Source of the DNA: Phycisphaerae bacterium
GTDB taxonomy: Bacteria; Planctomycetota; Phycisphaerae; JAJVII01
Reading direction: 5' to 3'
Length of the DNA: 64,000 nt
NCBI GenBank assembly: GCA_022072085.1
Contig: JAJVII010000039.1
Coordinates: forward strand, 1-64,000
In this document: positions 1 to 64,000 of the stretch, one piece after another
Position numbering within the stretch: the first letter of the stretch is position 1
Layout of the letters: each line of letters starts with the position of its first letter
Notes under the pieces: model-generated
The model's input: the letters and a program-made list of their open reading frames with translations, nothing else
Database searches by the model: none
What the model was told of the DNA's origin: nothing
Position numbers and translations under genes: made by a program

Positions 1-25
1 GTTCTGCCGTAGACTGACTCATGGT

Positions 26-87
26 GGCGTACTCCTCTGCCCGCGTGGGCGGTTTGGTGGTTATCTGCAAGACAACCAGAGTACGCC
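26..87. repeat. Inverted repeat in leading intergenic DNA
   Basis: Bases 26-34 (GGCGTACTC) are the exact reverse complement of bases 79-87, separated by 44 bases. No gene is seen in bases 1-93 and the start of this intergenic stretch lies outside the window. The arms could form a long-loop hairpin or be the ends of a small element; there is no U-run to call it a terminator. Confidence 0.3.
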
Positions 88-93
88 GCCTTT

Positions 94-2409
94 TCATTCC
101 CTCATCAACAACTTTCGGTTATACCTCAAGTGAACATCATAGACCCTGGCCGGGCCCTTGGGCTGCGTCGGGAACAGGTCGCCCTGCGCCAGCGAACCTG
201 TGGGTGCGTACTTGTGTATCCTGAGGATGTTGTCGGCGAAGAGTCTGTCTTCGGCGAAGCCCGCGGGGATATTGTTTGGTTTACCGTCGTAGACGCCAAG
301 GTATAGGTTGCCCTGGTGATCGAACCTGACCCCGCCGGCAAGCTTCGGGGCGCCGAAGCTGGTGAACTCCGTCGCCTTCCAGGGCAGATGCTCATAGTCG
401 CCCTTGAAGAGCAGGAGGTGCGCAGAGTAGTCGTTCCTGGTTCCCGCCGGAGCGCCCAGCGCGGCAAATTGCCCGTTGGGGGCCACGCCCATCCCGTAGT
501 CCATGTTGCCGTAGGAAATAACCCAGTTCCAGATCACTGCCTCGGTGAGCACATTGCTGCCGGACTTGCCGAAAGGCGCCGGGGCCAAGTAGTCTCCGTC
601 GAGTTTGTACCGGCCGATGCCTTGATCCTGGCCCCTGGGCGGCGACTGCACGTTGAGATTTTCGCCGCGGAGCCTGACGTACAGGTGACGATTGCGCGGA
701 TCGATGGAGAAACTGGATGCGCACAGGGGCCAGTCCTTGGCGGCGAAGCACCGCGTCAAGGCAGGCCGGTTCCAGTCGTTCAGCCGGAAAATGCCGAAAA
801 AGCCGTCTGACACGAAAACGTTTTCGGTCTCCGGGTCGGCCATCATGTGGTAAAGGCCCAGGCAGCGCTGCGGCCCGGCCTCGTAGAAGTCCTTGACCAG
901 TTCGAATGAGCCGCCCTTGTCCCGGTAGATGCGCACGGGCAGATCCTTGTAGGCGACCCAGATGTTCGGTCCCGCCTTGCCCTGAGCCACCAGCAGGTAG
1001 CTCCGGTTCAGTTTCTCGTAGCACTGATTGTTGTCGGCGAGCTTCAGCTCGATGGCCGGCTTGGTGTCCTTGCGCCAATCGGCGAATTTGAGGAGTCTCA
1101 GATCGCCCTTGACGCCTTGTTGCCCGACGCGGGTGGTGACGTACAGCACCCCCTTCTCGGGCCCAAGGACGATTTCGTCCGGGTAAAGCAAGGGGATCTG
1201 CCGGACGATCTCTGCCTCCTGATTCAAGACGACAATCCGCTTGTTCAGGCGATCACAGACGAAGACGTGCCCCTCGTCGTCCGCTGCCACGCCGTGGAGT
1301 TCGGAGTAGCTGTCGGTGCCTCCGATGGGCGACTTGGCGCGATCGCCCGGTGAACCGATGACTTTGTTCAGTGAGAAGAACGGTTTGGCCTCCCGAGAGG
1401 CCGCATCCACTTTCCAAACCTGCCCGTCCTGCCAGAAATCGTTATCCGCCGCGGCTGCCAGAGTCCCGTGGGTTCCCTCGTTCTTGCCTGCGAAAACTCC
1501 GCTCAGGTAGAAGGTCTTGCCGTCCGGCGCCGGACAGGTGAAGAGAGGGCCGTAGGGACGCAGGCCTTTTGCCTTGCTGCCGGGCCATGCTGGCTTCATG
1601 ACGAGGGGGCCGACCTGTGGACTCTCGATCGTGCCGTCAGTATTGACCATTGCCAGGCTGTAATCCCGCCCCAGAACGAGCAGCTTGTCGTCGCCCTGGG
1701 AAGGCATCAGGCGGAGCATCTCCAATCGATCCGTGCACAGCGGCGTGGTGGACATGAAGGGGGATTCCAGCCGGCCATACTTCGGCGTGTAACTGCCGTC
1801 GGCATTGAAGTCGAGGCCCCATCCCTTCATCTTCTCCACCGGCCGGCCGGCGGGTGGCGGGAACACGGTGTTGAGGTAATGGCCGTCCGCATCGTAGTGC
1901 CGGATCGTGTGCATGCCGAACTGGTTCTGGGAGCCGACGACATAGACCGTGCCGTCCCGCTTGAGTTCCAGGCCGCCCATGTACCAGAAGGCGTGATTCC
2001 CGTGATACGTGTCCCGGGAGAAGAAGGCGTACGGGTCGCCGCCAACGATCCTGTCGAGTTTCACGCCCATGCCGGCCCGGACCCGGACGTGGAAGGGGCC
2101 GCCCTCGGCTGCCACGCCGAAATCGTCCCGGCCGTCCCACGCCAGGATCTGGTTCAGGCCCGGCTTGAGCGGTGGCGGCGGCGGGTTCTTGCCGCCAAGC
2201 ATTCCGGCGGCCAGGTGTCGGACGATTCTGCCCTTCGCATCCAGGATCGCGACTTCCATGTCGGTCTGGCGGCTGGCGGCAAACGAAATCTCCACCGTCG
2301 AGCCCACTCGTCTGGCCGACGGCGGCGCGGCAAACCGGACGGGCGAATCATCGGCGATGGCCGACTGCGCAGCCAAAGCCGCAAGCAACAGGACAACCGG
2401 ATATCGCAT
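94..2409 (-). CDS. Secreted beta-propeller (NHL-like) protein with FlgD-like Ig domain
   Basis: Predicted exported protein of 771 residues. The start is placed at the ATG opening a clear signal peptide (MRYPVVLLLAALAAQSAIA); the frame runs 22 codons further up but that part overlaps the sulfatase remnant. After the signal, residues about 30-115 resemble a FlgD-type Ig domain (DAKGRIVRHL, then ILAWDGRDDFG). The rest is repeated beta strands of NHL-type propeller character, for example GHVFVCDRLNKRIVVLN. No catalytic motif is visible. The gene follows the sulfatase remnant by only 8 bases, so it was probably the second gene of a sulfatase unit. Such propellers may bind or process glycans, but the substrate is unknown. 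Family assignment is firm only at the fold level. Confidence 0.75.
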   Translation of the reverse strand: MRYPVVLLLAALAAQSAIADDSPVRFAAPPSARRVGSTVEISFAASRQTDMEVAILDAKGRIVRHLAAGMLGGKNPPPPPLKPGLNQILAWDGRDDFGVAAEGGPFHVRVRAGMGVKLDRIVGGDPYAFFSRDTYHGNHAFWYMGGLELKRDGTVYVVGSQNQFGMHTIRHYDADGHYLNTVFPPPAGRPVEKMKGWGLDFNADGSYTPKYGRLESPFMSTTPLCTDRLEMLRLMPSQGDDKLLVLGRDYSLAMVNTDGTIESPQVGPLVMKPAWPGSKAKGLRPYGPLFTCPAPDGKTFYLSGVFAGKNEGTHGTLAAAADNDFWQDGQVWKVDAASREAKPFFSLNKVIGSPGDRAKSPIGGTDSYSELHGVAADDEGHVFVCDRLNKRIVVLNQEAEIVRQIPLLYPDEIVLGPEKGVLYVTTRVGQQGVKGDLRLLKFADWRKDTKPAIELKLADNNQCYEKLNRSYLLVAQGKAGPNIWVAYKDLPVRIYRDKGGSFELVKDFYEAGPQRCLGLYHMMADPETENVFVSDGFFGIFRLNDWNRPALTRCFAAKDWPLCASSFSIDPRNRHLYVRLRGENLNVQSPPRGQDQGIGRYKLDGDYLAPAPFGKSGSNVLTEAVIWNWVISYGNMDYGMGVAPNGQFAALGAPAGTRNDYSAHLLLFKGDYEHLPWKATEFTSFGAPKLAGGVRFDHQGNLYLGVYDGKPNNIPAGFAEDRLFADNILRIHKYAPTGSLAQGDLFPTQPKGPARVYDVHLRYNRKLLMRE

Positions 2410-2417
2410 CACGGGCT

Positions 2418-2630
2418 TCACCTGGCCTTCTTCAGTTCGCCGATCGGGCGGGCATGTTCGTTGATCTCCTTCCACTTCGCCTCTGCTAGCGCCTTGAGTT
2501 GTTCGGCGATCTCAGCGTGGTCCTTGGCGACGTTCTTCTTCTCGTTCTCGGGCGTGGTCAGGTCGAACAGCTTGCCGCCTCTCTTTCCCATGGCTGTAAC
2601 CGAATAGACTAAACACCGCTGCGTGCGAAA
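2418..2630 (-). pseudogene. C-terminal remnant of a sulfatase
   Basis: Reading the minus strand from 2591 gives 57 codons starting MGKRGGKLFDLTTPENEKKN and ending with TGA at 2418-2420. This matches the usual end of an arylsulfatase (LFDL, then a run of charged residues and a helix ending in Lys-Lys). The similarity seems to continue upstream of this ATG in the same frame (FRTQRCLVYSVTA) to about 2630; a stop at 2667-2669 then closes the frame. The catalytic N-terminal four fifths, with the Cys/Ser-x-Pro-x-Arg motif, are absent. It is therefore a stump left by a deletion or rearrangement. The identification rests on this short tail, so it is likely but not certain. Confidence 0.6.
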
Positions 2631-2997
2631 GGAAGCGGAGCATCCGTCCCTGCTGCCGGATGCCCCTCATGCTGTGTGGGCCGTCCAGGCCGATCTGGAG
2701 GGCTCTCCGGGACCGGCTCTTTTTGCCATTTTTTCCGCCAGCCGCAACCGGCTTGCCCGCCTCGCCTTGTGGCCGGTTTCGCCTGCGCCGGCCCGCCCGG
2801 CGGCCGAATCATTCCTTGCACGCCGGGCGGCCTTGCTTTAGCATTTCGAGATTCGTAACTCGCCCGGGAAGGAACCGCGGGTGCTGTCGGCCAAGGTTGG
2901 CCAAGTCGATCCCGTGCCGCGCGGATGGCGGCCGGCCCCGAACCGGCCGGCGGCAGGGATGGCTGGATGGAGCGGCGTCCCTCGGGACCCGGGCGTG
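2631..2997. other. Intergenic, no feature seen
   Basis: About 370 bases between the sulfatase stump and the 3D-domain gene. Short open frames here have no recognisable protein character. The missing body of the sulfatase would have lain here on the minus strand, so this may be the scar of the event that removed it. Confidence 0.4.
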
Positions 2998-3639
2998 ATG
3001 AAGTCACTGCAACGCCGAGCCGTCGTCCTGGCGGCTGTCGTTATCTCCGCAATCTGGTTGGCGGGGTGGGCTTGCCACCTGCTGATCGACAGCCGCGGCC
3101 TGTCGCGCGACTCGATCATGTTGAGCGGCCTGCGGGCCGATCGGGCCGACGCCCTGGCTGCCGAGGAAGCGGCTGCCCCCGTGGCTCCCGATTTCTCCCA
3201 GACGGCTCCCGCGCCGGCGCCGGCCCCTGAGCCGATGCAGGCAACGCCTGCACAGGCGTCTGCTGACCCCTCGCCCCAAACGCCCGCACCAGTGCCGGCC
3301 GGTCCGACGGTCCGCCGCATGTGGATGCGCGTGACGGCCTACTGTTCCTGCGCCAAGTGCTGTGGCCGGTGGGCCCGGCTGGGCCGGACCGCCAGCGGGG
3401 CGCCGATCGCCTCCAACGGCGGGCAGTTCGTGGCCGCCGACACCCACGTCCTCTCGTTCGGCACGCGGGTCCGCGTCCCCGGCTACGCCAGCGGGCAGTG
3501 GGTTCCCGTGCTCGACCGCGGCGGCCGAATCCGCGGCAACGCCCTCGATCTGTTCATGCCCTCGCACGCCCAGGCCAAGCGCTGGGGCGTGAAGTGGCTG
3601 TGGGTCGAGGTGCAGGAGCCCGGCCCGTCCGACCGCTGA
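2998..3639 (+). CDS. 3D-domain envelope protein
   Basis: Predicted 213-residue membrane-anchored protein. The chosen ATG opens a basic stretch and a hydrophobic segment (about residues 5-28), giving a signal anchor; the 39 codons upstream in frame have no such character. A Pro/Ala-rich linker (about 55-100) leads to a C-terminal 3D domain (about 105-205), named for three conserved Asp. They are visible in AADTHVLSFGTRV, PVLDRGGRIRGNALDLF and the helix ending KRWGVK. The motif VTAYCSCAKCCG at the domain start is typical of this family. 3D domains occur in MltA-like lytic transglycosylases and in YuiC/YabE-type proteins, so a role in peptidoglycan cleavage is likely but inferred. It ends about 60 bases before the IS630 element. 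Confidence 0.75.
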   Translation: MKSLQRRAVVLAAVVISAIWLAGWACHLLIDSRGLSRDSIMLSGLRADRADALAAEEAAAPVAPDFSQTAPAPAPAPEPMQATPAQASADPSPQTPAPVPAGPTVRRMWMRVTAYCSCAKCCGRWARLGRTASGAPIASNGGQFVAADTHVLSFGTRVRVPGYASGQWVPVLDRGGRIRGNALDLFMPSHAQAKRWGVKWLWVEVQEPGPSDR

Positions 3640-3697
3640 TCGTCCCCGCCTCGCGCGCCGTGATGGTGACGCAAGATCCCCCCGATTTCGGCCGTCA

Positions 3698-4836
3698 TAC
3701 GCATTCCACCTAATTTTCGTGCAGCCATGAACAGCGGCAGATGGTCTTGATTCGTTCGGGGGTGAGGGCTTGCCACATGCCGCAGAGCTGGTCGGCAAGT
3801 TGATCGTAGTCGGCGTAGACGCGGTTGCTAAAGGCGTGATCCTTGATCCAATGCCAGAGCCGTTCGACCACGTTCAGCTCCGGTGTGTAGGGCGGCAACG
3901 GCAGCAAGGTGATGTTGGAGGGAACTCCCAGCCGACCGGTCGTGTGCCAGCCGGCGTTGTCCAGCACCAGCACCACGTGACGGTCCGGGCCCACCTGCCG
4001 GCTGATCGCCTCCAGGTGCAACTGCATCATCTCGGTGTTGGCCCAGGGCAGGATCAGGGTGCAGGATTCGCCGCTGAGCGGATTGACCGCGCCGTAGAGA
4101 TAAACCCATTCGCATTCGTCCTGCAGCGGGCGGATCGGACGCGAGCCGCGGGGCGCCCAGACGTAGGTTAGGCACCCCTTCTGGCCGAATCGGCATTCGT
4201 CCTGGAACCAGACTTCGACCGGCTTGTCGGGCTGTTGCTCGCAGACGGCCTGGACAAAAGGGGGGCGTTATCCTTCCAACGCTGTTCCTCCTCGGCCTGC
4301 TTCTTGGGGTTCACCGGGCGGGGCCGCAGTGGCTGGTAGCCCAGCCGATGCAGCAACTCGTAAGCGCCGTTGAGGCTGTAGCTGACGCCGAATTGCTCCT
4401 TGAGAATGCGCACGATGTCTTGGCCGCGGAGGATTTGCTCGCTGTTGTTGATTCGATCCAGCAACGCCTGGTGCTGCTCGCGTGGCAGATGCGGGGCCTT
4501 GCCCGGCTGCTTGAGCGGGCGGACACGCTCAAGGCCGTGGTCGCGATAGAAGTAGACCCAACGCTGGACGAAGTTCTTGCTGCGGTCCAGCTTGTCCATG
4601 ATCTCCCGGGTTCTGCGGCCCTCCAACGCCAGCAGCACCGCCCGCCAGCGGTCGCGTTGCTTGGCGTTGGTCTCCCTGGCGATTCGCCGACGCAGTTGAT
4701 CGAGGTCCGACCGGTCGTGGGCCGTCACGTTCATGGGCATCCTTTCCAAGAGGAATGCCCGATCATCCCACGTTTCAATCCCTAGCGCAACCCGGACATG
4801 TACCTAACTGCGCGCGAAATTCAACCGGGATGCGTA
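3698..4836 (-). mobile_element. IS630-family insertion sequence
   Basis: The element carries one transposase unit on the minus strand. Both ends read inward as TACGCAT followed by similar sequence (left end from 3698, right end from 4836 on the other strand), and a second shared block, TTCG-x-GCAG, lies about 20 bases in. The ends are thus imperfect inverted repeats of roughly 28 bases bounded by TA dinucleotides, the target duplicated by IS630/Tc1-mariner elements. The distance between the TAs gives an element of about 1.13 kb, normal for IS630. It lies directly downstream of the HAO-like operon and 60 bases from the 3D gene. Ends were matched by eye. Confidence 0.8.
3710..4734 (-). CDS. IS630-family transposase in two frames
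   Basis: The first frame begins at 4734 (GGAAAGG sits 6 bases upstream) and encodes the helix-turn-helix half, including RTREIMDKLDRSKNFVQRWV. The second frame encodes the DDE catalytic half and ends at the TAG at 3710. Its triad is visible in WFQDECRFG, VLVLDNAGWH and PELNVVERLW. The frames meet at a C6T4 run on the coding strand (plus-strand bases 4256-4265) and are joined by a -1 shift, which would give a 341-residue protein, the family's usual length. Some IS630 elements use programmed frameshifting, but here the zero-frame codons GCC CCC CTT TTG do not form a perfect slippery heptamer. A disabling indel in the homopolymer is equally possible. Confidence 0.8.
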
Positions 4837-5019
4837 TAAGTCCTTTGTTTGCGTCCGCGGCGAAGATAGAAACCACAGGAAATCCTGCCGCATTGTCGGG
4901 CATACGCCAGACAGAGAAGGGGAAGGGGCTGAACATCGTACGCCACCCCCGCTGGCCGGGGCGCGGCCGGGGACGCCGGAAAAGTCTCGCGGGAAGTGAT
5001 CGGATACGCGCGGGCCGGT

Positions 5020-5952
5020 CTACCCAGCCGGTTGCTCCGCCGGTTCGATCAGCGCCAACAGGCCGAGCAGTCCCATGTTCGCGAACAGCAGCGGCGCGAA
5101 GGGCGGGGCGCCCTGCATCAGCAGTTTCAGCGAGAACTGGCCCGTGCCGGCCAGGTCGTGCGTCAGGTGCATCGCCAGTCCGAACACGCCCAGGCCCATC
5201 GCACCGAGCATGGCCCAGAAGTAGATCACCTTCTCGATTCGCCGCGGGCGCCGCAGCGCCGCGTGGTGCAGCACCAGCCCGGTCAGCAAGAACCCCGTGA
5301 CCGTCGGCGTCCAGACGACCGGCTGCTGCCGGCTGGCCGGCGAGTGGTCGATGATCGCCAGCAGCGTCGCGGCTAGCAGGCCCAGCCCGTTGAGCAAGTG
5401 CAGGTGCTGCTGCTGGCTGAACGGCGCCGCCAGCCAACCGCCCAGCAGCCGCAGTCGGCCGGGCTGGGTCGGGTCCTCCTCGGCCGCCGCGACGATTCCC
5501 ACCAGCGCCACGCCGGCGAACGCCAGCGGCGCCAGCAGCGGCGCGGCGTAGACCACGCCGTCCCATGTGAGATGGCCGCCCAGTCCGATCGCTGCGGCCA
5601 TGTGCATCGCGAAACCGACGATGCCCACCGCAAGCATCAGCCCCATCGCCGCCAGGTGGAGCGAGAGAGCCGACGAGCCGTGCCGCGGGCGCAGCGCCAG
5701 CCACAGCGCCGTCAGCGCCCCCAGCGGCGAGGCCAGCACCGGGATCCATTCATAGCCCACCATGAAGTAGCGCCGCGACCAGCCGTGCGAGAGGAAGACC
5801 TCCAGCGCCAGGAAGCCGAAGTTGAACGCGACGAACAGCAGCACGATCCGCTGCGGGCTGATCGCGGCGGAGAACTCAAACACCTCGCCCAGCGACCAGA
5901 GCCGCCGGCTGGCGCGAGACGGGTTGCCGTGGGCGTCGGTGCGATCGCTCAT
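5020..5952 (-). CDS. Polytopic membrane protein, partner of octaheme cytochrome
   Basis: A 310-residue protein with about eight hydrophobic segments and a basic N-terminus. I do not recognise a named family. The two halves look like an internal duplication: VGIVGFAMHMAAAIG in the first half and LGVFGLAMHLTHDLAG in the second sit at matching places and both carry an in-membrane His. Those His could bind heme b or a quinone, but spacing typical of known cytochrome b families is not evident. The start ATG overlaps the stop of the octaheme cytochrome gene by 4 bases (ATGA type), so the two are co-translated. A likely job is electron exchange between the membrane pool and the cytochrome. An IS630 copy lies about 180 bases beyond its end, so further genes may have been cut off. 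Confidence 0.65.
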   Translation of the reverse strand: MSDRTDAHGNPSRASRRLWSLGEVFEFSAAISPQRIVLLFVAFNFGFLALEVFLSHGWSRRYFMVGYEWIPVLASPLGALTALWLALRPRHGSSALSLHLAAMGLMLAVGIVGFAMHMAAAIGLGGHLTWDGVVYAAPLLAPLAFAGVALVGIVAAAEEDPTQPGRLRLLGGWLAAPFSQQQHLHLLNGLGLLAATLLAIIDHSPASRQQPVVWTPTVTGFLLTGLVLHHAALRRPRRIEKVIYFWAMLGAMGLGVFGLAMHLTHDLAGTGQFSLKLLMQGAPPFAPLLFANMGLLGLLALIEPAEQPAG

Positions 5953-7373
5953 TGCCCGCCTCCTTTCGCGGCGTCAATGGGGGGCGCAGGAATCGGCGCG
6001 AGCCCGTGGCCGGCCTCCAGCCGCATCACCAGGGGCGGCCCCGAGCCGCCCGAGGCCGCCGGCTGCGTGGTCGGGGCCTCGCCGCCTGCGCGGGCCTTGA
6101 GTTCCGCGGCCTTCTCCTTCAGCTCGGCCATGTCCTTGATGAGTTCATAGGCCCCGTGCCACTGGCTGTAGTCGGCGCCCTGCATGAAGGCCCCGAACTT
6201 GGTCGTGCGGCCCCAGTGGTGCCAGAGGTCGAACGCGGTGAACTCGATCCGCTCGTCGAAGGGCGTGCGGGTCACCAGCCCGCGGTCCTGGAGATCCTTG
6301 AGGATCGCCGTCGCCTCGGTCACCTTTTCGTTCGTCCATTTCACCGCGTCGTCGCCCTTGCGATACTCGTCCAGCACGAACGGCTTGCTGTGGCACTGCA
6401 TGCAGACGTTCTGCATGCGGGCGCGGTTGTCGGCGGCGTTTGGCCGATCGGCGGTGATAGGCTCGTGCAGGAACAGGCTCAGCCGGTCGCCGACGTCGTG
6501 CGTGCGCGGCTGGCCTCCGAAGCCGCTCATGTGGCAGACCTGGCAGGTCGGGGCGGGGAAGTCCAGCGTGCCCAGCGGGTGGCGGGCGGTCCAGTTCCAG
6601 TGATGGCCTTCGGTCGCATACTTCACCCCGTGCTTGGACTCCATGTAGATCTCGAACTGCGGGTGGTCCGGGCCGATGTGGCAGTTGTTGCAGGTCTCGG
6701 GCTTGCGGACCTGCTCCAGCGAGAACTCGTGCCGCAGGTGGCAGGTGGAGCAGCGGCCGGCCGAGTTGTCCGCCTGCGGCTGGCCGATCGAGTGGCAGCG
6801 GACGCAGGCGACAGGGGTGACCTGCGGGCCCTCGATGGCGTAGAGGGCGTTGCGCTGCGGCAGGACGGGCTGGCCCTGCGGCGAGCGCGGGATCTCGGTC
6901 ACCGCGGTGTAGAGCTTCATCAGGGCGGGGTTGTCCTGGATGTCCTCGATGCCGGTCATCGCGACCCATGCCCGCAGGCTGTGTCGGCTGGCGTTGAACT
7001 GCTGCACCTGGCCCGCGTGGCACTTGGCGCACAGGGCCGGCGTGACGGCGGCGACGATGTTGAACCCCTCATGCTCCATCGAGCCGGGGTAGCCCTTGGG
7101 AACCTCGTGGCAGGCGATGCAGGTGTAGCGGCTGACGGCGTGCCGCGAGCGGGCCCACTGGGCGACGATGGCCGGCGACTCGCGCTGGTGGCAGGCGATG
7201 CACTTGTCGCCGGCGGCGAACTCGGGCAGGGGCGGCATCTCGCCCGGGCCGACGCCGGGTCCGAAGTCCACCTGTTCAGCCCCCGGCGGCTGCGGGCGAT
7301 GATTCAGCCACCACCAGGTAAGCCCGGAGCCCAGGATCATGACGACCAGCGCGGTCACGACGGTTCGCGGCAT
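5949..7373 (-). CDS. Octaheme cytochrome c, hydroxylamine oxidoreductase family
   Basis: A 474-residue protein with an N-terminal membrane anchor (about residues 4-24) and eight CxxCH motifs, at about residues 58, 85, 115, 190, 208, 228, 277 and 324. The block between hemes 5 and 7 (GRCSTCHLRHEFSLEQVRKP, then CHIGPDHPQFEIYMESKHG) is the pattern I know from HAO-type octaheme proteins. No CxxCK heme is present, so it is not an octaheme nitrite or tetrathionate reductase of that type. HAO enzymes oxidise hydroxylamine or hydrazine when a C-terminal Tyr is crosslinked to heme 4; relatives without it are thought to act reductively. A GADYSQWHGAYEL stretch (about 399-411) lies in the right region, but which Tyr aligns needs an alignment. 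The tail is Thr-Thr-Gln-Pro rich. It is the first gene of a two-gene unit. Confidence 0.8.
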   Translation of the reverse strand: MPRTVVTALVVMILGSGLTWWWLNHRPQPPGAEQVDFGPGVGPGEMPPLPEFAAGDKCIACHQRESPAIVAQWARSRHAVSRYTCIACHEVPKGYPGSMEHEGFNIVAAVTPALCAKCHAGQVQQFNASRHSLRAWVAMTGIEDIQDNPALMKLYTAVTEIPRSPQGQPVLPQRNALYAIEGPQVTPVACVRCHSIGQPQADNSAGRCSTCHLRHEFSLEQVRKPETCNNCHIGPDHPQFEIYMESKHGVKYATEGHHWNWTARHPLGTLDFPAPTCQVCHMSGFGGQPRTHDVGDRLSLFLHEPITADRPNAADNRARMQNVCMQCHSKPFVLDEYRKGDDAVKWTNEKVTEATAILKDLQDRGLVTRTPFDERIEFTAFDLWHHWGRTTKFGAFMQGADYSQWHGAYELIKDMAELKEKAAELKARAGGEAPTTQPAASGGSGPPLVMRLEAGHGLAPIPAPPIDAAKGGGQ

Positions 7374-7550
7374 GAGCTTATGTTCCTCTGCCGATGAATA
7401 TGGCTCAATGTGGGAGGCACTCGTTGCTCACGTAATCTGACAGATCGCCCTCGCCGCGGCAAGCGCCTTCTGCCCGGCTGTTTGCCGGATGGCGCATCGC
7501 CCATGCGCGACGCGATCGCCCGTGTACGAGGAAGCCGGAGTTGGTCGTGG

Positions 7551-9692
7551 TCACTTTTCCCCGGCGGAGAACTCGTCGGCGCCCAGGTCGGGTTTGTCGC
7601 CGCGGGGCTGGCGGTCATAGTCGTCGGGCACGTCCTTCCCGGCGGTCCCCTTGTCGATGGCGTCGACGGCGCTGGCCTTGAGGTGCAGGTTGCCGTGGGC
7701 TGGGTCGACGAAGTAGTCGCTCACCTGCTTGACCAGGTTGTTGCGGACGTCGATCTTGCCTTCGTACTTCTCGATGGAAATCCGCGGCCCGCAGAAGAGG
7801 TTGTCGGCGACGACCAGGCCGTCGCTGGCGTTCAGGACGCGGACCAGTCGGCCCAGTCGGCTGGTCGGGTCGAAGACCGAGTTGTTGAGGACCCGGCAGT
7901 CGCGCGTGTGCTCGGCCAGGATGCTGCATTCGGGGCAACGGACGACGAAGTTGTTGCGGACGATCACGCCGTTGGCGTGGCGGCGGTTTTCGTCGCGGGC
8001 GCTGCTGTTGCCCAGGCAGATGCCGCTGTCGCAGTCGATGACCGCGTTGCGCTCGACGATGCAGTCGGTCGCGTTGTGCCAGAGGAAGATGGCCCCGCGG
8101 GCCGAGCCCGTCTTGCCGCGGATGCCGGTGAAGACGTTGTCGCTGATGACCCAGTCGCGGGCGTTCATCGCGTCGATGCCGCCGACGTAGTTGCCGCCGA
8201 AGTTGCCGGGGTTCTCCTTCTCGTACGGCTCGTCGTCCAGACGCTTGGCCCGGTCGTTGTAGAACAGGCAATACTGGATGCGGCAGCCGTAGGCGAAGTC
8301 GGCCTGCCCTTCCTTGTCGGGAACCGCGGGCCCCTTCACGTGCCGCTGCCAGACGTTGTGGCTGATCACGTTGTAGATCGTGATGCGGTCCACGTCGAGG
8401 TTGGAGTTGATCTTGATGCCGTTCTGTTTGATGTTCTGAACCGTCAGATCAGCCAGCGTGCAGTCGGAGCAGTGCGTGAAGCTGACGCCCTCGGTGTGTC
8501 GGCTGGCGGCGAAGTCAAGGACGACCTTCGTGCGGTCGCCGCCGGCGCTGCGGACGGCCACCCTGTCTGTGTGAATCTGAAGGGCCATCGGCATGCGGTA
8601 GACGCCGTCAGCCAGCAGGATCGTGCCGCCGGGCTGGACGGTCTTGGTCGCCTCCAGCAACTCGGCCGGCGTGCGGACGTTGATGACCTGCCCGGCCGGT
8701 TTGGGCAGGGGCGGGGCTTTGGGGAACCAGGCCTGCATCGGCGGGCCGGCGGGGGCGGGGTCGGCGTCGGGCCGGCTGGTCGAGGCGTCACCAGGCAGCG
8801 GCGCCCCCTTGGGCGCGGGCGGCGAGGCGCCGAGGATCTGCGTCGAGATCGCGCTGGGCGCCTTGCCCTCGAGCGCGACGTGGATGACCTCGGCGTAGGC
8901 CATCAGCGTCAGCCAGGTTCGCAGGACGTTGCCGTTGCGGGCCAGGCCGGCCTCGGTGTAGTCGGCCTGCCACTGCTTGGGGTTGCTGGGATGCACGCCG
9001 TCCTTGCTGATCGGCGTGGGGACCTCCCACTGGCTGAACGCGGCGAACTGCGGCAGCGTGCCGTTCCAGTCGTCCGGGCGGCGGTTGAGGACGTGGGCGT
9101 AGAAGTCGATCAGCGGCACGTGCAGGTCGGCGGCGATGCGGCGGTCGATCGCGACAGCCTGGCGGACCTTCTCGTCCAGACCGCTCATCGGCGGGATGGT
9201 GCTGAGGATGACGACCACGCCGCTGTCGAGGCACTTCTGCACGAGTGCGCGAAGGTTCTTCTCATACGCGGCCATGCTCTCGCGGCGGATGTCGTTGCTG
9301 CCGAACATGACGACCGCGACCTCGGGCTTGAGCGCCGCGATCCAGCGGTCAACGTTCTTGAGGCCCCAGCCGGCGGTCTGGCCGCCCTGGTTGCCCTTGT
9401 CGGGGCCTTTCCAGCGGTAGCACTCCCTCTTCATGCGGCCGTTGACCGCGTCCAGGGCGGCGGCGACGTCGGCCGGCAGACTGGACTTGTTGACGTACTG
9501 GAGCGGCGCGAAGTAGGCCATCGAGTCGGTGATCGAGTCGCCGATGTGGACGAGCACGCCCTTGTCGCCCTTGCATTCGGCGTGGACCCTGCGCATCGGC
9601 GCGACCCAGTCGGGGTCGGCGGCACGCAGGGCAGGGGTTGCGACGATCGAGGCGAGCATGAACGCGACCAGGCCGGCGGCGGTCTTTCGCAT
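7551..9692 (-). CDS. Secreted SGNH/GDSL hydrolase fused to a right-handed beta-helix
   Basis: Predicted 713-residue exported enzyme. The ATG at 9692 opens a signal peptide (MRKTAAGLVAFMLASIVATP) and has GGAAAGGA upstream; the frame extends far further up but without protein character. Residues about 25-230 are an SGNH esterase: HIGDSITD carries the nucleophile Ser, VVMFGSNDIRR is the Asn block, and DGVHPS supplies the catalytic Asp and His. A Pro-rich linker (about 255-310) leads to a beta-helix domain (about 315-700) of the pectate-lyase/NosD type, with ladders such as GVIVRNNFVVRCPECS. The pairing suggests deacetylation of a polysaccharide held by the helix domain. The substrate is not evident. 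It lies 177 bases upstream of the HAO-like gene and is probably a separate unit. Confidence 0.8.
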   Translation of the reverse strand: MRKTAAGLVAFMLASIVATPALRAADPDWVAPMRRVHAECKGDKGVLVHIGDSITDSMAYFAPLQYVNKSSLPADVAAALDAVNGRMKRECYRWKGPDKGNQGGQTAGWGLKNVDRWIAALKPEVAVVMFGSNDIRRESMAAYEKNLRALVQKCLDSGVVVILSTIPPMSGLDEKVRQAVAIDRRIAADLHVPLIDFYAHVLNRRPDDWNGTLPQFAAFSQWEVPTPISKDGVHPSNPKQWQADYTEAGLARNGNVLRTWLTLMAYAEVIHVALEGKAPSAISTQILGASPPAPKGAPLPGDASTSRPDADPAPAGPPMQAWFPKAPPLPKPAGQVINVRTPAELLEATKTVQPGGTILLADGVYRMPMALQIHTDRVAVRSAGGDRTKVVLDFAASRHTEGVSFTHCSDCTLADLTVQNIKQNGIKINSNLDVDRITIYNVISHNVWQRHVKGPAVPDKEGQADFAYGCRIQYCLFYNDRAKRLDDEPYEKENPGNFGGNYVGGIDAMNARDWVISDNVFTGIRGKTGSARGAIFLWHNATDCIVERNAVIDCDSGICLGNSSARDENRRHANGVIVRNNFVVRCPECSILAEHTRDCRVLNNSVFDPTSRLGRLVRVLNASDGLVVADNLFCGPRISIEKYEGKIDVRNNLVKQVSDYFVDPAHGNLHLKASAVDAIDKGTAGKDVPDDYDRQPRGDKPDLGADEFSAGEK

Positions 9693-9869
9693 GACGTGTC
9701 CTTTCCGATGGGGTCGGCCGGGAACCGATTCGACGTCGCAGGCCATCATCCCGTTAAACCGTCCGCAGGGCAAGCCGGGTCGCGGGTTGCGGATGGGCCC
9801 GGGGGCCTGCATAATGGCGGTCGGCCGGGGCATAGAATGGCTGCGGGGCCGACAGTCGGCGGAGGTGTG

Positions 9870-10931
9870 ATGAGCGGGAGCAAGCCTACGACGCGGAAGC
9901 TCACGCCCGAGCAGTGGGAAAACCTGCCGGACGAGCAGTTGCTGAGCATCCGCATCCGCGACCTGGGCCTGTCGGTCGAGGGCTCGTGGCTGGCCCCGCG
10001 GATCGAGCAGCTTCATGCGGAGTTGGAATCGCGCGGGATCACCTTCCGCCCGCCCTGCTACCTGGCCGACGAGTGGCTCTGCCCCGACCGCGTGCCGATG
10101 ATCGGCATCCCCTTCTACCTGGCCCACCCGCGGCTGCGGCAGCTCGAACAGAAGATGATGCTGGAAGTGGAGGGCGGCACCGAGCCGTGGTGCATGAAAC
10201 TGCTGCGCCACGAGACCGGCCATGCGATCAACTACGCCCACGAGTTCTTCAGGCGGACCCGCTGGCGGAAACTGTTCGGGCCGATCTCGCTGCCTTACGA
10301 CGTGCACACCTACGCGACGCAGCCGTACTCCCGGCGATTCGTCGTTCACCTGAAGGACAACTACGCCCAGGCCCACCCGGAGGAGGACTTCGCCGAGACG
10401 TTTGCGGTCTGGCTGGACCCAGCCAGCCACTGGTCGCAACGCTACGCCGGCTGGCCCGCGCTGCGCAAGCTCCAGTACGTCGACCACTTGATGGCAGGCG
10501 AGGGGACCACGCCGCCGCGGGTCACGCTGCGCGAGGAGCTGAACCCCGCGCGGCGGATGACCTCGACGCTGGCCCAATACTACAACCGGCGGCGGAGCTA
10601 CTTGCGCGAGGGGTTCCCGGGCTTCTACGACCCGGGGCTCCAGAAGCTGTTTGTCAACGCACCGCCGGGCAGCCACCGCGAGCCGGCGTCGGCGTTCCTG
10701 CGGCGGTGGCGGCGACATCTGGTCAACAGTGTTTGCATGTGGACGGCCGATAGAAAATATGACGTCGATGAGTTGCTCCGCTTGCTCGTCCGCCGATGTG
10801 ACGCCCTGGGCCTGCACGTCCACAAGGGCGAAGTCGAGACGGCCGGCGAGGTGGCGGCGTTCCTGACGGCCAGCATGAACCGCGTCCACAACTTCGAATT
10901 TGAGTCTGTCGCGCCCGAGCCGCAACGATGA
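9870..10931 (+). CDS. Putative zinc metallopeptidase
   Basis: A 353-residue protein with no signal peptide, so probably cytoplasmic. The ATG at 9870 is preceded by GGAGG; the very long upstream open frame is antisense to the esterase gene. The zinc site is HETGH at residues 114-118 in LLRHETGHAINYAHEFF, and EEDFAETFAVWLDP (171-184) probably gives the third ligand. The stop overlaps the start of an ATP-grasp gene by 4 bases, so the two are translationally coupled. From memory such metallopeptidases are often paired with ATP-grasp peptide ligases, which suggests a small-peptide synthesis and trimming system, or processing of a peptide tag. The substrate cannot be read from the sequence. Confidence 0.7.
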   Translation: MSGSKPTTRKLTPEQWENLPDEQLLSIRIRDLGLSVEGSWLAPRIEQLHAELESRGITFRPPCYLADEWLCPDRVPMIGIPFYLAHPRLRQLEQKMMLEVEGGTEPWCMKLLRHETGHAINYAHEFFRRTRWRKLFGPISLPYDVHTYATQPYSRRFVVHLKDNYAQAHPEEDFAETFAVWLDPASHWSQRYAGWPALRKLQYVDHLMAGEGTTPPRVTLREELNPARRMTSTLAQYYNRRRSYLREGFPGFYDPGLQKLFVNAPPGSHREPASAFLRRWRRHLVNSVCMWTADRKYDVDELLRLLVRRCDALGLHVHKGEVETAGEVAAFLTASMNRVHNFEFESVAPEPQR

Positions 10932-11935
10932 ACCACCCCATGAAGGTCACGCTGCTGATGGACCAGGCGTGGCTGCCCGCGCACGATCCGCAGCTCCTGG
11001 CCGACGAACGCTCGCCCATGACCGAACGGCACGTCGCGATCAGCCTGAGGAACCTTGGCCACGAGGTCACCGTGCTGCCGGTCGACCGCGACCTGCCCGG
11101 GCTGGTGCGGGCGCTGACGGAGAACCCGCCGGACGTGGTGTTCAACCTGGTCGAGCAGTTCGCCGGCGAGCGGCGGCTGTCGGCCAACGTCGTCGGCGTG
11201 CTGGAGGCGATGGGCGTTCCGTTCACCGGCGCTGGGTCCAAAGCGATCATGCTCTGCCAGGACAAGGCGCTGTGCAAGGAACTGCTGGCGCACCACCGCA
11301 TCCGCTCGCCGCGGTTCGTGGCGATGGCGCCGGGGCACACGCCGCGCGTGCCTAAGCGGGCCCGTCTGCGCTACCCGCTGATCGTCAAGCCGGTGATGGA
11401 GGAGGGCTCCGAGGGCATCGTCAAGGACTCGCTGGTCCGCAGCGACGAGGAACTGGCCGACCGCGTCCGGCTCATCCACCAGACATGGAACCAGGTGGCC
11501 ATCGCGGAGGAGTACATCGACGGGCGGGAACTCTACGTCGCGGTGATGGGCAACGAGCGGCTGAAGGCGTTCCCGCCGCGCGAGCTGGTCTTCGGCGGCG
11601 GTTCGCCCGACGCTCCGCGGATCGCGACCGGCCGGGTCAAGGCCGACGAGAAGTACCGCCAGAAGTGGAACATCACGTACGGCTTCGCCGAGCTGGAGGC
11701 GAAGCTGGCCGCCCGCATCGACGCGCTGGCTCGCAACGTCTGCCGCGTGCTCCAGCTTCGCGGCTACGCCCGGCTGGACCTGCGTGTCACCGACGCCGGG
11801 CAGATCAACGTGCTGGAGGTCAACGCCAACCCGGACATCGCCTGGGGCGACGAGTTCGCCGAGTCGGCGCTCAAGGGCGGGCTGGCCTACGAGCCGCTCA
11901 TCGACCGCCTGCTCAGCCTGGCGTTGAGCCGCTGA
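10928..11935 (+). CDS. D-Ala-D-Ala ligase-like ATP-grasp enzyme
   Basis: A 335-residue ATP-grasp ligase. The N-terminal domain (to about residue 110) is followed by the central ATP-binding part with the Lys of YPLIVKPVMEEGSEG, the lid region AIAEEYIDGRELYVAVMG, and the metal-binding C-terminal motif NVLEVNANPDI (Glu and Asn ligands). Length and layout fit the D-alanine-D-alanine ligase family. Its coupling to a metallopeptidase rather than to mur or fts genes argues against it being the housekeeping Ddl. An amino acid or peptide ligase that makes a dipeptide or a modified peptide is more likely. ATGA overlap with the upstream gene. Confidence 0.75.
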   Translation: MNHPMKVTLLMDQAWLPAHDPQLLADERSPMTERHVAISLRNLGHEVTVLPVDRDLPGLVRALTENPPDVVFNLVEQFAGERRLSANVVGVLEAMGVPFTGAGSKAIMLCQDKALCKELLAHHRIRSPRFVAMAPGHTPRVPKRARLRYPLIVKPVMEEGSEGIVKDSLVRSDEELADRVRLIHQTWNQVAIAEEYIDGRELYVAVMGNERLKAFPPRELVFGGGSPDAPRIATGRVKADEKYRQKWNITYGFAELEAKLAARIDALARNVCRVLQLRGYARLDLRVTDAGQINVLEVNANPDIAWGDEFAESALKGGLAYEPLIDRLLSLALSR

Positions 11936-11965
11936 GGGCAGCGGCGTCCCGGGGACTCGCCGGGA

Positions 11966-12238
11966 GATTCCCACCACAGAGGCACGGAGACACAGAGATG
12001 ACAAGAAGAGAAAGCATCCGCAGATTACGCAGATTCAGGATGGGGGGGGAATGTCGGGCGAAGACGAACCGCCAATGGACGCGAATCGACGCGAATGAGA
12101 AATCAGGGATCCTAAATCTGAGTTCTCTCTTTTCCCCATTCGAGTCCATTCGCGTGCATTCGCGGTTCTCCCCCTTCCTCTCTTCTTCATGCTTTCGGTC
12201 TCGTCTTCTCGGTGTCTCTGTGCCTCGGTGGTGAATAT
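11966..12238. repeat. Modular intergenic repeat with nested inverted arms
   Basis: The 343-base gap here is filled by a composite repeat. Its outer arms, CACCACAGAGGCACGGAGAC from about 11972 and its near reverse complement ending at 12233, enclose a module CATCCGCAGATTACGCAGAT and inner arms (12066-12099 against 12137-12170) built from repeats of CGCGAATG. The same modules in the same order occur on the opposite strand at 49931-50128. Translations of such elements appear in databases as spurious proteins with HRGTEAQRR-like text. No gene is present. The nested palindromes suggest a non-autonomous mobile element or a long structured RNA. Confidence 0.75.
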
Positions 12239-12278
12239 TTCTTATACCGGATTCAGTCGCCGGGAATCCCGGGCCGCT

Positions 12279-13091
12279 CTACCGCTTGAAGATGTCCTTC
12301 ACCTCGAAAGTCACGTCGCGGGTCTCGCTCTCGGTGACGATCTCGAAGCGGAACGCGCTGTGAACCTGGTCGCCGGACAGGGGGAACTTGGCCGTGTAGG
12401 TGCCGGTCTTGCCGAAGGGCTCGCCCTCGGTCCATCGCCCGCCGCCCAGGGTCGTGCCGCCGGGGTCCAGGGCGAAGACCTGCTCGATGAACGGGCTGCC
12501 CGTGCCGGCCGTCGTCCGCTTGTAGCTCAGCGTCACGGTGAGCTGCCGCGAGCTGCTCATCTGGAGGTTGGTGATGCGCACCGAGATGCCCTGGCCGATG
12601 TCCTTGAAGTCCTCCATCACAACCGCCGGCAGCGAGACCTGGACGCGCTTGCGGGCGATGATGACGTCGGTGTCCAGCGTCAGCGTCCCGATGCGCGTGG
12701 CGTCCCTGAGTAGTTCGATGCGCGGGACCTCGACCTGGCCGACGCCCTCGTGGATCGCGTTGTAGGCGGCGTAGCTGCTGTAGGGGCTGATCTTGGGGGT
12801 GATGTCCTCGCCCTTCTCGTCGGTGATCTTGTTGACGCGGAGCCGCTTGTAGACCGCCGCCACGTCCGCGTCGGAGGGGACCTCCAGCGAGCCATCGAGC
12901 TGGAGGCTGTAGCGCGAACGGGTGTCGTCGCCCAGGTCCACGTCGCCGCTGGTCTTCAGCCTGCCCCAGACCAGGCTGTAGCCGTTGGACTTGAACGCGG
13001 GCCCCTCGGCCTTCTCCCCGGGCTTGCCCGCCAGCAGCAGGACGGTCGTCGCGAGCACCACAGCCGCAGCCAGCAGAATGCGACGGAACAT
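12279..13091 (-). CDS. Secreted protein of unknown function
   Basis: A 270-residue protein with a clear N-terminal signal sequence (MFRRILLAAAVVLATTVLLL). I do not recognise the family. The rest is mostly beta-strand-like with no Cys and no catalytic motif; the C-terminal third (KTGTYTAKFPLS, then FEVKDIFKR) resembles an Ig-like or beta-sandwich fold. It follows a modular repeat and precedes nothing in its own direction within 40 bases, so it seems to be a single-gene unit. The next gene upstream, a phosphatase, is on the same strand about 120 bases away and could be co-transcribed. Confidence 0.6.
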   Translation of the reverse strand: MFRRILLAAAVVLATTVLLLAGKPGEKAEGPAFKSNGYSLVWGRLKTSGDVDLGDDTRSRYSLQLDGSLEVPSDADVAAVYKRLRVNKITDEKGEDITPKISPYSSYAAYNAIHEGVGQVEVPRIELLRDATRIGTLTLDTDVIIARKRVQVSLPAVVMEDFKDIGQGISVRITNLQMSSSRQLTVTLSYKRTTAGTGSPFIEQVFALDPGGTTLGGGRWTEGEPFGKTGTYTAKFPLSGDQVHSAFRFEIVTESETRDVTFEVKDIFKR

Positions 13092-13212
13092 GGCTTCCCC
13101 TTCAACAGTGACCGATGCGAGACGGAATAGTCTTGTCCTTCGGGCGGGCCCCAGAGTGACATGATAGTTTCCGGGCGACCGCCTGCAACCCCATTCCCGG
13201 CGCCGGCGGACC

Positions 13213-14160
13213 TCACGGGGCGGCCTCTGCCGGCTGCGTCGTCGGCGCTTCGCGCAGCAGCACGCGGGGCTCGCGGCCCTGCCGTACCTCGCTGTAGACG
13301 CCGCGGTCGACGACCAGGCAGGCGGCCGGCCCGCCGTAGAACCTGGACATGCCCACGTCGATGCGGAACAGCCGCCCGCCGGCGACGCACTGCACGCCGT
13401 CGGTGTCGACGGTGTGCCCGATCACCAGATGGCGCGCCCCCAGCCGCGGCAGGATGATCGCCAGCTTGCGGGCGACGACTTCGGGTTCGCCGACGGCCAG
13501 GCCGCGGTCCCACACCGGCCCGTCGGCTTCCATGCCCAGGCCTTCCATTTCCCCGCGGGCCAGTTGCTCGCGCATCGCCCGGTTGATCTTCTCCAGCGGC
13601 ATCTTCGAGACGGCCAGCGAAATGCCCGCGTGCACGAACGCCACGTCGTTGATGCGGATGACCGTGTTGTGCGTGCGCAGCCATCGGCCGTAGTGGCCGG
13701 CGGGGCTCATCGCCTCGCGGTAGGGTCCCTCTCCGCCGAAGGCCTCGACCTCAGCCGGGTTGACGTAGCGCCAGTCGCCCAGGGGGACCATGACCTCGTG
13801 GTTGCCCAGCAGCGGGTGGACCATCCCCCCGGTCTTGGCGGCCTGGGCTTCGAGTTTCATAAGCAGGTCCATCCCCTTGCGCGAGTCGGGCCCACGGTCC
13901 AGCACATCGCCGGTCTGCACCAGGTGCGTCCGGCCGCCGATCCAGTTGTCCTGCTCGTCGATCACGCCGGCGGCCCGCAGCACCGCGACGAACTGGCCGA
14001 AGTCGCCGTGAACGTCGCCGACCGCGACGATGCGATCGACGCCGGTCCAGACGCAGTCGGGCTGGCTGGTCGGTTGTGTGGTGGGCGCCGCGGCCCGGAC
14101 GGTCTGCGGCAGCACGGTCAGCAGGGCGGAGAGCAGGGCGGAGGCGAGCATTTTTCGCAT
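13213..14160 (-). CDS. Secreted SLP-type metallophosphoesterase
   Basis: Predicted exported phosphatase of 315 residues. The start is set at MRKMLASALLSALL, the beginning of the signal peptide. The calcineurin-like metal motifs appear in order: VGDVHGDF, QTGDVLDRG, LLGNHEVM, FVHAGIS and VIGHTVDT. The overall pattern resembles Shewanella-like protein phosphatases. Thr-Thr-Gln-Pro segments flank the domain at both ends, as in other secreted proteins here. It would act in the periplasm; the substrate, phosphoprotein or small phosphoester, is unknown. Confidence 0.8.
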   Translation of the reverse strand: MRKMLASALLSALLTVLPQTVRAAAPTTQPTSQPDCVWTGVDRIVAVGDVHGDFGQFVAVLRAAGVIDEQDNWIGGRTHLVQTGDVLDRGPDSRKGMDLLMKLEAQAAKTGGMVHPLLGNHEVMVPLGDWRYVNPAEVEAFGGEGPYREAMSPAGHYGRWLRTHNTVIRINDVAFVHAGISLAVSKMPLEKINRAMREQLARGEMEGLGMEADGPVWDRGLAVGEPEVVARKLAIILPRLGARHLVIGHTVDTDGVQCVAGGRLFRIDVGMSRFYGGPAACLVVDRGVYSEVRQGREPRVLLREAPTTQPAEAAP

Positions 14161-14245
14161 GGCCGATTCCCCTTGCAGAGCGAACGCGAATGCGCCGAAG
14201 CACTGTCGCCATTGTAGCGACCTGGTCACCTTGGCGGGCTGCGAA

Positions 14246-14277
14246 ATGGGCCTGCCCGCGGGGTGAAGCGGGAGGCC
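14246..14277. other. Hairpin upstream of small acidic gene
   Basis: GGGCC and CCCGC segments pair with GCGGG and GGCCC across a short loop, giving a GC-rich hairpin in the divergent region. It has no U-run on either side, so it is not a convincing terminator. It may be a leader structure for the gene starting at 14323. Confidence 0.25.
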
Positions 14278-14322
14278 CCGATCGGCCGATATTGGCAGCA
14301 GAGGGGGCCCCGGGAGACTGGC

Positions 14323-14700
14323 ATGTCCACCATCGGCTCAGGGATTGCCGGCTCGATCGCCTCCACGCCGCTGGGCAGCAAGGAGCGTACGACCCAGACG
14401 CAGGCCGATCACGCCGAGCAGGCCGCCAAGGCCCGCAAGCTGGCCCAGCTCGTCGAGGCCCATCGGCACGAGGTCGAGGACACCGAGCAGACCGAATTGG
14501 AGTCGGTGCTGCCTGACGAGCGCCGCCAGAGGCGTCGCCGGGGCCAGCGGCCCGGCCATGAGGAGCCGGACGAGCAGGCCTTCGAGCCGCTGGATCAGGT
14601 CGAGCTGGAATCGGCGGCCGCCCCGCCGGATGAGAAGTCGCCGCCGCCCCCGCCTCTGACGCCCCCTTCGACAGGCGGCCTGCTGGACGTGGAAGCCTGA
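14323..14700 (+). CDS. Small hydrophilic protein of unknown function
   Basis: A 125-residue protein that starts at an ATG preceded by GGGAG at good spacing. It is rich in Glu, Arg and Gln (for example LVEAHRHEVEDTEQTELESV) with a Pro-rich tail ending in LLDVEA. The middle is probably helical or coiled coil. There is no membrane segment or Cys. It is not a family I can name. Codon use looks like its neighbours, which supports a real gene, but a spurious frame cannot be excluded. Confidence 0.5.
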   Translation: MSTIGSGIAGSIASTPLGSKERTTQTQADHAEQAAKARKLAQLVEAHRHEVEDTEQTELESVLPDERRQRRRRGQRPGHEEPDEQAFEPLDQVELESAAAPPDEKSPPPPPLTPPSTGGLLDVEA

Positions 14701-14709
14701 GGCGGCGAG

Positions 14710-14817
14710 GGAATTTCAGATTTCAGATTTTCGATTCTCGATTGAGGAGAGAGATGGGGCCTGTCCGGTTCCCGAATCTGCAATCTTCAATCTGCAATCT
14801 TCAATTCCAGATTCCCC
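14710..14817. repeat. AT-rich intergenic repeat island (AGATTT/CAATCT type)
   Basis: Tandem CAGATTT and GATTCTCGATT units (14714-14745) face tandem CAATCTTCAATCTG units (14780-14815) on the other strand, so the island is a loose inverted repeat. It is far more AT-rich than the surrounding genes. It lies between the small acidic gene and dapF. No protein is encoded. Confidence 0.6.
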
Positions 14818-14932
14818 TTCCTGGCCGTGCGGCCCTTGCCTTTATCCCCCCGCTGATTCTGCTATAATGCCTCTCCCAACTGTGCTGCCCGACGGCGTTG
14901 CCCGCGGGCTCTGGGATCCCAGGAGCAAGACG

Positions 14933-15883
14933 ATGGCCATCCGCAGAACCAAGACCCGTCGCAAACCCTCAAGCGGCCGATCCGGCGCCCGCGCGACGAC
15001 GGCGGCGCCGGCGCCGACCTACGCCTACGACGGCAGCGTGCTGCCCTTCGTGAAGATGCACGGGCTGGGCAACGACTACGTCTACGTCGATCTTTTCGCG
15101 ACGCCGGAACTGCCGGCCGACCCGGCCGACCTGGCCCGGCGGCTGGCCAACCGGCACTTCGGCATCGGCAGCGACGGGCTGATTCTGGTCGGGCCCAGCG
15201 ACAAGGCAGACCTGAAGATGACCATGTTCAACGCCGACGGCAGCGAAGGGGCCATGTGCGGCAACGGCATCCGCTGCGTCGCCAAGCTCGGCTACGAGTC
15301 GGGCTACGTCCGCAGCGAGCGCGTCGCGATCGAGACGGCCAGCGGCGTCAAGACCGTCGAGTTGATCACCGGCGACGGCCGCGTCGAGGCGGTGCGCGTC
15401 AACATGGGCGTGCCCAACCTGGCCCCCAACACGATCCCGGTGAACCTGCCGGGCGAGCGCGTCGTCGGCGTGCCCTTCATGGTCAAGGACCGCCGCTTCG
15501 ACGTCACCTGCGTGTCGATGGGCAACCCGCACGCGGTGGTCTTCTGCGAGGACGCGATGGAACTGGATCTCAAGAAGTACGGGCCGGCGATGGAGAACCA
15601 CCCGATGTTCCCCGACCGCGTCAACGCCCACTTCGTCAGGGTCCACAGCCGCGGCGAGGTGACCATGCGCACCTGGGAGCGCGGCAGCGGCGCGACGCTG
15701 GCCTGCGGGACCGGTGCGTCGGCCGTCTGCGTCGCCGGGGCGTTGAACAAGCTGACTGACCGCCAGATCATCGCCCACCTGCCCGGCGGCAACCTGGAGT
15801 TGAACTGGGACGCAGCCGCCAACAACGTGTTCATGACCGGACCGGCCACCGAGGTCTACCGCGGGCAGTGGATCATCAGTTGA
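14933..15883 (+). CDS. dapF: Diaminopimelate epimerase
   Basis: Interconverts LL- and meso-diaminopimelate for lysine and peptidoglycan synthesis in the cytoplasm. The two catalytic Cys are visible in MFNADGSEGAMCGNGIRC and GSGATLACGTGASAVC. The family's usual N-terminus (FVKMHGLGNDYVYVDLF) begins at about residue 40. Before it stands an unusual basic, Ser/Ala-rich extension (MAIRRTKTRRKPSSGRS). The start at 14933 is supported by AGGAG seven bases upstream; an internal start nearer to the core lacks such a site. The 316 residues therefore exceed the usual 270-280. A cupin and two M20D amidohydrolases follow on the same strand with gaps of 15-35 bases. Confidence 0.93.
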   Translation: MAIRRTKTRRKPSSGRSGARATTAAPAPTYAYDGSVLPFVKMHGLGNDYVYVDLFATPELPADPADLARRLANRHFGIGSDGLILVGPSDKADLKMTMFNADGSEGAMCGNGIRCVAKLGYESGYVRSERVAIETASGVKTVELITGDGRVEAVRVNMGVPNLAPNTIPVNLPGERVVGVPFMVKDRRFDVTCVSMGNPHAVVFCEDAMELDLKKYGPAMENHPMFPDRVNAHFVRVHSRGEVTMRTWERGSGATLACGTGASAVCVAGALNKLTDRQIIAHLPGGNLELNWDAAANNVFMTGPATEVYRGQWIIS

Positions 15884-15915
15884 CCCGGCCCGCCCGTTTC
15901 GGAGCCGCCTGAGCG

Positions 15916-16236
15916 ATGATCACCGACGTCCGGCAACACTACCGTTTCGACGGCGAGAAATTCGCCAGGAGCAACCTGGTCGAGACCGGCCAGCTCTTCG
16001 CCGACGTCTACTGCTTCGAGGCCGGTCAGTCCCAGCCGCCCCACACCCACGACGGGGCCACCAAGATCTACTATGTGATCGAGGGCACGGGCCTGTTCAC
16101 GCTCGGGCCCGACGAGCGGCACGTGTCGGCCGGCGGGTTCGTCTGCGCCGGGCCCGGCCAGGTTCACGGCGTAAGCAACCCTGGCCCGGGACGACTGGTC
16201 ACGCTGACGGTAATGGCGCCCAATCCGAACAAGTGA
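15916..16236 (+). CDS. Small cupin protein
   Basis: A 106-residue single-domain cupin. Motif 1 is PPHTHDGATKIYYVIEGTG with the metal-binding His and Glu; motif 2 is GPGQVHGVSNPG with a further His. Small cupins can be sugar isomerases, dioxygenases or binding proteins, and nothing here decides among them. It sits 32 bases after dapF, and its stop overlaps a GTG that could start the next gene, so it belongs to the dapF-M20D unit. Confidence 0.8.
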   Translation: MITDVRQHYRFDGEKFARSNLVETGQLFADVYCFEAGQSQPPHTHDGATKIYYVIEGTGLFTLGPDERHVSAGGFVCAGPGQVHGVSNPGPGRLVTLTVMAPNPNK

Positions 16237-16250
16237 GCCGCGAGGAACGA

Positions 16251-17435
16251 ATGTCCGACGCGCTGACCCAACGCATCGACGCGATGTATGGCGACCTGGT
16301 CGCCATCCGACACGAACTGCACGCTCATCCGGAACTGAGTTACGAGGAGCACGAGACCGCCCGGCGGATCCGCGGCTGGCTGGGCGCGATCGACGGGCTC
16401 GATGTGCGCACCGGGTTGGCCGGCGGAACCGGCACGGTCGCGACGCTGACCGGGGGGCTTCCCGGGCCGACGATCGCCCTGCGGGCCGACATCGACGCCC
16501 TGCCGATCGCCGAGCAGACCGGCCTGCCGTACGCCTCGACCCGCGCGGGCGTGATGCACGCCTGCGGGCACGACGGGCACATGACCTGCCTGCTGGGGAC
16601 AGCCCGGCTGCTGGCGGCAATGCGGCCGGCGATCCGTGGCCAGGTGCGGTTCCTCTTCCAGCCGGCAGAGGAGGGTGGCGCCGGGGCGGCCCGCATGATC
16701 GAGGACGGGGCCCTCGACGGTGTGGACGCGATCTTCGGTCTGCACGGCTGGCCCGGGCGGCCCGTCGGCCACGTCGCGACGCGGCCAGGGGCGCTGATGG
16801 CCTCCACCGACGGATTCTACATTACGATTCACGGCAGCGGCTCGCACGGCGCCTACCCGCACATCGGCCGCGACCCGATCCTGGCCGCCAGCCAGGTGGT
16901 GCTCGCGCTTCAGACGATCGTGTCGCGGCGCAAGGACCCGCGCAACCCGGGCGTGGTGACGGTCGGCCAATTCCACGGCGGCACCGCAGACAACATCGTG
17001 CCGGAGACCTGCAAGCTGTCGGGCACGATCCGGGCGCTGGACCCGTACACGCGCGAACTGCTCCGCGAGCAGGTCGAGCAGATCGTCCGGGCGTCGGCTG
17101 AGGCGATGGGCTGCCGGGCCGAGATACGCGTCGGCCGCGGGTATCCGGTGACGGTGAACGACCCACGGATGACCGAGCTGGTGGCGGCGACGGCCCGCGA
17201 ACTGGTCGGCGCGGAGAACTTCCACGACGACGAGCCGCCGAGCATGGGCGGCGAGGACTTTGCGTATTATCTGGAGCGCGTTCCCGGCTGCTTCTTCTTC
17301 ATCGGCGCCTGCCCGGCGGGCGCCGACCGCTGGCCCGCGCTGCACACGCCGCAGTACAACTTCGCCGATGACGCCCTGCGCGTCGGCATGCGGATGTTCT
17401 GCGGACTGGTCGAACGCTACCCGTCCGTCGGCTGA
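16251..17435 (+). CDS. M20D amidohydrolase, first of tandem pair
   Basis: A 394-residue cytoplasmic metal-dependent amidohydrolase of the M20D group, which includes IAA-amino-acid, hippurate and N-acetyl-diaminopimelate hydrolases. The metal site is visible in MHACGHDGHMT, in FQPAEEGG with the Glu pair, and in the late SMGGEDFAYY. The start is the ATG at 16251 with GAGGAACG before it; a GTG at 16233 is possible. The ligand cannot be read, but the position two genes after dapF makes an N-acyl-diaminopimelate or peptidoglycan fragment plausible. It is clearly paralogous to the next gene. Confidence 0.85.
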   Translation: MSDALTQRIDAMYGDLVAIRHELHAHPELSYEEHETARRIRGWLGAIDGLDVRTGLAGGTGTVATLTGGLPGPTIALRADIDALPIAEQTGLPYASTRAGVMHACGHDGHMTCLLGTARLLAAMRPAIRGQVRFLFQPAEEGGAGAARMIEDGALDGVDAIFGLHGWPGRPVGHVATRPGALMASTDGFYITIHGSGSHGAYPHIGRDPILAASQVVLALQTIVSRRKDPRNPGVVTVGQFHGGTADNIVPETCKLSGTIRALDPYTRELLREQVEQIVRASAEAMGCRAEIRVGRGYPVTVNDPRMTELVAATARELVGAENFHDDEPPSMGGEDFAYYLERVPGCFFFIGACPAGADRWPALHTPQYNFADDALRVGMRMFCGLVERYPSVG

Positions 17436-17459
17436 CGCCGCGGCGGCATACGGTGAACC

Positions 17460-18665
17460 ATGAGCGATGCGATCGGACAGGAAGTGGATGCCCGTTTCGA
17501 GCGGCTGGTCGCGATCCGCCACGAGCTGCACGCGCATCCCGAGGTGTCGTGGCAGGAGCACGAGACGGCCCGGCGGCTAGCGGGCTGGCTGGGTGAAATT
17601 CCCGGGCTGACGGTGAAGACCGGCCTGGGCAAGGGGACCGGCCTGCTGGCTGAACTGGACACCGGCCGCCCCGGTCCGGTGATCGCCCTGCGGGCCGACA
17701 TCGACGCGCTGCCGGTGCAGGAGGAGAACGACTTCGCGTGGAAGTCGACCCGCCCCGGCGTGATGCACGCCTGCGGGCACGAGGGGCACACGACCTGCCT
17801 GCTGGGGGCGGCGATGGTGCTGGCGTCGATGCGCGATCGGCTGACGGGGCGCGTGCGGTTCATTTTCCAGCCGGCCGAGGAGGCCGGGCCCGGGGCCGTC
17901 GCGATGATCGCCGACGGCGTGCTGGACGATCCGCCCGTGCAGGCGATCTTCGCCCTGCACGGCTCGCCGGAGGCCAAGGTCGGCGCGGTGCTCATCAGTC
18001 CGACGGCCAGCCACGCGTCGGCCGACTCGTGGAAGGCCCGCATCGTCGGCCGGGGCTGCCACGGCGGCTACCCGGCCAACGGCATCGACCCGATCATGAC
18101 CGCCGGCCAGGCGCTGGTGGCGCTTCAGACGGCTGTCTCGCGCAACGTCGACCCCCTTCGGCCGGGCGTGGTCACCGTCGGCAGCATCCACGGCGGGTCC
18201 GCGGGCAACGTCATCCCCGACGCCGTCGAACTGCTGGGGACCATCCGCGCCCAGGATCCCGACACGCGGCAGCTCCTGCACCGCCGCGTGCGCGAGATCG
18301 TCACCGGCGTGGCCGCGTCGATGGGCTGCACCGCGGAGCTGACCCTCGGCTCGGGCTACCCGCCCAACATCAACGACGCCCGGCTGTCGCGCTGGGTTGG
18401 CGAACTGGCGGCCGAGACGCTCGGGCCGGCGGCCGTCGACGCCAACCGCCGGGCCGGCATGGGCGGCGAGGACTTCGCCTTCTACGCCCAGAAAGTCCCG
18501 TCGTGCTTCTTCTATGTGGGCACCTGCCCGCCCGGCCGCGACGGGTGGCCTTCGCTGCACAACCCCCGCTACGACTTCTCCGACGGCGCGATCCGCGTCG
18601 GCGTGGGCCTGCTCAGCCGCATCGTCGAACGGGCCAGCCAAGCCGGCCTGCCGCTGGGGCAGTAG
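17460..18665 (+). CDS. M20D amidohydrolase, second of tandem pair
   Basis: A 401-residue paralogue of the preceding gene, 24 bases downstream, sharing the opening motif (VAIRHELHAHPE) and the general layout, so the pair came from tandem duplication. The metal-site motif reads MHACGHEGHTT: the Asp usual in CGHDGH is replaced by Glu. FQPAEEAG and GMGGEDFAFY are kept. The Asp-to-Glu change lies in the active site and may alter metal or substrate preference. A role in acyl-amino-acid or diaminopimelate metabolism is inferred from the neighbours. Confidence 0.83.
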   Translation: MSDAIGQEVDARFERLVAIRHELHAHPEVSWQEHETARRLAGWLGEIPGLTVKTGLGKGTGLLAELDTGRPGPVIALRADIDALPVQEENDFAWKSTRPGVMHACGHEGHTTCLLGAAMVLASMRDRLTGRVRFIFQPAEEAGPGAVAMIADGVLDDPPVQAIFALHGSPEAKVGAVLISPTASHASADSWKARIVGRGCHGGYPANGIDPIMTAGQALVALQTAVSRNVDPLRPGVVTVGSIHGGSAGNVIPDAVELLGTIRAQDPDTRQLLHRRVREIVTGVAASMGCTAELTLGSGYPPNINDARLSRWVGELAAETLGPAAVDANRRAGMGGEDFAFYAQKVPSCFFYVGTCPPGRDGWPSLHNPRYDFSDGAIRVGVGLLSRIVERASQAGLPLGQ

Positions 18666-18743
18666 CCTCCGGCCTGCCGGGGCCTTGCCTCGCAGCCGCC
18701 GGTTGACTGCGCCGAAACGCGGCTACCATATCAGTGTGGTTGA

Positions 18744-18780
18744 GTGGCAGCGGCGGGGACGCTCCCTCACGGTCGCGGCT
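18744..18780. repeat. Short dispersed repeat of the 'GACGCTCCCTCACGGTCGCGG' kind
   Basis: A GC-rich stretch containing GACGCTCCCTCACGGTCGC. I recall this sequence from many planctomycete intergenic regions, where its translation gives the spurious text SRDREGA. Only one copy is seen in this window, so the call rests on memory. Confidence 0.3.
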
Positions 18781-18821
18781 AAGCGATCGGGTGTGACAAG
18801 TCCAGGAAGGAAGGCACACAG

Positions 18822-19793
18822 ATGATCCGCAGAATAGGCTTTGCATTGTGCGTCGGGCCATTGCTGCTGGCAGCCGGGTGCGAGAAGCCCGCGACTTCCG
18901 GCGAGCAGGCCGCCGCCCCGCCGCCGGTCCGCACGGACCTGCTCGTGTCGGCCGACTGGCTGGCCAAGAACCTGGGCGACCCCAAGGTCGTCGTCGTGGA
19001 CGTCGGGCGCGACGACGCGGCCTACCGCCAGGGGCACATCCCCGGGGCCCGGTTCCTGGCGTGGGACGCCATCGCGACCACGCGGGAGGGCGTGCTGAAC
19101 GAACTGAGGCCGGTCGATGAACTGGTCGCCGTCGTACGCAAGCTCGGCATCGCCAACGACAGCCGCGTCGTGCTCTACGACGGGGGTGTCGGCATCGCCG
19201 CGTCGCGGGCCTACGTCACGCTGGACTACCTGGGCATGGGCGACCGGACGGCGCTGCTGGACGGGCAGTGGGCGCGGTGGAAGAAGGACGGGCGGCCGGT
19301 CTCGATGGACGCGCCGGTTTTGGTCGAGTCGAAGTTCGTCCCGCACCTGAACCCGACGATCATCGCGTCGCTGGACAACGTCCGCGACGCCTCGCGGGAC
19401 GCGACCCACCTGCACCGCGCCCCGGTCAGCCTGATCGACGCCCGCGCGCCGTCGGAATACCTCGGCGAGAAGAGCGGCGAAAATGTGCCGCGCGGCGGGC
19501 ACATCCCCGGGGCCGCCAACGTCTTTTCCAACGACAACGTCGTCAGCGCGGACGACCCGGTGTTCAAGTCGCCGGCGCAGCTCCGCGAGATGTACGGGTT
19601 GGCCGGCGTCCAGACCGGCAACCAGGTCATCTCCTACTGCCGCACGGGCGGGCAGGCGTCGCTGGCCTACTTCACGTTGAAGTACCTCGGCTACAAGCCC
19701 GCGCTCTATGACGGCTCGTTCAGCCAGTGGAGCAGTTGCACCGACACGCCGGTGACCGCCGGCGCCGAGAAGCCGAAACCGGGCGAACGGTGA
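18822..19793 (+). CDS. Rhodanese-family sulfurtransferase lipoprotein
   Basis: A 323-residue lipoprotein with lipobox LLAAGC (cleavage before Cys at about residue 20). It has two rhodanese domains, as in thiosulfate:cyanide sulfurtransferases. The first (about 45-165) lacks the catalytic Cys, with LYDGGVGIAASRA at the loop. The second (about 200-310) has it in VISYCRTGGQASLAYF. It would transfer sulfur in the periplasm, tethered to a membrane. The start has AGGAAGGAAGG a few bases upstream. A strong bidirectional terminator follows the gene. Confidence 0.88.
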   Translation: MIRRIGFALCVGPLLLAAGCEKPATSGEQAAAPPPVRTDLLVSADWLAKNLGDPKVVVVDVGRDDAAYRQGHIPGARFLAWDAIATTREGVLNELRPVDELVAVVRKLGIANDSRVVLYDGGVGIAASRAYVTLDYLGMGDRTALLDGQWARWKKDGRPVSMDAPVLVESKFVPHLNPTIIASLDNVRDASRDATHLHRAPVSLIDARAPSEYLGEKSGENVPRGGHIPGAANVFSNDNVVSADDPVFKSPAQLREMYGLAGVQTGNQVISYCRTGGQASLAYFTLKYLGYKPALYDGSFSQWSSCTDTPVTAGAEKPKPGER

Positions 19794-19822
19794 GAAACGC
19801 CCCTTCGGATTGAGATGCTGCG

Positions 19823-19856
19823 AAAGAGCCCAGCCAAGGCCCTGGCTGGGCTTTCT
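19823..19856. terminator. Bidirectional hairpin terminator
   Basis: AAAGAGCCCAGCCA pairs with TGGCTGGGCTTTCT over a short loop, between the convergent rhodanese and hydrolase genes. A-rich and T-rich flanks allow it to work both ways. The same stem (AGCCCAGCC...GGCTGGGCT) occurs again at 55860-55889. Confidence 0.75.
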
Positions 19857-19866
19857 CGTCATGCGG

Positions 19867-20832
19867 CTACGGCGCATCATCCGCCGGTGCCGTGGCGGGG
19901 TGATCCTTCCGCGCCATCTCGTCCAGTTCGTCGATGCGGTCGGCCAGCCAGTCGGTTCGGCCGATCTCGCTGGCGTGGCCGTCGAACTTGAGGGTGATCA
20001 GCTTCCTGGGCCCCGCGGCGGCAGCCACGATGTGCTCGCCGTGCTGGTAAGGCACGAAGGTGTCCAGCAGCCCGTGGACCAGCAGCAGCGGGCAGCGCAG
20101 CCGGGCGGCGGCGTCGAGCGTCGAGGCGTCGTCGGGATTGAAGCCCCCCTTCGCGGCCGCACGGCGGAGGGCCTCGTCGTATTCCTCGGGCTTGTCGAGG
20201 GCGAGGATGCGGCGGGTGATTTCGCGGCAGCTTTCCGGCGGGGCGACGGCCATCACGCCGCGCACGCGCGGGTCGATGGCGGCGTACTGGATCGCGACCA
20301 TCCCGCCCAGCGACGCTCCAAACGCAAGGATGCGCGGGTCGATCGCCCCGCGTTTCAGCAGGTCGTCCACGACCAGCTTGATGTCGCGCTTCTCTTTCGC
20401 GCCCCAGGTAATGTATCGGCCTTCACTTCGCCCGTGGCCCCGCAGGTCGGGCAGCACCACGTCCCAGCCGCGGTTGGCCAGCCGCTCGCCGAGGTCCAGG
20501 AACCACGTCTTGCTCGCCAGCAGCGGATGCAGCACGACCACCGTGCCGCGGGTGACGCGATTGAACGGCGGGACGGTCGGGATCAGCCGGCTGCGGATGA
20601 CCCAAACGTCCAGCTTGACGCCGTCGACGCCCGGCATAACGTAGCCGGCCGAGATGCGGCCCTGGCGGACCATGTCGTCGGCGGTCCCCGTCAGCCCGAG
20701 CATAACCTGGCCGGGGACCGACGCCGGCTTGATGAGCCGGTCGGCCTTGGCATCGTAGTCGACCTTGCAGCCGGCGGCCGGCAGCATCAGCAGCGGCGCG
20801 GCGGCGAGGATCGCACGGCGGAGCAATTGCAC
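19867..20832 (-). CDS. Alpha/beta hydrolase lipoprotein
   Basis: A 321-residue exported hydrolase with a lipobox (MLPAAGC near residue 22). The alpha/beta fold shows the oxyanion region VVVLHPLLASKTWF, the nucleophile elbow FGASLGGMVA, an acid candidate in HGLLDTFVPY and a terminal His candidate in FDGHASEIG. PDLRGHGRSEG is typical of the family. The natural substrate is unknown; an ester or peptide is likely. It follows ThuA by 23 bases in the same direction, so the two may form an operon. Confidence 0.8.
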   Translation of the reverse strand: MQLLRRAILAAAPLLMLPAAGCKVDYDAKADRLIKPASVPGQVMLGLTGTADDMVRQGRISAGYVMPGVDGVKLDVWVIRSRLIPTVPPFNRVTRGTVVVLHPLLASKTWFLDLGERLANRGWDVVLPDLRGHGRSEGRYITWGAKEKRDIKLVVDDLLKRGAIDPRILAFGASLGGMVAIQYAAIDPRVRGVMAVAPPESCREITRRILALDKPEEYDEALRRAAAKGGFNPDDASTLDAAARLRCPLLLVHGLLDTFVPYQHGEHIVAAAAGPRKLITLKFDGHASEIGRTDWLADRIDELDEMARKDHPATAPADDAP

Positions 20833-20855
20833 GCGTCACCCCCATCTCTTCGGAG

Positions 20856-21587
20856 TCAGGCCAACTTCTCCATCGGTTCCTTGACGTGCCGAACGTCATT
20901 GACGGGCCCGCGGTCGCCGGCGCACCACTGGACGGCGTTGGTGATGACCCGCATGACGTTCGCGTCCTTGTAGATCGGGAAGGTCTCGTGCCCGGGGCGG
21001 AAGTAGAACACCCGGCCGCGGCCGCGGTGCCAGCAGCAGCCGCTGCGGAAGACCTCGCCCCCGGCGAACCACGAGACGAACACCAGGTGGTCGGGATTGG
21101 GGATGTCGAAGATCTCGCCGTACATCTCGGTCTGCGGCAGCTCGAAGTAGGCCCCGACGCCCGCGGCGATCGGGTGGGCTGCGTCGATCACCCACAGCCG
21201 CTCCTTCTCGCCGATCTCGCGCCACAGCAGCGAGCACTTGGTGCCCATCAGCCGCTTGAAGATCTTGGAGAAGTGCGCCGAGTGCAGGCAGATGATGCCC
21301 ATGCCGTCGAGCACGCGCTGGTGGACGCGGTCGACGATCTCGTCCTTGACGTCCTTGTGGGCGCAGTGGCCCCACCAGGTCAGCACGTCGGTGTTGTCCA
21401 GCACCTCTTGGGTCAGGCCGTGCTCGGGCTGGTCCAGCGTCGCGGTGCGGGCGACGATGCCCGGCTGGGCGTTGAGGTGATCGGCGATGACCTGGTGCAT
21501 GCCCTTGGGGTAAACCTTGCGGGCCGGGTGGTCGGGTTTCTGCTCGTGGCGGAATTCGTTCCAGACGGTGACGCGGATGTCGGCCAT
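20856..21587 (-). CDS. ThuA-domain protein
   Basis: A 243-residue protein of the ThuA (trehalose utilisation) family, a glutamine-amidotransferase-like fold common in planctomycetes. Features include [11 protein letters not shown] at the start, [11 protein letters not shown], and [14 protein letters not shown], where the family's conserved elements lie. The end ([15 protein letters not shown]) is also characteristic. AGGAG precedes the ATG. The biochemical reaction of the family is not settled; a sugar or glycan-processing role is usual. It has a long upstream region with a repeat island and a hairpin terminator on its own strand. Confidence 0.85.
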
Positions 21588-21689
21588 TGCGGGGTTCTCC
21601 TGGTTGATTGCCGGTTACGCGACGACGACAGGTGGCCACTATATCGCGTCGCGAGCGGCCGGGCAATTGGGCGCCGGCCGGCGACAGGC

Positions 21690-21797
21690 GGAACACGGAT
21701 GGCACGGATTTCACCGACTGACCGGGGCGGAGAATCGCATTTCCAAACAGACTCCCTTTCCGTGTAATCCGTCTTGATCCGCGAAATCCGTGTTCCT
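21690..21797. repeat. Inverted intergenic repeat (GAACACGGAT type)
   Basis: GGAACACGGATGGCACGGATTT at the left faces the reverse complement of the same motif (ATCCGTCTTGATCCGCGAAATCCGTGTTCC) at the right, around a core of about 50 bases. The arms are imperfect repeats of CACGGAT. It lies in the 500-base leader region of thuA. No protein is encoded. Confidence 0.65.
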
Positions 21798-21830
21798 TCG
21801 TCTCTTCGCGGCCCCGGCGGGGGGTAGGCG

Positions 21831-21877
21831 AAAAAATATGGGCCACTGCTGGCCGGGCGACCAGGCAGATGGCCCAT
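21831..21877 (-). terminator. Intrinsic terminator on the minus strand
   Basis: ATGGGCCA (21838-21845) pairs with TGGCCCAT (21870-21877), and the inner CTG...CCAG continues the stem with one bulge. Read on the minus strand the hairpin is followed by ATTTTTTC, the pattern of a Rho-independent terminator. No minus-strand gene lies upstream within the next 200 bases, so it would end a short leader or small RNA before thuA. Confidence 0.55.
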
Positions 21878-22090
21878 GCGCTGGGATGGGTGATGAAGCC
21901 GATTTTAGTGCACCTCGGGCGCTGACCTGGGAAGGCCGGGTTCCCCCAACCACTTTCCCTGTTATCAAACTTCCCGACGTGCGTTACAGTGATATAAACG
22001 CTCGGGGGGGAGGAGAAGTTTCGCGGATTCGCAAGAAAGTTTTCGCCGGGCCCGCCGACCTGACAACAGGCCCAGCTTCGGGGAACCGAC

Positions 22091-23371
22091 ATGCAGGATG
22101 CTCCCGCCCAGTCGCAACACGTCACCGACACCTATGGCCAACGCTTCGACCGCCGCCGCCCCGACGATCCGCCGCCCCCGCCCGTGCCCACGCTGACGAT
22201 CGACGACCCCGAGACGCGGCAGCGGGTCAGCGGCATGAGCGGCTGGTTCAGCGAGTCGTTCGTCGCCGGGGCGCTCTACGTGCTGGCCTGCCTCATCGGC
22301 GCGATGGGCGTGCTGGGCGGGCTGATGCGGCTGAACGAGGTGGCCGACTCCGGCGTCCGCCTGGTCGACGCGGTGACCGTGGCCGGGCTGATCATCGGGG
22401 GCCTGGCGCTGGGCGGGGTGCTGGTCGGACTGGCGGCGCTGCTGGGGGCGCTGGGCCGACTGCGGCGGAACTTCCGCGACCAGGCCCACGCCCTGAGCGA
22501 CCTGTCCGAGCGGATCGAGCGGCTGGGCCACCTCGCGGTTGACCCGGCCATGATCGACCGGCTGGAGGAGCGGCTGGGCCGACTGGACGAGGGCGTCCGC
22601 GACGTGGCGCACAACAGCCTGCTGGACGAGCAGGCCCGCGGCGAAAAGCGCCGCCAGCTCTCGGCCCGCGAGCGCGACCAGACCGTCGAGCAGATCCGCC
22701 GCGAGATGGCCAACGGCGAGTGGGACCGGGCCCGGCTGTCGATCGAGCGGCTGCGGCTGAACTTCCCCGGCGAGGCCGATTCGGCTGCCCGGCTGGAGGA
22801 GGAACTGGAGGTCCGCCGCCACCAGGCCGAGGCCGAGGACATCGTTGCGACCCGCCGACAGGTGGACGAACTGATGAGCGTGTCGGCGTGGGACCGGGCG
22901 GTGGCGGCAGCCCAGGAACTCGTGCTCAAGCACCCCGACTCGATGGGCGCCAAAGGGCTGCTGGCCCGCGTGGACCGCGAGCGGAAGCTCGCTGAGGAGC
23001 AGCAGCGGCAGGGGCTCTACGCCCAGATTCAGCGGCATACGTCCCGCCGCGAGTGGTCCGACGCGATGCAGGTGGCCGACCGGCTGATCGGCCTGTTCCC
23101 GCACTCGATTGAAGCCGAGGCGGTCAAGGCGCAGATGGAGACGCTGTCGGCCAACGCGGAGATTCAGCATCGCCAGAAGGTCGAGCTGGCGATCCGCGAC
23201 CTGGTCAAGCGGCAGCGTTTCGCCGAGGCCATCCAGCTTTCCGAACAACTCATCGGGACCTACCCCAGTTCCCCGCAGGCCAACGCCCTCCGCGACCAGC
23301 TCCCGCGCCTGAAGGAACGGGCCGCCGAGATCGACAAGGAGGCCCGCAAGCGCCGCGTTCAGTGGGAGTGA
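22091..23371 (+). CDS. Membrane protein with coiled coil and TPR-like repeats
   Basis: A 426-residue protein. A disordered, Pro-rich cytoplasmic N-terminus (PPPPPVPTLTIDDPE) is followed by two membrane helices (about residues 58-80 and 95-120). The rest is helical: a coiled coil with DLSERIERLGHLAVD and DRLEERLGRLDEGV, then TPR-like repeats with the pattern WDRARLSIERLRLNFPGEAD, WDRAVAAAQELVLKHPDS, WSDAMQVADRLIGLFPHS and FAEAIQLSEQLIGTYPSS. The four similar repeats are clear by eye. It would scaffold or recruit partners at the membrane. No enzyme motif is visible and no named family is recognised. Confidence 0.65.
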   Translation: MQDAPAQSQHVTDTYGQRFDRRRPDDPPPPPVPTLTIDDPETRQRVSGMSGWFSESFVAGALYVLACLIGAMGVLGGLMRLNEVADSGVRLVDAVTVAGLIIGGLALGGVLVGLAALLGALGRLRRNFRDQAHALSDLSERIERLGHLAVDPAMIDRLEERLGRLDEGVRDVAHNSLLDEQARGEKRRQLSARERDQTVEQIRREMANGEWDRARLSIERLRLNFPGEADSAARLEEELEVRRHQAEAEDIVATRRQVDELMSVSAWDRAVAAAQELVLKHPDSMGAKGLLARVDRERKLAEEQQRQGLYAQIQRHTSRREWSDAMQVADRLIGLFPHSIEAEAVKAQMETLSANAEIQHRQKVELAIRDLVKRQRFAEAIQLSEQLIGTYPSSPQANALRDQLPRLKERAAEIDKEARKRRVQWE

Positions 23372-23375
23372 GGGC

Positions 23376-23490
23376 AATGGCGAATGGCGAAGGAATGTCG
23401 AAGCTCAAATGACGAATGCGGAACCGGGTGTCTTCCTTCGGTATTGGATATTCGTCATTGATTCGACATTCGACATTCGACATTGAGTCT
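23376..23490. repeat. Inverted intergenic repeat (ATTCGACATT type)
   Basis: A GAATGTCG/GACGAAT block on the left (about 23393-23420) faces tandem ATTCGACATT units (23452-23487) on the right, which read as the reverse complement of the left arm. This resembles other islands in the window in layout but uses a different unit. It fills the gap between the TPR-like gene and the peptidase gene. Confidence 0.6.
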
Positions 23491-23559
23491 CTCCTGCCGG
23501 CCTCGTATATTCGATCCGCATCGCAAGCCATTCCCGACTCGATGAAAGGGTCCGTCCGC

Positions 23560-24741
23560 ATGAATGCACGCCACCGCCGCATCCTGCTGGAGGTCTGCTC
23601 GCTGCCGACGGCGCCGTTTGTCGAGACGGCCGTCCAGCTTTACGTCCGCCGATTCGTCGCGGCCCGCAAGGGGCTCAGCCTGTCGGCGGACCGGTGGGGA
23701 AATCTGATGGTGACCTATGCCAGGGGACGTCGCCCGGCCGCCGGGCCGCTCTGGCTGATGGCCCACATGGACCACCCCGGCTTCGTGGCTGACGGAATGC
23801 TCGGGCCCTCGCGGCTGCGGGCCCGCTGGTTCGGCGGCGTTGCGGTCGAGTGCTTCCGCGATGCGAAGGTCCGCTTCTTCCTGCCGGACGGGCAGGGCGG
23901 GGTGGCCGCCACGGTCCGCGGGCGCGTGCGGCGGATTCTCACGACGGTCGAACGCCCCGGCACGCGGGCCAACCTGCGCAAACGGCCCGAGGCGGTGGAA
24001 CTGGAAGTGAGCGGCCCGGTCCCTGCGGGCACGCCGGGCATGTGGGATCTGCCGGACGCCGCCATCCGCAACGGCCGACTCTACGCCCGCGGCGTGGACG
24101 ACCTGGGCGAGGTGGCCGCGATGCTCTGCCTGCTGGACGACCTGCATCGCGAGGGATCGCCGGGCCATGTGACCTGCGCGTTCACGCGGGCCGAGGAGGT
24201 CGGCTTCGTCGGGGCGATCGGGATGGCGCGGGAGAAGACGATCCCTGCGGGCGCGACGGTGATCAGCCTGGAGTGCAGCAGCGCCGCGGCCGCCGGCGTG
24301 AAACTGGGCGACGGGCCGATCCTCCGCGTCGGCGACATCGCGACGACGTTCGATCCGCGTACGTCGCTGTGGATCGAGAAGGTTGCGGCGGACCTGGCCC
24401 GGACGCGGCGCGGGTTCACATACCAGCGGCGGCTGATGCCCGGCGGGGCCTGCGAGGCCACCGGCGTCGGGGCCTACGGCTACACCGTTGCTGCGATGTG
24501 CGTGGGGCTGGGCAACTACCACAACATGACGCCGCACAGCCGCATCGGCGCCGAGTCGATCGACGTCGGCGACTTCGACAAGCTTGTCGCCTGGCTGACA
24601 GCGCTGGTGCGGCAGGCCGACCGGCGCGTCGGCATCGAGGCCGGCAGGCGCGAACGGATGGAGCAGACGTTCGCCGGCCACCGCGACCTGCTGGGCCGCT
24701 GGCAGTCAGCGTCCGCGGCGATCACCTCTCCTTTGGCTTGA
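23560..24741 (+). CDS. M42-like metallo-aminopeptidase
   Basis: A 393-residue cytoplasmic co-catalytic metallopeptidase of the M42/M20 type. The metal ligands follow the M42 layout: LMAHMDHPGF (His, Asp), ARGVDDLGEVAAM (bridging Asp), FTRAEEVGFVGA (catalytic Glu pair), and a late His in NMTPHSRIGAESI. The start is taken as 23560, since GAAAGGG lies about 8-10 bases upstream; 23542 is an alternative adding six residues. M42 enzymes trim peptides or act on glucan-linked substrates. The 3' end overlaps the convergent lectin gene by 20 bases. Confidence 0.75.
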   Translation: MNARHRRILLEVCSLPTAPFVETAVQLYVRRFVAARKGLSLSADRWGNLMVTYARGRRPAAGPLWLMAHMDHPGFVADGMLGPSRLRARWFGGVAVECFRDAKVRFFLPDGQGGVAATVRGRVRRILTTVERPGTRANLRKRPEAVELEVSGPVPAGTPGMWDLPDAAIRNGRLYARGVDDLGEVAAMLCLLDDLHREGSPGHVTCAFTRAEEVGFVGAIGMAREKTIPAGATVISLECSSAAAAGVKLGDGPILRVGDIATTFDPRTSLWIEKVAADLARTRRGFTYQRRLMPGGACEATGVGAYGYTVAAMCVGLGNYHNMTPHSRIGAESIDVGDFDKLVAWLTALVRQADRRVGIEAGRRERMEQTFAGHRDLLGRWQSASAAITSPLA

Positions 24742-25879
24742 CCGTGACGGTGACGCGGTACTGGCCGGGGAAGCTGTAGTTCGCGTAGCTGGGGTGCATG
24801 GCCATCGCGAAGTAGATCACGCCGGGCTTGTCAGCCGTGAAGGAATACTGGCTGCCGGTCTTGACGGGCTCGCCGCTCTTGCCGATGCGGTAGACCAGGG
24901 CGCCGACGGGGATGCTGCCTTCCTTCCACCAGCCGTAGTTGGGCGTGCCCTCGGGCGTCGATACGGCGTTGCTGCCCCAGGGCGACATGGTGATCTGTCC
25001 GGAGGCCTTGATGATCACCTGGTCGCCGCGCTCCACCTGGAGCCCGCAGCTCTTGAACTCCTTGAAGACGTTGTCGGTCCCGCTGACGGCGAAGGTCTTC
25101 CGCTCCTCGTTCCGCTGGTTGACGGTGCGCTGCACCTGGCGGATGTCGCCGAGCTTGACGGTCAGCTCGCCGTAGGGGCTCTGGACCTGGAAGCTCTTGG
25201 CGTCGATCTCGCCGACAAGGGTGAACTGCGCCGTCTCGATCGAGTCGGCCCGGATCAACTCGCCGGGCTGGTCGCTCTCCTCATCGTCATCAGCAGCCAG
25301 TTCCTCGAACGTGTCGAGGATGGCCTTGATCCGCAGATTCTTCTCTCCCTCGTTGCCGGTCTTGGCCCGCTCCAGTTCGCGGCGGATCGACGGGCCCATC
25401 GCGGTCAGATCCTTCTGGGCCTGCTCGCGTTCGGCGTACTTGCTTGAGCCGAGGTTCTCGATCAGGTCGTGCAGCTTCTGCTTGTAGTCCGAGTGGCTGT
25501 CCAGCCCGGGCGTGAAGCTGCGGATGCGGCCGATCGGGATTTGCAGGTCGCCGAACTCCGTGTGAACCAGCAGGGACTTGTCCTTCAGCTTGCCGGCGAT
25601 GACCGAGCCGTCCATGAGGTACAGCCGAACTTCCTGCGGGTCGCGCACCGTTCCCGTGGGCGCCGGCGGCGCCTCGGGCGTCTCGGCGGGGGCGGTCGCG
25701 GGAGGAGTCGCGGGAGTCGTCGCAGGCGTGTCGGCCGGCACGGGCGGACGAATCGGCTGGATGTTGCCCTCGGCCGGGACGGGCCCGTCGAGGACCTCCA
25801 CGTCATCCTGGCCCATGACGACCGATGCCGACAGGAGCAGGCCGACGGCCACCGACAGCAGAGTTCGCGTGCGGCTCAT
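24722..25879 (-). CDS. Secreted protein with C-terminal LecA-like lectin domain
   Basis: A 385-residue exported protein. The ATG at 25879 opens the signal peptide (MSRTRTLLSVAVGLLLSASV); an ATG four codons earlier is possible. A Pro/Thr/Ala-rich linker (about 40-75) precedes two SH3-like beta repeats (RLYLMDGSVIAGKLKDKS and IQTAQ-like FTLVGEIDAKSFQVQSP) separated by a helical, Lys/Glu-rich segment. The last 120 residues resemble the galactose-binding lectin PA-IL: VERGDQVIIKASGQ, a GTPNYGWWKEGSIPVGALVYRIG stretch divided over the loop, and FAMAMHPSYANYSFPGQY. It probably binds sugars or surfaces outside the cell. Overlaps the end of the peptidase gene tail to tail. Confidence 0.7.
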   Translation of the reverse strand: MSRTRTLLSVAVGLLLSASVVMGQDDVEVLDGPVPAEGNIQPIRPPVPADTPATTPATPPATAPAETPEAPPAPTGTVRDPQEVRLYLMDGSVIAGKLKDKSLLVHTEFGDLQIPIGRIRSFTPGLDSHSDYKQKLHDLIENLGSSKYAEREQAQKDLTAMGPSIRRELERAKTGNEGEKNLRIKAILDTFEELAADDDEESDQPGELIRADSIETAQFTLVGEIDAKSFQVQSPYGELTVKLGDIRQVQRTVNQRNEERKTFAVSGTDNVFKEFKSCGLQVERGDQVIIKASGQITMSPWGSNAVSTPEGTPNYGWWKEGSIPVGALVYRIGKSGEPVKTGSQYSFTADKPGVIYFAMAMHPSYANYSFPGQYRVTVTVKPKER

Positions 25880-26044
25880 ACCCGAAACCATCCTTTCGTC
25901 TCGTGGTGCGTTCTGAAACCGGGATTCCCCCCGCGTTTGGATGCGCCTGGCGGGCGAAGGTTCCGTGTTCGACGAACCCTCGCCGGCGCATGTGATCATC
26001 ATACCAGCAATCGGCGGGAAATGGAAAGCTCCGGCAAGACACGC

Positions 26045-26314
26045 TCACTCGACCGGGTCGTAGCCGCCTTTGCAGAAGGGGTTGCAGCGGAGGATGCGCC
26101 ACAGGCCCATCAGCGTGCCGCGGAGGATGCCCTTCTTGCGGACCGCCTGCACGAAGTACTGGCTGCACGAGGGGGTGAACCGGCAGCAGCCGGGCAGCCA
26201 CGGCGAAATCGCGATCTGGTAGACCCGCACCGGCAGCAGGTAGAAGCGGCGCAGCATCGCCCGCGGGCCTCGATCCGGCCGGGGCGGCGGCGGGCCTGTC
26301 GGGGCGTCGGCCAT
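26045..26314 (-). CDS. yidD: Membrane protein insertion efficiency factor YidD
   Basis: A short 89-residue protein with the family signature: [38 protein letters not shown], and [12 protein letters not shown]. The Cys pattern and the amphipathic N-terminal helix are typical. YidD acts with the YidC insertase at the inner membrane. The start overlaps the rnpA stop by one base (TGATG). YidC is not next to it here: the next gene downstream is the lectin protein, which is a departure from the usual rpmH-rnpA-yidD-yidC order. Confidence 0.93.
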
Positions 26315-26736
26315 CAGCAGCCTCCGTCGTCGAATTCGTCGCCGGCGTCGCGGGCCTGTCGGCGGGCCCAGCGGGCGACGGCCTTGGCGGTCAGCGTCGC
26401 GACCGACCGGCGATAGTCCGCCAGCGACGCGGGGCCCTCCGGGGTGCGCGGGATGAGAATGTAATCGAAACCGGCCTGCAGGTCGTGGCGGGCGAGCCTG
26501 AACGCCTCGCGCAGCAGACGCTTGAACCGGTTGCGGACGACGGCCGGCCCGAGCTTGCGCGACACCGACAGCCCGACCCGCGGATGGGGCAGGGCGTTGG
26601 CGGCGGCGTAGCAGATGAGAATGCGGTCGGCGACGCTGCAACGGGCGTTGTAGATGCGGTCGAAGTCGCCCTGACGCTTGATGCGCATCGATGCGGGAAA
26701 GCGGAAGCGAAGCGGCTTGTCGCGGGTCTCTGCCAT
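26314..26736 (-). CDS. rnpA: Ribonuclease P protein component
   Basis: A 140-residue basic protein that assists RNase P RNA in removing tRNA 5' leaders. The signature RNR motif is in [16 protein letters not shown], preceded by [14 protein letters not shown], which forms the RNA-binding cleft. The start at MAETRDK is followed by about 15 residues before the core begins ([19 protein letters not shown]). The usual rpmH gene is not upstream; instead a four-helix-bundle gene lies 28 bases away. Confidence 0.93.
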
Positions 26737-26764
26737 GAGGTCACCGACGGGCCGCCGCCCGGCG

Positions 26765-27472
26765 CTACTTGCCGTCCAACTCGGCGAATGGATTGGCGTC
26801 GGTCTGGGACTGCTGCCCGGCCAGTTCGGCCAGCACGGCTTCGAGGCTGGAGGTGTCGGCGGCCGGCTCGCTCGACGCGGCCCGGGCCAGCGCGGCGGCC
26901 GGGTCCTTGCCCCCAGCCGGCAGCGGCGGAGGCGCGGTCGGCCTGGGCGCAGCCGGCGGCGGTGCAACCGGCGCGGCAGCCTGGGGCGCGACGGGGACGG
27001 CCTCGGCAATGGGCAGGTCGTCGTCTTCCTCCGCGGAGGCGGTGGGCGGCGGGCGGTGTCGGCCGTTGGCCTTGGCGGGCGGCTCGGACGGGCCGGGCGG
27101 CAGGGGCACGCCGCGGAGCTTGGCCGACCAGGCCTGGAGATACTGCTCCATGCGGCGGGCGAGGACCTTGAGCTTGCCGACCTCGCCCTCGCCGGCTTCC
27201 TTGTCGGGCTGCGTGTCCAGGACGGCGATCATCGCGCGGACCTTGGCGATGCAGGAGCAGGCCTGGCAGACTTCGTCGATCAGGACGTTCTCGCGTCCGT
27301 CGGCGACGCCGGCGGCGATGTGCGTGCCGACGCCGACGGCGGCGGCCTCGAAGTTGCGGACGAACTCCGGATGCCGCGTGAAGACCGGCTCCTGGGTGAG
27401 CCGAAGGGCCTTGCGGGCCAGGCTGATGGCCGGATGCCAGACGGGAAGCTCGTCGTACCGCAAAGTCGTCAT
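26765..27472 (-). CDS. Four-helix-bundle protein with Ala/Pro-rich tail
   Basis: A 235-residue protein. Residues about 5-115 resemble the four-helix-bundle (23S rRNA intervening-sequence) family, starting YDELPVWHPAISLARKALRL and containing NFEAAAVGVGTHIAAG. The remainder is a low-complexity Ala/Pro linker (about 150-200) and an acidic end (LEAVLAELAGQQ). Its role is unknown; members of this family are often found in intervening sequences of rRNA or next to mobile DNA, but here it stands upstream of rnpA with a 28-base gap and so may be in the same transcript. Confidence 0.65.
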   Translation of the reverse strand: MTTLRYDELPVWHPAISLARKALRLTQEPVFTRHPEFVRNFEAAAVGVGTHIAAGVADGRENVLIDEVCQACSCIAKVRAMIAVLDTQPDKEAGEGEVGKLKVLARRMEQYLQAWSAKLRGVPLPPGPSEPPAKANGRHRPPPTASAEEDDDLPIAEAVPVAPQAAAPVAPPPAAPRPTAPPPLPAGGKDPAAALARAASSEPAADTSSLEAVLAELAGQQSQTDANPFAELDGK

Positions 27473-27571
27473 CGCCGGTCTCCCATGTCAACGGGGCGGC
27501 ATCCATGCCGTCGGGGAGACCTATCTTAGTCGGATCGGCGCGGCGTGTAAATGGGAACCGAACGCCAGGCG

Positions 27572-28702
27572 TCAACTGATGAAGGTCTTGCGCTTCTTGC
27601 CCGAGAGGTAGCTCTCCATGATGCAGCCGGCCAGGTCGCCGCTGCCGCAGTAGAAGCTGACCCCGCGCGTGAGTTTGGTCATCTGGTCCACGAAGCCGAC
27701 CCAGTCCATGTAGTAGTAGTCGTCGATCAGCGCGAACGTGGCGATGCGGCAGCCCGCCCGCGTGACGGCCAGCGCCTCGGTCAGCGTCGTGGCGGTCGTC
27801 TTGCGGTCGGGCGGATAGAGCAGCACCAGTTCGTCGCCCTCGACGTGGGCGGTCGGTTCGCCGTCGGTGATGACAAAGATGATCTTGTTCTCGCCGCCGC
27901 GGCGGGCGAGCGCCTGTCGGGCCAGCCGCAGGCCCATCTGGAGGTTCGTGAAGTGCTGCGGGGCGCGGTCGGCTTCGGCCAGCGGGACGCGCATCGACAC
28001 CTGGTAGTCGAAGACGGTGACGCGCTTGGGCGTCAGCAGGGGCAAGCGGGTTTCGTCGATCGGCTCAGCCGTCGAGTAGAAGCCGACGATGTCCAGCGTG
28101 TCGTCGCTGAACCGCTGGCGGATCAGGGCGTGCATGGCCATCGCGACCTTCTTGGCCTGGAAGAACCGGCCGAAGCGGGCCATCGAGCCGCTCATGTCCA
28201 GCAGGATCGCGAGGCTCACGCTGGTCTTGCACTGGGAGAGGTAGAGTTCCAGGTCGCTCTCGTTGAGCTGGATGGGGCAGTTGGCGCCGTTGCGGGCCAG
28301 GGCGTTCTTCAGCGTCGCGGTCAGGTCCAACTCGCTGACCGGGTCGCCGAACTGGTAGGGGCGGCTGCCCTCGGTGCGCTCGCCGCCGTGCCCGGCGTGG
28401 GGGGTGTCGTGGGCATCGCGCGTGCCGGCTGACAGGTTCGCGAAGACCTCCATCAGGGCCTTGCGTTCCATCATTGAGACGGCCTTGGGGGTCAGGCGGT
28501 AGCGGCCCTTGACTTTCTCCAGCAGCCCCTGCTCGACGAGCTGCTGGAGCATCTCGGCTTGCTCGGGGTCCAGACGCTCCATCGCGTCCAGCGCCTGCTG
28601 GCCATACTGGAGCACGAACTCCATGACCTGGCCGAAGAACTCCATCAGCTTCTGCTGATCGACGAACTCCGAGCCGTCCCATTCTGTGTAGTCATACTGC
28701 AT
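27572..28702 (-). CDS. VWA-domain protein, partner of MoxR-type ATPase
   Basis: A 376-residue protein. The N-terminal helical region (to about 110) precedes a von Willebrand A domain whose metal-ion-dependent adhesion site is visible: ILLDMSGSMARFG (DxSxS), a Thr in HFTNLQMGL and ITDGEPTA (D). It follows the ATPase gene by 6 bases and is in the same operon. MoxR-VWA pairs act as chaperones or metal insertases. No metal-chelatase C-terminus is present, so the pair is closer to the MoxR/CoxE kind. The target is unknown. Confidence 0.8.
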   Translation of the reverse strand: MQYDYTEWDGSEFVDQQKLMEFFGQVMEFVLQYGQQALDAMERLDPEQAEMLQQLVEQGLLEKVKGRYRLTPKAVSMMERKALMEVFANLSAGTRDAHDTPHAGHGGERTEGSRPYQFGDPVSELDLTATLKNALARNGANCPIQLNESDLELYLSQCKTSVSLAILLDMSGSMARFGRFFQAKKVAMAMHALIRQRFSDDTLDIVGFYSTAEPIDETRLPLLTPKRVTVFDYQVSMRVPLAEADRAPQHFTNLQMGLRLARQALARRGGENKIIFVITDGEPTAHVEGDELVLLYPPDRKTTATTLTEALAVTRAGCRIATFALIDDYYYMDWVGFVDQMTKLTRGVSFYCGSGDLAGCIMESYLSGKKRKTFIS

Positions 28703-28708
28703 CCGTGC

Positions 28709-30133
28709 TCACTGACGATAGTACGTCCTGTTGTTCCGGACATGCTTGCTCAATCGGTTGTTGACGTGCAGGGCCTCGAGCACGAACTCGACGGCCGACG
28801 CGACCTGGGCCTCGTCCGCGGGGTCGCCGCCGGTGGCGCGGCAGAGCTGCTCAGCCGTCTCGGCCAGCCCCTCGACGTGCCGGGCGTTGGCCAGCAGTTC
28901 GGCGTTGCTCACCTCGTCGCCGCTGTGCAGGCGGACCTGGCCCTGGAACTGGGCGACGATGCCTTCGAGCTTGTGGAAGTCGGCGTAGCGCGCGAAGACG
29001 TTCTGGACGGCCTCGCCGAGCATCGCGGCGATGAGCTTGTCCTCGGCCTGCTCGTCGTCGGCCAGCATCAGCTCGATCTTGCCGCGGCAACTGGCGGCCA
29101 GGAACGCCAGGTCGGTCACGCGCGGCACGATCCGCGTCTCGCCCAGGAGGATCGCCCGCCGCTCGGCGCTGGAGACCAGGGTCTCGAAGTTGGCGATCGA
29201 CGCCCGCACCGACACGCCCGAGGCCTGGTTGATGTGCGGGCTGGCCCGGGCGATGCGGACGAGTTCCTCGATGATTTCGTGCATGAACCGCGGCACGGTC
29301 ACCGGGCCGGTGGTGCGGCTGCACCAGGCATTGGCCCGGGTGATGGCCATCGACTCCTGCTCGCTGTGCGGGTAGTGCGTGCGGATGACCGAGCCGATGC
29401 GGTCCTTCAGCGGCGTGACGATCCGCCCGCGGTTGGTGTAGTCCTCGGGGTTGGCGCTGAAGACCAGCGTCACGTCCAGCGGCAGCCGCACGGGGTAGCC
29501 GCGAATCTGCACGTCGCGCTCCTCCAGCACGTTGAACAGGCCGACCTGGATCCGCGGCGCCAGGTCGGGCAGCTCGTTGATCGCGAAGATGCCGCGGTTG
29601 GTCCGCGGGATCAGCCCGAAGTGCATGGTCGATTCGTCCGCCAGCCGCCGCCCCTGGGCCACCTTGACCAGGTCGATCTCGCCGATGAGGTCGGCGATGG
29701 TCACGTCGGGGGTCGCCAGCTTTTCGTGATAGCGGGCTTCGCGCGGCAGCCACTCGACGCGGGCCGCGTCGCCCTGCTGGCCCAGCAGCGCGGCCGACTG
29801 CTTCAGCCGCGGGGCCAACGGGTCGTCGGGAATCTCGACGTCGGCCAGTACCGGCGTCCGTTCGTCCAGCAGCCCGGGCAGGGCGCGGAGCATGCGGGTC
29901 TTGGCCTGTCCGCGCAGGCCCAGAAAGAGCAGGTCGTGTCGGCTGAGGATGGCGTTGACGATCTGCGGGATGACGGTCTGGTCGTATCCGACGATGCCGG
30001 GGAAGAGCGGCTGGCCGCCTTTGAGCCTCGCGATGAGGTTCTCGCGCAGCTCGTCCTTGACGGAGCGCGGACGATAGCCGGACGCTTTCAGTTCGCCCAC
30101 GTTACGGGCGAGCGTTTGGGTTGGCCTGCTCAT
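28709..30133 (-). CDS. MoxR/magnesium-chelatase-like AAA+ ATPase
   Basis: A 474-residue AAA+ ATPase, first of a pair with a VWA protein. The start is set at MSRPTQTLARNVGEL (30133); the frame is open further but the extra 105 codons pass through an intergenic repeat and lack protein character. Walker A is atypical, FLGLRGQAKTRML (no canonical GKT/S), and Walker B reads GIFAINELPDL, with Asn-Glu where Asp-Glu is usual. Sensor and Arg-finger regions look complete (LVFSANPEDYTNRGRI, PLKDRIGSVI). Members of the MoxR-VWA system remodel or activate a partner protein. The Asn-Glu change should be checked against the family. Confidence 0.8.
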   Translation of the reverse strand: MSRPTQTLARNVGELKASGYRPRSVKDELRENLIARLKGGQPLFPGIVGYDQTVIPQIVNAILSRHDLLFLGLRGQAKTRMLRALPGLLDERTPVLADVEIPDDPLAPRLKQSAALLGQQGDAARVEWLPREARYHEKLATPDVTIADLIGEIDLVKVAQGRRLADESTMHFGLIPRTNRGIFAINELPDLAPRIQVGLFNVLEERDVQIRGYPVRLPLDVTLVFSANPEDYTNRGRIVTPLKDRIGSVIRTHYPHSEQESMAITRANAWCSRTTGPVTVPRFMHEIIEELVRIARASPHINQASGVSVRASIANFETLVSSAERRAILLGETRIVPRVTDLAFLAASCRGKIELMLADDEQAEDKLIAAMLGEAVQNVFARYADFHKLEGIVAQFQGQVRLHSGDEVSNAELLANARHVEGLAETAEQLCRATGGDPADEAQVASAVEFVLEALHVNNRLSKHVRNNRTYYRQ

Positions 30134-30224
30134 GGTCGAACGCCTTGGCAGCCGCCGGAACGGATCGGGGGATGCTTCATTGCCGCCGTGACGCAGAATG
30201 TTAGGAGCAGCGTCGGGGCAGGTC

Positions 30225-30490
30225 AAACGAAGGGAAGTGTCGAGTGGCGAGTTCCGAGTGTCGAGTGGAGAGACAAGGGACGCCGCGGTTGCATGCGACT
30301 CCGCAGGTGTTCGGACAAGGGAGAGTGACCAGCGGCCGGCGAATTGTCGTTTCGTCCTACGGCGCCTACAAGCCGGCGTTCCGCGAAACCGCGAGCGGGC
30401 AAGCCGACGGCCTATGCGCCTGCCGCCGACTCCCAGCCCCCGAGCCACAAGCCACTGACCCCTAGCCCCTAGTCTCTAGCCTCTGGCCCC
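30225..30490. repeat. Intergenic repeat island (GTGTCGAGTGGCGAG and CCCCTAG types)
   Basis: The 363-base gap before the ATPase gene holds, at its left, tandem GTGTCGAGTG / GCGAGTTCC units (30237-30268) and, at its right, tandem CCCCTAGCCCCTAGTCTCTAG units (30457-30480). Between them is ordinary GC-rich DNA. No protein is encoded. A promoter for the ATPase-VWA operon should lie in the part next to 30133. Confidence 0.55.
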
Positions 30491-30496
30491 TTCCCC

Positions 30497-31444
30497 TCAC
30501 GGCACGTCGGTGACGTGGTCGTAGAAGCCGGTGTAGTCGAGCTTGCGCGGGCCGGTGATCCAGGCCGTCGCGACGTCTGGGTGCTTGTCGAGAATGCCGG
30601 TGAGCATGTACGGGATGTGATAGCCCCAGTCGATGGTCTGCTGGAGCGGCAGGATGTATTCGGGGATGACCTTCAGCAGCGGGACGATGTTGAACTTCGG
30701 GTTCTTCAGGAAGCCCAGCAGCAGTTCGGTGGGGCAGTTGCCGGCGCCGCGGCCGAGCCCGAACAGCGTGCCGTCCAGGTAGTTTGCGCCGCGGATGATC
30801 CCCTCGATCGTGTTGGCGAAGGCGAGTTGCTGGTTGTTGTGCATGTGGACGCCGACTTCCTTGGTCTTCAGGAAGCCCTGATACTTCTTGACGTAGAAGT
30901 CGACCACCTCGCTGTAGAGCGCCCCGAAGCTGTCCACCACGTAGACGGCCAGCGCCTTGGTTTCGCTTTCGAGCTGCGCCAGGGCCTCATCGAGGAACTG
31001 GTCGCCCTCGTGGCTGATGGCCATGATGTTCACGCAGCACTCGTAGCCCTTCTCGGTGGCGGTGTTGGCCAGGCGGATGGCCTTGTCGATGTCCTTGACA
31101 TAGGTGGCGACGCGGACCATGTCGATGACCGATTCGGAACGCGGCAGCAGGTCGTCGGGCGAGGACTTGTGGGCGTCCATCATGACGCAGAGCTTGGTCT
31201 GCCCTCGGTCGATGCCCTCGGTCGCCTGCTTGAGCACCGACTCGTCGCAGAACCGCCACGGGCCGAACTCGTCGGGGTTGAACATCTCTTTGCTGTTGCG
31301 GTAGCCCAGCTCGACGTAATCGACGCCGGAGGCGCAGACGGCCTTGTAGACGGCCCGCACGGTCTCCAGGGGGAACTGGCTCTTGTTGGCCAACCCGCCG
31401 TCGCGAATGGTGCAGTCAACAACTTTGATCTGAGGGCGATACAT
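30497..31444 (-). CDS. DRE-TIM metallolyase (aldolase) family protein
   Basis: A 315-residue TIM-barrel protein of the HMG-CoA lyase/4-hydroxy-2-oxovalerate aldolase family. The metal and catalytic motifs are IKVVDCTIRDGGLAN (the Arg-Asp pair), GVHMHNNQQLAFAN (the His metal ligands) and LFGLGRGAGNCPTE. The ATG at 31444 is preceded by GAGGAG; a GTG one codon earlier is less well placed. The reaction would be C-C bond cleavage or formation with an oxo acid; the partner substrate is not evident. No acetaldehyde dehydrogenase gene is near, so a typical meta-cleavage pathway is unlikely. Confidence 0.75.
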   Translation of the reverse strand: MYRPQIKVVDCTIRDGGLANKSQFPLETVRAVYKAVCASGVDYVELGYRNSKEMFNPDEFGPWRFCDESVLKQATEGIDRGQTKLCVMMDAHKSSPDDLLPRSESVIDMVRVATYVKDIDKAIRLANTATEKGYECCVNIMAISHEGDQFLDEALAQLESETKALAVYVVDSFGALYSEVVDFYVKKYQGFLKTKEVGVHMHNNQQLAFANTIEGIIRGANYLDGTLFGLGRGAGNCPTELLLGFLKNPKFNIVPLLKVIPEYILPLQQTIDWGYHIPYMLTGILDKHPDVATAWITGPRKLDYTGFYDHVTDVP

Positions 31445-31561
31445 CACGGTGCTCCTCGCATCGGTTGTCAGCGGTCCGGTCGAAACGGTTCGAGAAGGCG
31501 AAGCTTACCGCCGCCAGCCGATTCCAACAAGGGTCTGCCCGCCAACTCTACAACAGCCTGC

Positions 31562-31590
31562 AATATCCTGTATCTTAAGTTGTTGGGCAA
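31562..31590 (-). promoter_or_regulatory. Possible sigma-70 promoter for the aldolase
   Basis: On the minus strand TTGCCC and GATATT are separated by 17 bases, each matching four of six bases of the -35 and -10 consensus. The stretch is also more AT-rich than its surroundings. It lies about 120 bases upstream of the aldolase start. Planctomycete promoters are not well defined, so this is a guess. Confidence 0.25.
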
Positions 31591-32266
31591 CAACGTGTTG
31601 AAAATAGCCCGGCCGATGCGATTACAGGCGTTCGGCCGGGTCGCCTCGACTCCGGGTCGACCAAATCGGCCGCGTCGATCTGGCCAAAGCGGACACCCCT
31701 TAGAACGTAAACGGTGATGGGGTTCCTTTCGGCCTGGACCGGGTTGCCCGGCGTGACCCCGGTGGCGACTCGGCGTGTCGCCCACCGTGGGCGGCCTCAT
31801 AGCCCATCCGATTGCTGCGCCAGACGGCTGCCACCGGTGGGTCATGCAAAAAAAGCGGTTGAGGGCGTCCAACGCGCGCGGAAATGGTGGGATGGATTAC
31901 GGTGTAGATGTAACTCATTTAATATTCTATTTTTATGTGTGCTTTGCCGGCGGGTGCCACATCGCTTCCAGGCCTGTCGCGGCAGGCCTCGGTGGCAGGG
32001 GACGGGCAATATCCTATTGCGTCCGGCACTGCCAGGGCCTAAAGTTAGCTGTAAGCAGCCTGCGGGGTGGCAGTTGCGAAGAGCCTTGGCGACCGCGGGC
32101 CGGCCGAGAACCTCAGTTTACCTGTCCATAAGCGCCTGTCGGCCGGGTGGGCCGGGGCGATCTACGGTTCGTCTGACGATTGACGCAGGGAAGTCGAAAC
32201 GGAAATCGGCCCGACGGACCGGGTTCGGCTGGCGCTATATCCCGCCTGCGGCGGGGACGGTGAACC
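31591..32266. other. Long intergenic region with nested hairpins
   Basis: Almost 700 bases without a convincing gene. A nested palindrome lies at about 31954-31997: AGGCCTG pairs with CAGGCCT over six bases, and TGCCAC/GTGGCA pair outside it. An AT-rich patch (31905-31940) precedes it, and a TCGCCCACCGTGGGCGG palindrome lies near 31780. Open frames here give only low-complexity text. It may contain relics of mobile repeats or a non-coding RNA. Confidence 0.4.
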
Positions 32267-33034
32267 ATGAGCGAGATGGCAAATTCAAGTTCAGGCTCAA
32301 GTTCAAGCTCCGACCAGATTCGCGTCGAGGCCCTCCAGGCCAACGCCCGACGTTGCTGCATGTGCCCGCCGCACGTGGGCTTCCGCGTGGAGGTCGTGCC
32401 CATCCAGGCGTTGACCGTGGGCGGCTCGTTCGCGCCGGCCAACCTGGCCGTGCTTTGCCCCTTCTGCCGCTGGCTGGTCCAGCGTCAGCGGGTGAGCATG
32501 ACGGCGCTGAAGAAGTTCAAGAAGGACTGGGAGGCCCAGGCTGCCAAGGCCCCCGTCGAATATACCGACAACGGGCTGACGATCATCGGCGAGCCGCTGC
32601 GATTCGAGACGCACGGGCGTCGGCTGGCGACGGTGCTGGAAGGCAGCGAAATCGATCAACTGCTCACTAACTTCTTCAACTGCCTGGACACGTTCCTGGT
32701 CCACGAGGACCAGCACCTGGAGAACGCGATTAGCCTGGCCGTCATCCGCGCTTTCCGCGACCAGTACAATTACGTGCCGCCGGAGCGTGAGATCAAGGAG
32801 CTTTCGACGGCCGACAGCCGCAAGCTCGACCTGCTCTACCGCGGCATCCGCACGATCCTCTCGACCGGACTGGCCAGCAAAGTCCGCGCCGCGGCCCCGG
32901 AGCGAAAGCGGTCGGCCAAGCCGAAGAAGCCGGCCAAGAAGGTTGCAAAGAAGCCGGCGAAGAAGTCGGCCAAGCCCAAGCCGGCGAAGAAGGCCGTGAA
33001 GAAATCCTCGAAGAAACCGCCCAAGAAGAAGTGA
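32267..33034 (+). CDS. Zinc-cluster (HNH-like) protein with histone H1-like Lys/Ala/Pro tail
   Basis: A 255-residue protein. After a Ser-rich start (SSSGSSSSSD, encoded by TTCAAG-type repeats) comes a treble-clef-like zinc site: NARRCCMCPPHVGF and NLAVLCPFCRWL, with two Cys pairs about 35 residues apart as in HNH proteins; the catalytic His-Asn-His triad is not clearly seen. A helical middle (80-200) follows. The last 55 residues are almost only Lys, Ala, Pro and Ser, for example KKPAKKVAKKPAKKSAKPKP. Such a tail is like histone H1 or bacterial H1-like nucleoid proteins. DNA or RNA binding is likely; function is unknown. Confidence 0.65.
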   Translation: MSEMANSSSGSSSSSDQIRVEALQANARRCCMCPPHVGFRVEVVPIQALTVGGSFAPANLAVLCPFCRWLVQRQRVSMTALKKFKKDWEAQAAKAPVEYTDNGLTIIGEPLRFETHGRRLATVLEGSEIDQLLTNFFNCLDTFLVHEDQHLENAISLAVIRAFRDQYNYVPPEREIKELSTADSRKLDLLYRGIRTILSTGLASKVRAAAPERKRSAKPKKPAKKVAKKPAKKSAKPKPAKKAVKKSSKKPPKKK

Positions 33035-33088
33035 CGGGATCGGGTCGCAGTGACGGGCGCACCGATCCGAAGCTTCTGACAACTGCGT

Positions 33089-33589
33089 CTATGCGGTGTG
33101 GCCCGGCTCTCTCTTTCGTTCAGCCAGGATGGCCTCGAGCTGGATGACGGCCTGACGATCTTTGGGTCGCCCGAGAGCCGACTTTGACTTGATGAGCGCC
33201 TCCAGGCTGATGACGCGGAAGGCGCGCCCGTCCAATTCCATGGCCACAGAGTTCCTGCGGACCTCCTCGAAGGAGCCCAGACCGGCGATGTCGCCGAGGA
33301 CGTCCAGTTCTCCCAGGTCCGTTCCAAGGTAGAGGTTCCGAAAGCCGCTGAGGGACTGAGCGGATTCGTCCAGCGACTTGCGTTGCGGCGTCATGCGATG
33401 GACCGGATTGACGTCGCCCAGGGCGGCGAGCAGCTTTCGCATGTTCTCCGGCGTGAAGGGGGCGGCGACGTCCACGTCTTCCGTGTAGAGGCTGGAGCCG
33501 TGGAGGATCGCGGCGGTTCCCCCCACGATCACGAACTCGACCCCCTGGTCGTGCAGCCTGTCCAGTAAGTCCAGTTCGGGATCGATCAT
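33089..33589 (-). CDS. Nucleotidyltransferase (MNT/AbiEii-like)
   Basis: A 166-residue protein starting at MIDPELDLLDRLHDQGVEFV. It shows the pol-beta fold motif VIVGGTAAILHGSSLYTEDVDVA (Gly-rich loop, then Asp-Val-Asp metal site) and later Asp in GELDVLGDI. The ATG overlaps the stop of a 60-residue gene (ATGA). Such single-domain nucleotidyltransferases often pair with a small helical protein and may be part of toxin-antitoxin-type modules, though here no toxic activity is evident. The gene ends about 50 bases from the H1-tailed protein gene, which is convergent. Confidence 0.75.
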   Translation of the reverse strand: MIDPELDLLDRLHDQGVEFVIVGGTAAILHGSSLYTEDVDVAAPFTPENMRKLLAALGDVNPVHRMTPQRKSLDESAQSLSGFRNLYLGTDLGELDVLGDIAGLGSFEEVRRNSVAMELDGRAFRVISLEALIKSKSALGRPKDRQAVIQLEAILAERKREPGHTA

Positions 33590-33768
33590 TTTGACGCACG
33601 AGCCCGGCGCAGCCGCCGCACCCGCCGAAGTGCCCGCAAGTGAAGATGAAGCCGCTGCGAAGGCGAGAGGCCGAGCCGGTGTCGAATCAGGCTCATGTCC
33701 ACGCCGTAGTCGACGGCGGCCTGGACGGGATCCTGCGGCTCGGTATGACGCGAACGAGCGGCGTCCAT
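33586..33768 (-). CDS. Small helical protein coupled to nucleotidyltransferase
   Basis: A 60-residue protein with GGAGA seven bases before the ATG. It reads VQAAVDYGVDMSLIRHRLG, then LSPSQRLHLHLRALRRVRRLRRA. I recall this pattern (a short helix, 'gvDv.li...L..sp..R...h..Al....') from genes placed directly before nucleotidyltransferases of this type. Its stop overlaps the start of the nucleotidyltransferase by 4 bases. A role as antitoxin or regulator of the enzyme is plausible but inferred. The tRNA-Leu gene lies just upstream on the same strand. Confidence 0.6.
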   Translation of the reverse strand: MDAARSRHTEPQDPVQAAVDYGVDMSLIRHRLGLSPSQRLHLHLRALRRVRRLRRARASK

Positions 33769-33790
33769 TGCCAATCTCCACGATCGCGAT

Positions 33791-33876
33791 TGCCGGAGGA
33801 GGGAATCGAACCCACACTCCCAGTAAAGGGAAATGGATTTTGAATCCATCGCGTCTGCCAGTTCCGCCACTCCGGC
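33791..33876 (-). tRNA. tRNA-Leu(CAA)
   Basis: An 86-base class II tRNA. The acceptor stem GCCGGAG pairs with CTCCGGC, discriminator A; the D region GGCGGAACTGGCAGACGC, the anticodon stem-loop ATGGA-TTCAAAA-TCCAT giving anticodon CAA, a long variable arm, and the T-arm GGGTTCGATTCCC are all visible. CCA is not encoded. It lies directly upstream of a nucleotidyltransferase pair on the same strand, at a place that often acts as an attachment site. Confidence 0.95.
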
Positions 33877-34043
33877 GATGCGGGCGATTATACCGCGCAT
33901 CGCAGGCCTGTCAAAACGCGACGGCAGAAACGCCGGCCTGACGTGACGCCGACAAGCCCCTCGCACGGCGCCCATGAAATCTGTATAAGTATGTTCGGCT
34001 GATCCACTCTTGAGCGTGCCCTGCGCGCGGAGGTTGACCCGGC

Positions 34044-35087
34044 GTGTCGCCAAGGAAGAAAGAGGCATCCGACCGCCGCAAGCTGCGCCTTGGTCGCAAC
34101 GGCTTCATGGTGGCTGTCGATCTGGGCGGGACCAAGATGCTCGCGGCGGCGATGAACGACAGGTTCGAGATCCTTGCCAGCAGCCGCAAACGCACCCTGC
34201 CCAAGACCGGCCCGGTCACCGGCGAGGTCGTCTTTGGCCGAATCTGCGACGTGATCGAGGCGGCCATCCACGAGAGCGGGCGGCCGCGTTCGGGACTGGC
34301 CGGCATCGGCATCGGATCGCCCGGCCCGCTGGACCCCTACGGCGGCGTGCTGATCGACCTGGCCAACCTGCCGTTCAAGAACTTCCCCATCGTCGAGCGG
34401 TTGCGCAAGAAGTTCAAGACCGAGGTGATTCTCGAGAACGACGTCAACGCCGGGCTCTACGGGGAATACTGCTTCGGCTCGGCCCGCGACGCCCACACGG
34501 TGCTGGGCGTCTTCCCGGGCACGGGCATCGGCGGGGCGATCATCTTCGACGGGCGCATCCACCACGGCGCCAGCGGGGCGGCCGGCGAGTTCGGACACAT
34601 GATCTACGACCCCGGCGGGCCCCTGTGCGGCTGCGGACGGCGCGGCTGCATCGAGGCGTTCAGCGGTCGGCCGGCGATCGCCGGTCGGCTGGCGGCGCTG
34701 GCGGTGCGCGGCGACGCCCCGCACCTGGCCGCCGACGCCGGCTCGGACGTGCGGTCCATCCGCAGCGGGGCGATCGCCCGGGCGATCGGCGCTGGCGACA
34801 AGCGCGTCGAGGCCGTCGTCCGCGAGGAGGCGTTCCGCATCGGCATCGTCGCGGCGTCGGCGGTGAATCTGATCAGCCCGGACCGCCTGGTGCTGGGCGG
34901 CGGGCTGGTCGAGGAGATGGGCAAGCTGTTCGTGGACGAGGTCACGCGGGCGGTCGCCCAGTACGGGCTGCCGTTCCTGGTCAAGCCGCTGAAGGTCGTC
35001 AAGGCCGACCTGGGCGACGACGCCGTCGTGATGGGCGCCGCCAGCCTGGTGGCTGAGCGCATCGCGGGCAGGGCGAGGAAGGGCTGA
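34044..35087 (+). CDS. ROK-family sugar kinase
   Basis: A 347-residue cytoplasmic kinase. The start is GTG with GGAGG about 10 bases upstream. The ATP site is FMVAVDLGGTKMLAAA, the sugar-phosphate region includes GSPGPLDPY, ENDVNAGLYGE, and the ROK signature with zinc site lies in GAAGEFGHMI and GPLCGCGRRGCIEAF. Phosphorylates glucose or a related hexose, but the exact sugar cannot be read. It precedes ppx by 3 bases, and the three genes ROK-ppx-ppk seem to be one operon, which is unusual and may connect sugar phosphorylation to polyphosphate. Confidence 0.88.
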   Translation: MSPRKKEASDRRKLRLGRNGFMVAVDLGGTKMLAAAMNDRFEILASSRKRTLPKTGPVTGEVVFGRICDVIEAAIHESGRPRSGLAGIGIGSPGPLDPYGGVLIDLANLPFKNFPIVERLRKKFKTEVILENDVNAGLYGEYCFGSARDAHTVLGVFPGTGIGGAIIFDGRIHHGASGAAGEFGHMIYDPGGPLCGCGRRGCIEAFSGRPAIAGRLAALAVRGDAPHLAADAGSDVRSIRSGAIARAIGAGDKRVEAVVREEAFRIGIVAASAVNLISPDRLVLGGGLVEEMGKLFVDEVTRAVAQYGLPFLVKPLKVVKADLGDDAVVMGAASLVAERIAGRARKG

Positions 35088-35090
35088 CGC

Positions 35091-36662
35091 ATGGCCGACA
35101 CGCACGATCCCGCTTCCGCGCCGGCCGCCCCCGAGGTGGTCGCCGTCGTCGACATCGGCGCCAGTGCGATCCGCATGGCCATCGCCGAGGTTGGCCCGCG
35201 CGGCGACATTCGGACGCTGGAGACGCCCGCCAAGCCCGTGCCCATCGGGCGCGACGTCTTCACGACCCAGCGCATCTCGCGTCCGACGCGGCTGGAGGTC
35301 ATCGACGTCCTCAAGGGCTTCGCCGAACTGATGGAGACCTACCAGGTCCGCCATCGCCGCATCATTGCGACCAGCGCCCTGCGCGAGGCCCTCGACCGCG
35401 ACACCTTCCTGGACTGGGTCTACGTCCGCACCGGCATCGACATCGAGGTCATCGAGCCGATCGAGGAGACGCAACTCACCCTCACCGCGGTGCAGAGCGT
35501 GCTGGGCCCGCGGCTGAAGGAGGCCCGCGACGTGCTCATCATGGAGGTCGGCGGCGGCTCGACCGAGCTGATGATCCTCCACCGCGGCGACGTCGTGCTC
35601 AGTCAGGGGCTCTCGCTGGGGGCGCTGCGGATGCAGCAGAAGCTGGCCGGCCTGGACCCGCGCCCGGCGACGCGGATGCGCCTGCTCTCGCGTGAGATCG
35701 AGGGCGTCGTCCAGAACGTCGCCCGCGAGTTCGACCTGGGCAAGATCGACTTCTTCGTTTCACTCGGTTCGGAGATGCGGTTCGTCGCCCGGACCCTCGG
35801 CGAACGGGCCGGCGAAAACTGCCTGACCCTGCGGCGCGACGCCTTCGCCTCGCTGGTCCGCGACGTGTCGCGGATGGACGTGGACGGCATCGTCGACCGG
35901 TTCGGCCTGCCGTTCGCCGACGCCGAGACGCTTTCCGCCACGCTGAGCGTGCACCTGATGATGCTCGAGGCGACCGGCGCCGAGCAGGTGACCGTGCCGA
36001 TGGTCAGCCTGCGCGACGGGCTGCTGCTGGGGCTGGCGTCGCTGGTAGCTGGTCGGCGGGGCAGCGACTTCTCGCGACAGGTCATCGCCAGCGCCCGGGC
36101 GCTGGGCCGAAAGTATCACTACGATCAGAAGCACGCCCTCCAGGTCGGGCGGCTGGCGCTCAAGCTGTTCGACTTCCTCCAGAAGGACCACAAGCTCGGC
36201 CAACGCGAGCGGCTGCTGCTGGAGGTCTCCTGCATCCTGCACGACATCGGCATGTTCGTCCGCAACAGCGCCCACCACAAGCACTCGCAGTACCTCGTGA
36301 AGGCGTCGGAACTGTTCGGCCTGCGCAAGGCCGAGAAGGACGTGCTCTCGGAGATCGTGCGCTACCACCGCAAGGCGATCCCCATGCCGACGCACCTGGA
36401 CTACATGTCCCTTTCGCGGGCCGACCGGGTGACGGTTTCCAAGCTGGCGGCCATCCTGCGGGTGGCCGACGCCCTGGACCGCGCCCACCTCGGACGCGTG
36501 CGGGACTTCGACATGGAACGCCAGCGCGACGCCCTGGTGCTGCGGGTCCGCGGCGTGGACGACCTGGCGGTCGAACGCAGCGGGCTCAAGGCCAAGGGCG
36601 ATCTGTTCGAGGACGTGTTCGGACTGACCGTGGTGCTTGAAGAGGCCAGTGCGACCTCATGA
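35091..36662 (+). CDS. ppx: Exopolyphosphatase (Ppx/GppA) with HD domain
   Basis: A 523-residue enzyme that releases phosphate from polyphosphate or acts on pppGpp. The acetate-kinase-like fold shows VAVVDIGASAIRMAIAE, the phosphate loop LIMEVGGGSTELMI, and the conserved IIATSALREA. The C-terminal part (about 330-470) has an HD domain with ILHDIGMF and HHKHSQYL. Its stop overlaps the ppk start by 4 bases. DIGASAIR has Ala where the family often has Ser or Asn. Confidence 0.85.
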   Translation: MADTHDPASAPAAPEVVAVVDIGASAIRMAIAEVGPRGDIRTLETPAKPVPIGRDVFTTQRISRPTRLEVIDVLKGFAELMETYQVRHRRIIATSALREALDRDTFLDWVYVRTGIDIEVIEPIEETQLTLTAVQSVLGPRLKEARDVLIMEVGGGSTELMILHRGDVVLSQGLSLGALRMQQKLAGLDPRPATRMRLLSREIEGVVQNVAREFDLGKIDFFVSLGSEMRFVARTLGERAGENCLTLRRDAFASLVRDVSRMDVDGIVDRFGLPFADAETLSATLSVHLMMLEATGAEQVTVPMVSLRDGLLLGLASLVAGRRGSDFSRQVIASARALGRKYHYDQKHALQVGRLALKLFDFLQKDHKLGQRERLLLEVSCILHDIGMFVRNSAHHKHSQYLVKASELFGLRKAEKDVLSEIVRYHRKAIPMPTHLDYMSLSRADRVTVSKLAAILRVADALDRAHLGRVRDFDMERQRDALVLRVRGVDDLAVERSGLKAKGDLFEDVFGLTVVLEEASATS

Positions 36663-38776
36663 GCGGATACAGCGACAAGGATTTCATCAACCGCGAATTG
36701 AGCTGGATGGCGTTCAACGAGCGGGTGCTGGAGGAGGGCGAGGACCCGACCACGCCGCTGCTCAACCGCCTCGGCTTCCTTTCCATCGTCAGCTCGAATC
36801 TCGACGAGTTCGTTATGGTCCGCGTCGGCGGGCTCAAGCAGGTGCAGCGGTCCGGGGCGGCCCAGTCGGCCGTCTGCCCGACCGGCGTGACCGGCGGCGA
36901 ACTGCTCGACCGCCTGCGGGCCGCCATCGCCGAGCAGGTCCGCCGACAGTATGCCTGCTTCAACAACGAGGTGAGGCCGACCCTGGTCCGCGAAGGGCTC
37001 TCGGTCCGCGGGCGGGCCGAACTCGACCGCGAGCAGGCCGTCCACCTGGACAACCTGTTCGAGGAGCAGATCTACCCGCTGCTGACGCCGCTGGCGCTGG
37101 ACGAGACCCGCGGGCTCAGCGAGGTCCCCGCGCTGACGATCAGCATCCTGGTTCGGCTGCGCAAGGCCGCCGCCAAGGACGCCCCGACGCTGACGGCCGT
37201 CGTGCCGATCCCCGCGGCGCTGCCGCGCATGCTGATCGTCCCGTCGGTCAGCGGCCACTGCTTCACGCTGATCGAGGAAGCGGTGCTGATGCACCTGGAG
37301 CGTCTGTTCGCCGGGCACGAGGTGCTCGAAACCGCCCTGTTCCGCATCACCCGCGACGCGGACATGAGCGTCGAGCAGAGCCGCGACGAGGACTTCATGT
37401 CGGCGATGGCCGAGATCCTCGTCCAGCGGCGGGAGAGCCCGGTCGTGCGGCTGGAACTGTCGGCTGACGCCTCGCCGTGGGCCCGGCAGACGCTCCAGAA
37501 GATGTTTGAGATCGGTGACCCCGACACGTTCACCATCCCTGGCCCGCTGGACCTGAAAGCCTGGTGGTCGATGGTTGGGTTGGGCGGGCTGGACCGGCTG
37601 CGCTATCCGGCCTTCCGTCCGCAGCCGTCGCCGGACCTGGCCGACGATGCCGATATCTGGGAAACCGTCGCCCGCAGGGACGTGCTGCTGCACCACCCCT
37701 ATGAGAGCTTCGACGCGGTGACGCGCCTGCTGCGCGAGGCGGCGGACGACCGCAACGTGCTGGCGATCAAGCAGGTGCTCTACCGCACCAGCGGCGACTC
37801 GCCGATCGTCAACGCCCTGGAGCGGGCGGCGCTGGCCGGCAAGCAGGTCTCGGTGCTGATCGAACTGAAGGCCCGCTTCGACGAGGCCCGCAACATCGAG
37901 TGGGCCCGCCGCCTGGAGCGGGCCGGCGCCCAGGTGATCTACGGGCTGGCCGGTCTGAAGGTGCACGCCAAGGCCCTGCTGATCGTGCGGCGCGAGAGCT
38001 CCGGCATCCGCCGATACGTCCACTTGGCCACCGGCAACTACAACGACGTGACCGCCCGGCTGTACACCGACTTCGGCCTGCTGACGTGCAACGAAGACTT
38101 CGGCGCCGACGTGGCCGCGTTCTTCAACATGGTGACCGGCTACTCGCAGCCGGCCGCCTGGCGGAAGATAGAGGTCGCCCCGCTGGGCCTGCGTCCCAAG
38201 CTGCTGCACCTGATCCGCCGCGAGACCGAGCGGGCGCAGGCGGGCCGGCGCGGCATGATCCTGGCCAAGCTCAACTCGCTGTCTGACCCGGAGATCATCG
38301 AGGCGCTCTACGATGCCTCGCGGGCCGGCGTGAAGATTCGCGTCAACTGCCGCGGCGTCTGCTGTCTGCGGCCGGGCGTCAAGGGCGTCAGCGAGAACAT
38401 CGAGGTGGTCAGCATCGTCGACCGCTTCCTGGAACACGCGCGAATCTACTACTTCCGCAACGGCGGCCAGGAGGAGTATTACCTCTCCAGCGCCGACTGG
38501 ATGACCCGCAACATCAATCGCCGCGTCGAGATTCTTTTCCCCGTCGAGGCCGAGCCGCTGCGCAAACGGTTGGCCGACGTGCTGGATACCTTCCTCCGCG
38601 ACAACGTGAAGGGCCGCCGCCTCGGGTCCGATGGCGTCTGGACGCGTTCCGACCCCGGCCGACGCAGGATGCGGGCCCAGGAGGCGTTCATGCAGGCGGC
38701 CGAGGCTGAGGCCCAGCGCGTCCAGCAGCGCACGCCGCGCCAGTTCCGCCCGCTCAAGCCCGCGGAAGGGGCGTGA
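36659..38776 (+). CDS. ppk1: Polyphosphate kinase 1
   Basis: A 705-residue enzyme that makes polyphosphate from ATP. The N-terminal segment FINRELSWMAFNERVLEE is typical; the PLD-like catalytic halves are visible with IKQVLYRTSGDSPIVNAL, the phospho-His in GLKVHAKALLIV, and RYVHLATGNYND. The second half carries ILAKLNSLSDPEIIEALYDA and GVKIRVNCRGVCCLRPG. Full length for the family. Overlaps ppx by 4 bases, so polymer synthesis and breakdown are coupled at the level of translation. Confidence 0.95.
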   Translation: MSGYSDKDFINRELSWMAFNERVLEEGEDPTTPLLNRLGFLSIVSSNLDEFVMVRVGGLKQVQRSGAAQSAVCPTGVTGGELLDRLRAAIAEQVRRQYACFNNEVRPTLVREGLSVRGRAELDREQAVHLDNLFEEQIYPLLTPLALDETRGLSEVPALTISILVRLRKAAAKDAPTLTAVVPIPAALPRMLIVPSVSGHCFTLIEEAVLMHLERLFAGHEVLETALFRITRDADMSVEQSRDEDFMSAMAEILVQRRESPVVRLELSADASPWARQTLQKMFEIGDPDTFTIPGPLDLKAWWSMVGLGGLDRLRYPAFRPQPSPDLADDADIWETVARRDVLLHHPYESFDAVTRLLREAADDRNVLAIKQVLYRTSGDSPIVNALERAALAGKQVSVLIELKARFDEARNIEWARRLERAGAQVIYGLAGLKVHAKALLIVRRESSGIRRYVHLATGNYNDVTARLYTDFGLLTCNEDFGADVAAFFNMVTGYSQPAAWRKIEVAPLGLRPKLLHLIRRETERAQAGRRGMILAKLNSLSDPEIIEALYDASRAGVKIRVNCRGVCCLRPGVKGVSENIEVVSIVDRFLEHARIYYFRNGGQEEYYLSSADWMTRNINRRVEILFPVEAEPLRKRLADVLDTFLRDNVKGRRLGSDGVWTRSDPGRRRMRAQEAFMQAAEAEAQRVQQRTPRQFRPLKPAEGA

Positions 38777-38930
38777 GTCCCGCCGCGCGGCCCCGGCGCT
38801 TTGCAGGAACAGGACACACGCCGCTGAAGCGACCCCTTCGGACAGGACGCGACTCGCCGGACGCCGGCCCGGGTTTAAGATGCGCGGCGTGATCGTGGGC
38901 GGTGGCCTCTCTGCGAAAGGAAAGCCTGCC

Positions 38931-40907
38931 ATGACTCGACGGCTCCTGACGGTCGGTCTGCTGGTGGCGATCTGGGCCTGCCCGGCGATGGCCGGCGTTC
39001 CGGCGGTGCACGCGCCTCGCCCGCGCATCTGGCTGCGCGACCAGGCCTGGTCCGGCCCGACGTGGGCGTCGATCAAGGCCAACCTGGATCGGCCGGACTA
39101 CAAGGCCCGCCTGCCGCGCCTCGGGGCCACGCCGATCGGTAAGGCGATGCTCTACAAGCTGACCGGCGACCGGGCCGCCGGCGAGGCCGCTGTCGCCTGG
39201 ATGACCCGCGTCAAGTTCCAGAACGACGACTCGCCCAGCTACACGGGCATCGAGGCCGAGCGGCTCGCGGCGATGCACGACTGGCTGCACGACGACGCGA
39301 TCTATCCCGAGGCGGCCCGCAAGAAGGTCGTCGCGCTGCTGGAAGAGCAGGGGGACTACTACGTGAAGTACCTGGGCAAGGGCGGGCCGACGCCCTTCTA
39401 CTCGCGAATCCCAGGCGCGGTCGCCGGGCTGACGCTGATAGGCCTGACGCTGTCGGGCGACAGCCCCAAGGCCGACGGGTTCATTGCGTTCGCCCGCGAC
39501 TTCCTGGTCAACGACTACGGGACGATCCGGCAGATGGAGGACGGGGCGGCCTGCGGCGGGGGGTACAGCTTCCACCACATGTTCACCGACTGCGCCAACC
39601 TCGTCGCTGCCTGGCGCAGCGCGACCGACTGGGACGCCGCCGACTGGATCGTAACCAACCAGGGCGACTGGCTGCGGCGGCAGATGATGTTTCACATCTG
39701 GTCGAGCAACCCGAAGGGCTGGCTCTACAAGGACGGCGACATCTGGGGCGCCAAGGCCTCGGACAAGACGCAGTTCCTCATGCACATCGCGACGATCAGC
39801 GGCATATATCGTGACGGGTTCGGCCGAAGCTACCTTGACCTGTCAGCCAAGCGGTGGGGCACGGGCGACTTCCACCCCGAGTACCTGTGGGAGTGGTTCC
39901 TGTTCAACGACCCGACGATCCCGGCCAAGCCGCTGAGCGATCTGGGCCGCATGGCCGTCTTCAGCCCCAAACTGCACGGCATCGTCACGATGCGAAGCGG
40001 CTGGGACGACGACGCGACGGTGATCCACTTCAGTTGCGGCGAGACGGTGAACCACCACGCGACGTGGGACCAGGGCAAGTTCACAATCTTCAAGCATGAG
40101 CCGCTGGCCATCAAGAACGGCGGCTATCTCGGCGGCTACATGGGCCTCATGCACCTCTACTACAAGTCGCCGTGGAGCGCCAACTGCATGGTCCTCACCG
40201 GGTCCAAGGCGTTCGGCTGGCAGCCGCGGATCGACTTCGACGGGTTCCAGTCGTGGACCGCGTGGAAGGCCGAACGCGACCGGCGATACAAACGCCCGCC
40301 GACCGGCGTGCTGCTGGCGTCGGAGTCCAACGACGACTACGCCCGCGTCCTGGGCGACATGACCGGGGCCTGGCCGGAGGGAACGTCGTGGACCCGCGAG
40401 ATGGTCTTCCTGGGCTACAAGTATCTGCTCGTGCTCGACCGCGTGAAAGCGCCCGCGGAATTCCAGAGCCAGTGGCTGCTGCACTCGGTCAAGCCGCCGA
40501 CCCTCGCCGGCGACCTGGTCCGCATCGACAACGGCCAGGGGCGGCTGTTCAGCCGCACGCTGCTGCCGGCCGACGCGAAGGTCATCGACCGCAGCGGCAA
40601 GGGAAACGAATACCGCCACGTGGACAGCAAGGGCGTCGACCGAACCATCGCGACGGCCGACGGGCACCACGACAAGTTCAACCCGGCTAAGACGCCGGCC
40701 GAGTTCCAACTCGGCGAGGGGCGGGTAGACGTGCAGGCCCCCGCGGGCGACGCGATCTATCTGCACGTGGTCTATCCGGCCGACGCCGGCGTCGACACGA
40801 TGCCGGCGACCAGTGTGCGTCAGGCGGCCGACGCGATCACCGTGACGGTCGGCGACCTGAGCTACACTTTCAAGTTCAAGGCCCAGCCGGCGGCCGCTGA
40901 TCACTGA
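38931..40907 (+). CDS. Secreted heparinase II/III-like polysaccharide lyase
   Basis: A 658-residue protein. The signal peptide MTRRLLTVGLLVAIWACPAMA is followed by an alpha/alpha toroid (to about 330), then a beta-sandwich region starting KLHGIVTMRSGWDDDATVIHF. Such toroid plus sandwich structure and the SFHHMFTD and NHHATWDQGKF regions resemble heparinase II/III and oligoalginate lyases. Tyr and His residues are present, but I do not assign the catalytic pair. Acidic glycan is the expected substrate. Frame upstream of 38931 is not used. It begins the glycan-degradation island. Confidence 0.7.
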   Translation: MTRRLLTVGLLVAIWACPAMAGVPAVHAPRPRIWLRDQAWSGPTWASIKANLDRPDYKARLPRLGATPIGKAMLYKLTGDRAAGEAAVAWMTRVKFQNDDSPSYTGIEAERLAAMHDWLHDDAIYPEAARKKVVALLEEQGDYYVKYLGKGGPTPFYSRIPGAVAGLTLIGLTLSGDSPKADGFIAFARDFLVNDYGTIRQMEDGAACGGGYSFHHMFTDCANLVAAWRSATDWDAADWIVTNQGDWLRRQMMFHIWSSNPKGWLYKDGDIWGAKASDKTQFLMHIATISGIYRDGFGRSYLDLSAKRWGTGDFHPEYLWEWFLFNDPTIPAKPLSDLGRMAVFSPKLHGIVTMRSGWDDDATVIHFSCGETVNHHATWDQGKFTIFKHEPLAIKNGGYLGGYMGLMHLYYKSPWSANCMVLTGSKAFGWQPRIDFDGFQSWTAWKAERDRRYKRPPTGVLLASESNDDYARVLGDMTGAWPEGTSWTREMVFLGYKYLLVLDRVKAPAEFQSQWLLHSVKPPTLAGDLVRIDNGQGRLFSRTLLPADAKVIDRSGKGNEYRHVDSKGVDRTIATADGHHDKFNPAKTPAEFQLGEGRVDVQAPAGDAIYLHVVYPADAGVDTMPATSVRQAADAITVTVGDLSYTFKFKAQPAAADH

Positions 40908-41026
40908 AACGGTTGGGCGGTTCCGGCGGCTGTGCCCAGGCGACAACTTCGGTCGGCCCGAGCCTATCACGGCCGCATCCCGGGGTTTCCTTTTGTACCG
41001 GTCGCGGCGTCGTCTATCATGTCGTC

Positions 41027-42334
41027 ATGAAGCGGCGCGTCGCACAGCTTCCCCTCCACGGCGGCAAGGCCCCGCCCTGGCTGTTCAAGCGGATGACCCG
41101 GCTCGCCGGCGGCGTTACCATGGCCGTTTGCGACCGCTTCGGACCCGAGGAGATGCTCCGCCGGCTGGCCGACCCCTGGTGGTTCCAGGCGTTCGGCTGC
41201 GTGCTGGGGTTCGACTGGCACTCCAGCGGCCTGACCACCGTTACCTGCGGGGCGATGAAGGAGGCGGCCCGGCTCTTCGGCGACGAGATGGGCCTGATCG
41301 TCGCCGGCGGCAAGGGCGGGACCAGCCGGAAGACACCGCACGAAATCGCCGACGCCGCCGACCGCCATGCCATCACCGGCGGCGATCGGCTGATCTTCGC
41401 CTCGCGGATGAGCGCGAAGGTGGACTCGGCCGCCGTGCAGGACGGCTACCAGCTCTACCACCACAGCTTCTTTCTCACGCCCTCGGGCGCGTGGTGCGTC
41501 GTGCAGCAGGGCATGAGTGACGCGACCGGCTGCGCCCGGCGATACCACTGGCTGGGCGAGACGGTGGACGACTTCGTCTGCGAGCCGCACCAGGGGATCG
41601 GGGATCAGGGGGCAGGGGACGGGGATCGGAGGGCGGGGCGGCGATCGCAGGACAGCCAAGGACTTCTCTTTCTTCCCGACCCCCGGCCCCTGACCCCCGA
41701 CCCCTCTCTTCTGAACATGGTCGCCCGCGAAGCCCAGGTCAACCGCGACGCATGCGCCGCCCTGGTCCGCGGGCGGCCCGACGCGCTGATGGACGAGGTG
41801 CATCGGCTGACCGAGGGCCCGACGCTCTTCGCCCCGCGGCATCATCCGGTCCTGCCCGCCGACATCAACGCCGAGCGGCTCCGCCGGATCGTCGTCGCCG
41901 CCCACGAACGCCACCCGCAGGACTTCGTCACGCTGCTGGGGACCGAGGGCGTCGGACCGGCGGCCGTCCGCAGCCTGTCGCTGCTCGCGGAATTGATCTA
42001 CCAGGCCCCCGCGTCGCATCGCGACCCGACCCAGCCGCCGCCTGCTTCTCCTCTTCCGAGCCGCGAGCGGAAGCTCGCCGATACTTCGCTCGGCCGCCGG
42101 AAGTGGGCCGACTACTCCTATGCCCACGGCGGCAAGGACGGCCATCCGTTCCCTGTCGACCGGGCGACGTACGACCGCAACATCGCCCTCCTGATCGACG
42201 CCGTGCGCGAGGCCCGCGTCGGGCAGTCCGACAAGGCCGACGCCCTCCGCCGCCTGGCGTCGATGGAGAGATCCGCCGCCCACGACCCCGGCGACGCCGC
42301 CGGGCCGGCCCCTGACACCGGGAGCATCGCATGA
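41027..42334 (+). CDS. DUF763 family protein
   Basis: A 435-residue protein. The N-terminus RVAQLPLHGGKAPPWLFKRM, DPWWFQAFGCVLGFDWHSSG and the late SYAHGGKDGHPFPVDR are the known DUF763 signatures. Function is unknown; the family occurs in bacteria and archaea and sometimes near DNA repair or secreted enzyme genes. At about residues 189-229 a low-complexity segment (IGDQGAGDGDRRAGRRSQDS, then PDPRPLTPDPS) interrupts the family sequence. Its DNA is a GGGGATCAGGGG-type inverted repeat inserted in frame. The start lacks a clear ribosome site. Its stop overlaps the GH gene by 4 bases. Confidence 0.85.
   Translation: MKRRVAQLPLHGGKAPPWLFKRMTRLAGGVTMAVCDRFGPEEMLRRLADPWWFQAFGCVLGFDWHSSGLTTVTCGAMKEAARLFGDEMGLIVAGGKGGTSRKTPHEIADAADRHAITGGDRLIFASRMSAKVDSAAVQDGYQLYHHSFFLTPSGAWCVVQQGMSDATGCARRYHWLGETVDDFVCEPHQGIGDQGAGDGDRRAGRRSQDSQGLLFLPDPRPLTPDPSLLNMVAREAQVNRDACAALVRGRPDALMDEVHRLTEGPTLFAPRHHPVLPADINAERLRRIVVAAHERHPQDFVTLLGTEGVGPAAVRSLSLLAELIYQAPASHRDPTQPPPASPLPSRERKLADTSLGRRKWADYSYAHGGKDGHPFPVDRATYDRNIALLIDAVREARVGQSDKADALRRLASMERSAAHDPGDAAGPAPDTGSIA
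41593..41712. repeat. Repeat element inserted inside the DUF763 gene
   Basis: GGGGATCGGGGATCAGGGGG at the left of this stretch faces CCCCCGGCCCCTGACCCCCG at the right, its near reverse complement. The layout of inverted low-complexity arms is the same as in the intergenic islands. Here the insertion is a multiple of three and without stop codons, so the gene stays open. Confidence 0.6.
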
Positions 42335-44913
42335 ATCCGCATCGCGCCTTGGCCGCCGCTGTCGCGGCCGCCGTCACATTCGCCGCCGGGAGCCCCGCCA
42401 TGTCCCAACCGACGCCGTCGCAGCCGACCGCCGCGCTGGTCCCCTTCGACATGCCCTGGGATGACGCCTCGCGGTCGATCACCAACGTCAGCGACTGGCT
42501 GGACAAGCCGGCCGCCCGACTCGGCCGAATCGTCGCCCGCGACGGCCACCTCTACGCCGGCGACACGCGCGTGCGGCTGTTCGGCGTGAACCTCTGCTTC
42601 GGAGCCTGCTTCCCGACGCACGCCGACGCGGACAAGCTGGCCGCCCGGCTGGCCCGCTTCGGCATCAACGCGGTCCGTTTCCACCACATGGACATGCGGC
42701 CGGCGCCCGACGGCATCTTTCAACGCGACATGATCGCGCTGGACCCCGGCCAACTCGACCGGCTGGACTACCTGATCGCCCAACTGAAGGCCCACGGCAT
42801 CTACGCCAACGTCAACCTGCACGTCAGCCGCGTCTACCCCGGCCAGCCGACCTGGCCGGGCATGCCAAGTTTCCACAAGGGGGTGGACAACTTCGTGCCG
42901 CGGATGATCGAGCTTCAGCGGCAGTACGCCCGCGACCTGCTGACCCGCCGCAACCCCTACACGAAGCTGACCTACGCTGAGGACCCGGCCGTCGTGATCG
43001 TCGAGATCAACAATGAGAACGGCCTGATGCACGAGTGGTTCGGCGGCGGGCTGGACGACATGCCGGCCGAGTACGCCGACGAACTGACGCGGCAGTGGAA
43101 CGCCTGGCTGGCCAAACGCTACGGCGACGCAGCCGGCCTGGCCAAGGCATGGGACGTCGGCGCCCAGCCGCTGGGCGAGACCATGCTGACCAACGGCGAC
43201 TTCGCCCGCGGCGTCGAGGGCTGGACCGTCGAGCGGCACGAGGGCGCGAAGGTCACCGCGACGACCGGCCGCGACGGCCAGGGCGGCAAGCCGGCCGCCA
43301 CGCTCCGCATCGACCAGCCCGGCGGGACTTCGTGGCACGTGCAGTTCAACCAGTCGCCGCTGGCCGTTCGGCGCGACACCTCCTGCACGCTCAGCTTCTG
43401 GGCCAAGGCCGACCGCACCCGCCGCGTCAGCGTCCAGATCGGCCAGGCCCACGAGCCCTGGTCGCTGCTGGCTGCGGCGTCCGCCAACCTGACCGACAAG
43501 TGGCAGCGGTTCGAGTTCGTCCTGCCTGTCGGCGCCGCCGACGACCGGGCCCGGCTGAACTTCTCCGACCTCAGCGCCGCCGGCGCGACGTTCAGCTTCG
43601 CCGACGTGTCGCTGCGCCCCGGCGGCGTGCTGGGCCTGGCCGACGGCGAGCGGCTCGGCCGCGTGCCCCTCTTTCCGCGGTCGCAACTCGGCCGGCGCAC
43701 CGTCGCGGCCCGGCGCGACTGGATGCGGTTCCTCTGGGACGCCGAACGGGCCTACTGGCTGGGGATGTATCGCTACCTCAAGGACGACCTGCACGTGCAA
43801 TCGGTCGTCGTCGGCACGATCGTCGGATGCTCGAGCCCCAACATCATGGCCGAGCTGGACGCCGTCGACGCCCACGCCTACTGGCAGCACCCGCAGTTCC
43901 CCGGCCGACCGTGGGACGCAGCCGACTGGCTGGTTCGAAACCAGAGCATGGCCGACCACCTGCCCGGGACGATCGGCTCGCTGGCGATGCGGCGGGTCGC
44001 GGGCAAGCCGTTCCTGGTGACCGAATACAACCACGCCGCGCCCAACACCTACAGCGGCGAGGCCGCGCTGTTCCTGGCCGCCATGGCCGCCCGGCAGGAC
44101 TGGGACGGCGTCTTCCTGTTCGCCTGGTCGCACCGCCGCGACGACTGGAATGCCGAGACGTTCAAGAACTTCTTCGACATCGACCGGCACCCGACCAGGC
44201 TGGCCAACCTGATCCCCGCCGCCGCGATGTTCCTCCGCGGCGACGTGCCGGCGGCTCGCGACCTCGTGCAGGTCGTCCTGCCGCCAGACGAGGAAGTCGA
44301 ACTGATCCGCACGCGCGGCCGCGCGTGGGAACTGGTCGATGCCGCCAGCGTGGGCGTGCCGCGGGCGGCGGCGCTGACTTCCCGCGTCGCCATCCGCGTC
44401 GGCGCCGACGCGAAGCCCTTGCCCGGCGAAAGCAAGCCCGCCGCTGCGCACGACGTGCCGGACAGCTACCGGGTCGAGGGCGGACGGACCGTCGCCTACG
44501 TCGGCCGGGCCCGCGAGGGGCAGGACGTGCAGGCCGGCGACGCCCGCGTGGTCGTGGGCCCGACACGGCAGCACTGGCTGACGCTGGCGGCGACGGCCAT
44601 GACCGGCGACCGGCCCTTCGGCGTTGGCCGGACGCTGCTGGTCGCCACCGGCGATGTCGAGAACACCGCGATGGGCTGGAAGAACGCGGAGAAGTCCACG
44701 GTCGGACGCGACTGGGGCCGGGCCCCGGCGCGGGTCGAGGGGATCGCGGCGACGGTGACACTCGACGCCGCACCGGCCCGCGTCCGCGTCTGGGCGCTGG
44801 ACGGCCGGGGACAGCGGGCGCAGGAACTGAAGGTGGCCGACGCCGCAGGCCGATCGCGAATCGAGATCGGCCCGCAGTTCAGGACGCTGTGGTACGAGGT
44901 CGAGGTCGAGTGA
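42331..44913 (+). CDS. Secreted GH5/GH42-like glycoside hydrolase with inserted CBM
   Basis: An 860-residue enzyme with a signal peptide (to about residue 24). The TIM barrel starts at FGVNLCFGACFPTHADAD, with the acid/base Glu near 229 (VEINNEN) and the nucleophile Glu near 565 (VTEYNHA). Between them, about 278-435, a carbohydrate-binding beta-sandwich (TMLTNGDFARGVEGW) is inserted in the barrel. The C-terminal 220 residues form a further beta domain. The sugar is not defined; the neighbours point to rhamnose-rich or sialic-acid-like glycans. Overlaps the DUF763 gene by 4 bases. Confidence 0.75.
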   Translation: MNPHRALAAAVAAAVTFAAGSPAMSQPTPSQPTAALVPFDMPWDDASRSITNVSDWLDKPAARLGRIVARDGHLYAGDTRVRLFGVNLCFGACFPTHADADKLAARLARFGINAVRFHHMDMRPAPDGIFQRDMIALDPGQLDRLDYLIAQLKAHGIYANVNLHVSRVYPGQPTWPGMPSFHKGVDNFVPRMIELQRQYARDLLTRRNPYTKLTYAEDPAVVIVEINNENGLMHEWFGGGLDDMPAEYADELTRQWNAWLAKRYGDAAGLAKAWDVGAQPLGETMLTNGDFARGVEGWTVERHEGAKVTATTGRDGQGGKPAATLRIDQPGGTSWHVQFNQSPLAVRRDTSCTLSFWAKADRTRRVSVQIGQAHEPWSLLAAASANLTDKWQRFEFVLPVGAADDRARLNFSDLSAAGATFSFADVSLRPGGVLGLADGERLGRVPLFPRSQLGRRTVAARRDWMRFLWDAERAYWLGMYRYLKDDLHVQSVVVGTIVGCSSPNIMAELDAVDAHAYWQHPQFPGRPWDAADWLVRNQSMADHLPGTIGSLAMRRVAGKPFLVTEYNHAAPNTYSGEAALFLAAMAARQDWDGVFLFAWSHRRDDWNAETFKNFFDIDRHPTRLANLIPAAAMFLRGDVPAARDLVQVVLPPDEEVELIRTRGRAWELVDAASVGVPRAAALTSRVAIRVGADAKPLPGESKPAAAHDVPDSYRVEGGRTVAYVGRAREGQDVQAGDARVVVGPTRQHWLTLAATAMTGDRPFGVGRTLLVATGDVENTAMGWKNAEKSTVGRDWGRAPARVEGIAATVTLDAAPARVRVWALDGRGQRAQELKVADAAGRSRIEIGPQFRTLWYEVEVE

Positions 44914-44916
44914 CGA

Positions 44917-46914
44917 TCACAGGTCGCTCAGCTTGACCGCGCGGACCTCGACGTCTTCCTTGTTCGGACCGTGAATGACCCACAGCCGGCCGTCGTGGAC
45001 GATTGCGTGCGGATAGCTGAAGCCCCGCGCCTTGTGCATGCCGACGATCCGCCAGATGGCATTCTCGTCGGCCACCAGCTTGTGCAGCCGGTCGAACGTG
45101 CGTCCGTCGCTGGAGACGCCGACGGTGAGAATCCGCCGCCGCAGCGGGCCGGCGGTCGCGTTGCTGACGATCGCCACGCGGCCGTCCCCCAGGGGCAGGA
45201 CGTGGAACTTGCTCTGGGCGTCCACCAGGTCGGTCGGGGCCGCCTCGCTCCAGGTTGCCCCGCCGTCGCGGCTGGTGGCCAGCCACAGCCGCCGCGAGCC
45301 GGCGTCGTCGCGCATCAGCACGTTGATGTCGCCGTCCGGCGTCATCCACCACGAGGGCTCGGTGAGCCTGACGCCGCTCTGGGCCCGGCGGCTGAGCACG
45401 TGCACGTCCCACTGGTCGACGGCCTGTTGGCCGCCGATGGCCAGGATCGGATCGTGCGGCCCGTTCACGCCGGCCATCGCGTATCGCCCGTCGCCCAGCG
45501 GCCGCGGGGCCTCGTTGACGTAGAAGTCGTCCAGAACCAGGCCCAGCGGCTTCCAGGTCTTGCCGGTCCATTCGAAACCGTCGGTCGCCAGGTCGGCCCA
45601 GCAAAGCCCCGGGCGCGCCTCGCCGTCGACGTACCGCGCCCGCGTGCAGCGCGTCGCCAGCGTCAGCAGCTTGCCGTTGCGGAGCCACAGCCCGCCGGCT
45701 GTCCAGCGCAGGTAGCCTGCTGGACGGGGGGTCACGTCGGCGGGCGACGACCAGGTCAGCCCGTCGGGCGAGGTGGCGTAGCGGCTGGTCTGCCCGGGGC
45801 TGTCCTCGTTGATGTGGGCCGCGGAGAAGACCGCCCAGAACTTCCCGTCGAAATGGGCGATCGACTGGTGGTGGTGATAGTTGAACTCGTCGCCCGCCTT
45901 GACGTGGACGACGCTGCCGACCTGCGAGGGCAGGGGGGCGGTCGCCTCGGCCTGCTCCGCGAGCCCGGCCTTGAGAAGGTGGGCGACCTTGCGGTCGCCG
46001 ATCCCCGCGACCGGGACGTGTCGGCCCGCTTCGCCGCCGGCCAGGCGTCCGCCGGTGGACAGTTCCCGCTTCAGTGTAAGCAGGTCGGCCTCGTCGTAGA
46101 GGTCGTGGGGCCGCAGCGGCTGGCCGGCGGGCACGCCCATCGACTGCAACGCCTGCTTCATCAAGGTGATGGCCGTGCTGCCGGAGGCCAGGATCTTCGC
46201 GACGCGGCGGACGTAGTCGGCCTTGGCCTTGTCTCCGCCGGCGGCCTCGGCGCACTCTCGCGGCAGCAGGTTGACCGTGCCGTCGATGCAGCCGTCGGCG
46301 CCGGCGGCTGCGAAGTCGGCCCGCTGCCAGGCCGAGCCCGAGTAGATCTTGAACCCGGCCGGGGCCGAAGCGCGGATGGCCCGGACGCGGTCGATGCTCT
46401 GCTCGCTGTCCTTGACGCCGACGACCTTGGCGGCGAGCGTGTGGGCAAGCCGGCCGATGTGCTCCGGGGCCCACGCCTGATGCGTGCGGACCGGGTTGTG
46501 ATAGAACAGCAGCGGCAGGCGGGCCGCGTCGGCGATGGCCGTGTAGTAGCGGTCGAGCTGAGCGGGCGTGGCGTTGAGGAACCAGGGCTCCAGCACGAAG
46601 GCTGCATCGCATCCGGCGTCGGCGGCGATGTGCGTGAAGCGGATCGCCTGCCGTGTGCTCGTCCAGCCGGTCCCGGCGGCGACGGTGACGCGTCCGCGGG
46701 CAACCTCGACTGCGGCGCGGTAGAGGGCCGCCCGCTCGGATTCGTCGAGCTGCCAGGCCTCGCCGTTGCTGCCGGTGACCAGCAGGCCGCTCACCCCGCC
46801 GCAGATGATGTAGTCAGCCAGCGCCCGGAACGCGCCCAGGTCGAGCGACTCGTCCGCATTGAAGGTCGTGAAGATCGGGGCCCAACAGCCGCCGCGGATC
46901 GCAGGGGTCGTCAT
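44917..46914 (-). CDS. DapA/NanA-type aldolase fused to a sialidase-like propeller
   Basis: A 665-residue two-domain protein. Residues 1-290 form a class I aldolase of the dihydrodipicolinate synthase/N-acetylneuraminate lyase family: GLLVTGSNGEAWQLDESE, Tyr-138 in LLFYHNPVRT, and the Schiff-base Lys-168 in VVGVKDSEQSI. Residues about 310-665 are a sialidase-like propeller with Asp-box motifs SPDGLTW, SRDGGATW and SSDGRTF. There is no signal peptide. A sialidase releases sialic acid and NanA cleaves it, so the fusion would channel the product. The family also acts on other oxo acids, and the sialidase Arg triad is not confirmed. SD GAAAGGA supports the start. Confidence 0.75.
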   Translation of the reverse strand: MTTPAIRGGCWAPIFTTFNADESLDLGAFRALADYIICGGVSGLLVTGSNGEAWQLDESERAALYRAAVEVARGRVTVAAGTGWTSTRQAIRFTHIAADAGCDAAFVLEPWFLNATPAQLDRYYTAIADAARLPLLFYHNPVRTHQAWAPEHIGRLAHTLAAKVVGVKDSEQSIDRVRAIRASAPAGFKIYSGSAWQRADFAAAGADGCIDGTVNLLPRECAEAAGGDKAKADYVRRVAKILASGSTAITLMKQALQSMGVPAGQPLRPHDLYDEADLLTLKRELSTGGRLAGGEAGRHVPVAGIGDRKVAHLLKAGLAEQAEATAPLPSQVGSVVHVKAGDEFNYHHHQSIAHFDGKFWAVFSAAHINEDSPGQTSRYATSPDGLTWSSPADVTPRPAGYLRWTAGGLWLRNGKLLTLATRCTRARYVDGEARPGLCWADLATDGFEWTGKTWKPLGLVLDDFYVNEAPRPLGDGRYAMAGVNGPHDPILAIGGQQAVDQWDVHVLSRRAQSGVRLTEPSWWMTPDGDINVLMRDDAGSRRLWLATSRDGGATWSEAAPTDLVDAQSKFHVLPLGDGRVAIVSNATAGPLRRRILTVGVSSDGRTFDRLHKLVADENAIWRIVGMHKARGFSYPHAIVHDGRLWVIHGPNKEDVEVRAVKLSDL

Positions 46915-47011
46915 TGAAGCGTCCTTTCATCGCCGGCCCGGGGCTGGCGAAAAGGTATTCATCGCGATAATCTGGCCGCCTGTCAAGAGACGCCTTCAAC
47001 AGGAGCCGCCG

Positions 47012-49924
47012 ATGTCCGCGACGCTGTTTCACGCCGACGCCCGCTGGATCTGGAGCCGGCATGCCGATCGACACACCAACGACTTCTTCTGCTTCCGCCG
47101 GACGCTCAACGTCCGCGGCCCGGTCCGGGACGCGACGATCCGCATCACCGCTGACTCGCGATACGAACTGCACGTCAACGGCGAGTGGATCGGCCACGGG
47201 CCGCCCAAGTCGTACCTCTCGCCGTGGCCGGTGGATGAATACGACCTCCGCGGGCGGCTGGTCGAGGGCGACAACGTCGTCGCGGTGCTCGTGCAGCACA
47301 TGGGGCAGGACAAGTATCACACCTACATCCCGGCCGACGCGGGCCTGCTCGTGCAGGCCGAGTGGCGCGACGCGGGCGGGCGGCGGCGGGTCGTCAGCGA
47401 CCGCCGCTGGCGGTGCCGCCCGCACGACGGGTTCCTCTGGCCGGTGCCGCGGATCAGCATCCAGCGCGAGTGGACCGAGCAGTTCGACGCCCGGCGGGCG
47501 CCGGGGGAGGCGTGGCGCGATCGCGGCTGGGACGACTCCGACTGGCCTGCGGCCGTCGAGGTCCGCCGCGTCGGCACGCCGCCGCACGGGGCGCTGGAGC
47601 CGCGTGACATCCCGATGCTCACCCGCGAGCCGGTCGAGCCGGCGGCAGTCCTGGCGGCTGAGCCGGTGCGGGCCGCGGACCTGACGCTGGCGTGGGACTG
47701 CCGGCGGCTGGTCTCGGGCGAGCGGCGGATGGCCGACGCCCTGCCGGGGCGTCTGGTCGTCGCGACCTTCATCCACAGCCCGCGGGCCCAGGCGGTGCAG
47801 TTGCACCGCACGCTGATCGGATACTACGAGGCGCCGTGGAAACTGAACGGCCGCGAACTGCGGTTCGACGACCTCTCGCTCCAGTCCACCGACAGTGGCG
47901 TTGCCCGCGCCCGGCTGCGGCGCGGCTGGAACGTGCTGATGACCAACACCTCCGGCTGGACGGTCAACCGCAACGACGCGCTGAACCTCTGGTTCAAGCA
48001 CCCGGTCGCGGCGCACTGGAAGCCGGCGCCCGGCGTCGCCGGCGGCCCGCTGTTGCGGCTGTGGTCCGACGACGCCGACGGCCCGGCGGCCAGGCGGATC
48101 GATGCGATCTGGAAATCCGGGCGGCTGACGGAGGCGGACCTGCACGCCGACTTCGCCGCCCCGCTGCCGCGCGACGCCTGGTCGGCGGCCAACGTCGCGG
48201 CCGTCTGCCAGTCCGAGCGCGTCGTGCCGGGCGTCGTGGTCGTCGCGGAGAACCTGCCCGCGCTGATCCGCGACAACGCCGACTGGGCGACGATCCAGCC
48301 GCCGCGCGGCGGCGCGGACGTCCGGCTGCTGCTGGACTTCGGCCGCGAGACGGTCGGTTATCACGAGTTCGAGCTGGACGCGCCGGCCGGCACGGTCGTG
48401 GACCTGCACAGCTTCGAGTTCATCCAGCCGGACGGCCGGCGGAACCTCAGCGACGGCATGAGCGCGACGGCACGCTACGTATGCCGCGAGGGGGTGCAGC
48501 GCTATCGGACCTTTACGCGCCACGGGTTCCGCTACACCTGGGTGACGCTGCGCGGCCTGCGGCGGGCGGCCGGCGTGCGCATGGTGCGGGCGATCCGCAG
48601 CACCTACCCGGCGACGCGGCGCGGGGCGTTCGCCTGCTCCGACCCGACGCTCGACCGCATCTGGGACGTCGGCGTGCGCAGCGTGCGGACCTGCTCGGAA
48701 GACACCTACACCGACTGCCCGACCTGGGAGCAGACGCACTGGGTCGGCGACGGGCGGAACGAGGCCCTGGTCGACCTGGTCGTCAGCGGCGATCCGCGGC
48801 TGAGCGCCCACTCCTGGATGCAGGCGGCCCGCAGCCTGGATCGCTCGCCGCTGGTCGAGAGCCACACGCCGCCGACGAAGGCCAACATCCTGCCCGCCTG
48901 GTCGTTCCTCTGGATGCGCTGGGCCCAGGAGCACTACCAGATGACCGGCGACGCGACGCTGGCCCGTCGGATGCTGGGCTGGCTGGACCGGAACGTCGCG
49001 GGCATCCGGCGGCACGTCAACCGCGACGGGCTGTTCGAGATCGAGGCCTGGAACATGTTCGACTGGGCCCCGATGGACACGCCGCGGCGGGGCGTGGTGA
49101 CGCACCAGAACTGTCTGGCAGTGCTGGGCCTGCGGCAGGCGGCGCGGCTGGCCCGCGACCTGGGACGCCCGAAACTCGCGCGGGGGTGGGACGAACTGGG
49201 CGACGCCCTGGCGGCGGCGATCAACCGGCGGCTCTGGTCGACGCAGCGGCGGGCCTACCTCGACTGCATTCACGAGGACGGCGCGCCCAGCACAGTGTTC
49301 AGCCAGCAGACGCAGACGGCGGCGTTCATCTCCGGCGTGGCGGCCGGCGTGCGGGCGCGGCGCTGCCGCGAGATCATCGAGCGGGCCCCAGCCGGCTTCG
49401 TGCGGGCCGGCAGCCCGTTCTTCATGTTCTTCGTGCTGGAGGTGCTGGCGGCGGAGGAACGCTTCGGCGAAATGCTGGACACCATCCGCGACTACTGGGG
49501 CCCCCAGATCGAGGCCGGCGCGACGACCATCTGGGAGATGTATCACCCCGACCAGCCGCGGATGACCCGCAGCCACTGCCACGGCTGGTCCGCGGCCCCG
49601 ACGTTCTTCCTGTCGCATTACGTCCTGGGGGTGCGGCCGGCGGAGCCGGGTTATGGGACGATCCGCATCGCCCCGAGGACCGGCGGGCTGCGTTGGGCCC
49701 GCGGCCGCGTGGCCACCCCGCACGGCGACGTGGAGGTGTCGTGGGAACGGCGGGGCCGGCGACTGGAACTGCGGGCGACCTCGCCGGGTCCGGGGATGCG
49801 GATCGAACTGGCGACGGCCGGCCGGGTTGTGGCCAAGTCCAACGCCCGCGTGATGCGGTCGCCCCGCGGCGGCGTGGTCCTTTCGTCGCCGGGCGGGGCG
49901 GTCCGGGTGGTGGTGGAGGGGTAG
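47012..49924 (+). CDS. GH78-like alpha-L-rhamnosidase
   Basis: A 970-residue enzyme. An N-terminal beta-sandwich (about 1-150; FRRTLNVRGPVRDATIRITA, YELHVNGEWIGHGP) and a second sandwich are followed by an alpha/alpha barrel (about 540-870) with CPTWEQTHWVGDGRNE and TIWEMYHPDQPRMTRSHCHG, where the catalytic Glu residues lie in GH78. A C-terminal beta domain ends the protein. No signal peptide is seen, so substrate would be handled inside the cell or after non-classical export. AGGAG precedes the ATG. Transcribed divergently from the aldolase-sialidase gene, 97 bases away. Confidence 0.8.
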   Translation: MSATLFHADARWIWSRHADRHTNDFFCFRRTLNVRGPVRDATIRITADSRYELHVNGEWIGHGPPKSYLSPWPVDEYDLRGRLVEGDNVVAVLVQHMGQDKYHTYIPADAGLLVQAEWRDAGGRRRVVSDRRWRCRPHDGFLWPVPRISIQREWTEQFDARRAPGEAWRDRGWDDSDWPAAVEVRRVGTPPHGALEPRDIPMLTREPVEPAAVLAAEPVRAADLTLAWDCRRLVSGERRMADALPGRLVVATFIHSPRAQAVQLHRTLIGYYEAPWKLNGRELRFDDLSLQSTDSGVARARLRRGWNVLMTNTSGWTVNRNDALNLWFKHPVAAHWKPAPGVAGGPLLRLWSDDADGPAARRIDAIWKSGRLTEADLHADFAAPLPRDAWSAANVAAVCQSERVVPGVVVVAENLPALIRDNADWATIQPPRGGADVRLLLDFGRETVGYHEFELDAPAGTVVDLHSFEFIQPDGRRNLSDGMSATARYVCREGVQRYRTFTRHGFRYTWVTLRGLRRAAGVRMVRAIRSTYPATRRGAFACSDPTLDRIWDVGVRSVRTCSEDTYTDCPTWEQTHWVGDGRNEALVDLVVSGDPRLSAHSWMQAARSLDRSPLVESHTPPTKANILPAWSFLWMRWAQEHYQMTGDATLARRMLGWLDRNVAGIRRHVNRDGLFEIEAWNMFDWAPMDTPRRGVVTHQNCLAVLGLRQAARLARDLGRPKLARGWDELGDALAAAINRRLWSTQRRAYLDCIHEDGAPSTVFSQQTQTAAFISGVAAGVRARRCREIIERAPAGFVRAGSPFFMFFVLEVLAAEERFGEMLDTIRDYWGPQIEAGATTIWEMYHPDQPRMTRSHCHGWSAAPTFFLSHYVLGVRPAEPGYGTIRIAPRTGGLRWARGRVATPHGDVEVSWERRGRRLELRATSPGPGMRIELATAGRVVAKSNARVMRSPRGGVVLSSPGGAVRVVVEG

Positions 49925-49930
49925 CGAAGA

Positions 49931-50128
49931 AGGGGAGAACCGCGAATTCACGCGAATGGACTCGAATGGGAAAGAGAGGGCGGAGGGCCGGTCTTTCATT
50001 CGCGTCCATTGGCGGTTCATCTTCGTTCCGAATTCCCTCCAGTCTGAATCTGCGTAATCGGCGTAATCTGCGGATGTTCTTCCCCTCTTGTATTCTCTTC
50101 TCTGTGCCTCCGTGCCTCTGTGGTGAGA
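49931..50128. repeat. Second copy of the modular intergenic repeat, inverted
   Basis: Reverse complement of the element at 11966-12238. It has GAGAACCGCGAATTCACGCG, CATTCGCGTCCATTGGCGG, GAATCTGCGTAATCGGCG and CTCTGTGCCTCCGTGCCTC in the reverse order and on the other strand. Here the terminal CACAGAG module appears only once. It occupies most of the 350-base gap before the pilus operon. Confidence 0.75.
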
Positions 50129-50274
50129 ATCCCTCCGGCGGGGTTCGATAACCGTCCGGCGGGCGATTGTACTCAAGTCCTGCCTCCGATATCCGATAGT
50201 TGCTTAGACGCCATGTGTTCCGCACCGGCGGGCCTGTGTCGCGTGCGCGCTGCCCTTGCATGGAGAGAACGGCG

Positions 50275-50610
50275 ATGCGTATCGAGTGCACGAGGGAAGG
50301 GCGGACCCACATTCTGCGGCCGTATGGGGTAATGGCCGGCGCCCAGGCTGAGGCGTTCGAGGAGCAGGTCCGCGAGGTCCTGGGCCCCGGCGGCGGCGAC
50401 ATCGTCATCGATATTTCGAACCTCGGCTTCGTCGACAGCCGCGGGTTGGAGGCCCTGGTCAGCCTGGCCCAGCTTCAGATCCGCAACGGCCGAATGGTCA
50501 AGCTGGCCGGCGAACAGCCGATCGTGCGTGAAGTGCTGGAACTCACGGAGTTGGCGCCCCTGTTCCAGAGGCACGGCGAAGTCCGGGAGGCGATCAAGAG
50601 CTGCCAATGA
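50275..50610 (+). CDS. STAS-domain anti-sigma-antagonist-like protein
   Basis: A 111-residue single STAS domain. The conserved phosphorylatable Ser is in IVIDISNLGFVDSRGLEALV. The ATG has GGAGA nearby. STAS proteins act as switches that bind a kinase or anti-sigma factor. Its stop overlaps the pilB start by 4 bases. Placing a STAS switch as first gene of a pilus operon suggests control of assembly or a direct partner for the ATPase; no kinase or phosphatase is in the window. Confidence 0.85.
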   Translation: MRIECTREGRTHILRPYGVMAGAQAEAFEEQVREVLGPGGGDIVIDISNLGFVDSRGLEALVSLAQLQIRNGRMVKLAGEQPIVREVLELTELAPLFQRHGEVREAIKSCQ

Positions 50611-52325
50611 TCACAACCCCCAACAGAATGCCCATCGGTGAAATCCTCGTCGAGGAAGGCGTCCTCTCGCGCGAGCAACTGGCCAAGGCGCTGGCTGAGC
50701 AGAAGGCGACCGGGCAGTTCCTGGGCGAACTGCTGATGACCCGCGGACTGGTCAGCCAGGAGGGGCTGGTCAAGATCCTGGCCCGCCGCCTGGGCGTGAA
50801 GGGCTGCGTGCTCCAGAACGGCCTGGTGGACCCGGCGCTGCTGGAGATGGTCGGCGCGGATGAGGCGCTGCGGCTGAAGGCCCTGCCGATGTTCCGGGTG
50901 GGCGAGACGCTGACGGTGGCGATGGCGGAGCCGCAGTCGCTGCCCGCGGTGGACCGGCTGCGACATCTGACCGGGTGCACGATCCGCCCGGTGCTGGTGC
51001 TGGAGGCGAACGTCCTGGAGTTCATCAAGAAGCTGGCGTCCAACAAGACGGACATGGCCAGCCTGATCGAATCGGTCAGCGGCCCGGACCCGGCCGAGGC
51101 GCTGGTCGAAGGCGAGGACGGCCTGGTCATCGACCTGGACAAGACCCGCGAGGAGGGGGCGGTGGTGAACCTGGTTCACCGTGTGATCCTCAAGTCGATC
51201 CACGACCGGGCCAGCGACATCCACATCGAGCCGGACGTCGACTCGACGCGCATCCGCTACCGGATCGACGGCGTGCTGCACGACCTGATCCAGCCGGCCG
51301 GCGACATGCACGCGGGCATCGTGTCGCGCGTGAAGGTGATGTCGCGGATGGACATCGCCGAGAAGCGGCTGCCCCAGGAGGGCCGCCTGCGCGTCGTCGC
51401 CCAGGGTCGGCAGATCGACCTGCGCGTCAGCAGCATGCCCACGCTGCTGGGCGAGAAGATCGTGATCCGCATCCTGGACAAGGCCAACCTGAAAGTACGG
51501 CTGGGCGAACTGGGCTTCCGGCCCGAGGGTATGGCCGCGTTCGAACGCGTGCTGCGGCAGCCCTACGGCATGGTGCTGGTCACCGGCCCGACCGGCAGCG
51601 GCAAGACGACGACGCTCTACTCGGCGCTGGACACGTTGCGCAGCCCCGAGGTCAACATCGTGACCGTCGAGGACCCCGTCGAATACCAGCTCGACCTGAT
51701 CAACCAGGTCCAGGTGCAAAGCGCGATCGGCATGACGTTCGGCCGGGCCCTGCGGAGCATCCTGCGACAGGACCCCGACGTCATCATGGTCGGCGAAATC
51801 CGCGACGAGGAGACGGCCAGCGTCTCGGTCCACGCGGCCCTGACCGGCCACCTGGTGCTGGCGACGCTGCACACCAACGACGCCCCCGGTGCGATCACGC
51901 GGCTGGTGGACATGGGCGTCGAGCCCTACCTGCTCAGCGGGTCGATCAACGGCGTGGTGGCACAGCGGCTGGTGCGGAAGGTCTGCGTCAACTGCGCCGC
52001 CGAGCAGCGGCCCGACCCCGCGGTGCTGGCCGACGCCGGGCTGCCCGGCGACGCGACGGGTACCTGGGTGAGGGGGGCCGGGTGCGACCAGTGCCACGGG
52101 AGCGGATACGCCGGGCGGGTGGGCATCTACGAGGTAATGGAAATCACGCCGGCGCTGCGGACGATGATCCACCAGCGGCTGTCGGCTGAGGAGTTCCGCA
52201 AGCGGTGGCAGTGCGACGGCGGGCTGACGCTGCGGCAGGAGGGCCTGCTGCTGGCGCGCGGCGGGGTCACCACGCTGGAGGAAGTGCTGGGCGCGACCCA
52301 TTCGGACGGCGTGGCTGCGTCGTAA
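50607..52325 (+). CDS. pilB: Type IV pilus/type II secretion assembly ATPase
   Basis: A 572-residue PilB/GspE hexameric ATPase that powers extension. The N-terminal domain (IGEILVEEGVLSREQLAKAL) is followed by Walker A GPTGSGKTTT (near residue 328), the Asp box in VEDPVEYQ, Walker B IMVGEIRDEET, and a tetracysteine zinc site formed by VCVNC and CDQCHGSGYAGR. All are intact. First of the core assembly genes; the STAS gene overlaps upstream and PilC follows 10 bases later. Confidence 0.95.
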   Translation: MITTPNRMPIGEILVEEGVLSREQLAKALAEQKATGQFLGELLMTRGLVSQEGLVKILARRLGVKGCVLQNGLVDPALLEMVGADEALRLKALPMFRVGETLTVAMAEPQSLPAVDRLRHLTGCTIRPVLVLEANVLEFIKKLASNKTDMASLIESVSGPDPAEALVEGEDGLVIDLDKTREEGAVVNLVHRVILKSIHDRASDIHIEPDVDSTRIRYRIDGVLHDLIQPAGDMHAGIVSRVKVMSRMDIAEKRLPQEGRLRVVAQGRQIDLRVSSMPTLLGEKIVIRILDKANLKVRLGELGFRPEGMAAFERVLRQPYGMVLVTGPTGSGKTTTLYSALDTLRSPEVNIVTVEDPVEYQLDLINQVQVQSAIGMTFGRALRSILRQDPDVIMVGEIRDEETASVSVHAALTGHLVLATLHTNDAPGAITRLVDMGVEPYLLSGSINGVVAQRLVRKVCVNCAAEQRPDPAVLADAGLPGDATGTWVRGAGCDQCHGSGYAGRVGIYEVMEITPALRTMIHQRLSAEEFRKRWQCDGGLTLRQEGLLLARGGVTTLEEVLGATHSDGVAAS

Positions 52326-52335
52326 GGGCTGAACG

Positions 52336-53565
52336 ATGAAGTTGGAATATCAGGCATACGACCGGAACGGCCAGCTCGTCTGCAACGTGCTGGAGGCCGC
52401 GACCGTCGCCGAGGCGACCGACCGCCTCCGCCAGCAGAACCTGCTGGTGTCGGAGATCGTGCCGGTGGGCGAGACGACCGTCGGCGCGGGGCTGCGGTTC
52501 CGCCTGCCGCGCGGACGAATCCGCAAGCTCCGCGACGTGGCCATGTTCACGCGGCAGCTCCACTCGCTGGTCCACTCGGGCACGCAACTGGCCCAGGGAC
52601 TTGCGGCCCTGGAGCGGCAGATCAAGGACCCGCAGTGGCAGGCGGTCGTGGCCGACCTGCGGACGCGGATCGAGCAGGGCAGCTCGCTGACCGACGCCCT
52701 GGGGGCCCATCCCGATCACTTCGACCCGATCTACCGCAACATGGTGGCCGCCGGCGAGAGCAGCGGCAAGCTGACCGACCTGCTCGGTCGAATGGCCAAG
52801 ATGACCCGCAAGCGGATCCACATGCTGAGCATGATCCGCGGCGCGATGATCTATCCGATCCTGCTGGCCTGCGTGGCCACGATCGTGATGGGCATCCTGA
52901 TGGTCTTCGTCGTGCCGCGTTTCCGCGACCTGTTCGAGACGCTCAAGGCCCCGCTGCCGCCGACGACGGCGTTCCTGATCGCGTGCAGCGAGGTCACCCG
53001 CCACTACTGGTACGCCGTGCTGGGCGGGGTCGTGGCCTGCGTGCTGGGGCTGCGCTACTACCTGCGGTCACCGGCCGGTCGGCGCATGGTCGACCGCCTG
53101 GTCGTCCGCATGCCGGTGTTCGGGCCCATCGTGCGCAGCTTCGCGACGGCGCGTATCGCCCGGCTGCTGGGCGAGCTGATCGACAGCCACCTGCCCATCC
53201 AGGACGTGCTGCGGCTGACCGGCGGCACGATGTCCAACGGCTGCTACGCCGAACTGATGGCCCGCGCCCAGGAGGCCGTCGCCCACGGGCAGGAGATGAG
53301 CACCGTCTTCCGCGACGGCGACCTGACCTCGCCGGCGTTCTACGAGGTGCTGCGGACCGGCGAGCAGAGCGGGCGGACCGACGTCATGCTGCTGGAACTG
53401 GCCGAGTTCCTGGACGAAGAGAACGAAGTGACGCTCAAGTCGCTGACGAGCATTCTTGAGCCGATGATGCTGGTGCTGATGGCGATCATGGTGGGGTTCG
53501 TCGCGGTCAGCATCTTCCTTCCGCTGTTCGACGTGACCAGTCTGGTATCCGGAGGTGCGGGATGA
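52336..53565 (+). CDS. pilC: Pilus assembly platform protein
   Basis: A 409-residue inner membrane protein of the PilC/GspF family. The N-terminal segment is typical (LEYQAYDRNGQLVCNVLEA), with two T2SSF domains each followed by membrane helices (about 170-190, 210-240 and 375-400) and the motif GLAALERQIKDPQW, SSLTDALGAHPDHFDPIY and YEVLRTGEQSGRTDVML. It forms the platform over the ATPase. Its stop overlaps the start of pilM by 4 bases. Confidence 0.95.
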   Translation: MKLEYQAYDRNGQLVCNVLEAATVAEATDRLRQQNLLVSEIVPVGETTVGAGLRFRLPRGRIRKLRDVAMFTRQLHSLVHSGTQLAQGLAALERQIKDPQWQAVVADLRTRIEQGSSLTDALGAHPDHFDPIYRNMVAAGESSGKLTDLLGRMAKMTRKRIHMLSMIRGAMIYPILLACVATIVMGILMVFVVPRFRDLFETLKAPLPPTTAFLIACSEVTRHYWYAVLGGVVACVLGLRYYLRSPAGRRMVDRLVVRMPVFGPIVRSFATARIARLLGELIDSHLPIQDVLRLTGGTMSNGCYAELMARAQEAVAHGQEMSTVFRDGDLTSPAFYEVLRTGEQSGRTDVMLLELAEFLDEENEVTLKSLTSILEPMMLVLMAIMVGFVAVSIFLPLFDVTSLVSGGAG

Positions 53566-54617
53566 TCTGGCCGGCGATGTTGCGGTCGCGCTGTGGCGTT
53601 ATCGGGCTGGACATCGGCAGCCGATCGGTGAAGGCTGCGCAGATGGCCGGCGGCGAACTGATCGCCGCGATCCAGGTTCCGCGCATGAACGCGGGCGGCG
53701 GGGCGCTGGCTGACGCCGAGGCCCGGCAGGTCTGCGAGATGCTGCGGCGAAGGCCCTTCCGCGGCCGCCGCGTGGCCACGGCCGTTCCCTCTCACCAGTT
53801 GATGACCGGCATCCTGGAGCTTCCGCCGCGGTCGTCGGGGGCGCCCATCGAGCATCTCGCCCGCGTGGAACTGGGTCGACGCTACGACGCCGAGCCGTCG
53901 CAGTTCGAAGCCGACTGCTGGGACCTGCCTTCGCCGGTGCGGGCGGCCAACCGGACCTGCGTGATGGCCGTCGCCTGCAAGCGGCAGGACGCCCATCGCC
54001 TGCTGGATGACCTGGAGCCGCACGGGCTCTCGGTGACGGCGCTGGACGTGCACGCGTTGGCCTTGGCGCGGGCCTGCCGCCCGCTGCTGGCTGAGTCCGG
54101 CGGGACCGGCGCGATCATGGACGTCGGCTGGGCGGCGTCGCGGCTGGTGCTGGTGCATCATGGCACGGTGGTCTACGAGCGGGCCCTGCCACGGCTGGGC
54201 GTGTCGGCGATGGCCGCCCTGATGGCGGCGCAGGTCGGCGTCGAGACCGTGAAGGGCGAAGAGCTGCTGGCCTCCGAAGGGCTGGCCGGGCGTCCCGGGC
54301 AGGCCGACAACGACGGCGCCGTGACGCTCCAGGACGAGGAGACGCCGGACGTGACCGAGGCCATGGCGGCCGAGGTCCGCACGCCGCTGTCTTACCTGTC
54401 CAGCCAGTATTCCGACGCGACGGTCAGGCAGGTAGTGCTGGTCGGCGGCGGGGCGCTGACTCCCGGACTGGCTGCCCGCCTGAGCGAGCGGCTGGGCCTG
54501 GCGGTGGTTTCGCCGGGACTGGAAAGCCTGTGCGAGTGCGATCCGGAACTGTCGGCGATGGGCCCGGCGATGGCGGTGGCCATCGGACTGGCCCGCTATG
54601 GCGAGGACGACGAATGA
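53562..54617 (+). CDS. pilM: Actin-like pilus assembly protein
   Basis: A 351-residue cytoplasmic actin-like ATPase that links platform and alignment proteins. The nucleotide-binding loops are VIGLDIGSRSVKAAQM, AIMDVGWAASRLVLV, and VVLVGGGALTPGL. GGAGG lies before the start, which overlaps the PilC stop. Its stop overlaps PilN by 4 bases, as is usual for this unit. Confidence 0.93.
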   Translation: MIWPAMLRSRCGVIGLDIGSRSVKAAQMAGGELIAAIQVPRMNAGGGALADAEARQVCEMLRRRPFRGRRVATAVPSHQLMTGILELPPRSSGAPIEHLARVELGRRYDAEPSQFEADCWDLPSPVRAANRTCVMAVACKRQDAHRLLDDLEPHGLSVTALDVHALALARACRPLLAESGGTGAIMDVGWAASRLVLVHHGTVVYERALPRLGVSAMAALMAAQVGVETVKGEELLASEGLAGRPGQADNDGAVTLQDEETPDVTEAMAAEVRTPLSYLSSQYSDATVRQVVLVGGGALTPGLAARLSERLGLAVVSPGLESLCECDPELSAMGPAMAVAIGLARYGEDDE

Positions 54618-55231
54618 AACGGGTAAACCTCATCCCGCAGAGCCGGCAGCAGGCCCGGGCCAGGAAGAATCGCGCGGTTCGCTGGGGGACGATCCTGGGG
54701 ACCTACGCGACGCTGCTGGCGGTGGGCTACGTGGCCTCGACGCGTTACGTGGCGGCCGACGCCCGTCCGCTGGACGCCGAGGCCCGGGAAGTCGGCTCGA
54801 AACTGGCGACGACCAATCAGACCTGCACGACGCTGTCGGGCGAACTGCTGTCCGCCCAGCAGAAACTGCGGACCGCCCAGTCCGTGGGCCAGCAGCCCGA
54901 CTGGAGCCAACTGCTGACGCTGCTGTCGCAGAAGACCGACGAGAACGTCGTGCTGAACATCTGCCGGCTGCGGCGAATCCGCAAGTCGGCCGACGGGCCC
55001 GCGCCGCAGCCGGGCGTGGCGGCCGAGACGCAGGCCGACTCGAAGCTCGTGCTGGAACTCGAGGGCTTCGCCAAGTCGCAGTCGAACGTGCCGGAATACG
55101 TCCTGCGGCTGGAGCAGATCGGGCTGTTCGAGAAGGTCAAGCTCGTCAAGACGTCGCGGCAGGACTTCCTGAACAACAAGTCGGTCGCCTTCACGCTGGA
55201 GTGCGACTTCCGGACCCGGGGGGAGGAGTAG
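54614..55231 (+). CDS. pilN: PilN-like pilus alignment protein
   Basis: A 205-residue protein. The start MKRVNLIPQSRQQAR carries the short motif (NLIP) by which PilN binds PilM. One membrane helix (about 25-45) is followed by a coiled coil (SKLATTNQTCTTLSGELLS) and a small ferredoxin-like domain. It anchors the assembly in the inner membrane. Confidence 0.85.
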   Translation: MKRVNLIPQSRQQARARKNRAVRWGTILGTYATLLAVGYVASTRYVAADARPLDAEAREVGSKLATTNQTCTTLSGELLSAQQKLRTAQSVGQQPDWSQLLTLLSQKTDENVVLNICRLRRIRKSADGPAPQPGVAAETQADSKLVLELEGFAKSQSNVPEYVLRLEQIGLFEKVKLVKTSRQDFLNNKSVAFTLECDFRTRGEE

Positions 55232-55235
55232 CGCC

Positions 55236-55826
55236 GTGAAATCCATCGGCACGTGGCAGTTCAGGCAGATCGACATCTTCGCGGTCGTCATCGGCGTGGC
55301 CGTGACGGCGGCGTTCTACTGGCTGGGCGTCAATCCGGTGCTCTCGATGCGCGACCAGCGGACGGCCCAGCTTCAGGATCTCTACGCCCAGCAGACGAAC
55401 CTGGGCCAGAGCGAACGGCGACTGGCTCACATCAAGCAGGAACTGGCCGGCGTCCGCAAGTCGCTGGACGCTCTCCCGGTTCACCTCGAGCCGGCGACGA
55501 GCCTGAACACCCGCATCTCCAGGCTGACCGAACTGGTGAGCGAGAGCCGGCTGAAGATCGACGGCATCAGGCCGGCTGAGCCCGCCTACGGCGCGGACTA
55601 CGGGTCTGTTCCGATCGTGATCGACGGCAGCGGCAGCTACACGGACTGGACACGGCTGCTGCACGAACTGGCGAGGCAGTATCCCGACACGGCCATCGAG
55701 ACCTTCCAGCTCTCGCGGACGGCTGACGACATGTCCAGCACGGTGAGCTTCCATCTCGACCTGACGTGGTATGTCTCGCTGCCGACGGACCGGCCGGCGG
55801 GGCAGGGGGCGCCCGGCGGGGTCTGA
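55236..55826 (+). CDS. pilO: PilO-like pilus alignment protein
   Basis: A 196-residue protein. It starts at a GTG with GGGAGGAG just upstream. One N-terminal membrane helix (about 10-30) leads to a coiled coil (QTNLGQSERRLAHIKQEL) and a ferredoxin-like domain with TDWTRLLHELARQYPDTAIE. With PilN it forms the inner-membrane alignment complex. A terminator lies 34 bases downstream, so the following PilP-like gene needs its own promoter or read-through. Confidence 0.85.
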   Translation: MKSIGTWQFRQIDIFAVVIGVAVTAAFYWLGVNPVLSMRDQRTAQLQDLYAQQTNLGQSERRLAHIKQELAGVRKSLDALPVHLEPATSLNTRISRLTELVSESRLKIDGIRPAEPAYGADYGSVPIVIDGSGSYTDWTRLLHELARQYPDTAIETFQLSRTADDMSSTVSFHLDLTWYVSLPTDRPAGQGAPGGV

Positions 55827-55859
55827 AGCGGGGCTGCGATCGGGCGAAACGACATCCGT

Positions 55860-55889
55860 AAAGCCCAGCCAACGCCTTGGCTGGGCTTT
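55860..55889. terminator. Hairpin terminator after pilO
   Basis: AAAGCCCAGCCAA pairs with TTGGCTGGGCTTT over CGCC. The stem is the same as at 19823-19856. It lies between pilO and the PilP-like gene and can work in both directions. Confidence 0.75.
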
Positions 55890-56037
55890 GGCGCAGGTGA
55901 ACTGGATACGCAGGGAGATCATCCTGACTCGAATTCCCGCGCCTGCGCCTTTCCTTGCGATCCTGAGATTATGGGACACGCGAATTCTTCTCCGGCCGTT
56001 TGACTCCCGCTGCTTTGTATCTTTCACTTTCTGTACT

Positions 56038-56562
56038 ATGAAGCTCCAAAAGCGACAGCAGATCATGGTGGGGCTGTGTGTGATCGGTGTGGCCGCAGTG
56101 GTCATCGACCGCTGGCCCGAGAAGTCACCGGTGTTCACGCCCCGGGCTGCATCCGCGGCGGTTTCGGAACCGCCGGCCGCTGTGCCGCAGGCAATGCCTG
56201 AGCGGCAGAGCACGACGATCGCCCGCCGGCTGGAGCAGATCTCCGGCCTGGCGGCGCCCGCGTCGGGCGCCCTGCGCGACGTCTTCCAGCCGGGCGCTCC
56301 GTGGGTCGTCGAGACCCCGGCGTCGCCGGCGGAGGCCCCCAAGCCCCAGGCGGCCCCGGACACCCGGTCCGAGGATTTCATCAAGGCCCACACGCTCCAG
56401 GCGATCCTGTCCATCGGCGGGGAGTGGAACGCCGTGATCGACTTCAAGTATCTCAAGGTCGGCGACACCTGCTGGGGCGGGTACCGCGTGGAGGAAATCA
56501 CGCCGCAGGCGGTGATCCTGGCCAACGGCGCGGTCAAGGTGAAACTGGAACTCCAGAAGTGA
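56038..56562 (+). CDS. PilP-like protein
   Basis: A 174-residue protein with a short N-terminal membrane segment (IMVGLCVIGVAAVVI), an Ala/Pro-rich linker, and a C-terminal beta domain: LQAILSIGGEWNAVIDFKYL, GDTCWGGYRVEEITPQAVIL, VKVKLELQK. This fits PilP or GspC, which connect the inner membrane complex to the secretin. No secretin gene (pilQ) follows. No ribosome-binding site is seen close to the ATG. It is bracketed by terminators, so it forms its own unit. Confidence 0.7.
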   Translation: MKLQKRQQIMVGLCVIGVAAVVIDRWPEKSPVFTPRAASAAVSEPPAAVPQAMPERQSTTIARRLEQISGLAAPASGALRDVFQPGAPWVVETPASPAEAPKPQAAPDTRSEDFIKAHTLQAILSIGGEWNAVIDFKYLKVGDTCWGGYRVEEITPQAVILANGAVKVKLELQK

Positions 56563-56590
56563 CGCGGGGGATTCTTACCGGACCCTTGCT

Positions 56591-56624
56591 GCGGGCTTCC
56601 CGACGGGAGGCCCGCGGCGTTTTC
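56591..56624 (+). terminator. Rho-independent terminator
   Basis: GCGGGCTTCCC pairs with GGGAGGCCCGC over a three-base loop and is followed by GGCGTTTT. It ends the PilP-like transcript before the major pilin gene. Confidence 0.8.
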
Positions 56625-56735
56625 CGGTTATGGTACTAACTAAAGTGCCTCCTCGATAGGGTCGATGGCAGACGTGTGGGCGATGATGGTCATCGCCCTT
56701 GCATATATTCCCTGGCGAGGAAGGAAGGGCGAACG

Positions 56736-57209
56736 ATGTCTTGTCAGCGAAGCAAGAAGCGGATGGGCTTCAGCCTGCTCGAACTCATGTTGGTCGTCGT
56801 CATCATCGCGTTGATCGCGGCCATCGCGATTCCGCGGCTCAGCCGTGGAACCGAAGGCGCCACCAGCTCCTCGCTGGCCGGCAGCCTGGCCGTCCTCCGC
56901 GACGGCATCGACCGCTACTCCGTCGAGCACGGCGGCAGCTTCCCCACAGTGGCCAGTTTCTCGGCCCAGATGACCCAGTACAGCGACGCCAGCGGCAACA
57001 CGTCGGCCACCAAGGACGCGACGCACGTTTACGGGCCGTACGTCCGCTCGGTGCCCCCGCAGCCCGTCGGCCCCCGCGCGGGCCAGAGCGGCGTGGCGGC
57101 GGCAGACGGCGCGACGGTGGGCTGGCTGTACAACGCCTCCACGGGCAACATCACGGCCAACTGCACGACCGAGACCGACGCGACGGGCAAGCTCTACGTG
57201 AACTACTGA
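56736..57209 (+). CDS. Major type IV pilin/GspG-like pseudopilin
   Basis: A 157-residue prepilin. A short basic leader ends at KKRMG, followed by the mature N-terminal helix FSLLELMLVVVIIALIAAIAIP with the conserved Glu at position 5; cleavage is after Gly. The rest is GspG-like, with the Gly/Ser/Thr-rich globular part and a C-terminal ATGKLYVNY. GGAAGGGC lies before the ATG. Hairpins lie on both sides, which suggests a highly expressed separate message. It is the likely main subunit. Confidence 0.88.
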   Translation: MSCQRSKKRMGFSLLELMLVVVIIALIAAIAIPRLSRGTEGATSSSLAGSLAVLRDGIDRYSVEHGGSFPTVASFSAQMTQYSDASGNTSATKDATHVYGPYVRSVPPQPVGPRAGQSGVAAADGATVGWLYNASTGNITANCTTETDATGKLYVNY

Positions 57210-57252
57210 TGATTCCGAGGCTTCGTCGCTCAGGGAAGTATTGAGCAGAACC

Positions 57253-57299
57253 GGCGTCGGGCGATTGAGCTGCCGAGTGCGGTTCCTTCGCCCGACGCC
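57253..57299. terminator. Hairpin after the major pilin gene
   Basis: GGCGTCGGGCG (57253-57263) and CGCCCGACGCC (57289-57299) are exact reverse complements over 25 bases. The following sequence is not U-rich, so it may be a processing or stabilising hairpin rather than a strong terminator. It separates the major pilin from the minor pilins. Confidence 0.5.
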
Positions 57300-57316
57300 T
57301 TGCGCCCACCCCGAGG

Positions 57317-57811
57317 ATGAATCTGGCGATGCACCGTCGTCCGAGGCCATGCCGGTTCAGCCGACACCCGGGCTTCTCCCTGCTGGAAGTCAGCATGGTC
57401 CTTTGCCTGATCTTCCTGCTGGCGGCGATGGCAGCGCCCCGCTACGTGAGCAGTCTGTGCGCCTACCGCGCCGACCTGGCGGCCCAGCGCGTCGCCGCCG
57501 ACCTGAAGATGGCCCGCGGCAGCGCCTGGTCGGCCGGCGCCCATCGCACCGCCGCCTTCACCGTCGCCAGCCAGTCCTACGTCATCGAGGGCCAAACGGA
57601 CCTCAACCGTTCCGGCGGCGACTACGCGGTTGACCTGGGCGACGACCCCTACCACGCCCAGATCGACTCGGCTGACTTCGAGGGGGCGTCCTCCGTCACC
57701 TTCGACGGCTACGGCATGCCCGACCGCGGCGGCTCGATCGTCATCCGCGTGGGCGACTTTCGCCGCACCGTCACGCTGGACCGCGCCAGCGGGAATGTGA
57801 GCGTGCAATGA
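57317..57811 (+). CDS. GspH-like minor pseudopilin
   Basis: A 164-residue prepilin with a long basic leader ending in FSRHPG and the helix FSLLEVSMVLCLIFLLAAMAAP. The start at 57317 or the ATG at 57329 are both possible. The body is beta-rich with a GspH-type pattern (AADLKMARGSAW). Its stop overlaps the next gene by 4 bases. Confidence 0.8.
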   Translation: MNLAMHRRPRPCRFSRHPGFSLLEVSMVLCLIFLLAAMAAPRYVSSLCAYRADLAAQRVAADLKMARGSAWSAGAHRTAAFTVASQSYVIEGQTDLNRSGGDYAVDLGDDPYHAQIDSADFEGASSVTFDGYGMPDRGGSIVIRVGDFRRTVTLDRASGNVSVQ

Positions 57812-58221
57812 CCCGATTGCGCCGACGCGGCGTGACTCTCCTGGAGGTGATCCTGACGATCGGGATCGCCGCGATCCTGCTGGGCGCGTCGGTGAGCATG
57901 CTCTTCGTTGCCCAGCAGGCGGTCGCCAGCGGCGCCGAGTCGGCTGAGAGCCTCTCGCAGGAATCAGTCGCGATGCAGATGATCACCACCGACCTGAGCC
58001 TGGCGACGTCGTTCAGCGAGCGGACCGACACGGCCGTCACCATGACCGTGCCCGACCGCAGCGGCGACGGCCAGCCCGAAACCATCCGCTACGCCTGGTC
58101 CGGCGTGCCGGGCGACCCGCTCACGCGGCGGATCAACGGCGGCGAGGTGACGACGCTCGCGCCGGCCTGCTACCATCTGCGGTTCTCCTACCTGCTTAAG
58201 ACGCTGGCGGGAGGGCCCTGA
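57808..58221 (+). CDS. Minor pseudopilin (GspJ-like)
   Basis: A 137-residue prepilin with leader MTRLRRRG and helix VTLLEVILTIGIAAILLGAS. The body is short for GspJ. Overlaps its neighbours, which shows one operon. A single Cys near the C-terminus (APACYHLRF). Confidence 0.75.
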   Translation: MTRLRRRGVTLLEVILTIGIAAILLGASVSMLFVAQQAVASGAESAESLSQESVAMQMITTDLSLATSFSERTDTAVTMTVPDRSGDGQPETIRYAWSGVPGDPLTRRINGGEVTTLAPACYHLRFSYLLKTLAGGP

Positions 58222-58223
58222 CG

Positions 58224-58844
58224 ATGACGCGCCGCCGCCCGGGCAAGGCCCTGACGCTGGTCGAGACGATGTTCTCGGTGCTCATCATGGGCACGGTGAT
58301 CGTGATGGCCATGAACTCGTTCGGCTCGCTGGTCAAGTCGCGGGCGACGACCAACGCCGCCCTCCAGGCGACGTCGCTCGCGGAGCAGTTGCTCAGCGAG
58401 ATCGTCCAGAACGCCTATGCGGACCCGACCAGCCCGGGGTCGACCGGCCGCGAGGGCAGCGAATCGACGCGGGCGAGTTTCGACGACGTCGACGACTACA
58501 ACAACTGGACCGAGTCGCCGCTGACCCTGCGGGACGCGACGGTGATCGCCGGCACGACCGGCTGGACACGGCAGGCGACGGTCCAGTATCTCGACCCCGA
58601 CACGCTGGCCGTAAGCGGCAGCGACGGGGGCCTCAAGCGGATCATGGTGACGGTGACCGACCCGCGCGGCGTGACGACCTCGGTCTCGGCGCTGCGCAGC
58701 CGGTGCGGCGCCTATGACCAGAGTCCGTCGGCGACGACCACGGCGGTCCGCTGGATCGGCGTCGAACTGCAACTGGGCGGCGACACCTCCACGCGAATGT
58801 TCTCGGGCACGAGCATCCCGGCCATCGTTCCATCGGGGCAATGA
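58224..58844 (+). CDS. Minor pseudopilin (GspI-like)
   Basis: A 206-residue prepilin-like protein. The leader is short, and the cleavage site reads KALTLVETMFSVLIMGTVIV, with Ala at the place of the usual Gly, so processing may be atypical. The Glu is kept. The globular part has ATSLAEQLLSEIVQNAY and a Ser/Thr-rich end. Confidence 0.75.
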   Translation: MTRRRPGKALTLVETMFSVLIMGTVIVMAMNSFGSLVKSRATTNAALQATSLAEQLLSEIVQNAYADPTSPGSTGREGSESTRASFDDVDDYNNWTESPLTLRDATVIAGTTGWTRQATVQYLDPDTLAVSGSDGGLKRIMVTVTDPRGVTTSVSALRSRCGAYDQSPSATTTAVRWIGVELQLGGDTSTRMFSGTSIPAIVPSGQ

Positions 58845-58845
58845 C

Positions 58846-60105
58846 ATGACCAGCCGCCGCGGCGCCGGCCGCAGACATTCCGGATCGGTCTACCTGCTGG
58901 TGCTCGGCCTGTCGGTGATGCTGACGGTGCTGGGCATTGCGACGCTGTCGGCCGGCCGCATCGGCATGCGCTCGATGTCCGCGTCGCGCGACTGGATGAA
59001 GGCCCAGGCGCTGGCGAACTCGGCGGCCGAGCACGCCATGCTCCAGATCAGCCGCCACTCCGACTGGCGCAGCCTGTACAGCGGGCAGACGGTGCATCAG
59101 AGCCTGGGCGACGGGATGTTCTCCTGGCGGCTGGTGGACGAGACCGACGGCAGCCTGAACAACGGCGACTCCGACCCGTTCGTGATCCTGGCGACCGGAA
59201 CGGTCGGCCCGGCGAGCTACACGCTGCGGGTGCAGATGTCCGGCTCGTCCGGCAACGTGCTGGTGTCAGGCATGACGGTGGCCACGACGATCACGCTCAG
59301 CAGCGGGGCCGAGGTGGACAGCTACGACTCGAGCCTGGGCGACTACGGCGGCAGCAATGCGGGCGCCGAGGCGACCGTCCGGACCAACTCGACTTCCGAC
59401 GGCGCCGTGGCGATGGGCGCCAACTCGACGGTCCGCGGATCGGTCCAGGTGGGCCCGGGCGGGAATCCCGACGACGTCCTGAGCATGCACAACAACTCGG
59501 AGGTGACCGGCACGATCACCGCGATGCCGGAAGAGGTTGCCATGCCGACGGTCTCGGCGCCGACCGACCTGGGACCCAGCACCGGCGACATGAGCCTGTC
59601 GTCCAAGGCCACCCAACTCGTGACCGGCGACCTGCACGTCGGCAAGCTGTCGCTCAAGTCCAAGAGCACGCTTCAGATCAGCGGCGACGTGACGATCTGG
59701 GCCGAGGGTGACTTGAGCATTGCCAGCAACGCCTGCATTCAGGTGCTGAGCGGCTCTTCGCTGACGCTCTATGTCAGCGGGAGCATGTCGATCGCAAGCA
59801 ACGGCTCGACACGCAACGACACCTCGGACGTTTCCAACATCACATTTATCGGCCTGGGCTCCGGCGCGGTTTCCCTGACCAGCAACAGCACTTTTGAAGG
59901 CGTCATCATCGCCCCGAATTCCAGCATCACGCTGGCGAGCAACGCGCAGATCTTCGGCGCGGTGGTGGCCCGCGATATGTCGCTCTCATCCAACGCCGAG
60001 TTCCACGAGGACCGCCACATCACCAGCCAGGCCGACAAGGTCATCCTGGGAGAGGGCGGAGTCACCGCCCCCAAGCCCAGTGCCTGGGGCCGCGTCGTAG
60101 AGTAA
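58846..60105 (+). CDS. PilX-like protein with beta-solenoid of Ser/Asn repeats
   Basis: A 419-residue protein at the end of the pilus operon. The N-terminal helix (SGSVYLLVLGLSVMLTVLGI) is as in PilX. From about 150 on it is built of short beta repeats with Ser, Asn and Thr: MSLSSKATQLVTGDLHVGKL, LSIASNACIQVLSGSSLTLY, VSLTSNSTFEGVIIAPNSSI. This resembles polymer-forming/DUF7305 solenoids. It may be a large tip or adhesion subunit. It ends 16 bases from a convergent gene. Confidence 0.7.
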   Translation: MTSRRGAGRRHSGSVYLLVLGLSVMLTVLGIATLSAGRIGMRSMSASRDWMKAQALANSAAEHAMLQISRHSDWRSLYSGQTVHQSLGDGMFSWRLVDETDGSLNNGDSDPFVILATGTVGPASYTLRVQMSGSSGNVLVSGMTVATTITLSSGAEVDSYDSSLGDYGGSNAGAEATVRTNSTSDGAVAMGANSTVRGSVQVGPGGNPDDVLSMHNNSEVTGTITAMPEEVAMPTVSAPTDLGPSTGDMSLSSKATQLVTGDLHVGKLSLKSKSTLQISGDVTIWAEGDLSIASNACIQVLSGSSLTLYVSGSMSIASNGSTRNDTSDVSNITFIGLGSGAVSLTSNSTFEGVIIAPNSSITLASNAQIFGAVVARDMSLSSNAEFHEDRHITSQADKVILGEGGVTAPKPSAWGRVVE

Positions 60106-60121
60106 CAGGGGAGGCGGGGGA

Positions 60122-61315
60122 TCACTCGGGCTTGACGCCGGCCGGAGGCTTGGCCGGTTCGATTGGCACGGTTGCTGACGATTCGTGCCGGTAGAGATAC
60201 ACGCCCGTCGGTTCGGCCCACAGGATCACGCCATACTCGGGGATGAACGTGCAGACCGGCATCGGGTAGGTGCCGTACGGATAGTGAGCGGCGAAGTCCG
60301 GCACTTCGCGGTATTCGTTCCGGTCGCTGTCGAACTCGAACATCCGGGCCTTGACACCCGCTTTTCGGTCACTGGCCTTCAGGAACAGGTAGCGTCCGGT
60401 CTGCGGGTCGATGGTCAGCCTGTCGGCGCTGATGTGCATGGGCGCGGGCAGGTCCTTCAGCCGCTCGATCTTGCCTTCGCGCGTGATCCGCGCGACGACC
60501 CCAGGGTTGTTGTTGCCGCCGGCCATGAGCAGTTCGTGTCGGAACGGATTGTGCCGGAACAGGCCGTGATAACCGTCCACCGGGCTGGGGCCCAGGTCTT
60601 CCCACTTCTGCCGCTGATCGCTGAATATCCAATCGTGCTTGCCGAGGATGACCAGCCCGTCCATCGCGGAGAAATACTCGATGGCCATTCCCGTGAACCC
60701 GCTGTCCGGCGGCACGGGCGGCAGTTTGGTCCACTTGCCGGTGAGCAGGTCGTAATAGGAGATGCCGCCCTTGAGGCTCACGCCGGCCTTCTTGTCCTCG
60801 AAGCCGTTGTAGCGGTGATAGAAGCGGCTGCGCAGCGGGTCCAGCCCGTTGCTGCCGTAGATGTGGCCGAACGCGCTGCGGAAGCAGGGGTTGTCGCTGT
60901 TGCGGTCCAGTTCGATCACCCGCCAGGCGTTCTTCTCCTCCGAATAGGCGATGAACTGCCGCGTCTGCCGCAGGCCCATGTAGAGGAACTGGCCGGTGCG
61001 GCTGTCCCAGTGGGCGTCGTTGGTCCATCCGGCGATGTGCAGCCCGCCCGCGCCGCCGCCATTGCGGCCGCCGTCGACCTTGGGCGAACTCCACAGCCCC
61101 TTGGGCATGTCGGACTTCAGTTCGACCCACGCGCCGGGCTTCAGGCTCGCGGCCAACTTCGACAGTTCCGTCTTGCCGCGGCGGGACTGGACAGCCGCCC
61201 GGATCGCCGCCTCGGCGTCCGGCTGCGAGGTAGCCTCCGCCGCCCGCGCCGCCTGCGGGCCGAGCAGACACGCAAGAGTCATCGCCGCGATCGCCGACGC
61301 GATGGGCCTGGTCAT
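60122..61315 (-). CDS. Secreted kelch-like propeller protein
   Basis: A 397-residue exported protein. The signal peptide MTRPIASAIAAMTLACLLGP is preceded by GAGGAGGG. The mature part has kelch-type repeats, for example GGNNNPGVVARITREGKIE, YYDLLTGKWTKLPPVPPDSG and MFEFDSDRNEYREVPDF. It ends in a Pro-rich tail. No catalytic motif is recognised; binding of glycans or proteins is likely. It is a lone gene. Confidence 0.7.
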   Translation of the reverse strand: MTRPIASAIAAMTLACLLGPQAARAAEATSQPDAEAAIRAAVQSRRGKTELSKLAASLKPGAWVELKSDMPKGLWSSPKVDGGRNGGGAGGLHIAGWTNDAHWDSRTGQFLYMGLRQTRQFIAYSEEKNAWRVIELDRNSDNPCFRSAFGHIYGSNGLDPLRSRFYHRYNGFEDKKAGVSLKGGISYYDLLTGKWTKLPPVPPDSGFTGMAIEYFSAMDGLVILGKHDWIFSDQRQKWEDLGPSPVDGYHGLFRHNPFRHELLMAGGNNNPGVVARITREGKIERLKDLPAPMHISADRLTIDPQTGRYLFLKASDRKAGVKARMFEFDSDRNEYREVPDFAAHYPYGTYPMPVCTFIPEYGVILWAEPTGVYLYRHESSATVPIEPAKPPAGVKPE

Positions 61316-61515
61316 GAGCGCCCTCCTCGCTGGGACATGGATGGGCCGGTCCGGCGGGCGGCCGGTTCAACGGAGAGGGGGGGGATTCCCTGCGCCGTGT
61401 TTCCCAAACCCTTTCTAAAACAGGATTTATCGCCACAAGTCGCCATCAGAACAGGCTTTGCAGTTGGTCAGCCGTGAGCACAATTTGTCATGGATTCTCA
61501 CCTGTGATCACGCTG

Positions 61516-61534
61516 ATTGACACACTGTGTCAAT
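61516..61534. promoter_or_regulatory. Perfect short palindrome upstream of recombinase
   Basis: ATTGACACA-C-TGTGTCAAT is a 9-base inverted repeat with a one-base centre, in an AT-richer stretch (about 61400-61580) ahead of the recombinase remnant. It could be an operator or a recombinase binding site. The rest of this 264-base gap has no further feature. Confidence 0.45.
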
Positions 61535-61579
61535 CCCGCCAACCCCATCGGGGCGTCCTCCAAATCGGAGAAGACGACC

Positions 61580-62375
61580 ATGTCGAACTCGAAGAATAAC
61601 GGATCAATGGCGGCCGGTCAACGTAGACGAGTCGCCATTTACACCAGGTTCAGCACAGACGAGCAAAATGTCCGGAGCATTGATGCCCAGGTATCCTTCT
61701 GCCGACATTGGCTGGACACTACTGGATATGGGGGTTGCGAGGTCGAAATCTTCAGCGACGAAGGCGTATCCGGCGAGGTGCTTGAACGGCCGGGCATCGG
61801 CCAGGCCAAGTCGGCAATCGCGAGCGGCAGGATCGACCTTCTCGTTGCGGAGGATGTCTCGCGATTCTACCGCGACCGGGCGCAACCGGTTGTACTGGCT
61901 GGGCACTGCAAGGATCACCGAACCCGGTGTGTCGGCATCAATGACCATGGCGCCGACACAGACCAGGAAGGCTGGCAGGACGCCTTCGCCCGGGCCGGCG
62001 GCAAGCACGCTGCCTCCAACGAAGATACGTCCCATCGTATCCGGCGGTCGGCGGCTGACCGCTGGCGTCAGGGTTACGCGATGGGACCTGCCTATCCAGG
62101 CTACGAAAACGTCCCCGTCGACCGCGAAAAATACGACCGGACCCGCAAGGGGCCTTTCCGCATGGCCGTCATTCCGAAGTGGACGGGCATCCTTCAGGAA
62201 GCTTTCGAGAGAGTGGCCAGAGGCGACTCGCTGGCCACTGTCGCCGACTTTCTGACACGCCGTGGACTGCCGCGCCAACACAACGCGACGAGCAAGGCGT
62301 GGAAGGCGCATGCTGTCCGTGACCTGGTTACCAATCCGGTGTACGGCCGGGCTGCTGTCGGCGTCGTCATCGGGC
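61580..62375 (+). pseudogene. Serine recombinase remnant
   Basis: The start MSNSKNNGSMAAGQ has GGAG before it. The resolvase domain begins RRRVAIYTRFSTDEQNVRSI, with the catalytic Ser in TRFS, and continues to VAEDVSRFYRD. The frame then departs for about 35 bases (61870-61910), where the family sequence NRLYWL is found in another frame, and returns with RCVGINDHGADTDQEGWQDA. The recombinase domain follows to LVTNPVYG near 62350. There the similarity stops and the frame continues into antisense of the zinc-ribbon gene. Two compensating indels and a lost C-terminus make it a pseudogene. It marks a decayed mobile element. Confidence 0.7.
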
Positions 62376-62737
62376 GCCGGCTGACCCGGCCGGTAGACCG
62401 TCCCGCAGCTCTGGCAATGGACCTGCTCGTCGTCGTCCCAGACCAGTATGTCGGTCTCGTACTCGCCGCAGTTCGGGCAGGCGTCGTCCTCGGCCACCTG
62501 CCCGCCTTCGTCGGGCCTCTTGCTCTGGACGATGGTCAGCTGGAACTCGCTGCCGTCCTTCATGCGGACGACCAGCCCGGCGTTCCGCGTCAGCACCCCG
62601 GCGTCCTGGAAGTTGTCGATGCGGCTGGCGGTGGCCAGTTCGTCGGGCAGGCCCGCGTCGGCGCGGTCCTCGTCGTCCATGAAGGAAAGCTCTTCGAGCA
62701 GCGTCTTGAGGGCGTCCTGGAACTCGTTCTCGTTCAT
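62375..62737 (-). pseudogene. Truncated zinc-ribbon protein gene
   Basis: From the ATG at 62737 (AAGGAG at ideal spacing) the sequence reads MNENEFQDALKTLLEELSFM and so on, with DACPNCGEYETDI and VHCQSCGTVYRPGQ, giving two CxxC knuckles at about residues 87-90 and 108-111. After about residue 122 the similarity ends at the junction with the recombinase remnant; the frame runs on without real protein. The gene lost its stop by the rearrangement. I recall such small zinc-ribbon proteins in phage- and plasmid-like regions. Function unknown. Confidence 0.6.
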
Positions 62738-63390
62738 CGCGGTCTCCTTTGCGTTGGCGTTGGTCCTGAACACGAGCACATTGAGCCACATAAACTAGTG
62801 CTTGCTAAGCATGATTCCGGCAGAAATTCCGACATTTTTCCGGCCTGTAAGCTCTTGAAGGATGGCTGGTTATGGCGAAGGGCGAGATTCCTGGCGCGCA
62901 GGGTCAGGTTCCCGTGGCCGACGCGCCAGTCAGACGGCCCGGCGGTTTGCGCGAGAGGCGGCGTGGGCTTGGGCGGCGGGAAGGCGATGTCGGTTGGTCC
63001 GACGGGCGGGAGGTGCGTGCCTGTGTTGGGCGGGCGGGGATGCGGCAATGCAAAAGGGCGGGCAGGCGTCCCCCGACGGACGCCCATGGCTTGCGCACAG
63101 GCAAGCCGGCCCGCCCAATATCAAGAGCCGAAGCCGAGATTTCCAACTGCTGGTCTGACCCAAGTCCAAGGCACATCAACAATCACTGCGTCGGCACGAA
63201 TCCCACCGCTGAGGAGCCGAGAGAATAGTACGCTGCCACCGGTCCAGAATTCAAGTATGCCCTCAAGAATGGGTCCAGACCTCGAGGGTGCCTTGGCGGG
63301 TCTCACGGCGTGCGCCATTGTGGCCGCCGGTGAACCTTCACTGGTATTGTCTAGCCCTCCTCCCCCGGATTCGATCCGATGCATGGAAGA
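62738..63390. other. Intergenic region of the decayed mobile locus
   Basis: Some 650 bases without a convincing gene. The first 130 bases are AT-richer (ACATAAACTAGTGCTTGC). The only clear structure is the three-way palindrome at 63056-63116. An open frame of about 118 codons at 62872 has only Arg/Gly-rich text and is not accepted. Confidence 0.5.
63056..63116. ncRNA. Three-way-junction palindromic structure
   Basis: Outer stem GGGCGGGC (63056-63063) pairs with GCCCGCCC (63109-63116). Inside are two perfect hairpins: GGCGTCC/GGACGCC (63065-63071 with 63078-63084) and GGCTTGC/GCAAGCC (63088-63094 with 63101-63107), each with a six-base loop. The order gives a compact three-way junction. On the plus strand it is preceded by AAAA and followed by AATATC. 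It may be a structured RNA, a recombination target or a repetitive palindrome. Confidence 0.55.
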
Positions 63391-63963
63391 CTATTCGGGA
63401 CAGCAGGCTGTGAAGACATGATGCCACGCCAGGGCGCAGGCCTCCGCCGAGAAGGCTCCGGTCCTCAACAACTGGAGCTCGTAGATGAGCCATCGTCCCA
63501 GCCAGGACAGCAGGAGGGCGATGATGCCCGCGACGAAGATCCCGACACTTGAGCTGGCGGCGGAGATGTTAACGGCCACGAGGGCCAGCAGGATCACAAA
63601 GCTTGCGATTGCTACGGTCTTGGAGATGACTTTGACGGCCCGCTTGGGAATCCCCGCCTTGTACGGCAGTTGTGAACTGGCGCCGAGCACCAGGCCGACG
63701 AGATACGCGGCGACGACCTGCCAGGCGACCGTATTTCACTCACGATGCATCAATACGGCCGTGCAGGCCAGCGCGATGGCAACGACCAGCCCGTAGGCGG
63801 CCGAGTAGAGCATCCCGCTCAGCGACATGAACGATTCCAGCATGCCGGGCAGGATTCGCTTGTGCTGAAGCACCGTGGCTTCCTCCGCCCCCAGGTCCCA
63901 GCAGCGTTTCCATTGCGGCGCCGTCGATGGGCTGTCCTTCTTGGGTGAGTTCTTGGCGGCCAT
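63391..63963 (-). pseudogene. Four-helix membrane protein with in-frame TGA
   Basis: Starting at 63963 the frame encodes MAAKNSPKKDSPSTAPQWKR, a membrane segment LYSAAYGLVVAIALACTAV and then LMHRE followed by TGA at 63736-63738. The same frame goes on directly with NTVAWQVVAAYLVGLVLGAS, then VISKTVAIASFVILLALVAV and SVGIFVAGIIALLLSWLGRW. The continuing hydrophobic character on both sides suggests one protein of about 190 residues broken by a nonsense codon. Alternatively two genes exist, the second starting at a GTG (63690). No family is recognised. Confidence 0.5.
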
Positions 63964-64000
63964 GTAGTCACGGTGGCGGCAACACTGGCCCGACTTCTCG

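Follow-up and report, generated by a model that had tools for sequence, protein, structure and literature searches.

Three types of partner, Rieske/cytochrome b, NrfD and the tetraheme CycB, have already been described for octaheme cytochromes like hydroxylamine oxidoreductase (HAO), in the excerpts of the literature on which this account draws. In the reverse-HURM pathway proposed for Nautilia profundicola, an HAO-type octaheme is reportedly fed from quinol for nitrite reduction. HaoA and the tetraheme CycB of Nautilia are named in an excerpt of PMC5276818, which also describes a HaoA homologue of Thermosulfurimonas and Dissulfuribacter that is encoded with NrfD and an FeS protein near Nap. 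An epsilon-Hao of Caldithrix abyssi, proposed to be a nitrite reductase, is clustered with Rieske/cytochrome b and Nap (PMC5317091, in part), and in Kuenenia an HAO-like octaheme occurs within a Rieske/cytochrome b complex (PMC12954380, in part).

Here we analyse a two-gene locus in a stretch of 64,000 nucleotides from a Phycisphaerae bacterium (hereafter the window; the bacterium is referred to as the host). One gene encodes an octaheme cytochrome and the other a membrane protein with eight helices. A sequence-only reading of this DNA had suggested that the two could form a nitrogen- or sulfur-redox module of non-anammox planctomycetes with a new quinone-linked subunit. The octaheme half represents a clade of an already known type of enzyme; for the membrane half neither Pfam nor NCBIfam has a name.

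Gene layout

Both open reading frames lie where the sequence-only reading had put them, on the minus strand, and their overlap of four bases is ATGA (Table 1).

Table 1. Features of the octaheme/membrane protein locus, in window coordinates
Feature	Position	Strand	Remarks
Octaheme cytochrome c gene (HAO family)	5949..7373	(-)	474 aa; proposed catalytic subunit
N-terminal hydrophobic stretch, residues 4-24	7302..7364	(-)	Putative uncleaved signal anchor, read from translation
Fourth CxxCH, residues 190-194	6792..6806	(-)	By order, catalytic heme 4 of HAO
Asp236-His237	6663..6668	(-)	Aligned with Asp267-His268 of N. europaea HAO (1fgj)
Gln-Trp-His-Gly, residues 404-407	6153..6164	(-)	Trp405 aligns with cross-linking Tyr467 of N. 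europaea HAO
AAAGGAGG, strong ribosome-binding-like sequence before membrane gene	5959..5966	(-)	Putative function, from sequence only
ATGA, 4-base overlap of cytochrome stop and membrane gene start	5949..5952	(-)	Read from sequence
Membrane protein gene, eight helices	5020..5952	(-)	310 aa; proposed quinol-oxidising subunit; family without name
First repeat, residues 43-151	5500..5826	(-)	Half-versus-half hhalign with reversed controls
His56, helix 1 end	5785..5787	(-)	Invariant, 81/81
His117 of GFAMH, helix 3	5602..5604	(-)	Invariant, 81/81
Second repeat, residues 194-296	5065..5373	(-)	Half-versus-half hhalign with reversed controls
His203, helix 5 end	5344..5346	(-)	Invariant, 81/81; repeat mate of His56
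His262 of GLAMH, helix 7	5167..5169	(-)	Invariant, 81/81; repeat mate of His117

The octaheme cytochrome

The cytochrome contains eight CxxCH motifs (at residues 58, 85, 115, 190, 208, 228, 277 and 324), as do all 76 aligned cytochromes of the paired family, window included. Profile and structure-sequence alignments place it inside the HAO family, in agreement with what had been read from its motifs. It matches PF13447 at E 1.7e-27 (96.8 bits against a cut-off of 21.9) over residues 204-368, which correspond to hemes 5-8, and the single sequence finds 4qo5 (E 7.3e-35) and N. europaea HAO, 1fgj (E 5.7e-23), in the PDB. When the family profile is used the best match is 4qo5 (E 2.6e-52); 4qo5, N. 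europaea HAO and the anammox HAO/HDH proteins are the closest relatives of solved structure. The NCBIfam cut-off for hydrazine dehydrogenase is missed (98.7 against 900 bits). The cytochromes of the relatives carry a similar N-terminal hydrophobic stretch.

In HAO structures the catalytic heme is heme 4, and we take Asp267-His268 to be the active-site pair of the N. europaea enzyme; its counterpart in the window cytochrome, Asp236-His237, is invariant (76/76). Tyr467 was placed by counting on 1fgj, within WTYTEGW, and then located in the family alignment (A4). The sequence-only reading had asked whether this cross-linking Tyr is kept, and it is not: Trp405 replaces it in 76/76 sequences, the Q, W, H and G of the QWHG motif are each conserved in 76/76, and Tyr is absent at positions 404, 405 and 406 (Gln404, Trp405 and His406) throughout the 76. 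An excerpt of PMC12758564 names the role of heme 4 in HAO and associates the cross-linking Tyr with oxidative enzymes and its absence with reductive ones. Because the cross-linking Tyr is not kept, a reductase is likelier than a hydroxylamine oxidase, and the cytochrome is, judged from the alignment, a reductive-type member of the HAO family. The CxxCK motif, which marks the active-site heme of ONR and NrfA (PMC12285233, in part), occurs in none of the 76 sequences, and the cytochrome is therefore not an ONR or a classical NrfA.

The membrane protein

The membrane protein is internally duplicated, as had been claimed: profiles of its two halves align at 97.7-98.4% probability, compared to 1-8% for reversed controls, and the GLAMH-like motif reported for both halves is found as GFAMH (113-117) and GLAMH (258-262). 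An AlphaFold model built on an alignment of 68 sequences (A3; 64 of the 80 listed relatives described below, three class loci and the window) shows the expected eight long helices, plus short ones, with a pLDDT of 82.8 and a pTM of 0.81. It supersedes a weak earlier model from seven sequences (pLDDT 70).

Four histidines, two per half, are invariant among 81 sequences. At equivalent positions of the two repeats, they are compatible with two bis-His b-hemes, which is not proof of heme. The first His of each repeat lies at the end of an odd-numbered helix in the 68-sequence model, and its partner close to where the following odd-numbered helix ends; from these positions all four should face one side. 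The loops on the N-terminal side carry on average about 8.4 K+R, versus 2.6 on the other loops. This asymmetry and the positive-inside rule would place the histidines near the periplasm, the side on which the octaheme is expected. The translation contains no CxxCH, so that the covalent c-heme motifs of NapC/NrfH are missing.

Searches for a known family or fold gave little. The window protein has no Pfam match, no meaningful PDB sequence match and a stray NCBIfam match at E 0.72, and no Pfam or NCBIfam family was assigned to the 68 members scanned; at E 0.01, neither PF03916 (NrfD) nor PF00033 (cytochrome b) was found in any of them. Stray matches (Ceramidase, Zip, rhomboid, CrcB and others; E 0.002-0.008), each confined to one or two members, were taken as chance. 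Foldseek with the model found nothing in the PDB at E 0.001 (best E 0.56) and thus gives no structural pointer to quinone binding. The best VIA row, 3d19_B, has Z 15.6 and rmsd 4.4 over 238 residues, values that helical bundles can reach by common arrangement; NrfD, cytochrome b and other known quinol subunits are absent among the 50 VIA rows listed, an absence of no diagnostic weight. The eight-helix family is undescribed in the papers searched, a set with subscription papers and preprints outside its scope.

The window pair is itself divergent. Its best identity is 43%, it has Val213 where 80 of 81 members have Glu, and its cytochrome sits on a long end branch (see below); it may therefore differ from the rest of the family.

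Recurrence of the pair

In a draw of 198 genomes from the class, the membrane protein was found in seven, the host and six others (28-37% identity), and in all six of these the octaheme gene adjoins the membrane gene. A profile scan of one genome per species (84,980 species) returned 144 relatives, of which 80 are listed. In 77 of the 80 loci listed of these 144, the gene immediately upstream and in the same orientation is an octaheme gene, either an ORF with eight CxxCH (75) or one cut by a contig end (2); in the remaining three listed loci the contig breaks off immediately ahead of the membrane gene. Searched alone and in context, as had been suggested, the membrane protein thus proves to travel with an octaheme partner, and the pair recurs in other genomes.

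The listed loci belong to Acidobacteriota (31), Poribacteria (22), Planctomycetota (11), Zixiibacteriota (4), Verrucomicrobiota (4), Gemmatimonadota (2), Fidelibacterota (2), Bacteroidota (1), Bdellovibrionota (1) and Myxococcota (1), with one record of no assigned phylum. Relatives of the membrane protein therefore occur in at least ten phyla, a spread that is a lower bound since 80 of the 144 relatives are listed and these were found by one peptide pattern. The planctomycete setting of the sequence-only reading holds in that planctomycetes do have the pair; it is not special to them, as 69 of the 80 listed loci come from other phyla or the unassigned record.

Co-occurrence was also seen among 392 planctomycete genomes, where PF13447 is present in 134 and the membrane family in 14, all of them within the 134 (p ~2e-7). 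Distances between pairs of cytochromes track those between the corresponding membrane proteins (r 0.84, n=76), and none of 1000 permutations reached this value (maximum 0.18). The other neighbours vary between lineages, and for this reason we treat the pair as a two-gene unit.

Sister octahemes and exchange of partner modules

For comparison, 25 PF13447 genes lacking the eight-helix neighbour were taken from 24 planctomycete genomes. Of these genomes, 23 were hand-picked from 120 that are PF13447-positive and membrane-gene-negative (most anammox left out), and the other, G388, has paired and unpaired octahemes at separate places; three of 28 non-paired rows gave no locus, leaving 25. By tblastn, the neighbours of these sisters include cytochrome b in 14 (accompanied by Rieske in those loci whose sequence reached far enough), NrfD in six and an NrfH/NapC-type cytochrome in two, one at only 30% identity. 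No quinol module lies beside the remaining three, two of which (L147 and L154) are at contig ends. NapA is found beside 10/25. Representatives were verified with Pfam and NCBIfam as Rieske, Cytochrome_B, NrfD, NapC/NirT family, NapA and NapB.

At none of the 25 sister loci does the eight-helix gene occur, and at the 89 paired loci (86 distinct, three records having been entered twice) there is no cytochrome b, Rieske, NrfD, NrfD-associated FeS protein or NrfH. The eight-helix gene and the known quinol modules are mutually exclusive and share the same operon slot, across 25 sister loci for which 23 of 24 genomes were hand-picked. Because known quinol modules sit at its place in sister operons, the idea that the membrane protein is a new quinone-linked subunit gains support; the quinol link itself is the probable interpretation of this placement.

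The paired cytochromes form a single clade with 100/99 support in a careful tree of 60 rows, which included the window, 35 of 75 complete paired cytochromes, three of five extra paired and 10 of 25 unpaired ones. The window cytochrome is the deepest branch of this clade, with a long end branch. A tree of 82 rows, made by a quick search with lower support, added the missing 15 unpaired and two paired cytochromes and more anammox rows; here the paired clade has an SH-aLRT of 81, and the anammox outgroup does not fall on one side of a branch. Mapped on this 82-row tree, partner type requires three changes for four types, the minimum.

Nitrogen genes near the pair and in the host

Genes for N-oxide metabolism lie within ~6 kb of 11 of the 80 paired loci listed of 144; the other 69 have none of those sought within that distance. 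Seven listed loci have an NO reductase (L035 and L079 by Pfam, the others by similarity), four of these seven also encoding the iron-sulfur repair protein RIC. Hybrid cluster protein (Hcp) is encoded directly upstream of the pair in two, L057 and L094, NapA is found at L096, and NarH/NarI/NarK at L077, where NarI is named from position and reading. These 11 loci are clustered, in that five are from related Acidobacteriota and the Hcp proteins of L057 and L094 are 87% identical. The name NnrS was guessed for a 442-aa membrane protein beside acidobacterial pairs, and was dropped because neither Pfam nor NCBIfam gave a match.

Reading the translations of the window's first 16 kb by eye revealed no N-oxide genes. 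The host genome has three NO reductases and one PF13447 gene. NrfA was not found in it, NapA and NarG gave nothing above the cut-off (a NarG-like frame of 1022 aa falls below it), and an IUPAC pattern search for double CxxCH gave no matches.

The suggestion of a nitrogen- or sulfur-redox module gains support on its nitrogen side from gene neighbours and from Nap-linked sisters. For sulfur no support was found: with an OTR-like role in mind, no sulfur gene stands out among the recurrent neighbours.

Proposed function and alternatives

In our view the two genes probably encode one quinol:nitrogen-oxide oxidoreductase, in which a reductive octaheme is joined to a duplicated quinol-oxidising membrane subunit, probably with two b-hemes. 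Family membership, the pairing, the duplication, the invariant histidines, the single clade and the exchange of modules are established; as to quinol, heme b, topology, substrate and direction, we infer the following scheme. The octaheme subunit would be held by its N-terminal anchor and face the periplasm, where nitrite (or NO/hydroxylamine) would be reduced at heme 4, most likely towards ammonium. The eight-helix subunit, a likely product of the duplication of a four-helix bundle, would oxidise (mena)quinol at its periplasmic side and pass the electrons, most likely through two b-hemes (His56/His117 and His203/His262), to the octaheme chain. It would replace the Rieske/cytochrome b, NrfD or NrfH-type modules of sister octahemes, and the unit itself, like NrfHA, would be expected to build no proton gradient.

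The membrane subunit could also oxidise quinol without heme, as an analogue of NrfD that is either very remotely related or convergent, with the histidines lining the quinol site or a proton path and electrons passing from quinol directly to the nearest c-heme. NrfD takes the same slot in 6/25 sister operons and, according to PMC12285233 (in part), is a quinol oxidase of eight helices, and since the best VIA match, 3d19_B, is helical, bundle arrangement alone is no proof of heme. However, PF03916 is found in none of the 68 members and the two invariant His per repeat, at equivalent positions, resemble bis-His heme ligands, and we regard a heme-free subunit as unlikely. We consider it very unlikely that the protein works outside redox chemistry, be it in assembly, in transport or as a membrane hydrolase that depends on a metal. 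Metal binding by the four invariant His is conceivable, and the stray Pfam matches include Ceramidase (2/68, E 0.0047) and Zip (1/68), but these are isolated and weak, and a general factor would hardly explain the strict pairing within one clade and the swap with known quinol modules.

If the pair is a quinol-driven reductase, as we favour, it might still detoxify NO or hydroxylamine instead of serving respiratory ammonification, which we think possible, if rather doubtful. The three NO reductases of the host fit detoxification, as do, among the 80 listed loci, the NO reductases (7), the Hcp genes directly upstream (2) and RIC (4), whereas NapA or NarH/NarI/NarK at L096 and L077 and NapA at 10/25 sisters fit nitrate respiration; the two roles would share one quinol-driven mechanism. 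The reverse direction, in which hydroxylamine or a related compound would be oxidised and quinone would receive the electrons, as happens in nitrifiers, is in keeping with the HAO family and with an electron flow that is reversible in principle. It is made very unlikely by the absence of the cross-linking Tyr from all 76 cytochromes, a lack tied to reductive enzymes (PMC12758564, in part), and by neighbours that are nitrate reductases, NO reductases and Hcp.

A quinol-driven reductase of this kind would have wider consequences. We give about even chances to the proposal that the membrane protein is the first of a new kind of quinol dehydrogenase, namely a di-heme b cytochrome built from a duplicated four-helix unit and related to bc1, NrfD and NapC/NrfH neither in sequence nor in recognised fold. 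On this view a reductive HAO would have acquired it a single time, and the compact pair of genes would then have reached at least ten phyla as a quinol:nitrite (or NO/hydroxylamine) reductase, able to take over from NrfHA in organisms that surveys score as unable to ammonify nitrite. In our judgement, surveys of nitrate reduction target NrfA, NirK and NirS. If the main reading is correct, Acidobacteriota, Poribacteria, Planctomycetota, Verrucomicrobiota and others hold an unrecorded quinol-driven nitrogen-oxide reductase. The pair may thus be an overlooked route of nitrogen-oxide respiration in soil and marine bacteria. HAO matches in soil and sponge bacteria are, in our judgement, easily misread as nitrification, and the strictly paired membrane gene offers a clean marker of the reductive clade versus oxidative HAO.

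Comparison with known systems

The oxidative HAO of Nitrosomonas (1fgj) and the anammox hydrazine dehydrogenase (6hif) belong to the same octaheme family as the window cytochrome, and the Asp-His pair is aligned; 1fgj has the cross-linking Tyr, whereas the window family has Trp. The best PDB match of the window cytochrome, 4qo5, likewise lacks a Tyr where the cross-link would form, as the printed alignment shows. We take 4qo5 to be an archaeal octaheme cytochrome, that of Ignicoccus hospitalis; the title of the PDB entry is 'Hypothetical multiheme protein'.

In the excerpts available for the described systems, the epsilon-Hao cluster of Caldithrix abyssi has a layout like that of the 14/25 sister loci with cytochrome b; its quinol module is Rieske/cytochrome b, whereas that of the window pair would be the eight-helix protein. 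Thermosulfurimonas and Dissulfuribacter also combine a HaoA-like cytochrome with a quinol-reactive integral membrane protein, which in their case, as far as the excerpt describes it, is NrfD with a separate FeS protein, unlike the window pair. In Nautilia the quinol dehydrogenase is a membrane-bound tetraheme c-cytochrome, in contrast to the eight-helix protein of the window. On the best reading of the sequences, this protein would be a fourth type of quinol-oxidising subunit for octahemes, one without a name, and a modular principle would follow in which one type of octaheme enzyme is combined with four different quinol modules, with the minimal number of changes on the tree.

Genes adjoining the pair

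In two other loci carrying the octaheme cytochrome and eight-helix membrane protein genes, a gene for hybrid cluster protein (hydroxylamine reductase) ends about 10 bases or less from the octaheme gene, and this hcp-octaheme-membrane gene order is apparently that of one operon. In a further locus, of myxococcal/deltaproteobacterial origin, NapA, a NapB-like gene and the pair occur together.

A membrane protein of 440-450 aa adjoins the pair in five acidobacterial loci (L035, L062, L078, L081 and L092), and its L035 copy had no matches in Pfam/NCBIfam at the cut-offs applied. A TIGR04053 radical SAM/SPASM protein of a heme-biosynthesis-like group is encoded 1-4 kb from the pair in L062, with relatives at such distances in L035, L081, L092, L036 and L042.

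Immediately downstream of the pair in the window lie two ORFs of 193 and 106 aa, which we take to resemble a frame-shifted IS630-type transposase. In the host genome, a NarG-like frame of 1022 aa scores well under the NarG cut-off and may be a different molybdoenzyme.

Coordinates of the genes and frames discussed
Feature	Location	Positions (strand)
Hybrid cluster protein	L057	3082-4731
Hybrid cluster protein	L094	3078-4730
NapA, with NapB-like gene and pair	L096	1764-4100
Membrane protein, 440-450 aa	L035	6914-8242
TIGR04053 protein	L062	9898-11046
ORFs downstream of pair	window	3710-4749 (-)
NarG-like frame	G000:C27	24283-27057

Further octaheme genes

An octaheme relative of 624 aa (L144, G349:C143) has a very long branch in the tree, and none of the known partners (Rieske/cytochrome b, NrfD or an NrfH-type cytochrome) was found near its gene. 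Another genome, G388, has octahemes of two kinds, one with cytochrome b and one with the eight-helix protein (loci L172 and L149).

Follow-up and report, generated by a model that had tools for sequence, protein, structure and literature searches.

A Planctomycetota gene fusing a DHDPS-type aldolase to a sialidase-fold propeller, with a predicted role in the release and cleavage of 3-deoxy-2-ulosonic acids

The 64,000-nucleotide stretch of a Phycisphaerae bacterium studied here (contig JAJVII010000039.1, positions 1 to 64,000; hereafter, the window) carries a gene in which an aldolase and a glycosidase-like domain follow each other in a single open reading frame. The gene raises the question whether the two halves act in succession on the same sugar and, if so, on which one. 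A sequence-only reading of the locus had described the protein as a NanA/DapA-type aldolase joined to a sialidase-like propeller, without a signal peptide, and acting on a sialic-acid-like sugar. Here, we examine the reality of the fusion, the residues retained in each half, and the gene contexts in which the fusion and its unfused counterparts are found.

A two-domain protein recurrent in Planctomycetota

The gene and its domains are arranged as follows.

44917..46914, minus strand: fusion gene with an ATG start, encoding a class I aldolase of the DHDPS type and a sialidase-fold hydrolase in 665 aa
46075..46890, minus strand: aldolase domain, residues 9-280, TIM barrel (PF00701, E 2.6e-49; AlphaFold; Foldseek)
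45994..46050, minus strand: flexible linker, residues 289-307 (pLDDT < 50)
44920..45924, minus strand: sialidase-fold propeller, residues 331-665, BT1020/GH143-related (PF13088, PF24067, 5mqr profile match, model)

Pfam searches recognized both halves, with the DHDPS family matching 272 residues of the first and BNR_2 matching residues 513-643 of the second (E 1.1e-23); the Beta-prop_BT_1020 family, at residues 340-396, scored 25.0 bits against a cut-off of 27, i.e., at or just under the cut-off. The AlphaFold model likewise consists of two domains separated by the low-confidence linker, and Foldseek comparisons identified a DHDPS/NAL-like barrel (TM, by target, 0.80-0.90) and a sialidase-like propeller (TM up to 0.75 against sialidases). 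The three Asp-boxes attributed to the C-terminal half are indeed present (SPDGLTW at 382, SRDGGATW at 548, SSDGRTF at 601), compared with a mean of 0.0046 in 20,000 shuffled copies of the domain. Given that an in-frame stop lies 4 codons upstream of the ATG, no signal peptide has been overlooked on the 5′ side, and the protein is probably cytosolic, as previously suggested. High GC content accounts for a long open reading frame on the other strand (44971-46917), for which no full-length homologues were found, in contrast to the minus-strand protein.

Joined homologues with 41-51% identity were detected in seven other Planctomycetota genomes (G001, of the same family, G018, G057, G077, G325, G220 and G111), for a total of eight fusion genomes including that of the window. 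These relatives were detected with a query built from an alignment, whereas a single-sequence scan of genome contigs returned nothing. One genome (G077) encodes two copies with one gene between them; the G220 copy aligns from query residue 86 onwards, and the G111 gene is interrupted by contig ends, so that each of two contigs carries one half. The fusion is rare in our sample of 392 genomes of the phylum, all named records of its homologues are Planctomycetota MAGs, and a pattern scan of 84,980 species genomes, which requires exact short motifs, found none in other phyla. The recurrence of the joined form excludes a frameshift or misassembly that would have merged two genes. Phylogenetically, the fusion aldolases cluster in one clade with 100/100 support, which suggests a single origin of the fusion.

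Two putative active sites

The fusion barrel is a member of the DHDPS/NAL class I aldolase superfamily. Three of its residues are of particular relevance.

46411..46413, minus strand: Lys168, Schiff-base lysine (VVGVKDS; alignment with E. coli DapA, NanA, YagE and YjhH)
46501..46503, minus strand: Tyr138, catalytic tyrosine (FYHNP; alignments of the fusions and E. coli aldolases)
46486..46488, minus strand: Arg143 (YHNPVRTH), matching in position the Arg of the DapA-type PSRTG motif (alignment with E. coli aldolases)

Lys168 and Tyr138 thus occupy the places assigned to them from the sequence alone and, along with the GSNGE loop and the barrel itself, are shared with DapA, NanA, YagE and YjhH. 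The fusion aldolases differ from these enzymes in forming a clade of their own, in carrying Trp at the first Tyr of the TPYY stretch, and in being joined to a hydrolase. In DapA, the Arg of PSRTG binds the distal carboxylate; E. coli NanA, YagE and YjhH lack an Arg at this position in our alignment. None of the more specific NCBIfam models that were compared reached its cut-off, neither the dapA equivalog (143.6 bits, cut-off 206) nor the archaeal KDG aldolase model (59.6 bits, cut-off 390), and the genome of the window encodes a separate DapA-clade gene. Lys168 is conserved in 6 of the 8 fusion copies readable at this position, and the window copy and five others retain Lys168, Tyr138 and Arg143 together. 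In the second copy of G077 and in G220, Lys168 is replaced by Leu or Tyr and Tyr138 is lost, and the invariant propeller residues are retained, so that the aldolase half appears to be dispensable in some fusions. Paralogues of this kind, with the aldolase Lys and Tyr lost and the propeller intact, lie at L044 11839-13803 and L048 7434-9185.

In the propeller, five positions make up a candidate catalytic constellation.

45802..45804, minus strand: Asp371 (NEDSPGQ), candidate acid/base (role by GH33 analogy; invariant among the aligned C-domains)
45358..45360, minus strand: Glu519 (LTEPSWW), Glu of the Tyr/Glu pair (aligns with LTEC of NanI, 2bf6; invariant)
45310..45312, minus strand: Arg535 (LMRDD), second Arg of the triad (aligns with FMRN of 2bf6; invariant)
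45136..45138, minus strand: Arg593 (RRRIL), third Arg of the triad (invariant; aligns with BT1020-type FRWPLA)
45013..45015, minus strand: Tyr634 (GFSYPHA), putative nucleophile (invariant; aligns with BT1020-type QYPRG)

Modelled alone, the propeller is predicted with high confidence (pLDDT 90.7, pTM 0.91). In an alignment of the C-domains of the fusions with two distant relatives, from Mucilaginibacter and Asticcacaulis, residues E370, D371, E519, R535, D565, K569, R593, K628, Y634, K652 and E653 are invariant throughout. The Tyr/Glu pair of sialidases is therefore represented by Y634 and E519, the Tyr being assigned by alignment and spacing rather than by structure; the spacings between E519, R535, R593 and Y634 match those of NanI. 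By contrast, the first Arg of the triad (RIP) aligns with a His, either H348 or H349. GH33 exo-sialidases, such as NanI, pneumococcal NanA and the Micromonospora sialidase, share with the fusion the propeller fold, the Asp-boxes, and the active-site Glu and Arg, but differ from it in that first Arg, and their sequence match is weak (E about 1e-5). Indeed, the profile of ten C-domains retrieved PDB entry 5mqr (titled Sialidase BT_1020) with an E value of 1.7e-26 and GH33 enzymes with 1.3e-5 or worse; in the Foldseek list, 5mqr showed the highest sequence identity to the propeller model (20%, TM 0.66).

Thus, the nearest solved sequence relative of the propeller is BT1020 of Bacteroides thetaiotaomicron, presumably the enzyme on which family GH143 was founded; we draw this link from the title of the PDB entry and from the domain composition, the founding paper giving no locus number. 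The GH143 enzyme of B. thetaiotaomicron releases Dha from plant rhamnogalacturonan-II (RG-II) and keeps the Tyr/Glu pair (PMC6811678). It is described as five-bladed and is joined to an arabinofuranosidase rather than to an aldolase (PMC6811678). The BT1020 family and the fusion propeller share the YNH stretch, R593, K628, Y634 and the NKED motif. A homologue of BT1020 from a plasmid record of Bacteroides finegoldii (L065) has R593, Y634, K628 and NKED, but no counterparts of E519 and R535, both present in the fusion propeller, in a region where the alignment is uncertain. On sequence comparison, the propeller lies between GH33 and GH143 and is a standard member of neither.

From the domains, their fusion and the retained residues, we infer two reactions and their coupling: in our assessment, the protein is probably a cytosolic bifunctional glycosidase-aldolase that releases and then cleaves a 3-deoxy-2-ulosonic acid. 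The propeller would act as a retaining exo-glycosidase on a terminal 3-deoxy-2-ulosonic acid of imported oligosaccharides, with Tyr634, activated by Glu519, attacking C2, and with the carboxylate held by Arg535 and Arg593, His348 or His349 replacing the first Arg; by analogy with GH33, Asp371 would be the likely acid/base. The released sugar acid would open and enter the N-terminal barrel, where formation of a Schiff base on Lys168 would lead to cleavage into pyruvate and an aldehyde. If so, a single cytosolic protein couples the hydrolytic release of a sialic-acid-like sugar to its catabolism. As the sequence-only reading had surmised, we found no previous description of such an architecture in a literature search that covered mainly openly accessible papers.

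Three other readings of the protein have to be weighed. DHDPS proteins are commonly tetramers, and the barrel might have become, or be becoming, an oligomerization scaffold for a working propeller rather than a pathway aldolase. The copies in which the aldolase Lys and Tyr are lost and the propeller residues kept speak for this reading, but it appears unlikely, given that the window copy is among the six with the complete set of aldolase residues and given the unfused aldolase-hydrolase gene pairs of Proteobacteria described below.

Still less probable, in our estimate, is the combination of a true sialidase with a true N-acetylneuraminate lyase, whereby Neu5Ac or Kdn would be liberated and then split into pyruvate and either ManNAc or mannose. 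A sialidase fold that keeps the Tyr/Glu pair and all but one Arg of the triad is compatible with it, as is the superfamily of the barrel, and a grouping of the fusion aldolase with NanA, represented in the tree by the single E. coli sequence, is not rejected (AU p 0.29). On the other side, the fusion aldolase scores far below the cut-offs of the NanA equivalog models (94.7 bits versus 281, and 74.0 versus 382), and the best tree places the fusion clade beside DapA, albeit with support that is not strong (83/61). Furthermore, no gene in the eight fusion genomes scores above the NanE cut-off, which argues against Neu5Ac. Hence, the earlier label of a NanA-type aldolase is not supported, and the clustering with non-sialic enzymes is that of the best tree only; nor is the propeller supported as a sialidase in the strict sense, its first triad Arg being replaced by His and its nearest solved relative being a Dha hydrolase, even if the Tyr/Glu pair and the second and third Arg are in place. 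Finally, the proposition that the propeller is a non-catalytic, carbohydrate-binding or regulatory domain and the aldolase the only enzyme, to which the missing first Arg could be taken to point, is highly improbable because the catalytic constellation is invariant even in the copies with a dead aldolase.

Cellular location, gene neighbourhood and candidate substrates

Returning to the bifunctional glycosidase-aldolase, its location bears on the substrate. A simple hydrophobicity scan found no signal-peptide-like stretch in any fusion copy with a readable N-terminus, as opposed to 12 of the 15 stand-alone relatives from the phylum, so that the fusion probably acts on imported material. In the window, the gene is flanked by two genes for putative carbohydrate-active proteins.

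47012..49924, plus strand: GH78-type alpha-L-rhamnosidase, divergent neighbour (PF17389, E 3.2e-38)
42331..44913, plus strand: secreted GH5/GH42-like protein with CBM_4_9, convergent neighbour (Pfam)

The starts of the fusion gene and the rhamnosidase gene are 97 bp apart, and no sigma-70-like promoter was found between them. GH78 genes are common, which weakens this neighbour as a clue. In RG-II, Kdo and Dha are linked to the backbone within side chains C and D, the ends of which are rhamnose and arabinofuranose (PMC12282258). The rhamnosidase is therefore compatible with Kdo as the substrate. A DUF763 gene (E 6e-117) also lies among the glycan-active genes, at 40913-42334 of the window.

In five other genomes, a gene for a secreted Kelch-repeat protein is linked to the fusion, being beside or near it in G077, G057, G018 and G111 and about 5 kb off in G325 (L044 7516-8943, L045 7494-8885, L046 7360-8751, L050 7113-8375 and L047 16750-18024). 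Identification of this partner as NanM was rejected, the only NanM match being weak and found in one protein (E 0.0043); a PDB search with it retrieved designed and plant Kelch proteins only, with weak scores. An RraA-like aldolase family gene adjoins the fusion in G077 and G325 (L044 11077-11835 and L047 11596-12438; 68% identity between the two genomes). In another Planctomycetota genome, a C-domain of the stand-alone type shares one open frame with a sulfatase-like protein (L027 1-2505).

Kdo, Dha or a related acid, carried on imported oligosaccharides, is the most likely substrate, rather than Neu5Ac. Among the eight fusion genomes, the DUF1537 kinase was found in none, PdxA is represented by at most one gene per genome, and C4 sugar-acid genes were not found as a set; no apiosidase was found in the genome of the window, which thus gives no sign of RG-II breakdown. 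With the C4 genes, NanE and apiosidase missing, the Dha reading rests on relatives of the fusion rather than on the window's genome, and Neu5Ac is disfavoured.

Unfused gene pairs in Proteobacteria

A propeller search of plasmid records led to loci in which the same two predicted activities are encoded side by side by separate genes, clustered with transporters. In Martelella, the order is a DHDPS-family gene, an exo-alpha-sialidase gene and a tricarboxylate transporter; the first two adjoin also in Klebsiella, Aminobacter, Rhizobium binae, Rhizobium NXC14 and Sinorhizobium americanum (the last identified by tblastn), and are one gene apart in Pantoea. The pair occurs within 5 kb at 7 of 14 loci in this non-random sample. 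Clusters of this type span L067 4661-6771, L069 4047-6044, L071 2958-7233, L072 3964-8551, L076 3964-8560 and L079 1-6062. The hydrolases belong to a different BNR_2 subfamily and are only distant relatives of the fusion propeller, and the pairs often lie near iron alcohol dehydrogenase and PdxA-type genes, which the fusion loci lack. Nevertheless, the adjacent or, in Pantoea, nearly adjacent separate genes are an independent sign that the two activities could belong to one pathway.

Several pair loci carry both the iron alcohol dehydrogenase and the PdxA-type gene, the latter annotated in Pantoea as D-threonate 4-phosphate dehydrogenase. In Agrobacterium and Shinella, an exo-alpha-sialidase gene is accompanied by PdxA-type, iron alcohol dehydrogenase, four-carbon acid sugar kinase and ABC transporter genes, with no DHDPS gene in these stretches (L080 4902-9976 and L081 4902-10015). 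Since Dha is a C7 acid, its cleavage would yield pyruvate and a C4 acid, with which the PdxA-type and C4-acid genes fit; cleavage of Kdo or Neu5Ac would not yield a C4 acid. The two genes that were scored, Rhizobium PdxA and the Agrobacterium kinase, do not reach the curated cut-offs set for the D-threonate models; thus, the fit of the clusters to a Dha pathway ending in pyruvate and D-threonate is a lead. We found no description of Dha breakdown beyond its release from the polymer in our literature search, and the linked gene pairs offer a testable pathway for this plant wall sugar. Arg143 was considered as a mark of a Dha aldolase, a role weakened by the lack of this residue in the cluster-encoded aldolases of Aminobacter and Rhizobium.

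It is conceivable, and we put it forward tentatively, that the fusion both releases and cleaves, within a single protein, an acidic sugar from the walls of plants or algae (Dha or Kdo) and represents part of a wider, unnamed pathway, the unfused form of which, on plasmids of plant-associated Proteobacteria, would end in pyruvate and a C4 sugar acid (D-threonate). More generally, sialic acid may not be the substrate of many soil and plant bacterial proteins annotated as exo-alpha-sialidases. An Asticcacaulis plasmid from duckweed carries two sialidase-family genes near the pectin genes kduI and GH88 (L066 5318-10020); the smaller of the two sialidase-family genes has matches to BNR_2 as well as to the BT_1020 propeller family.
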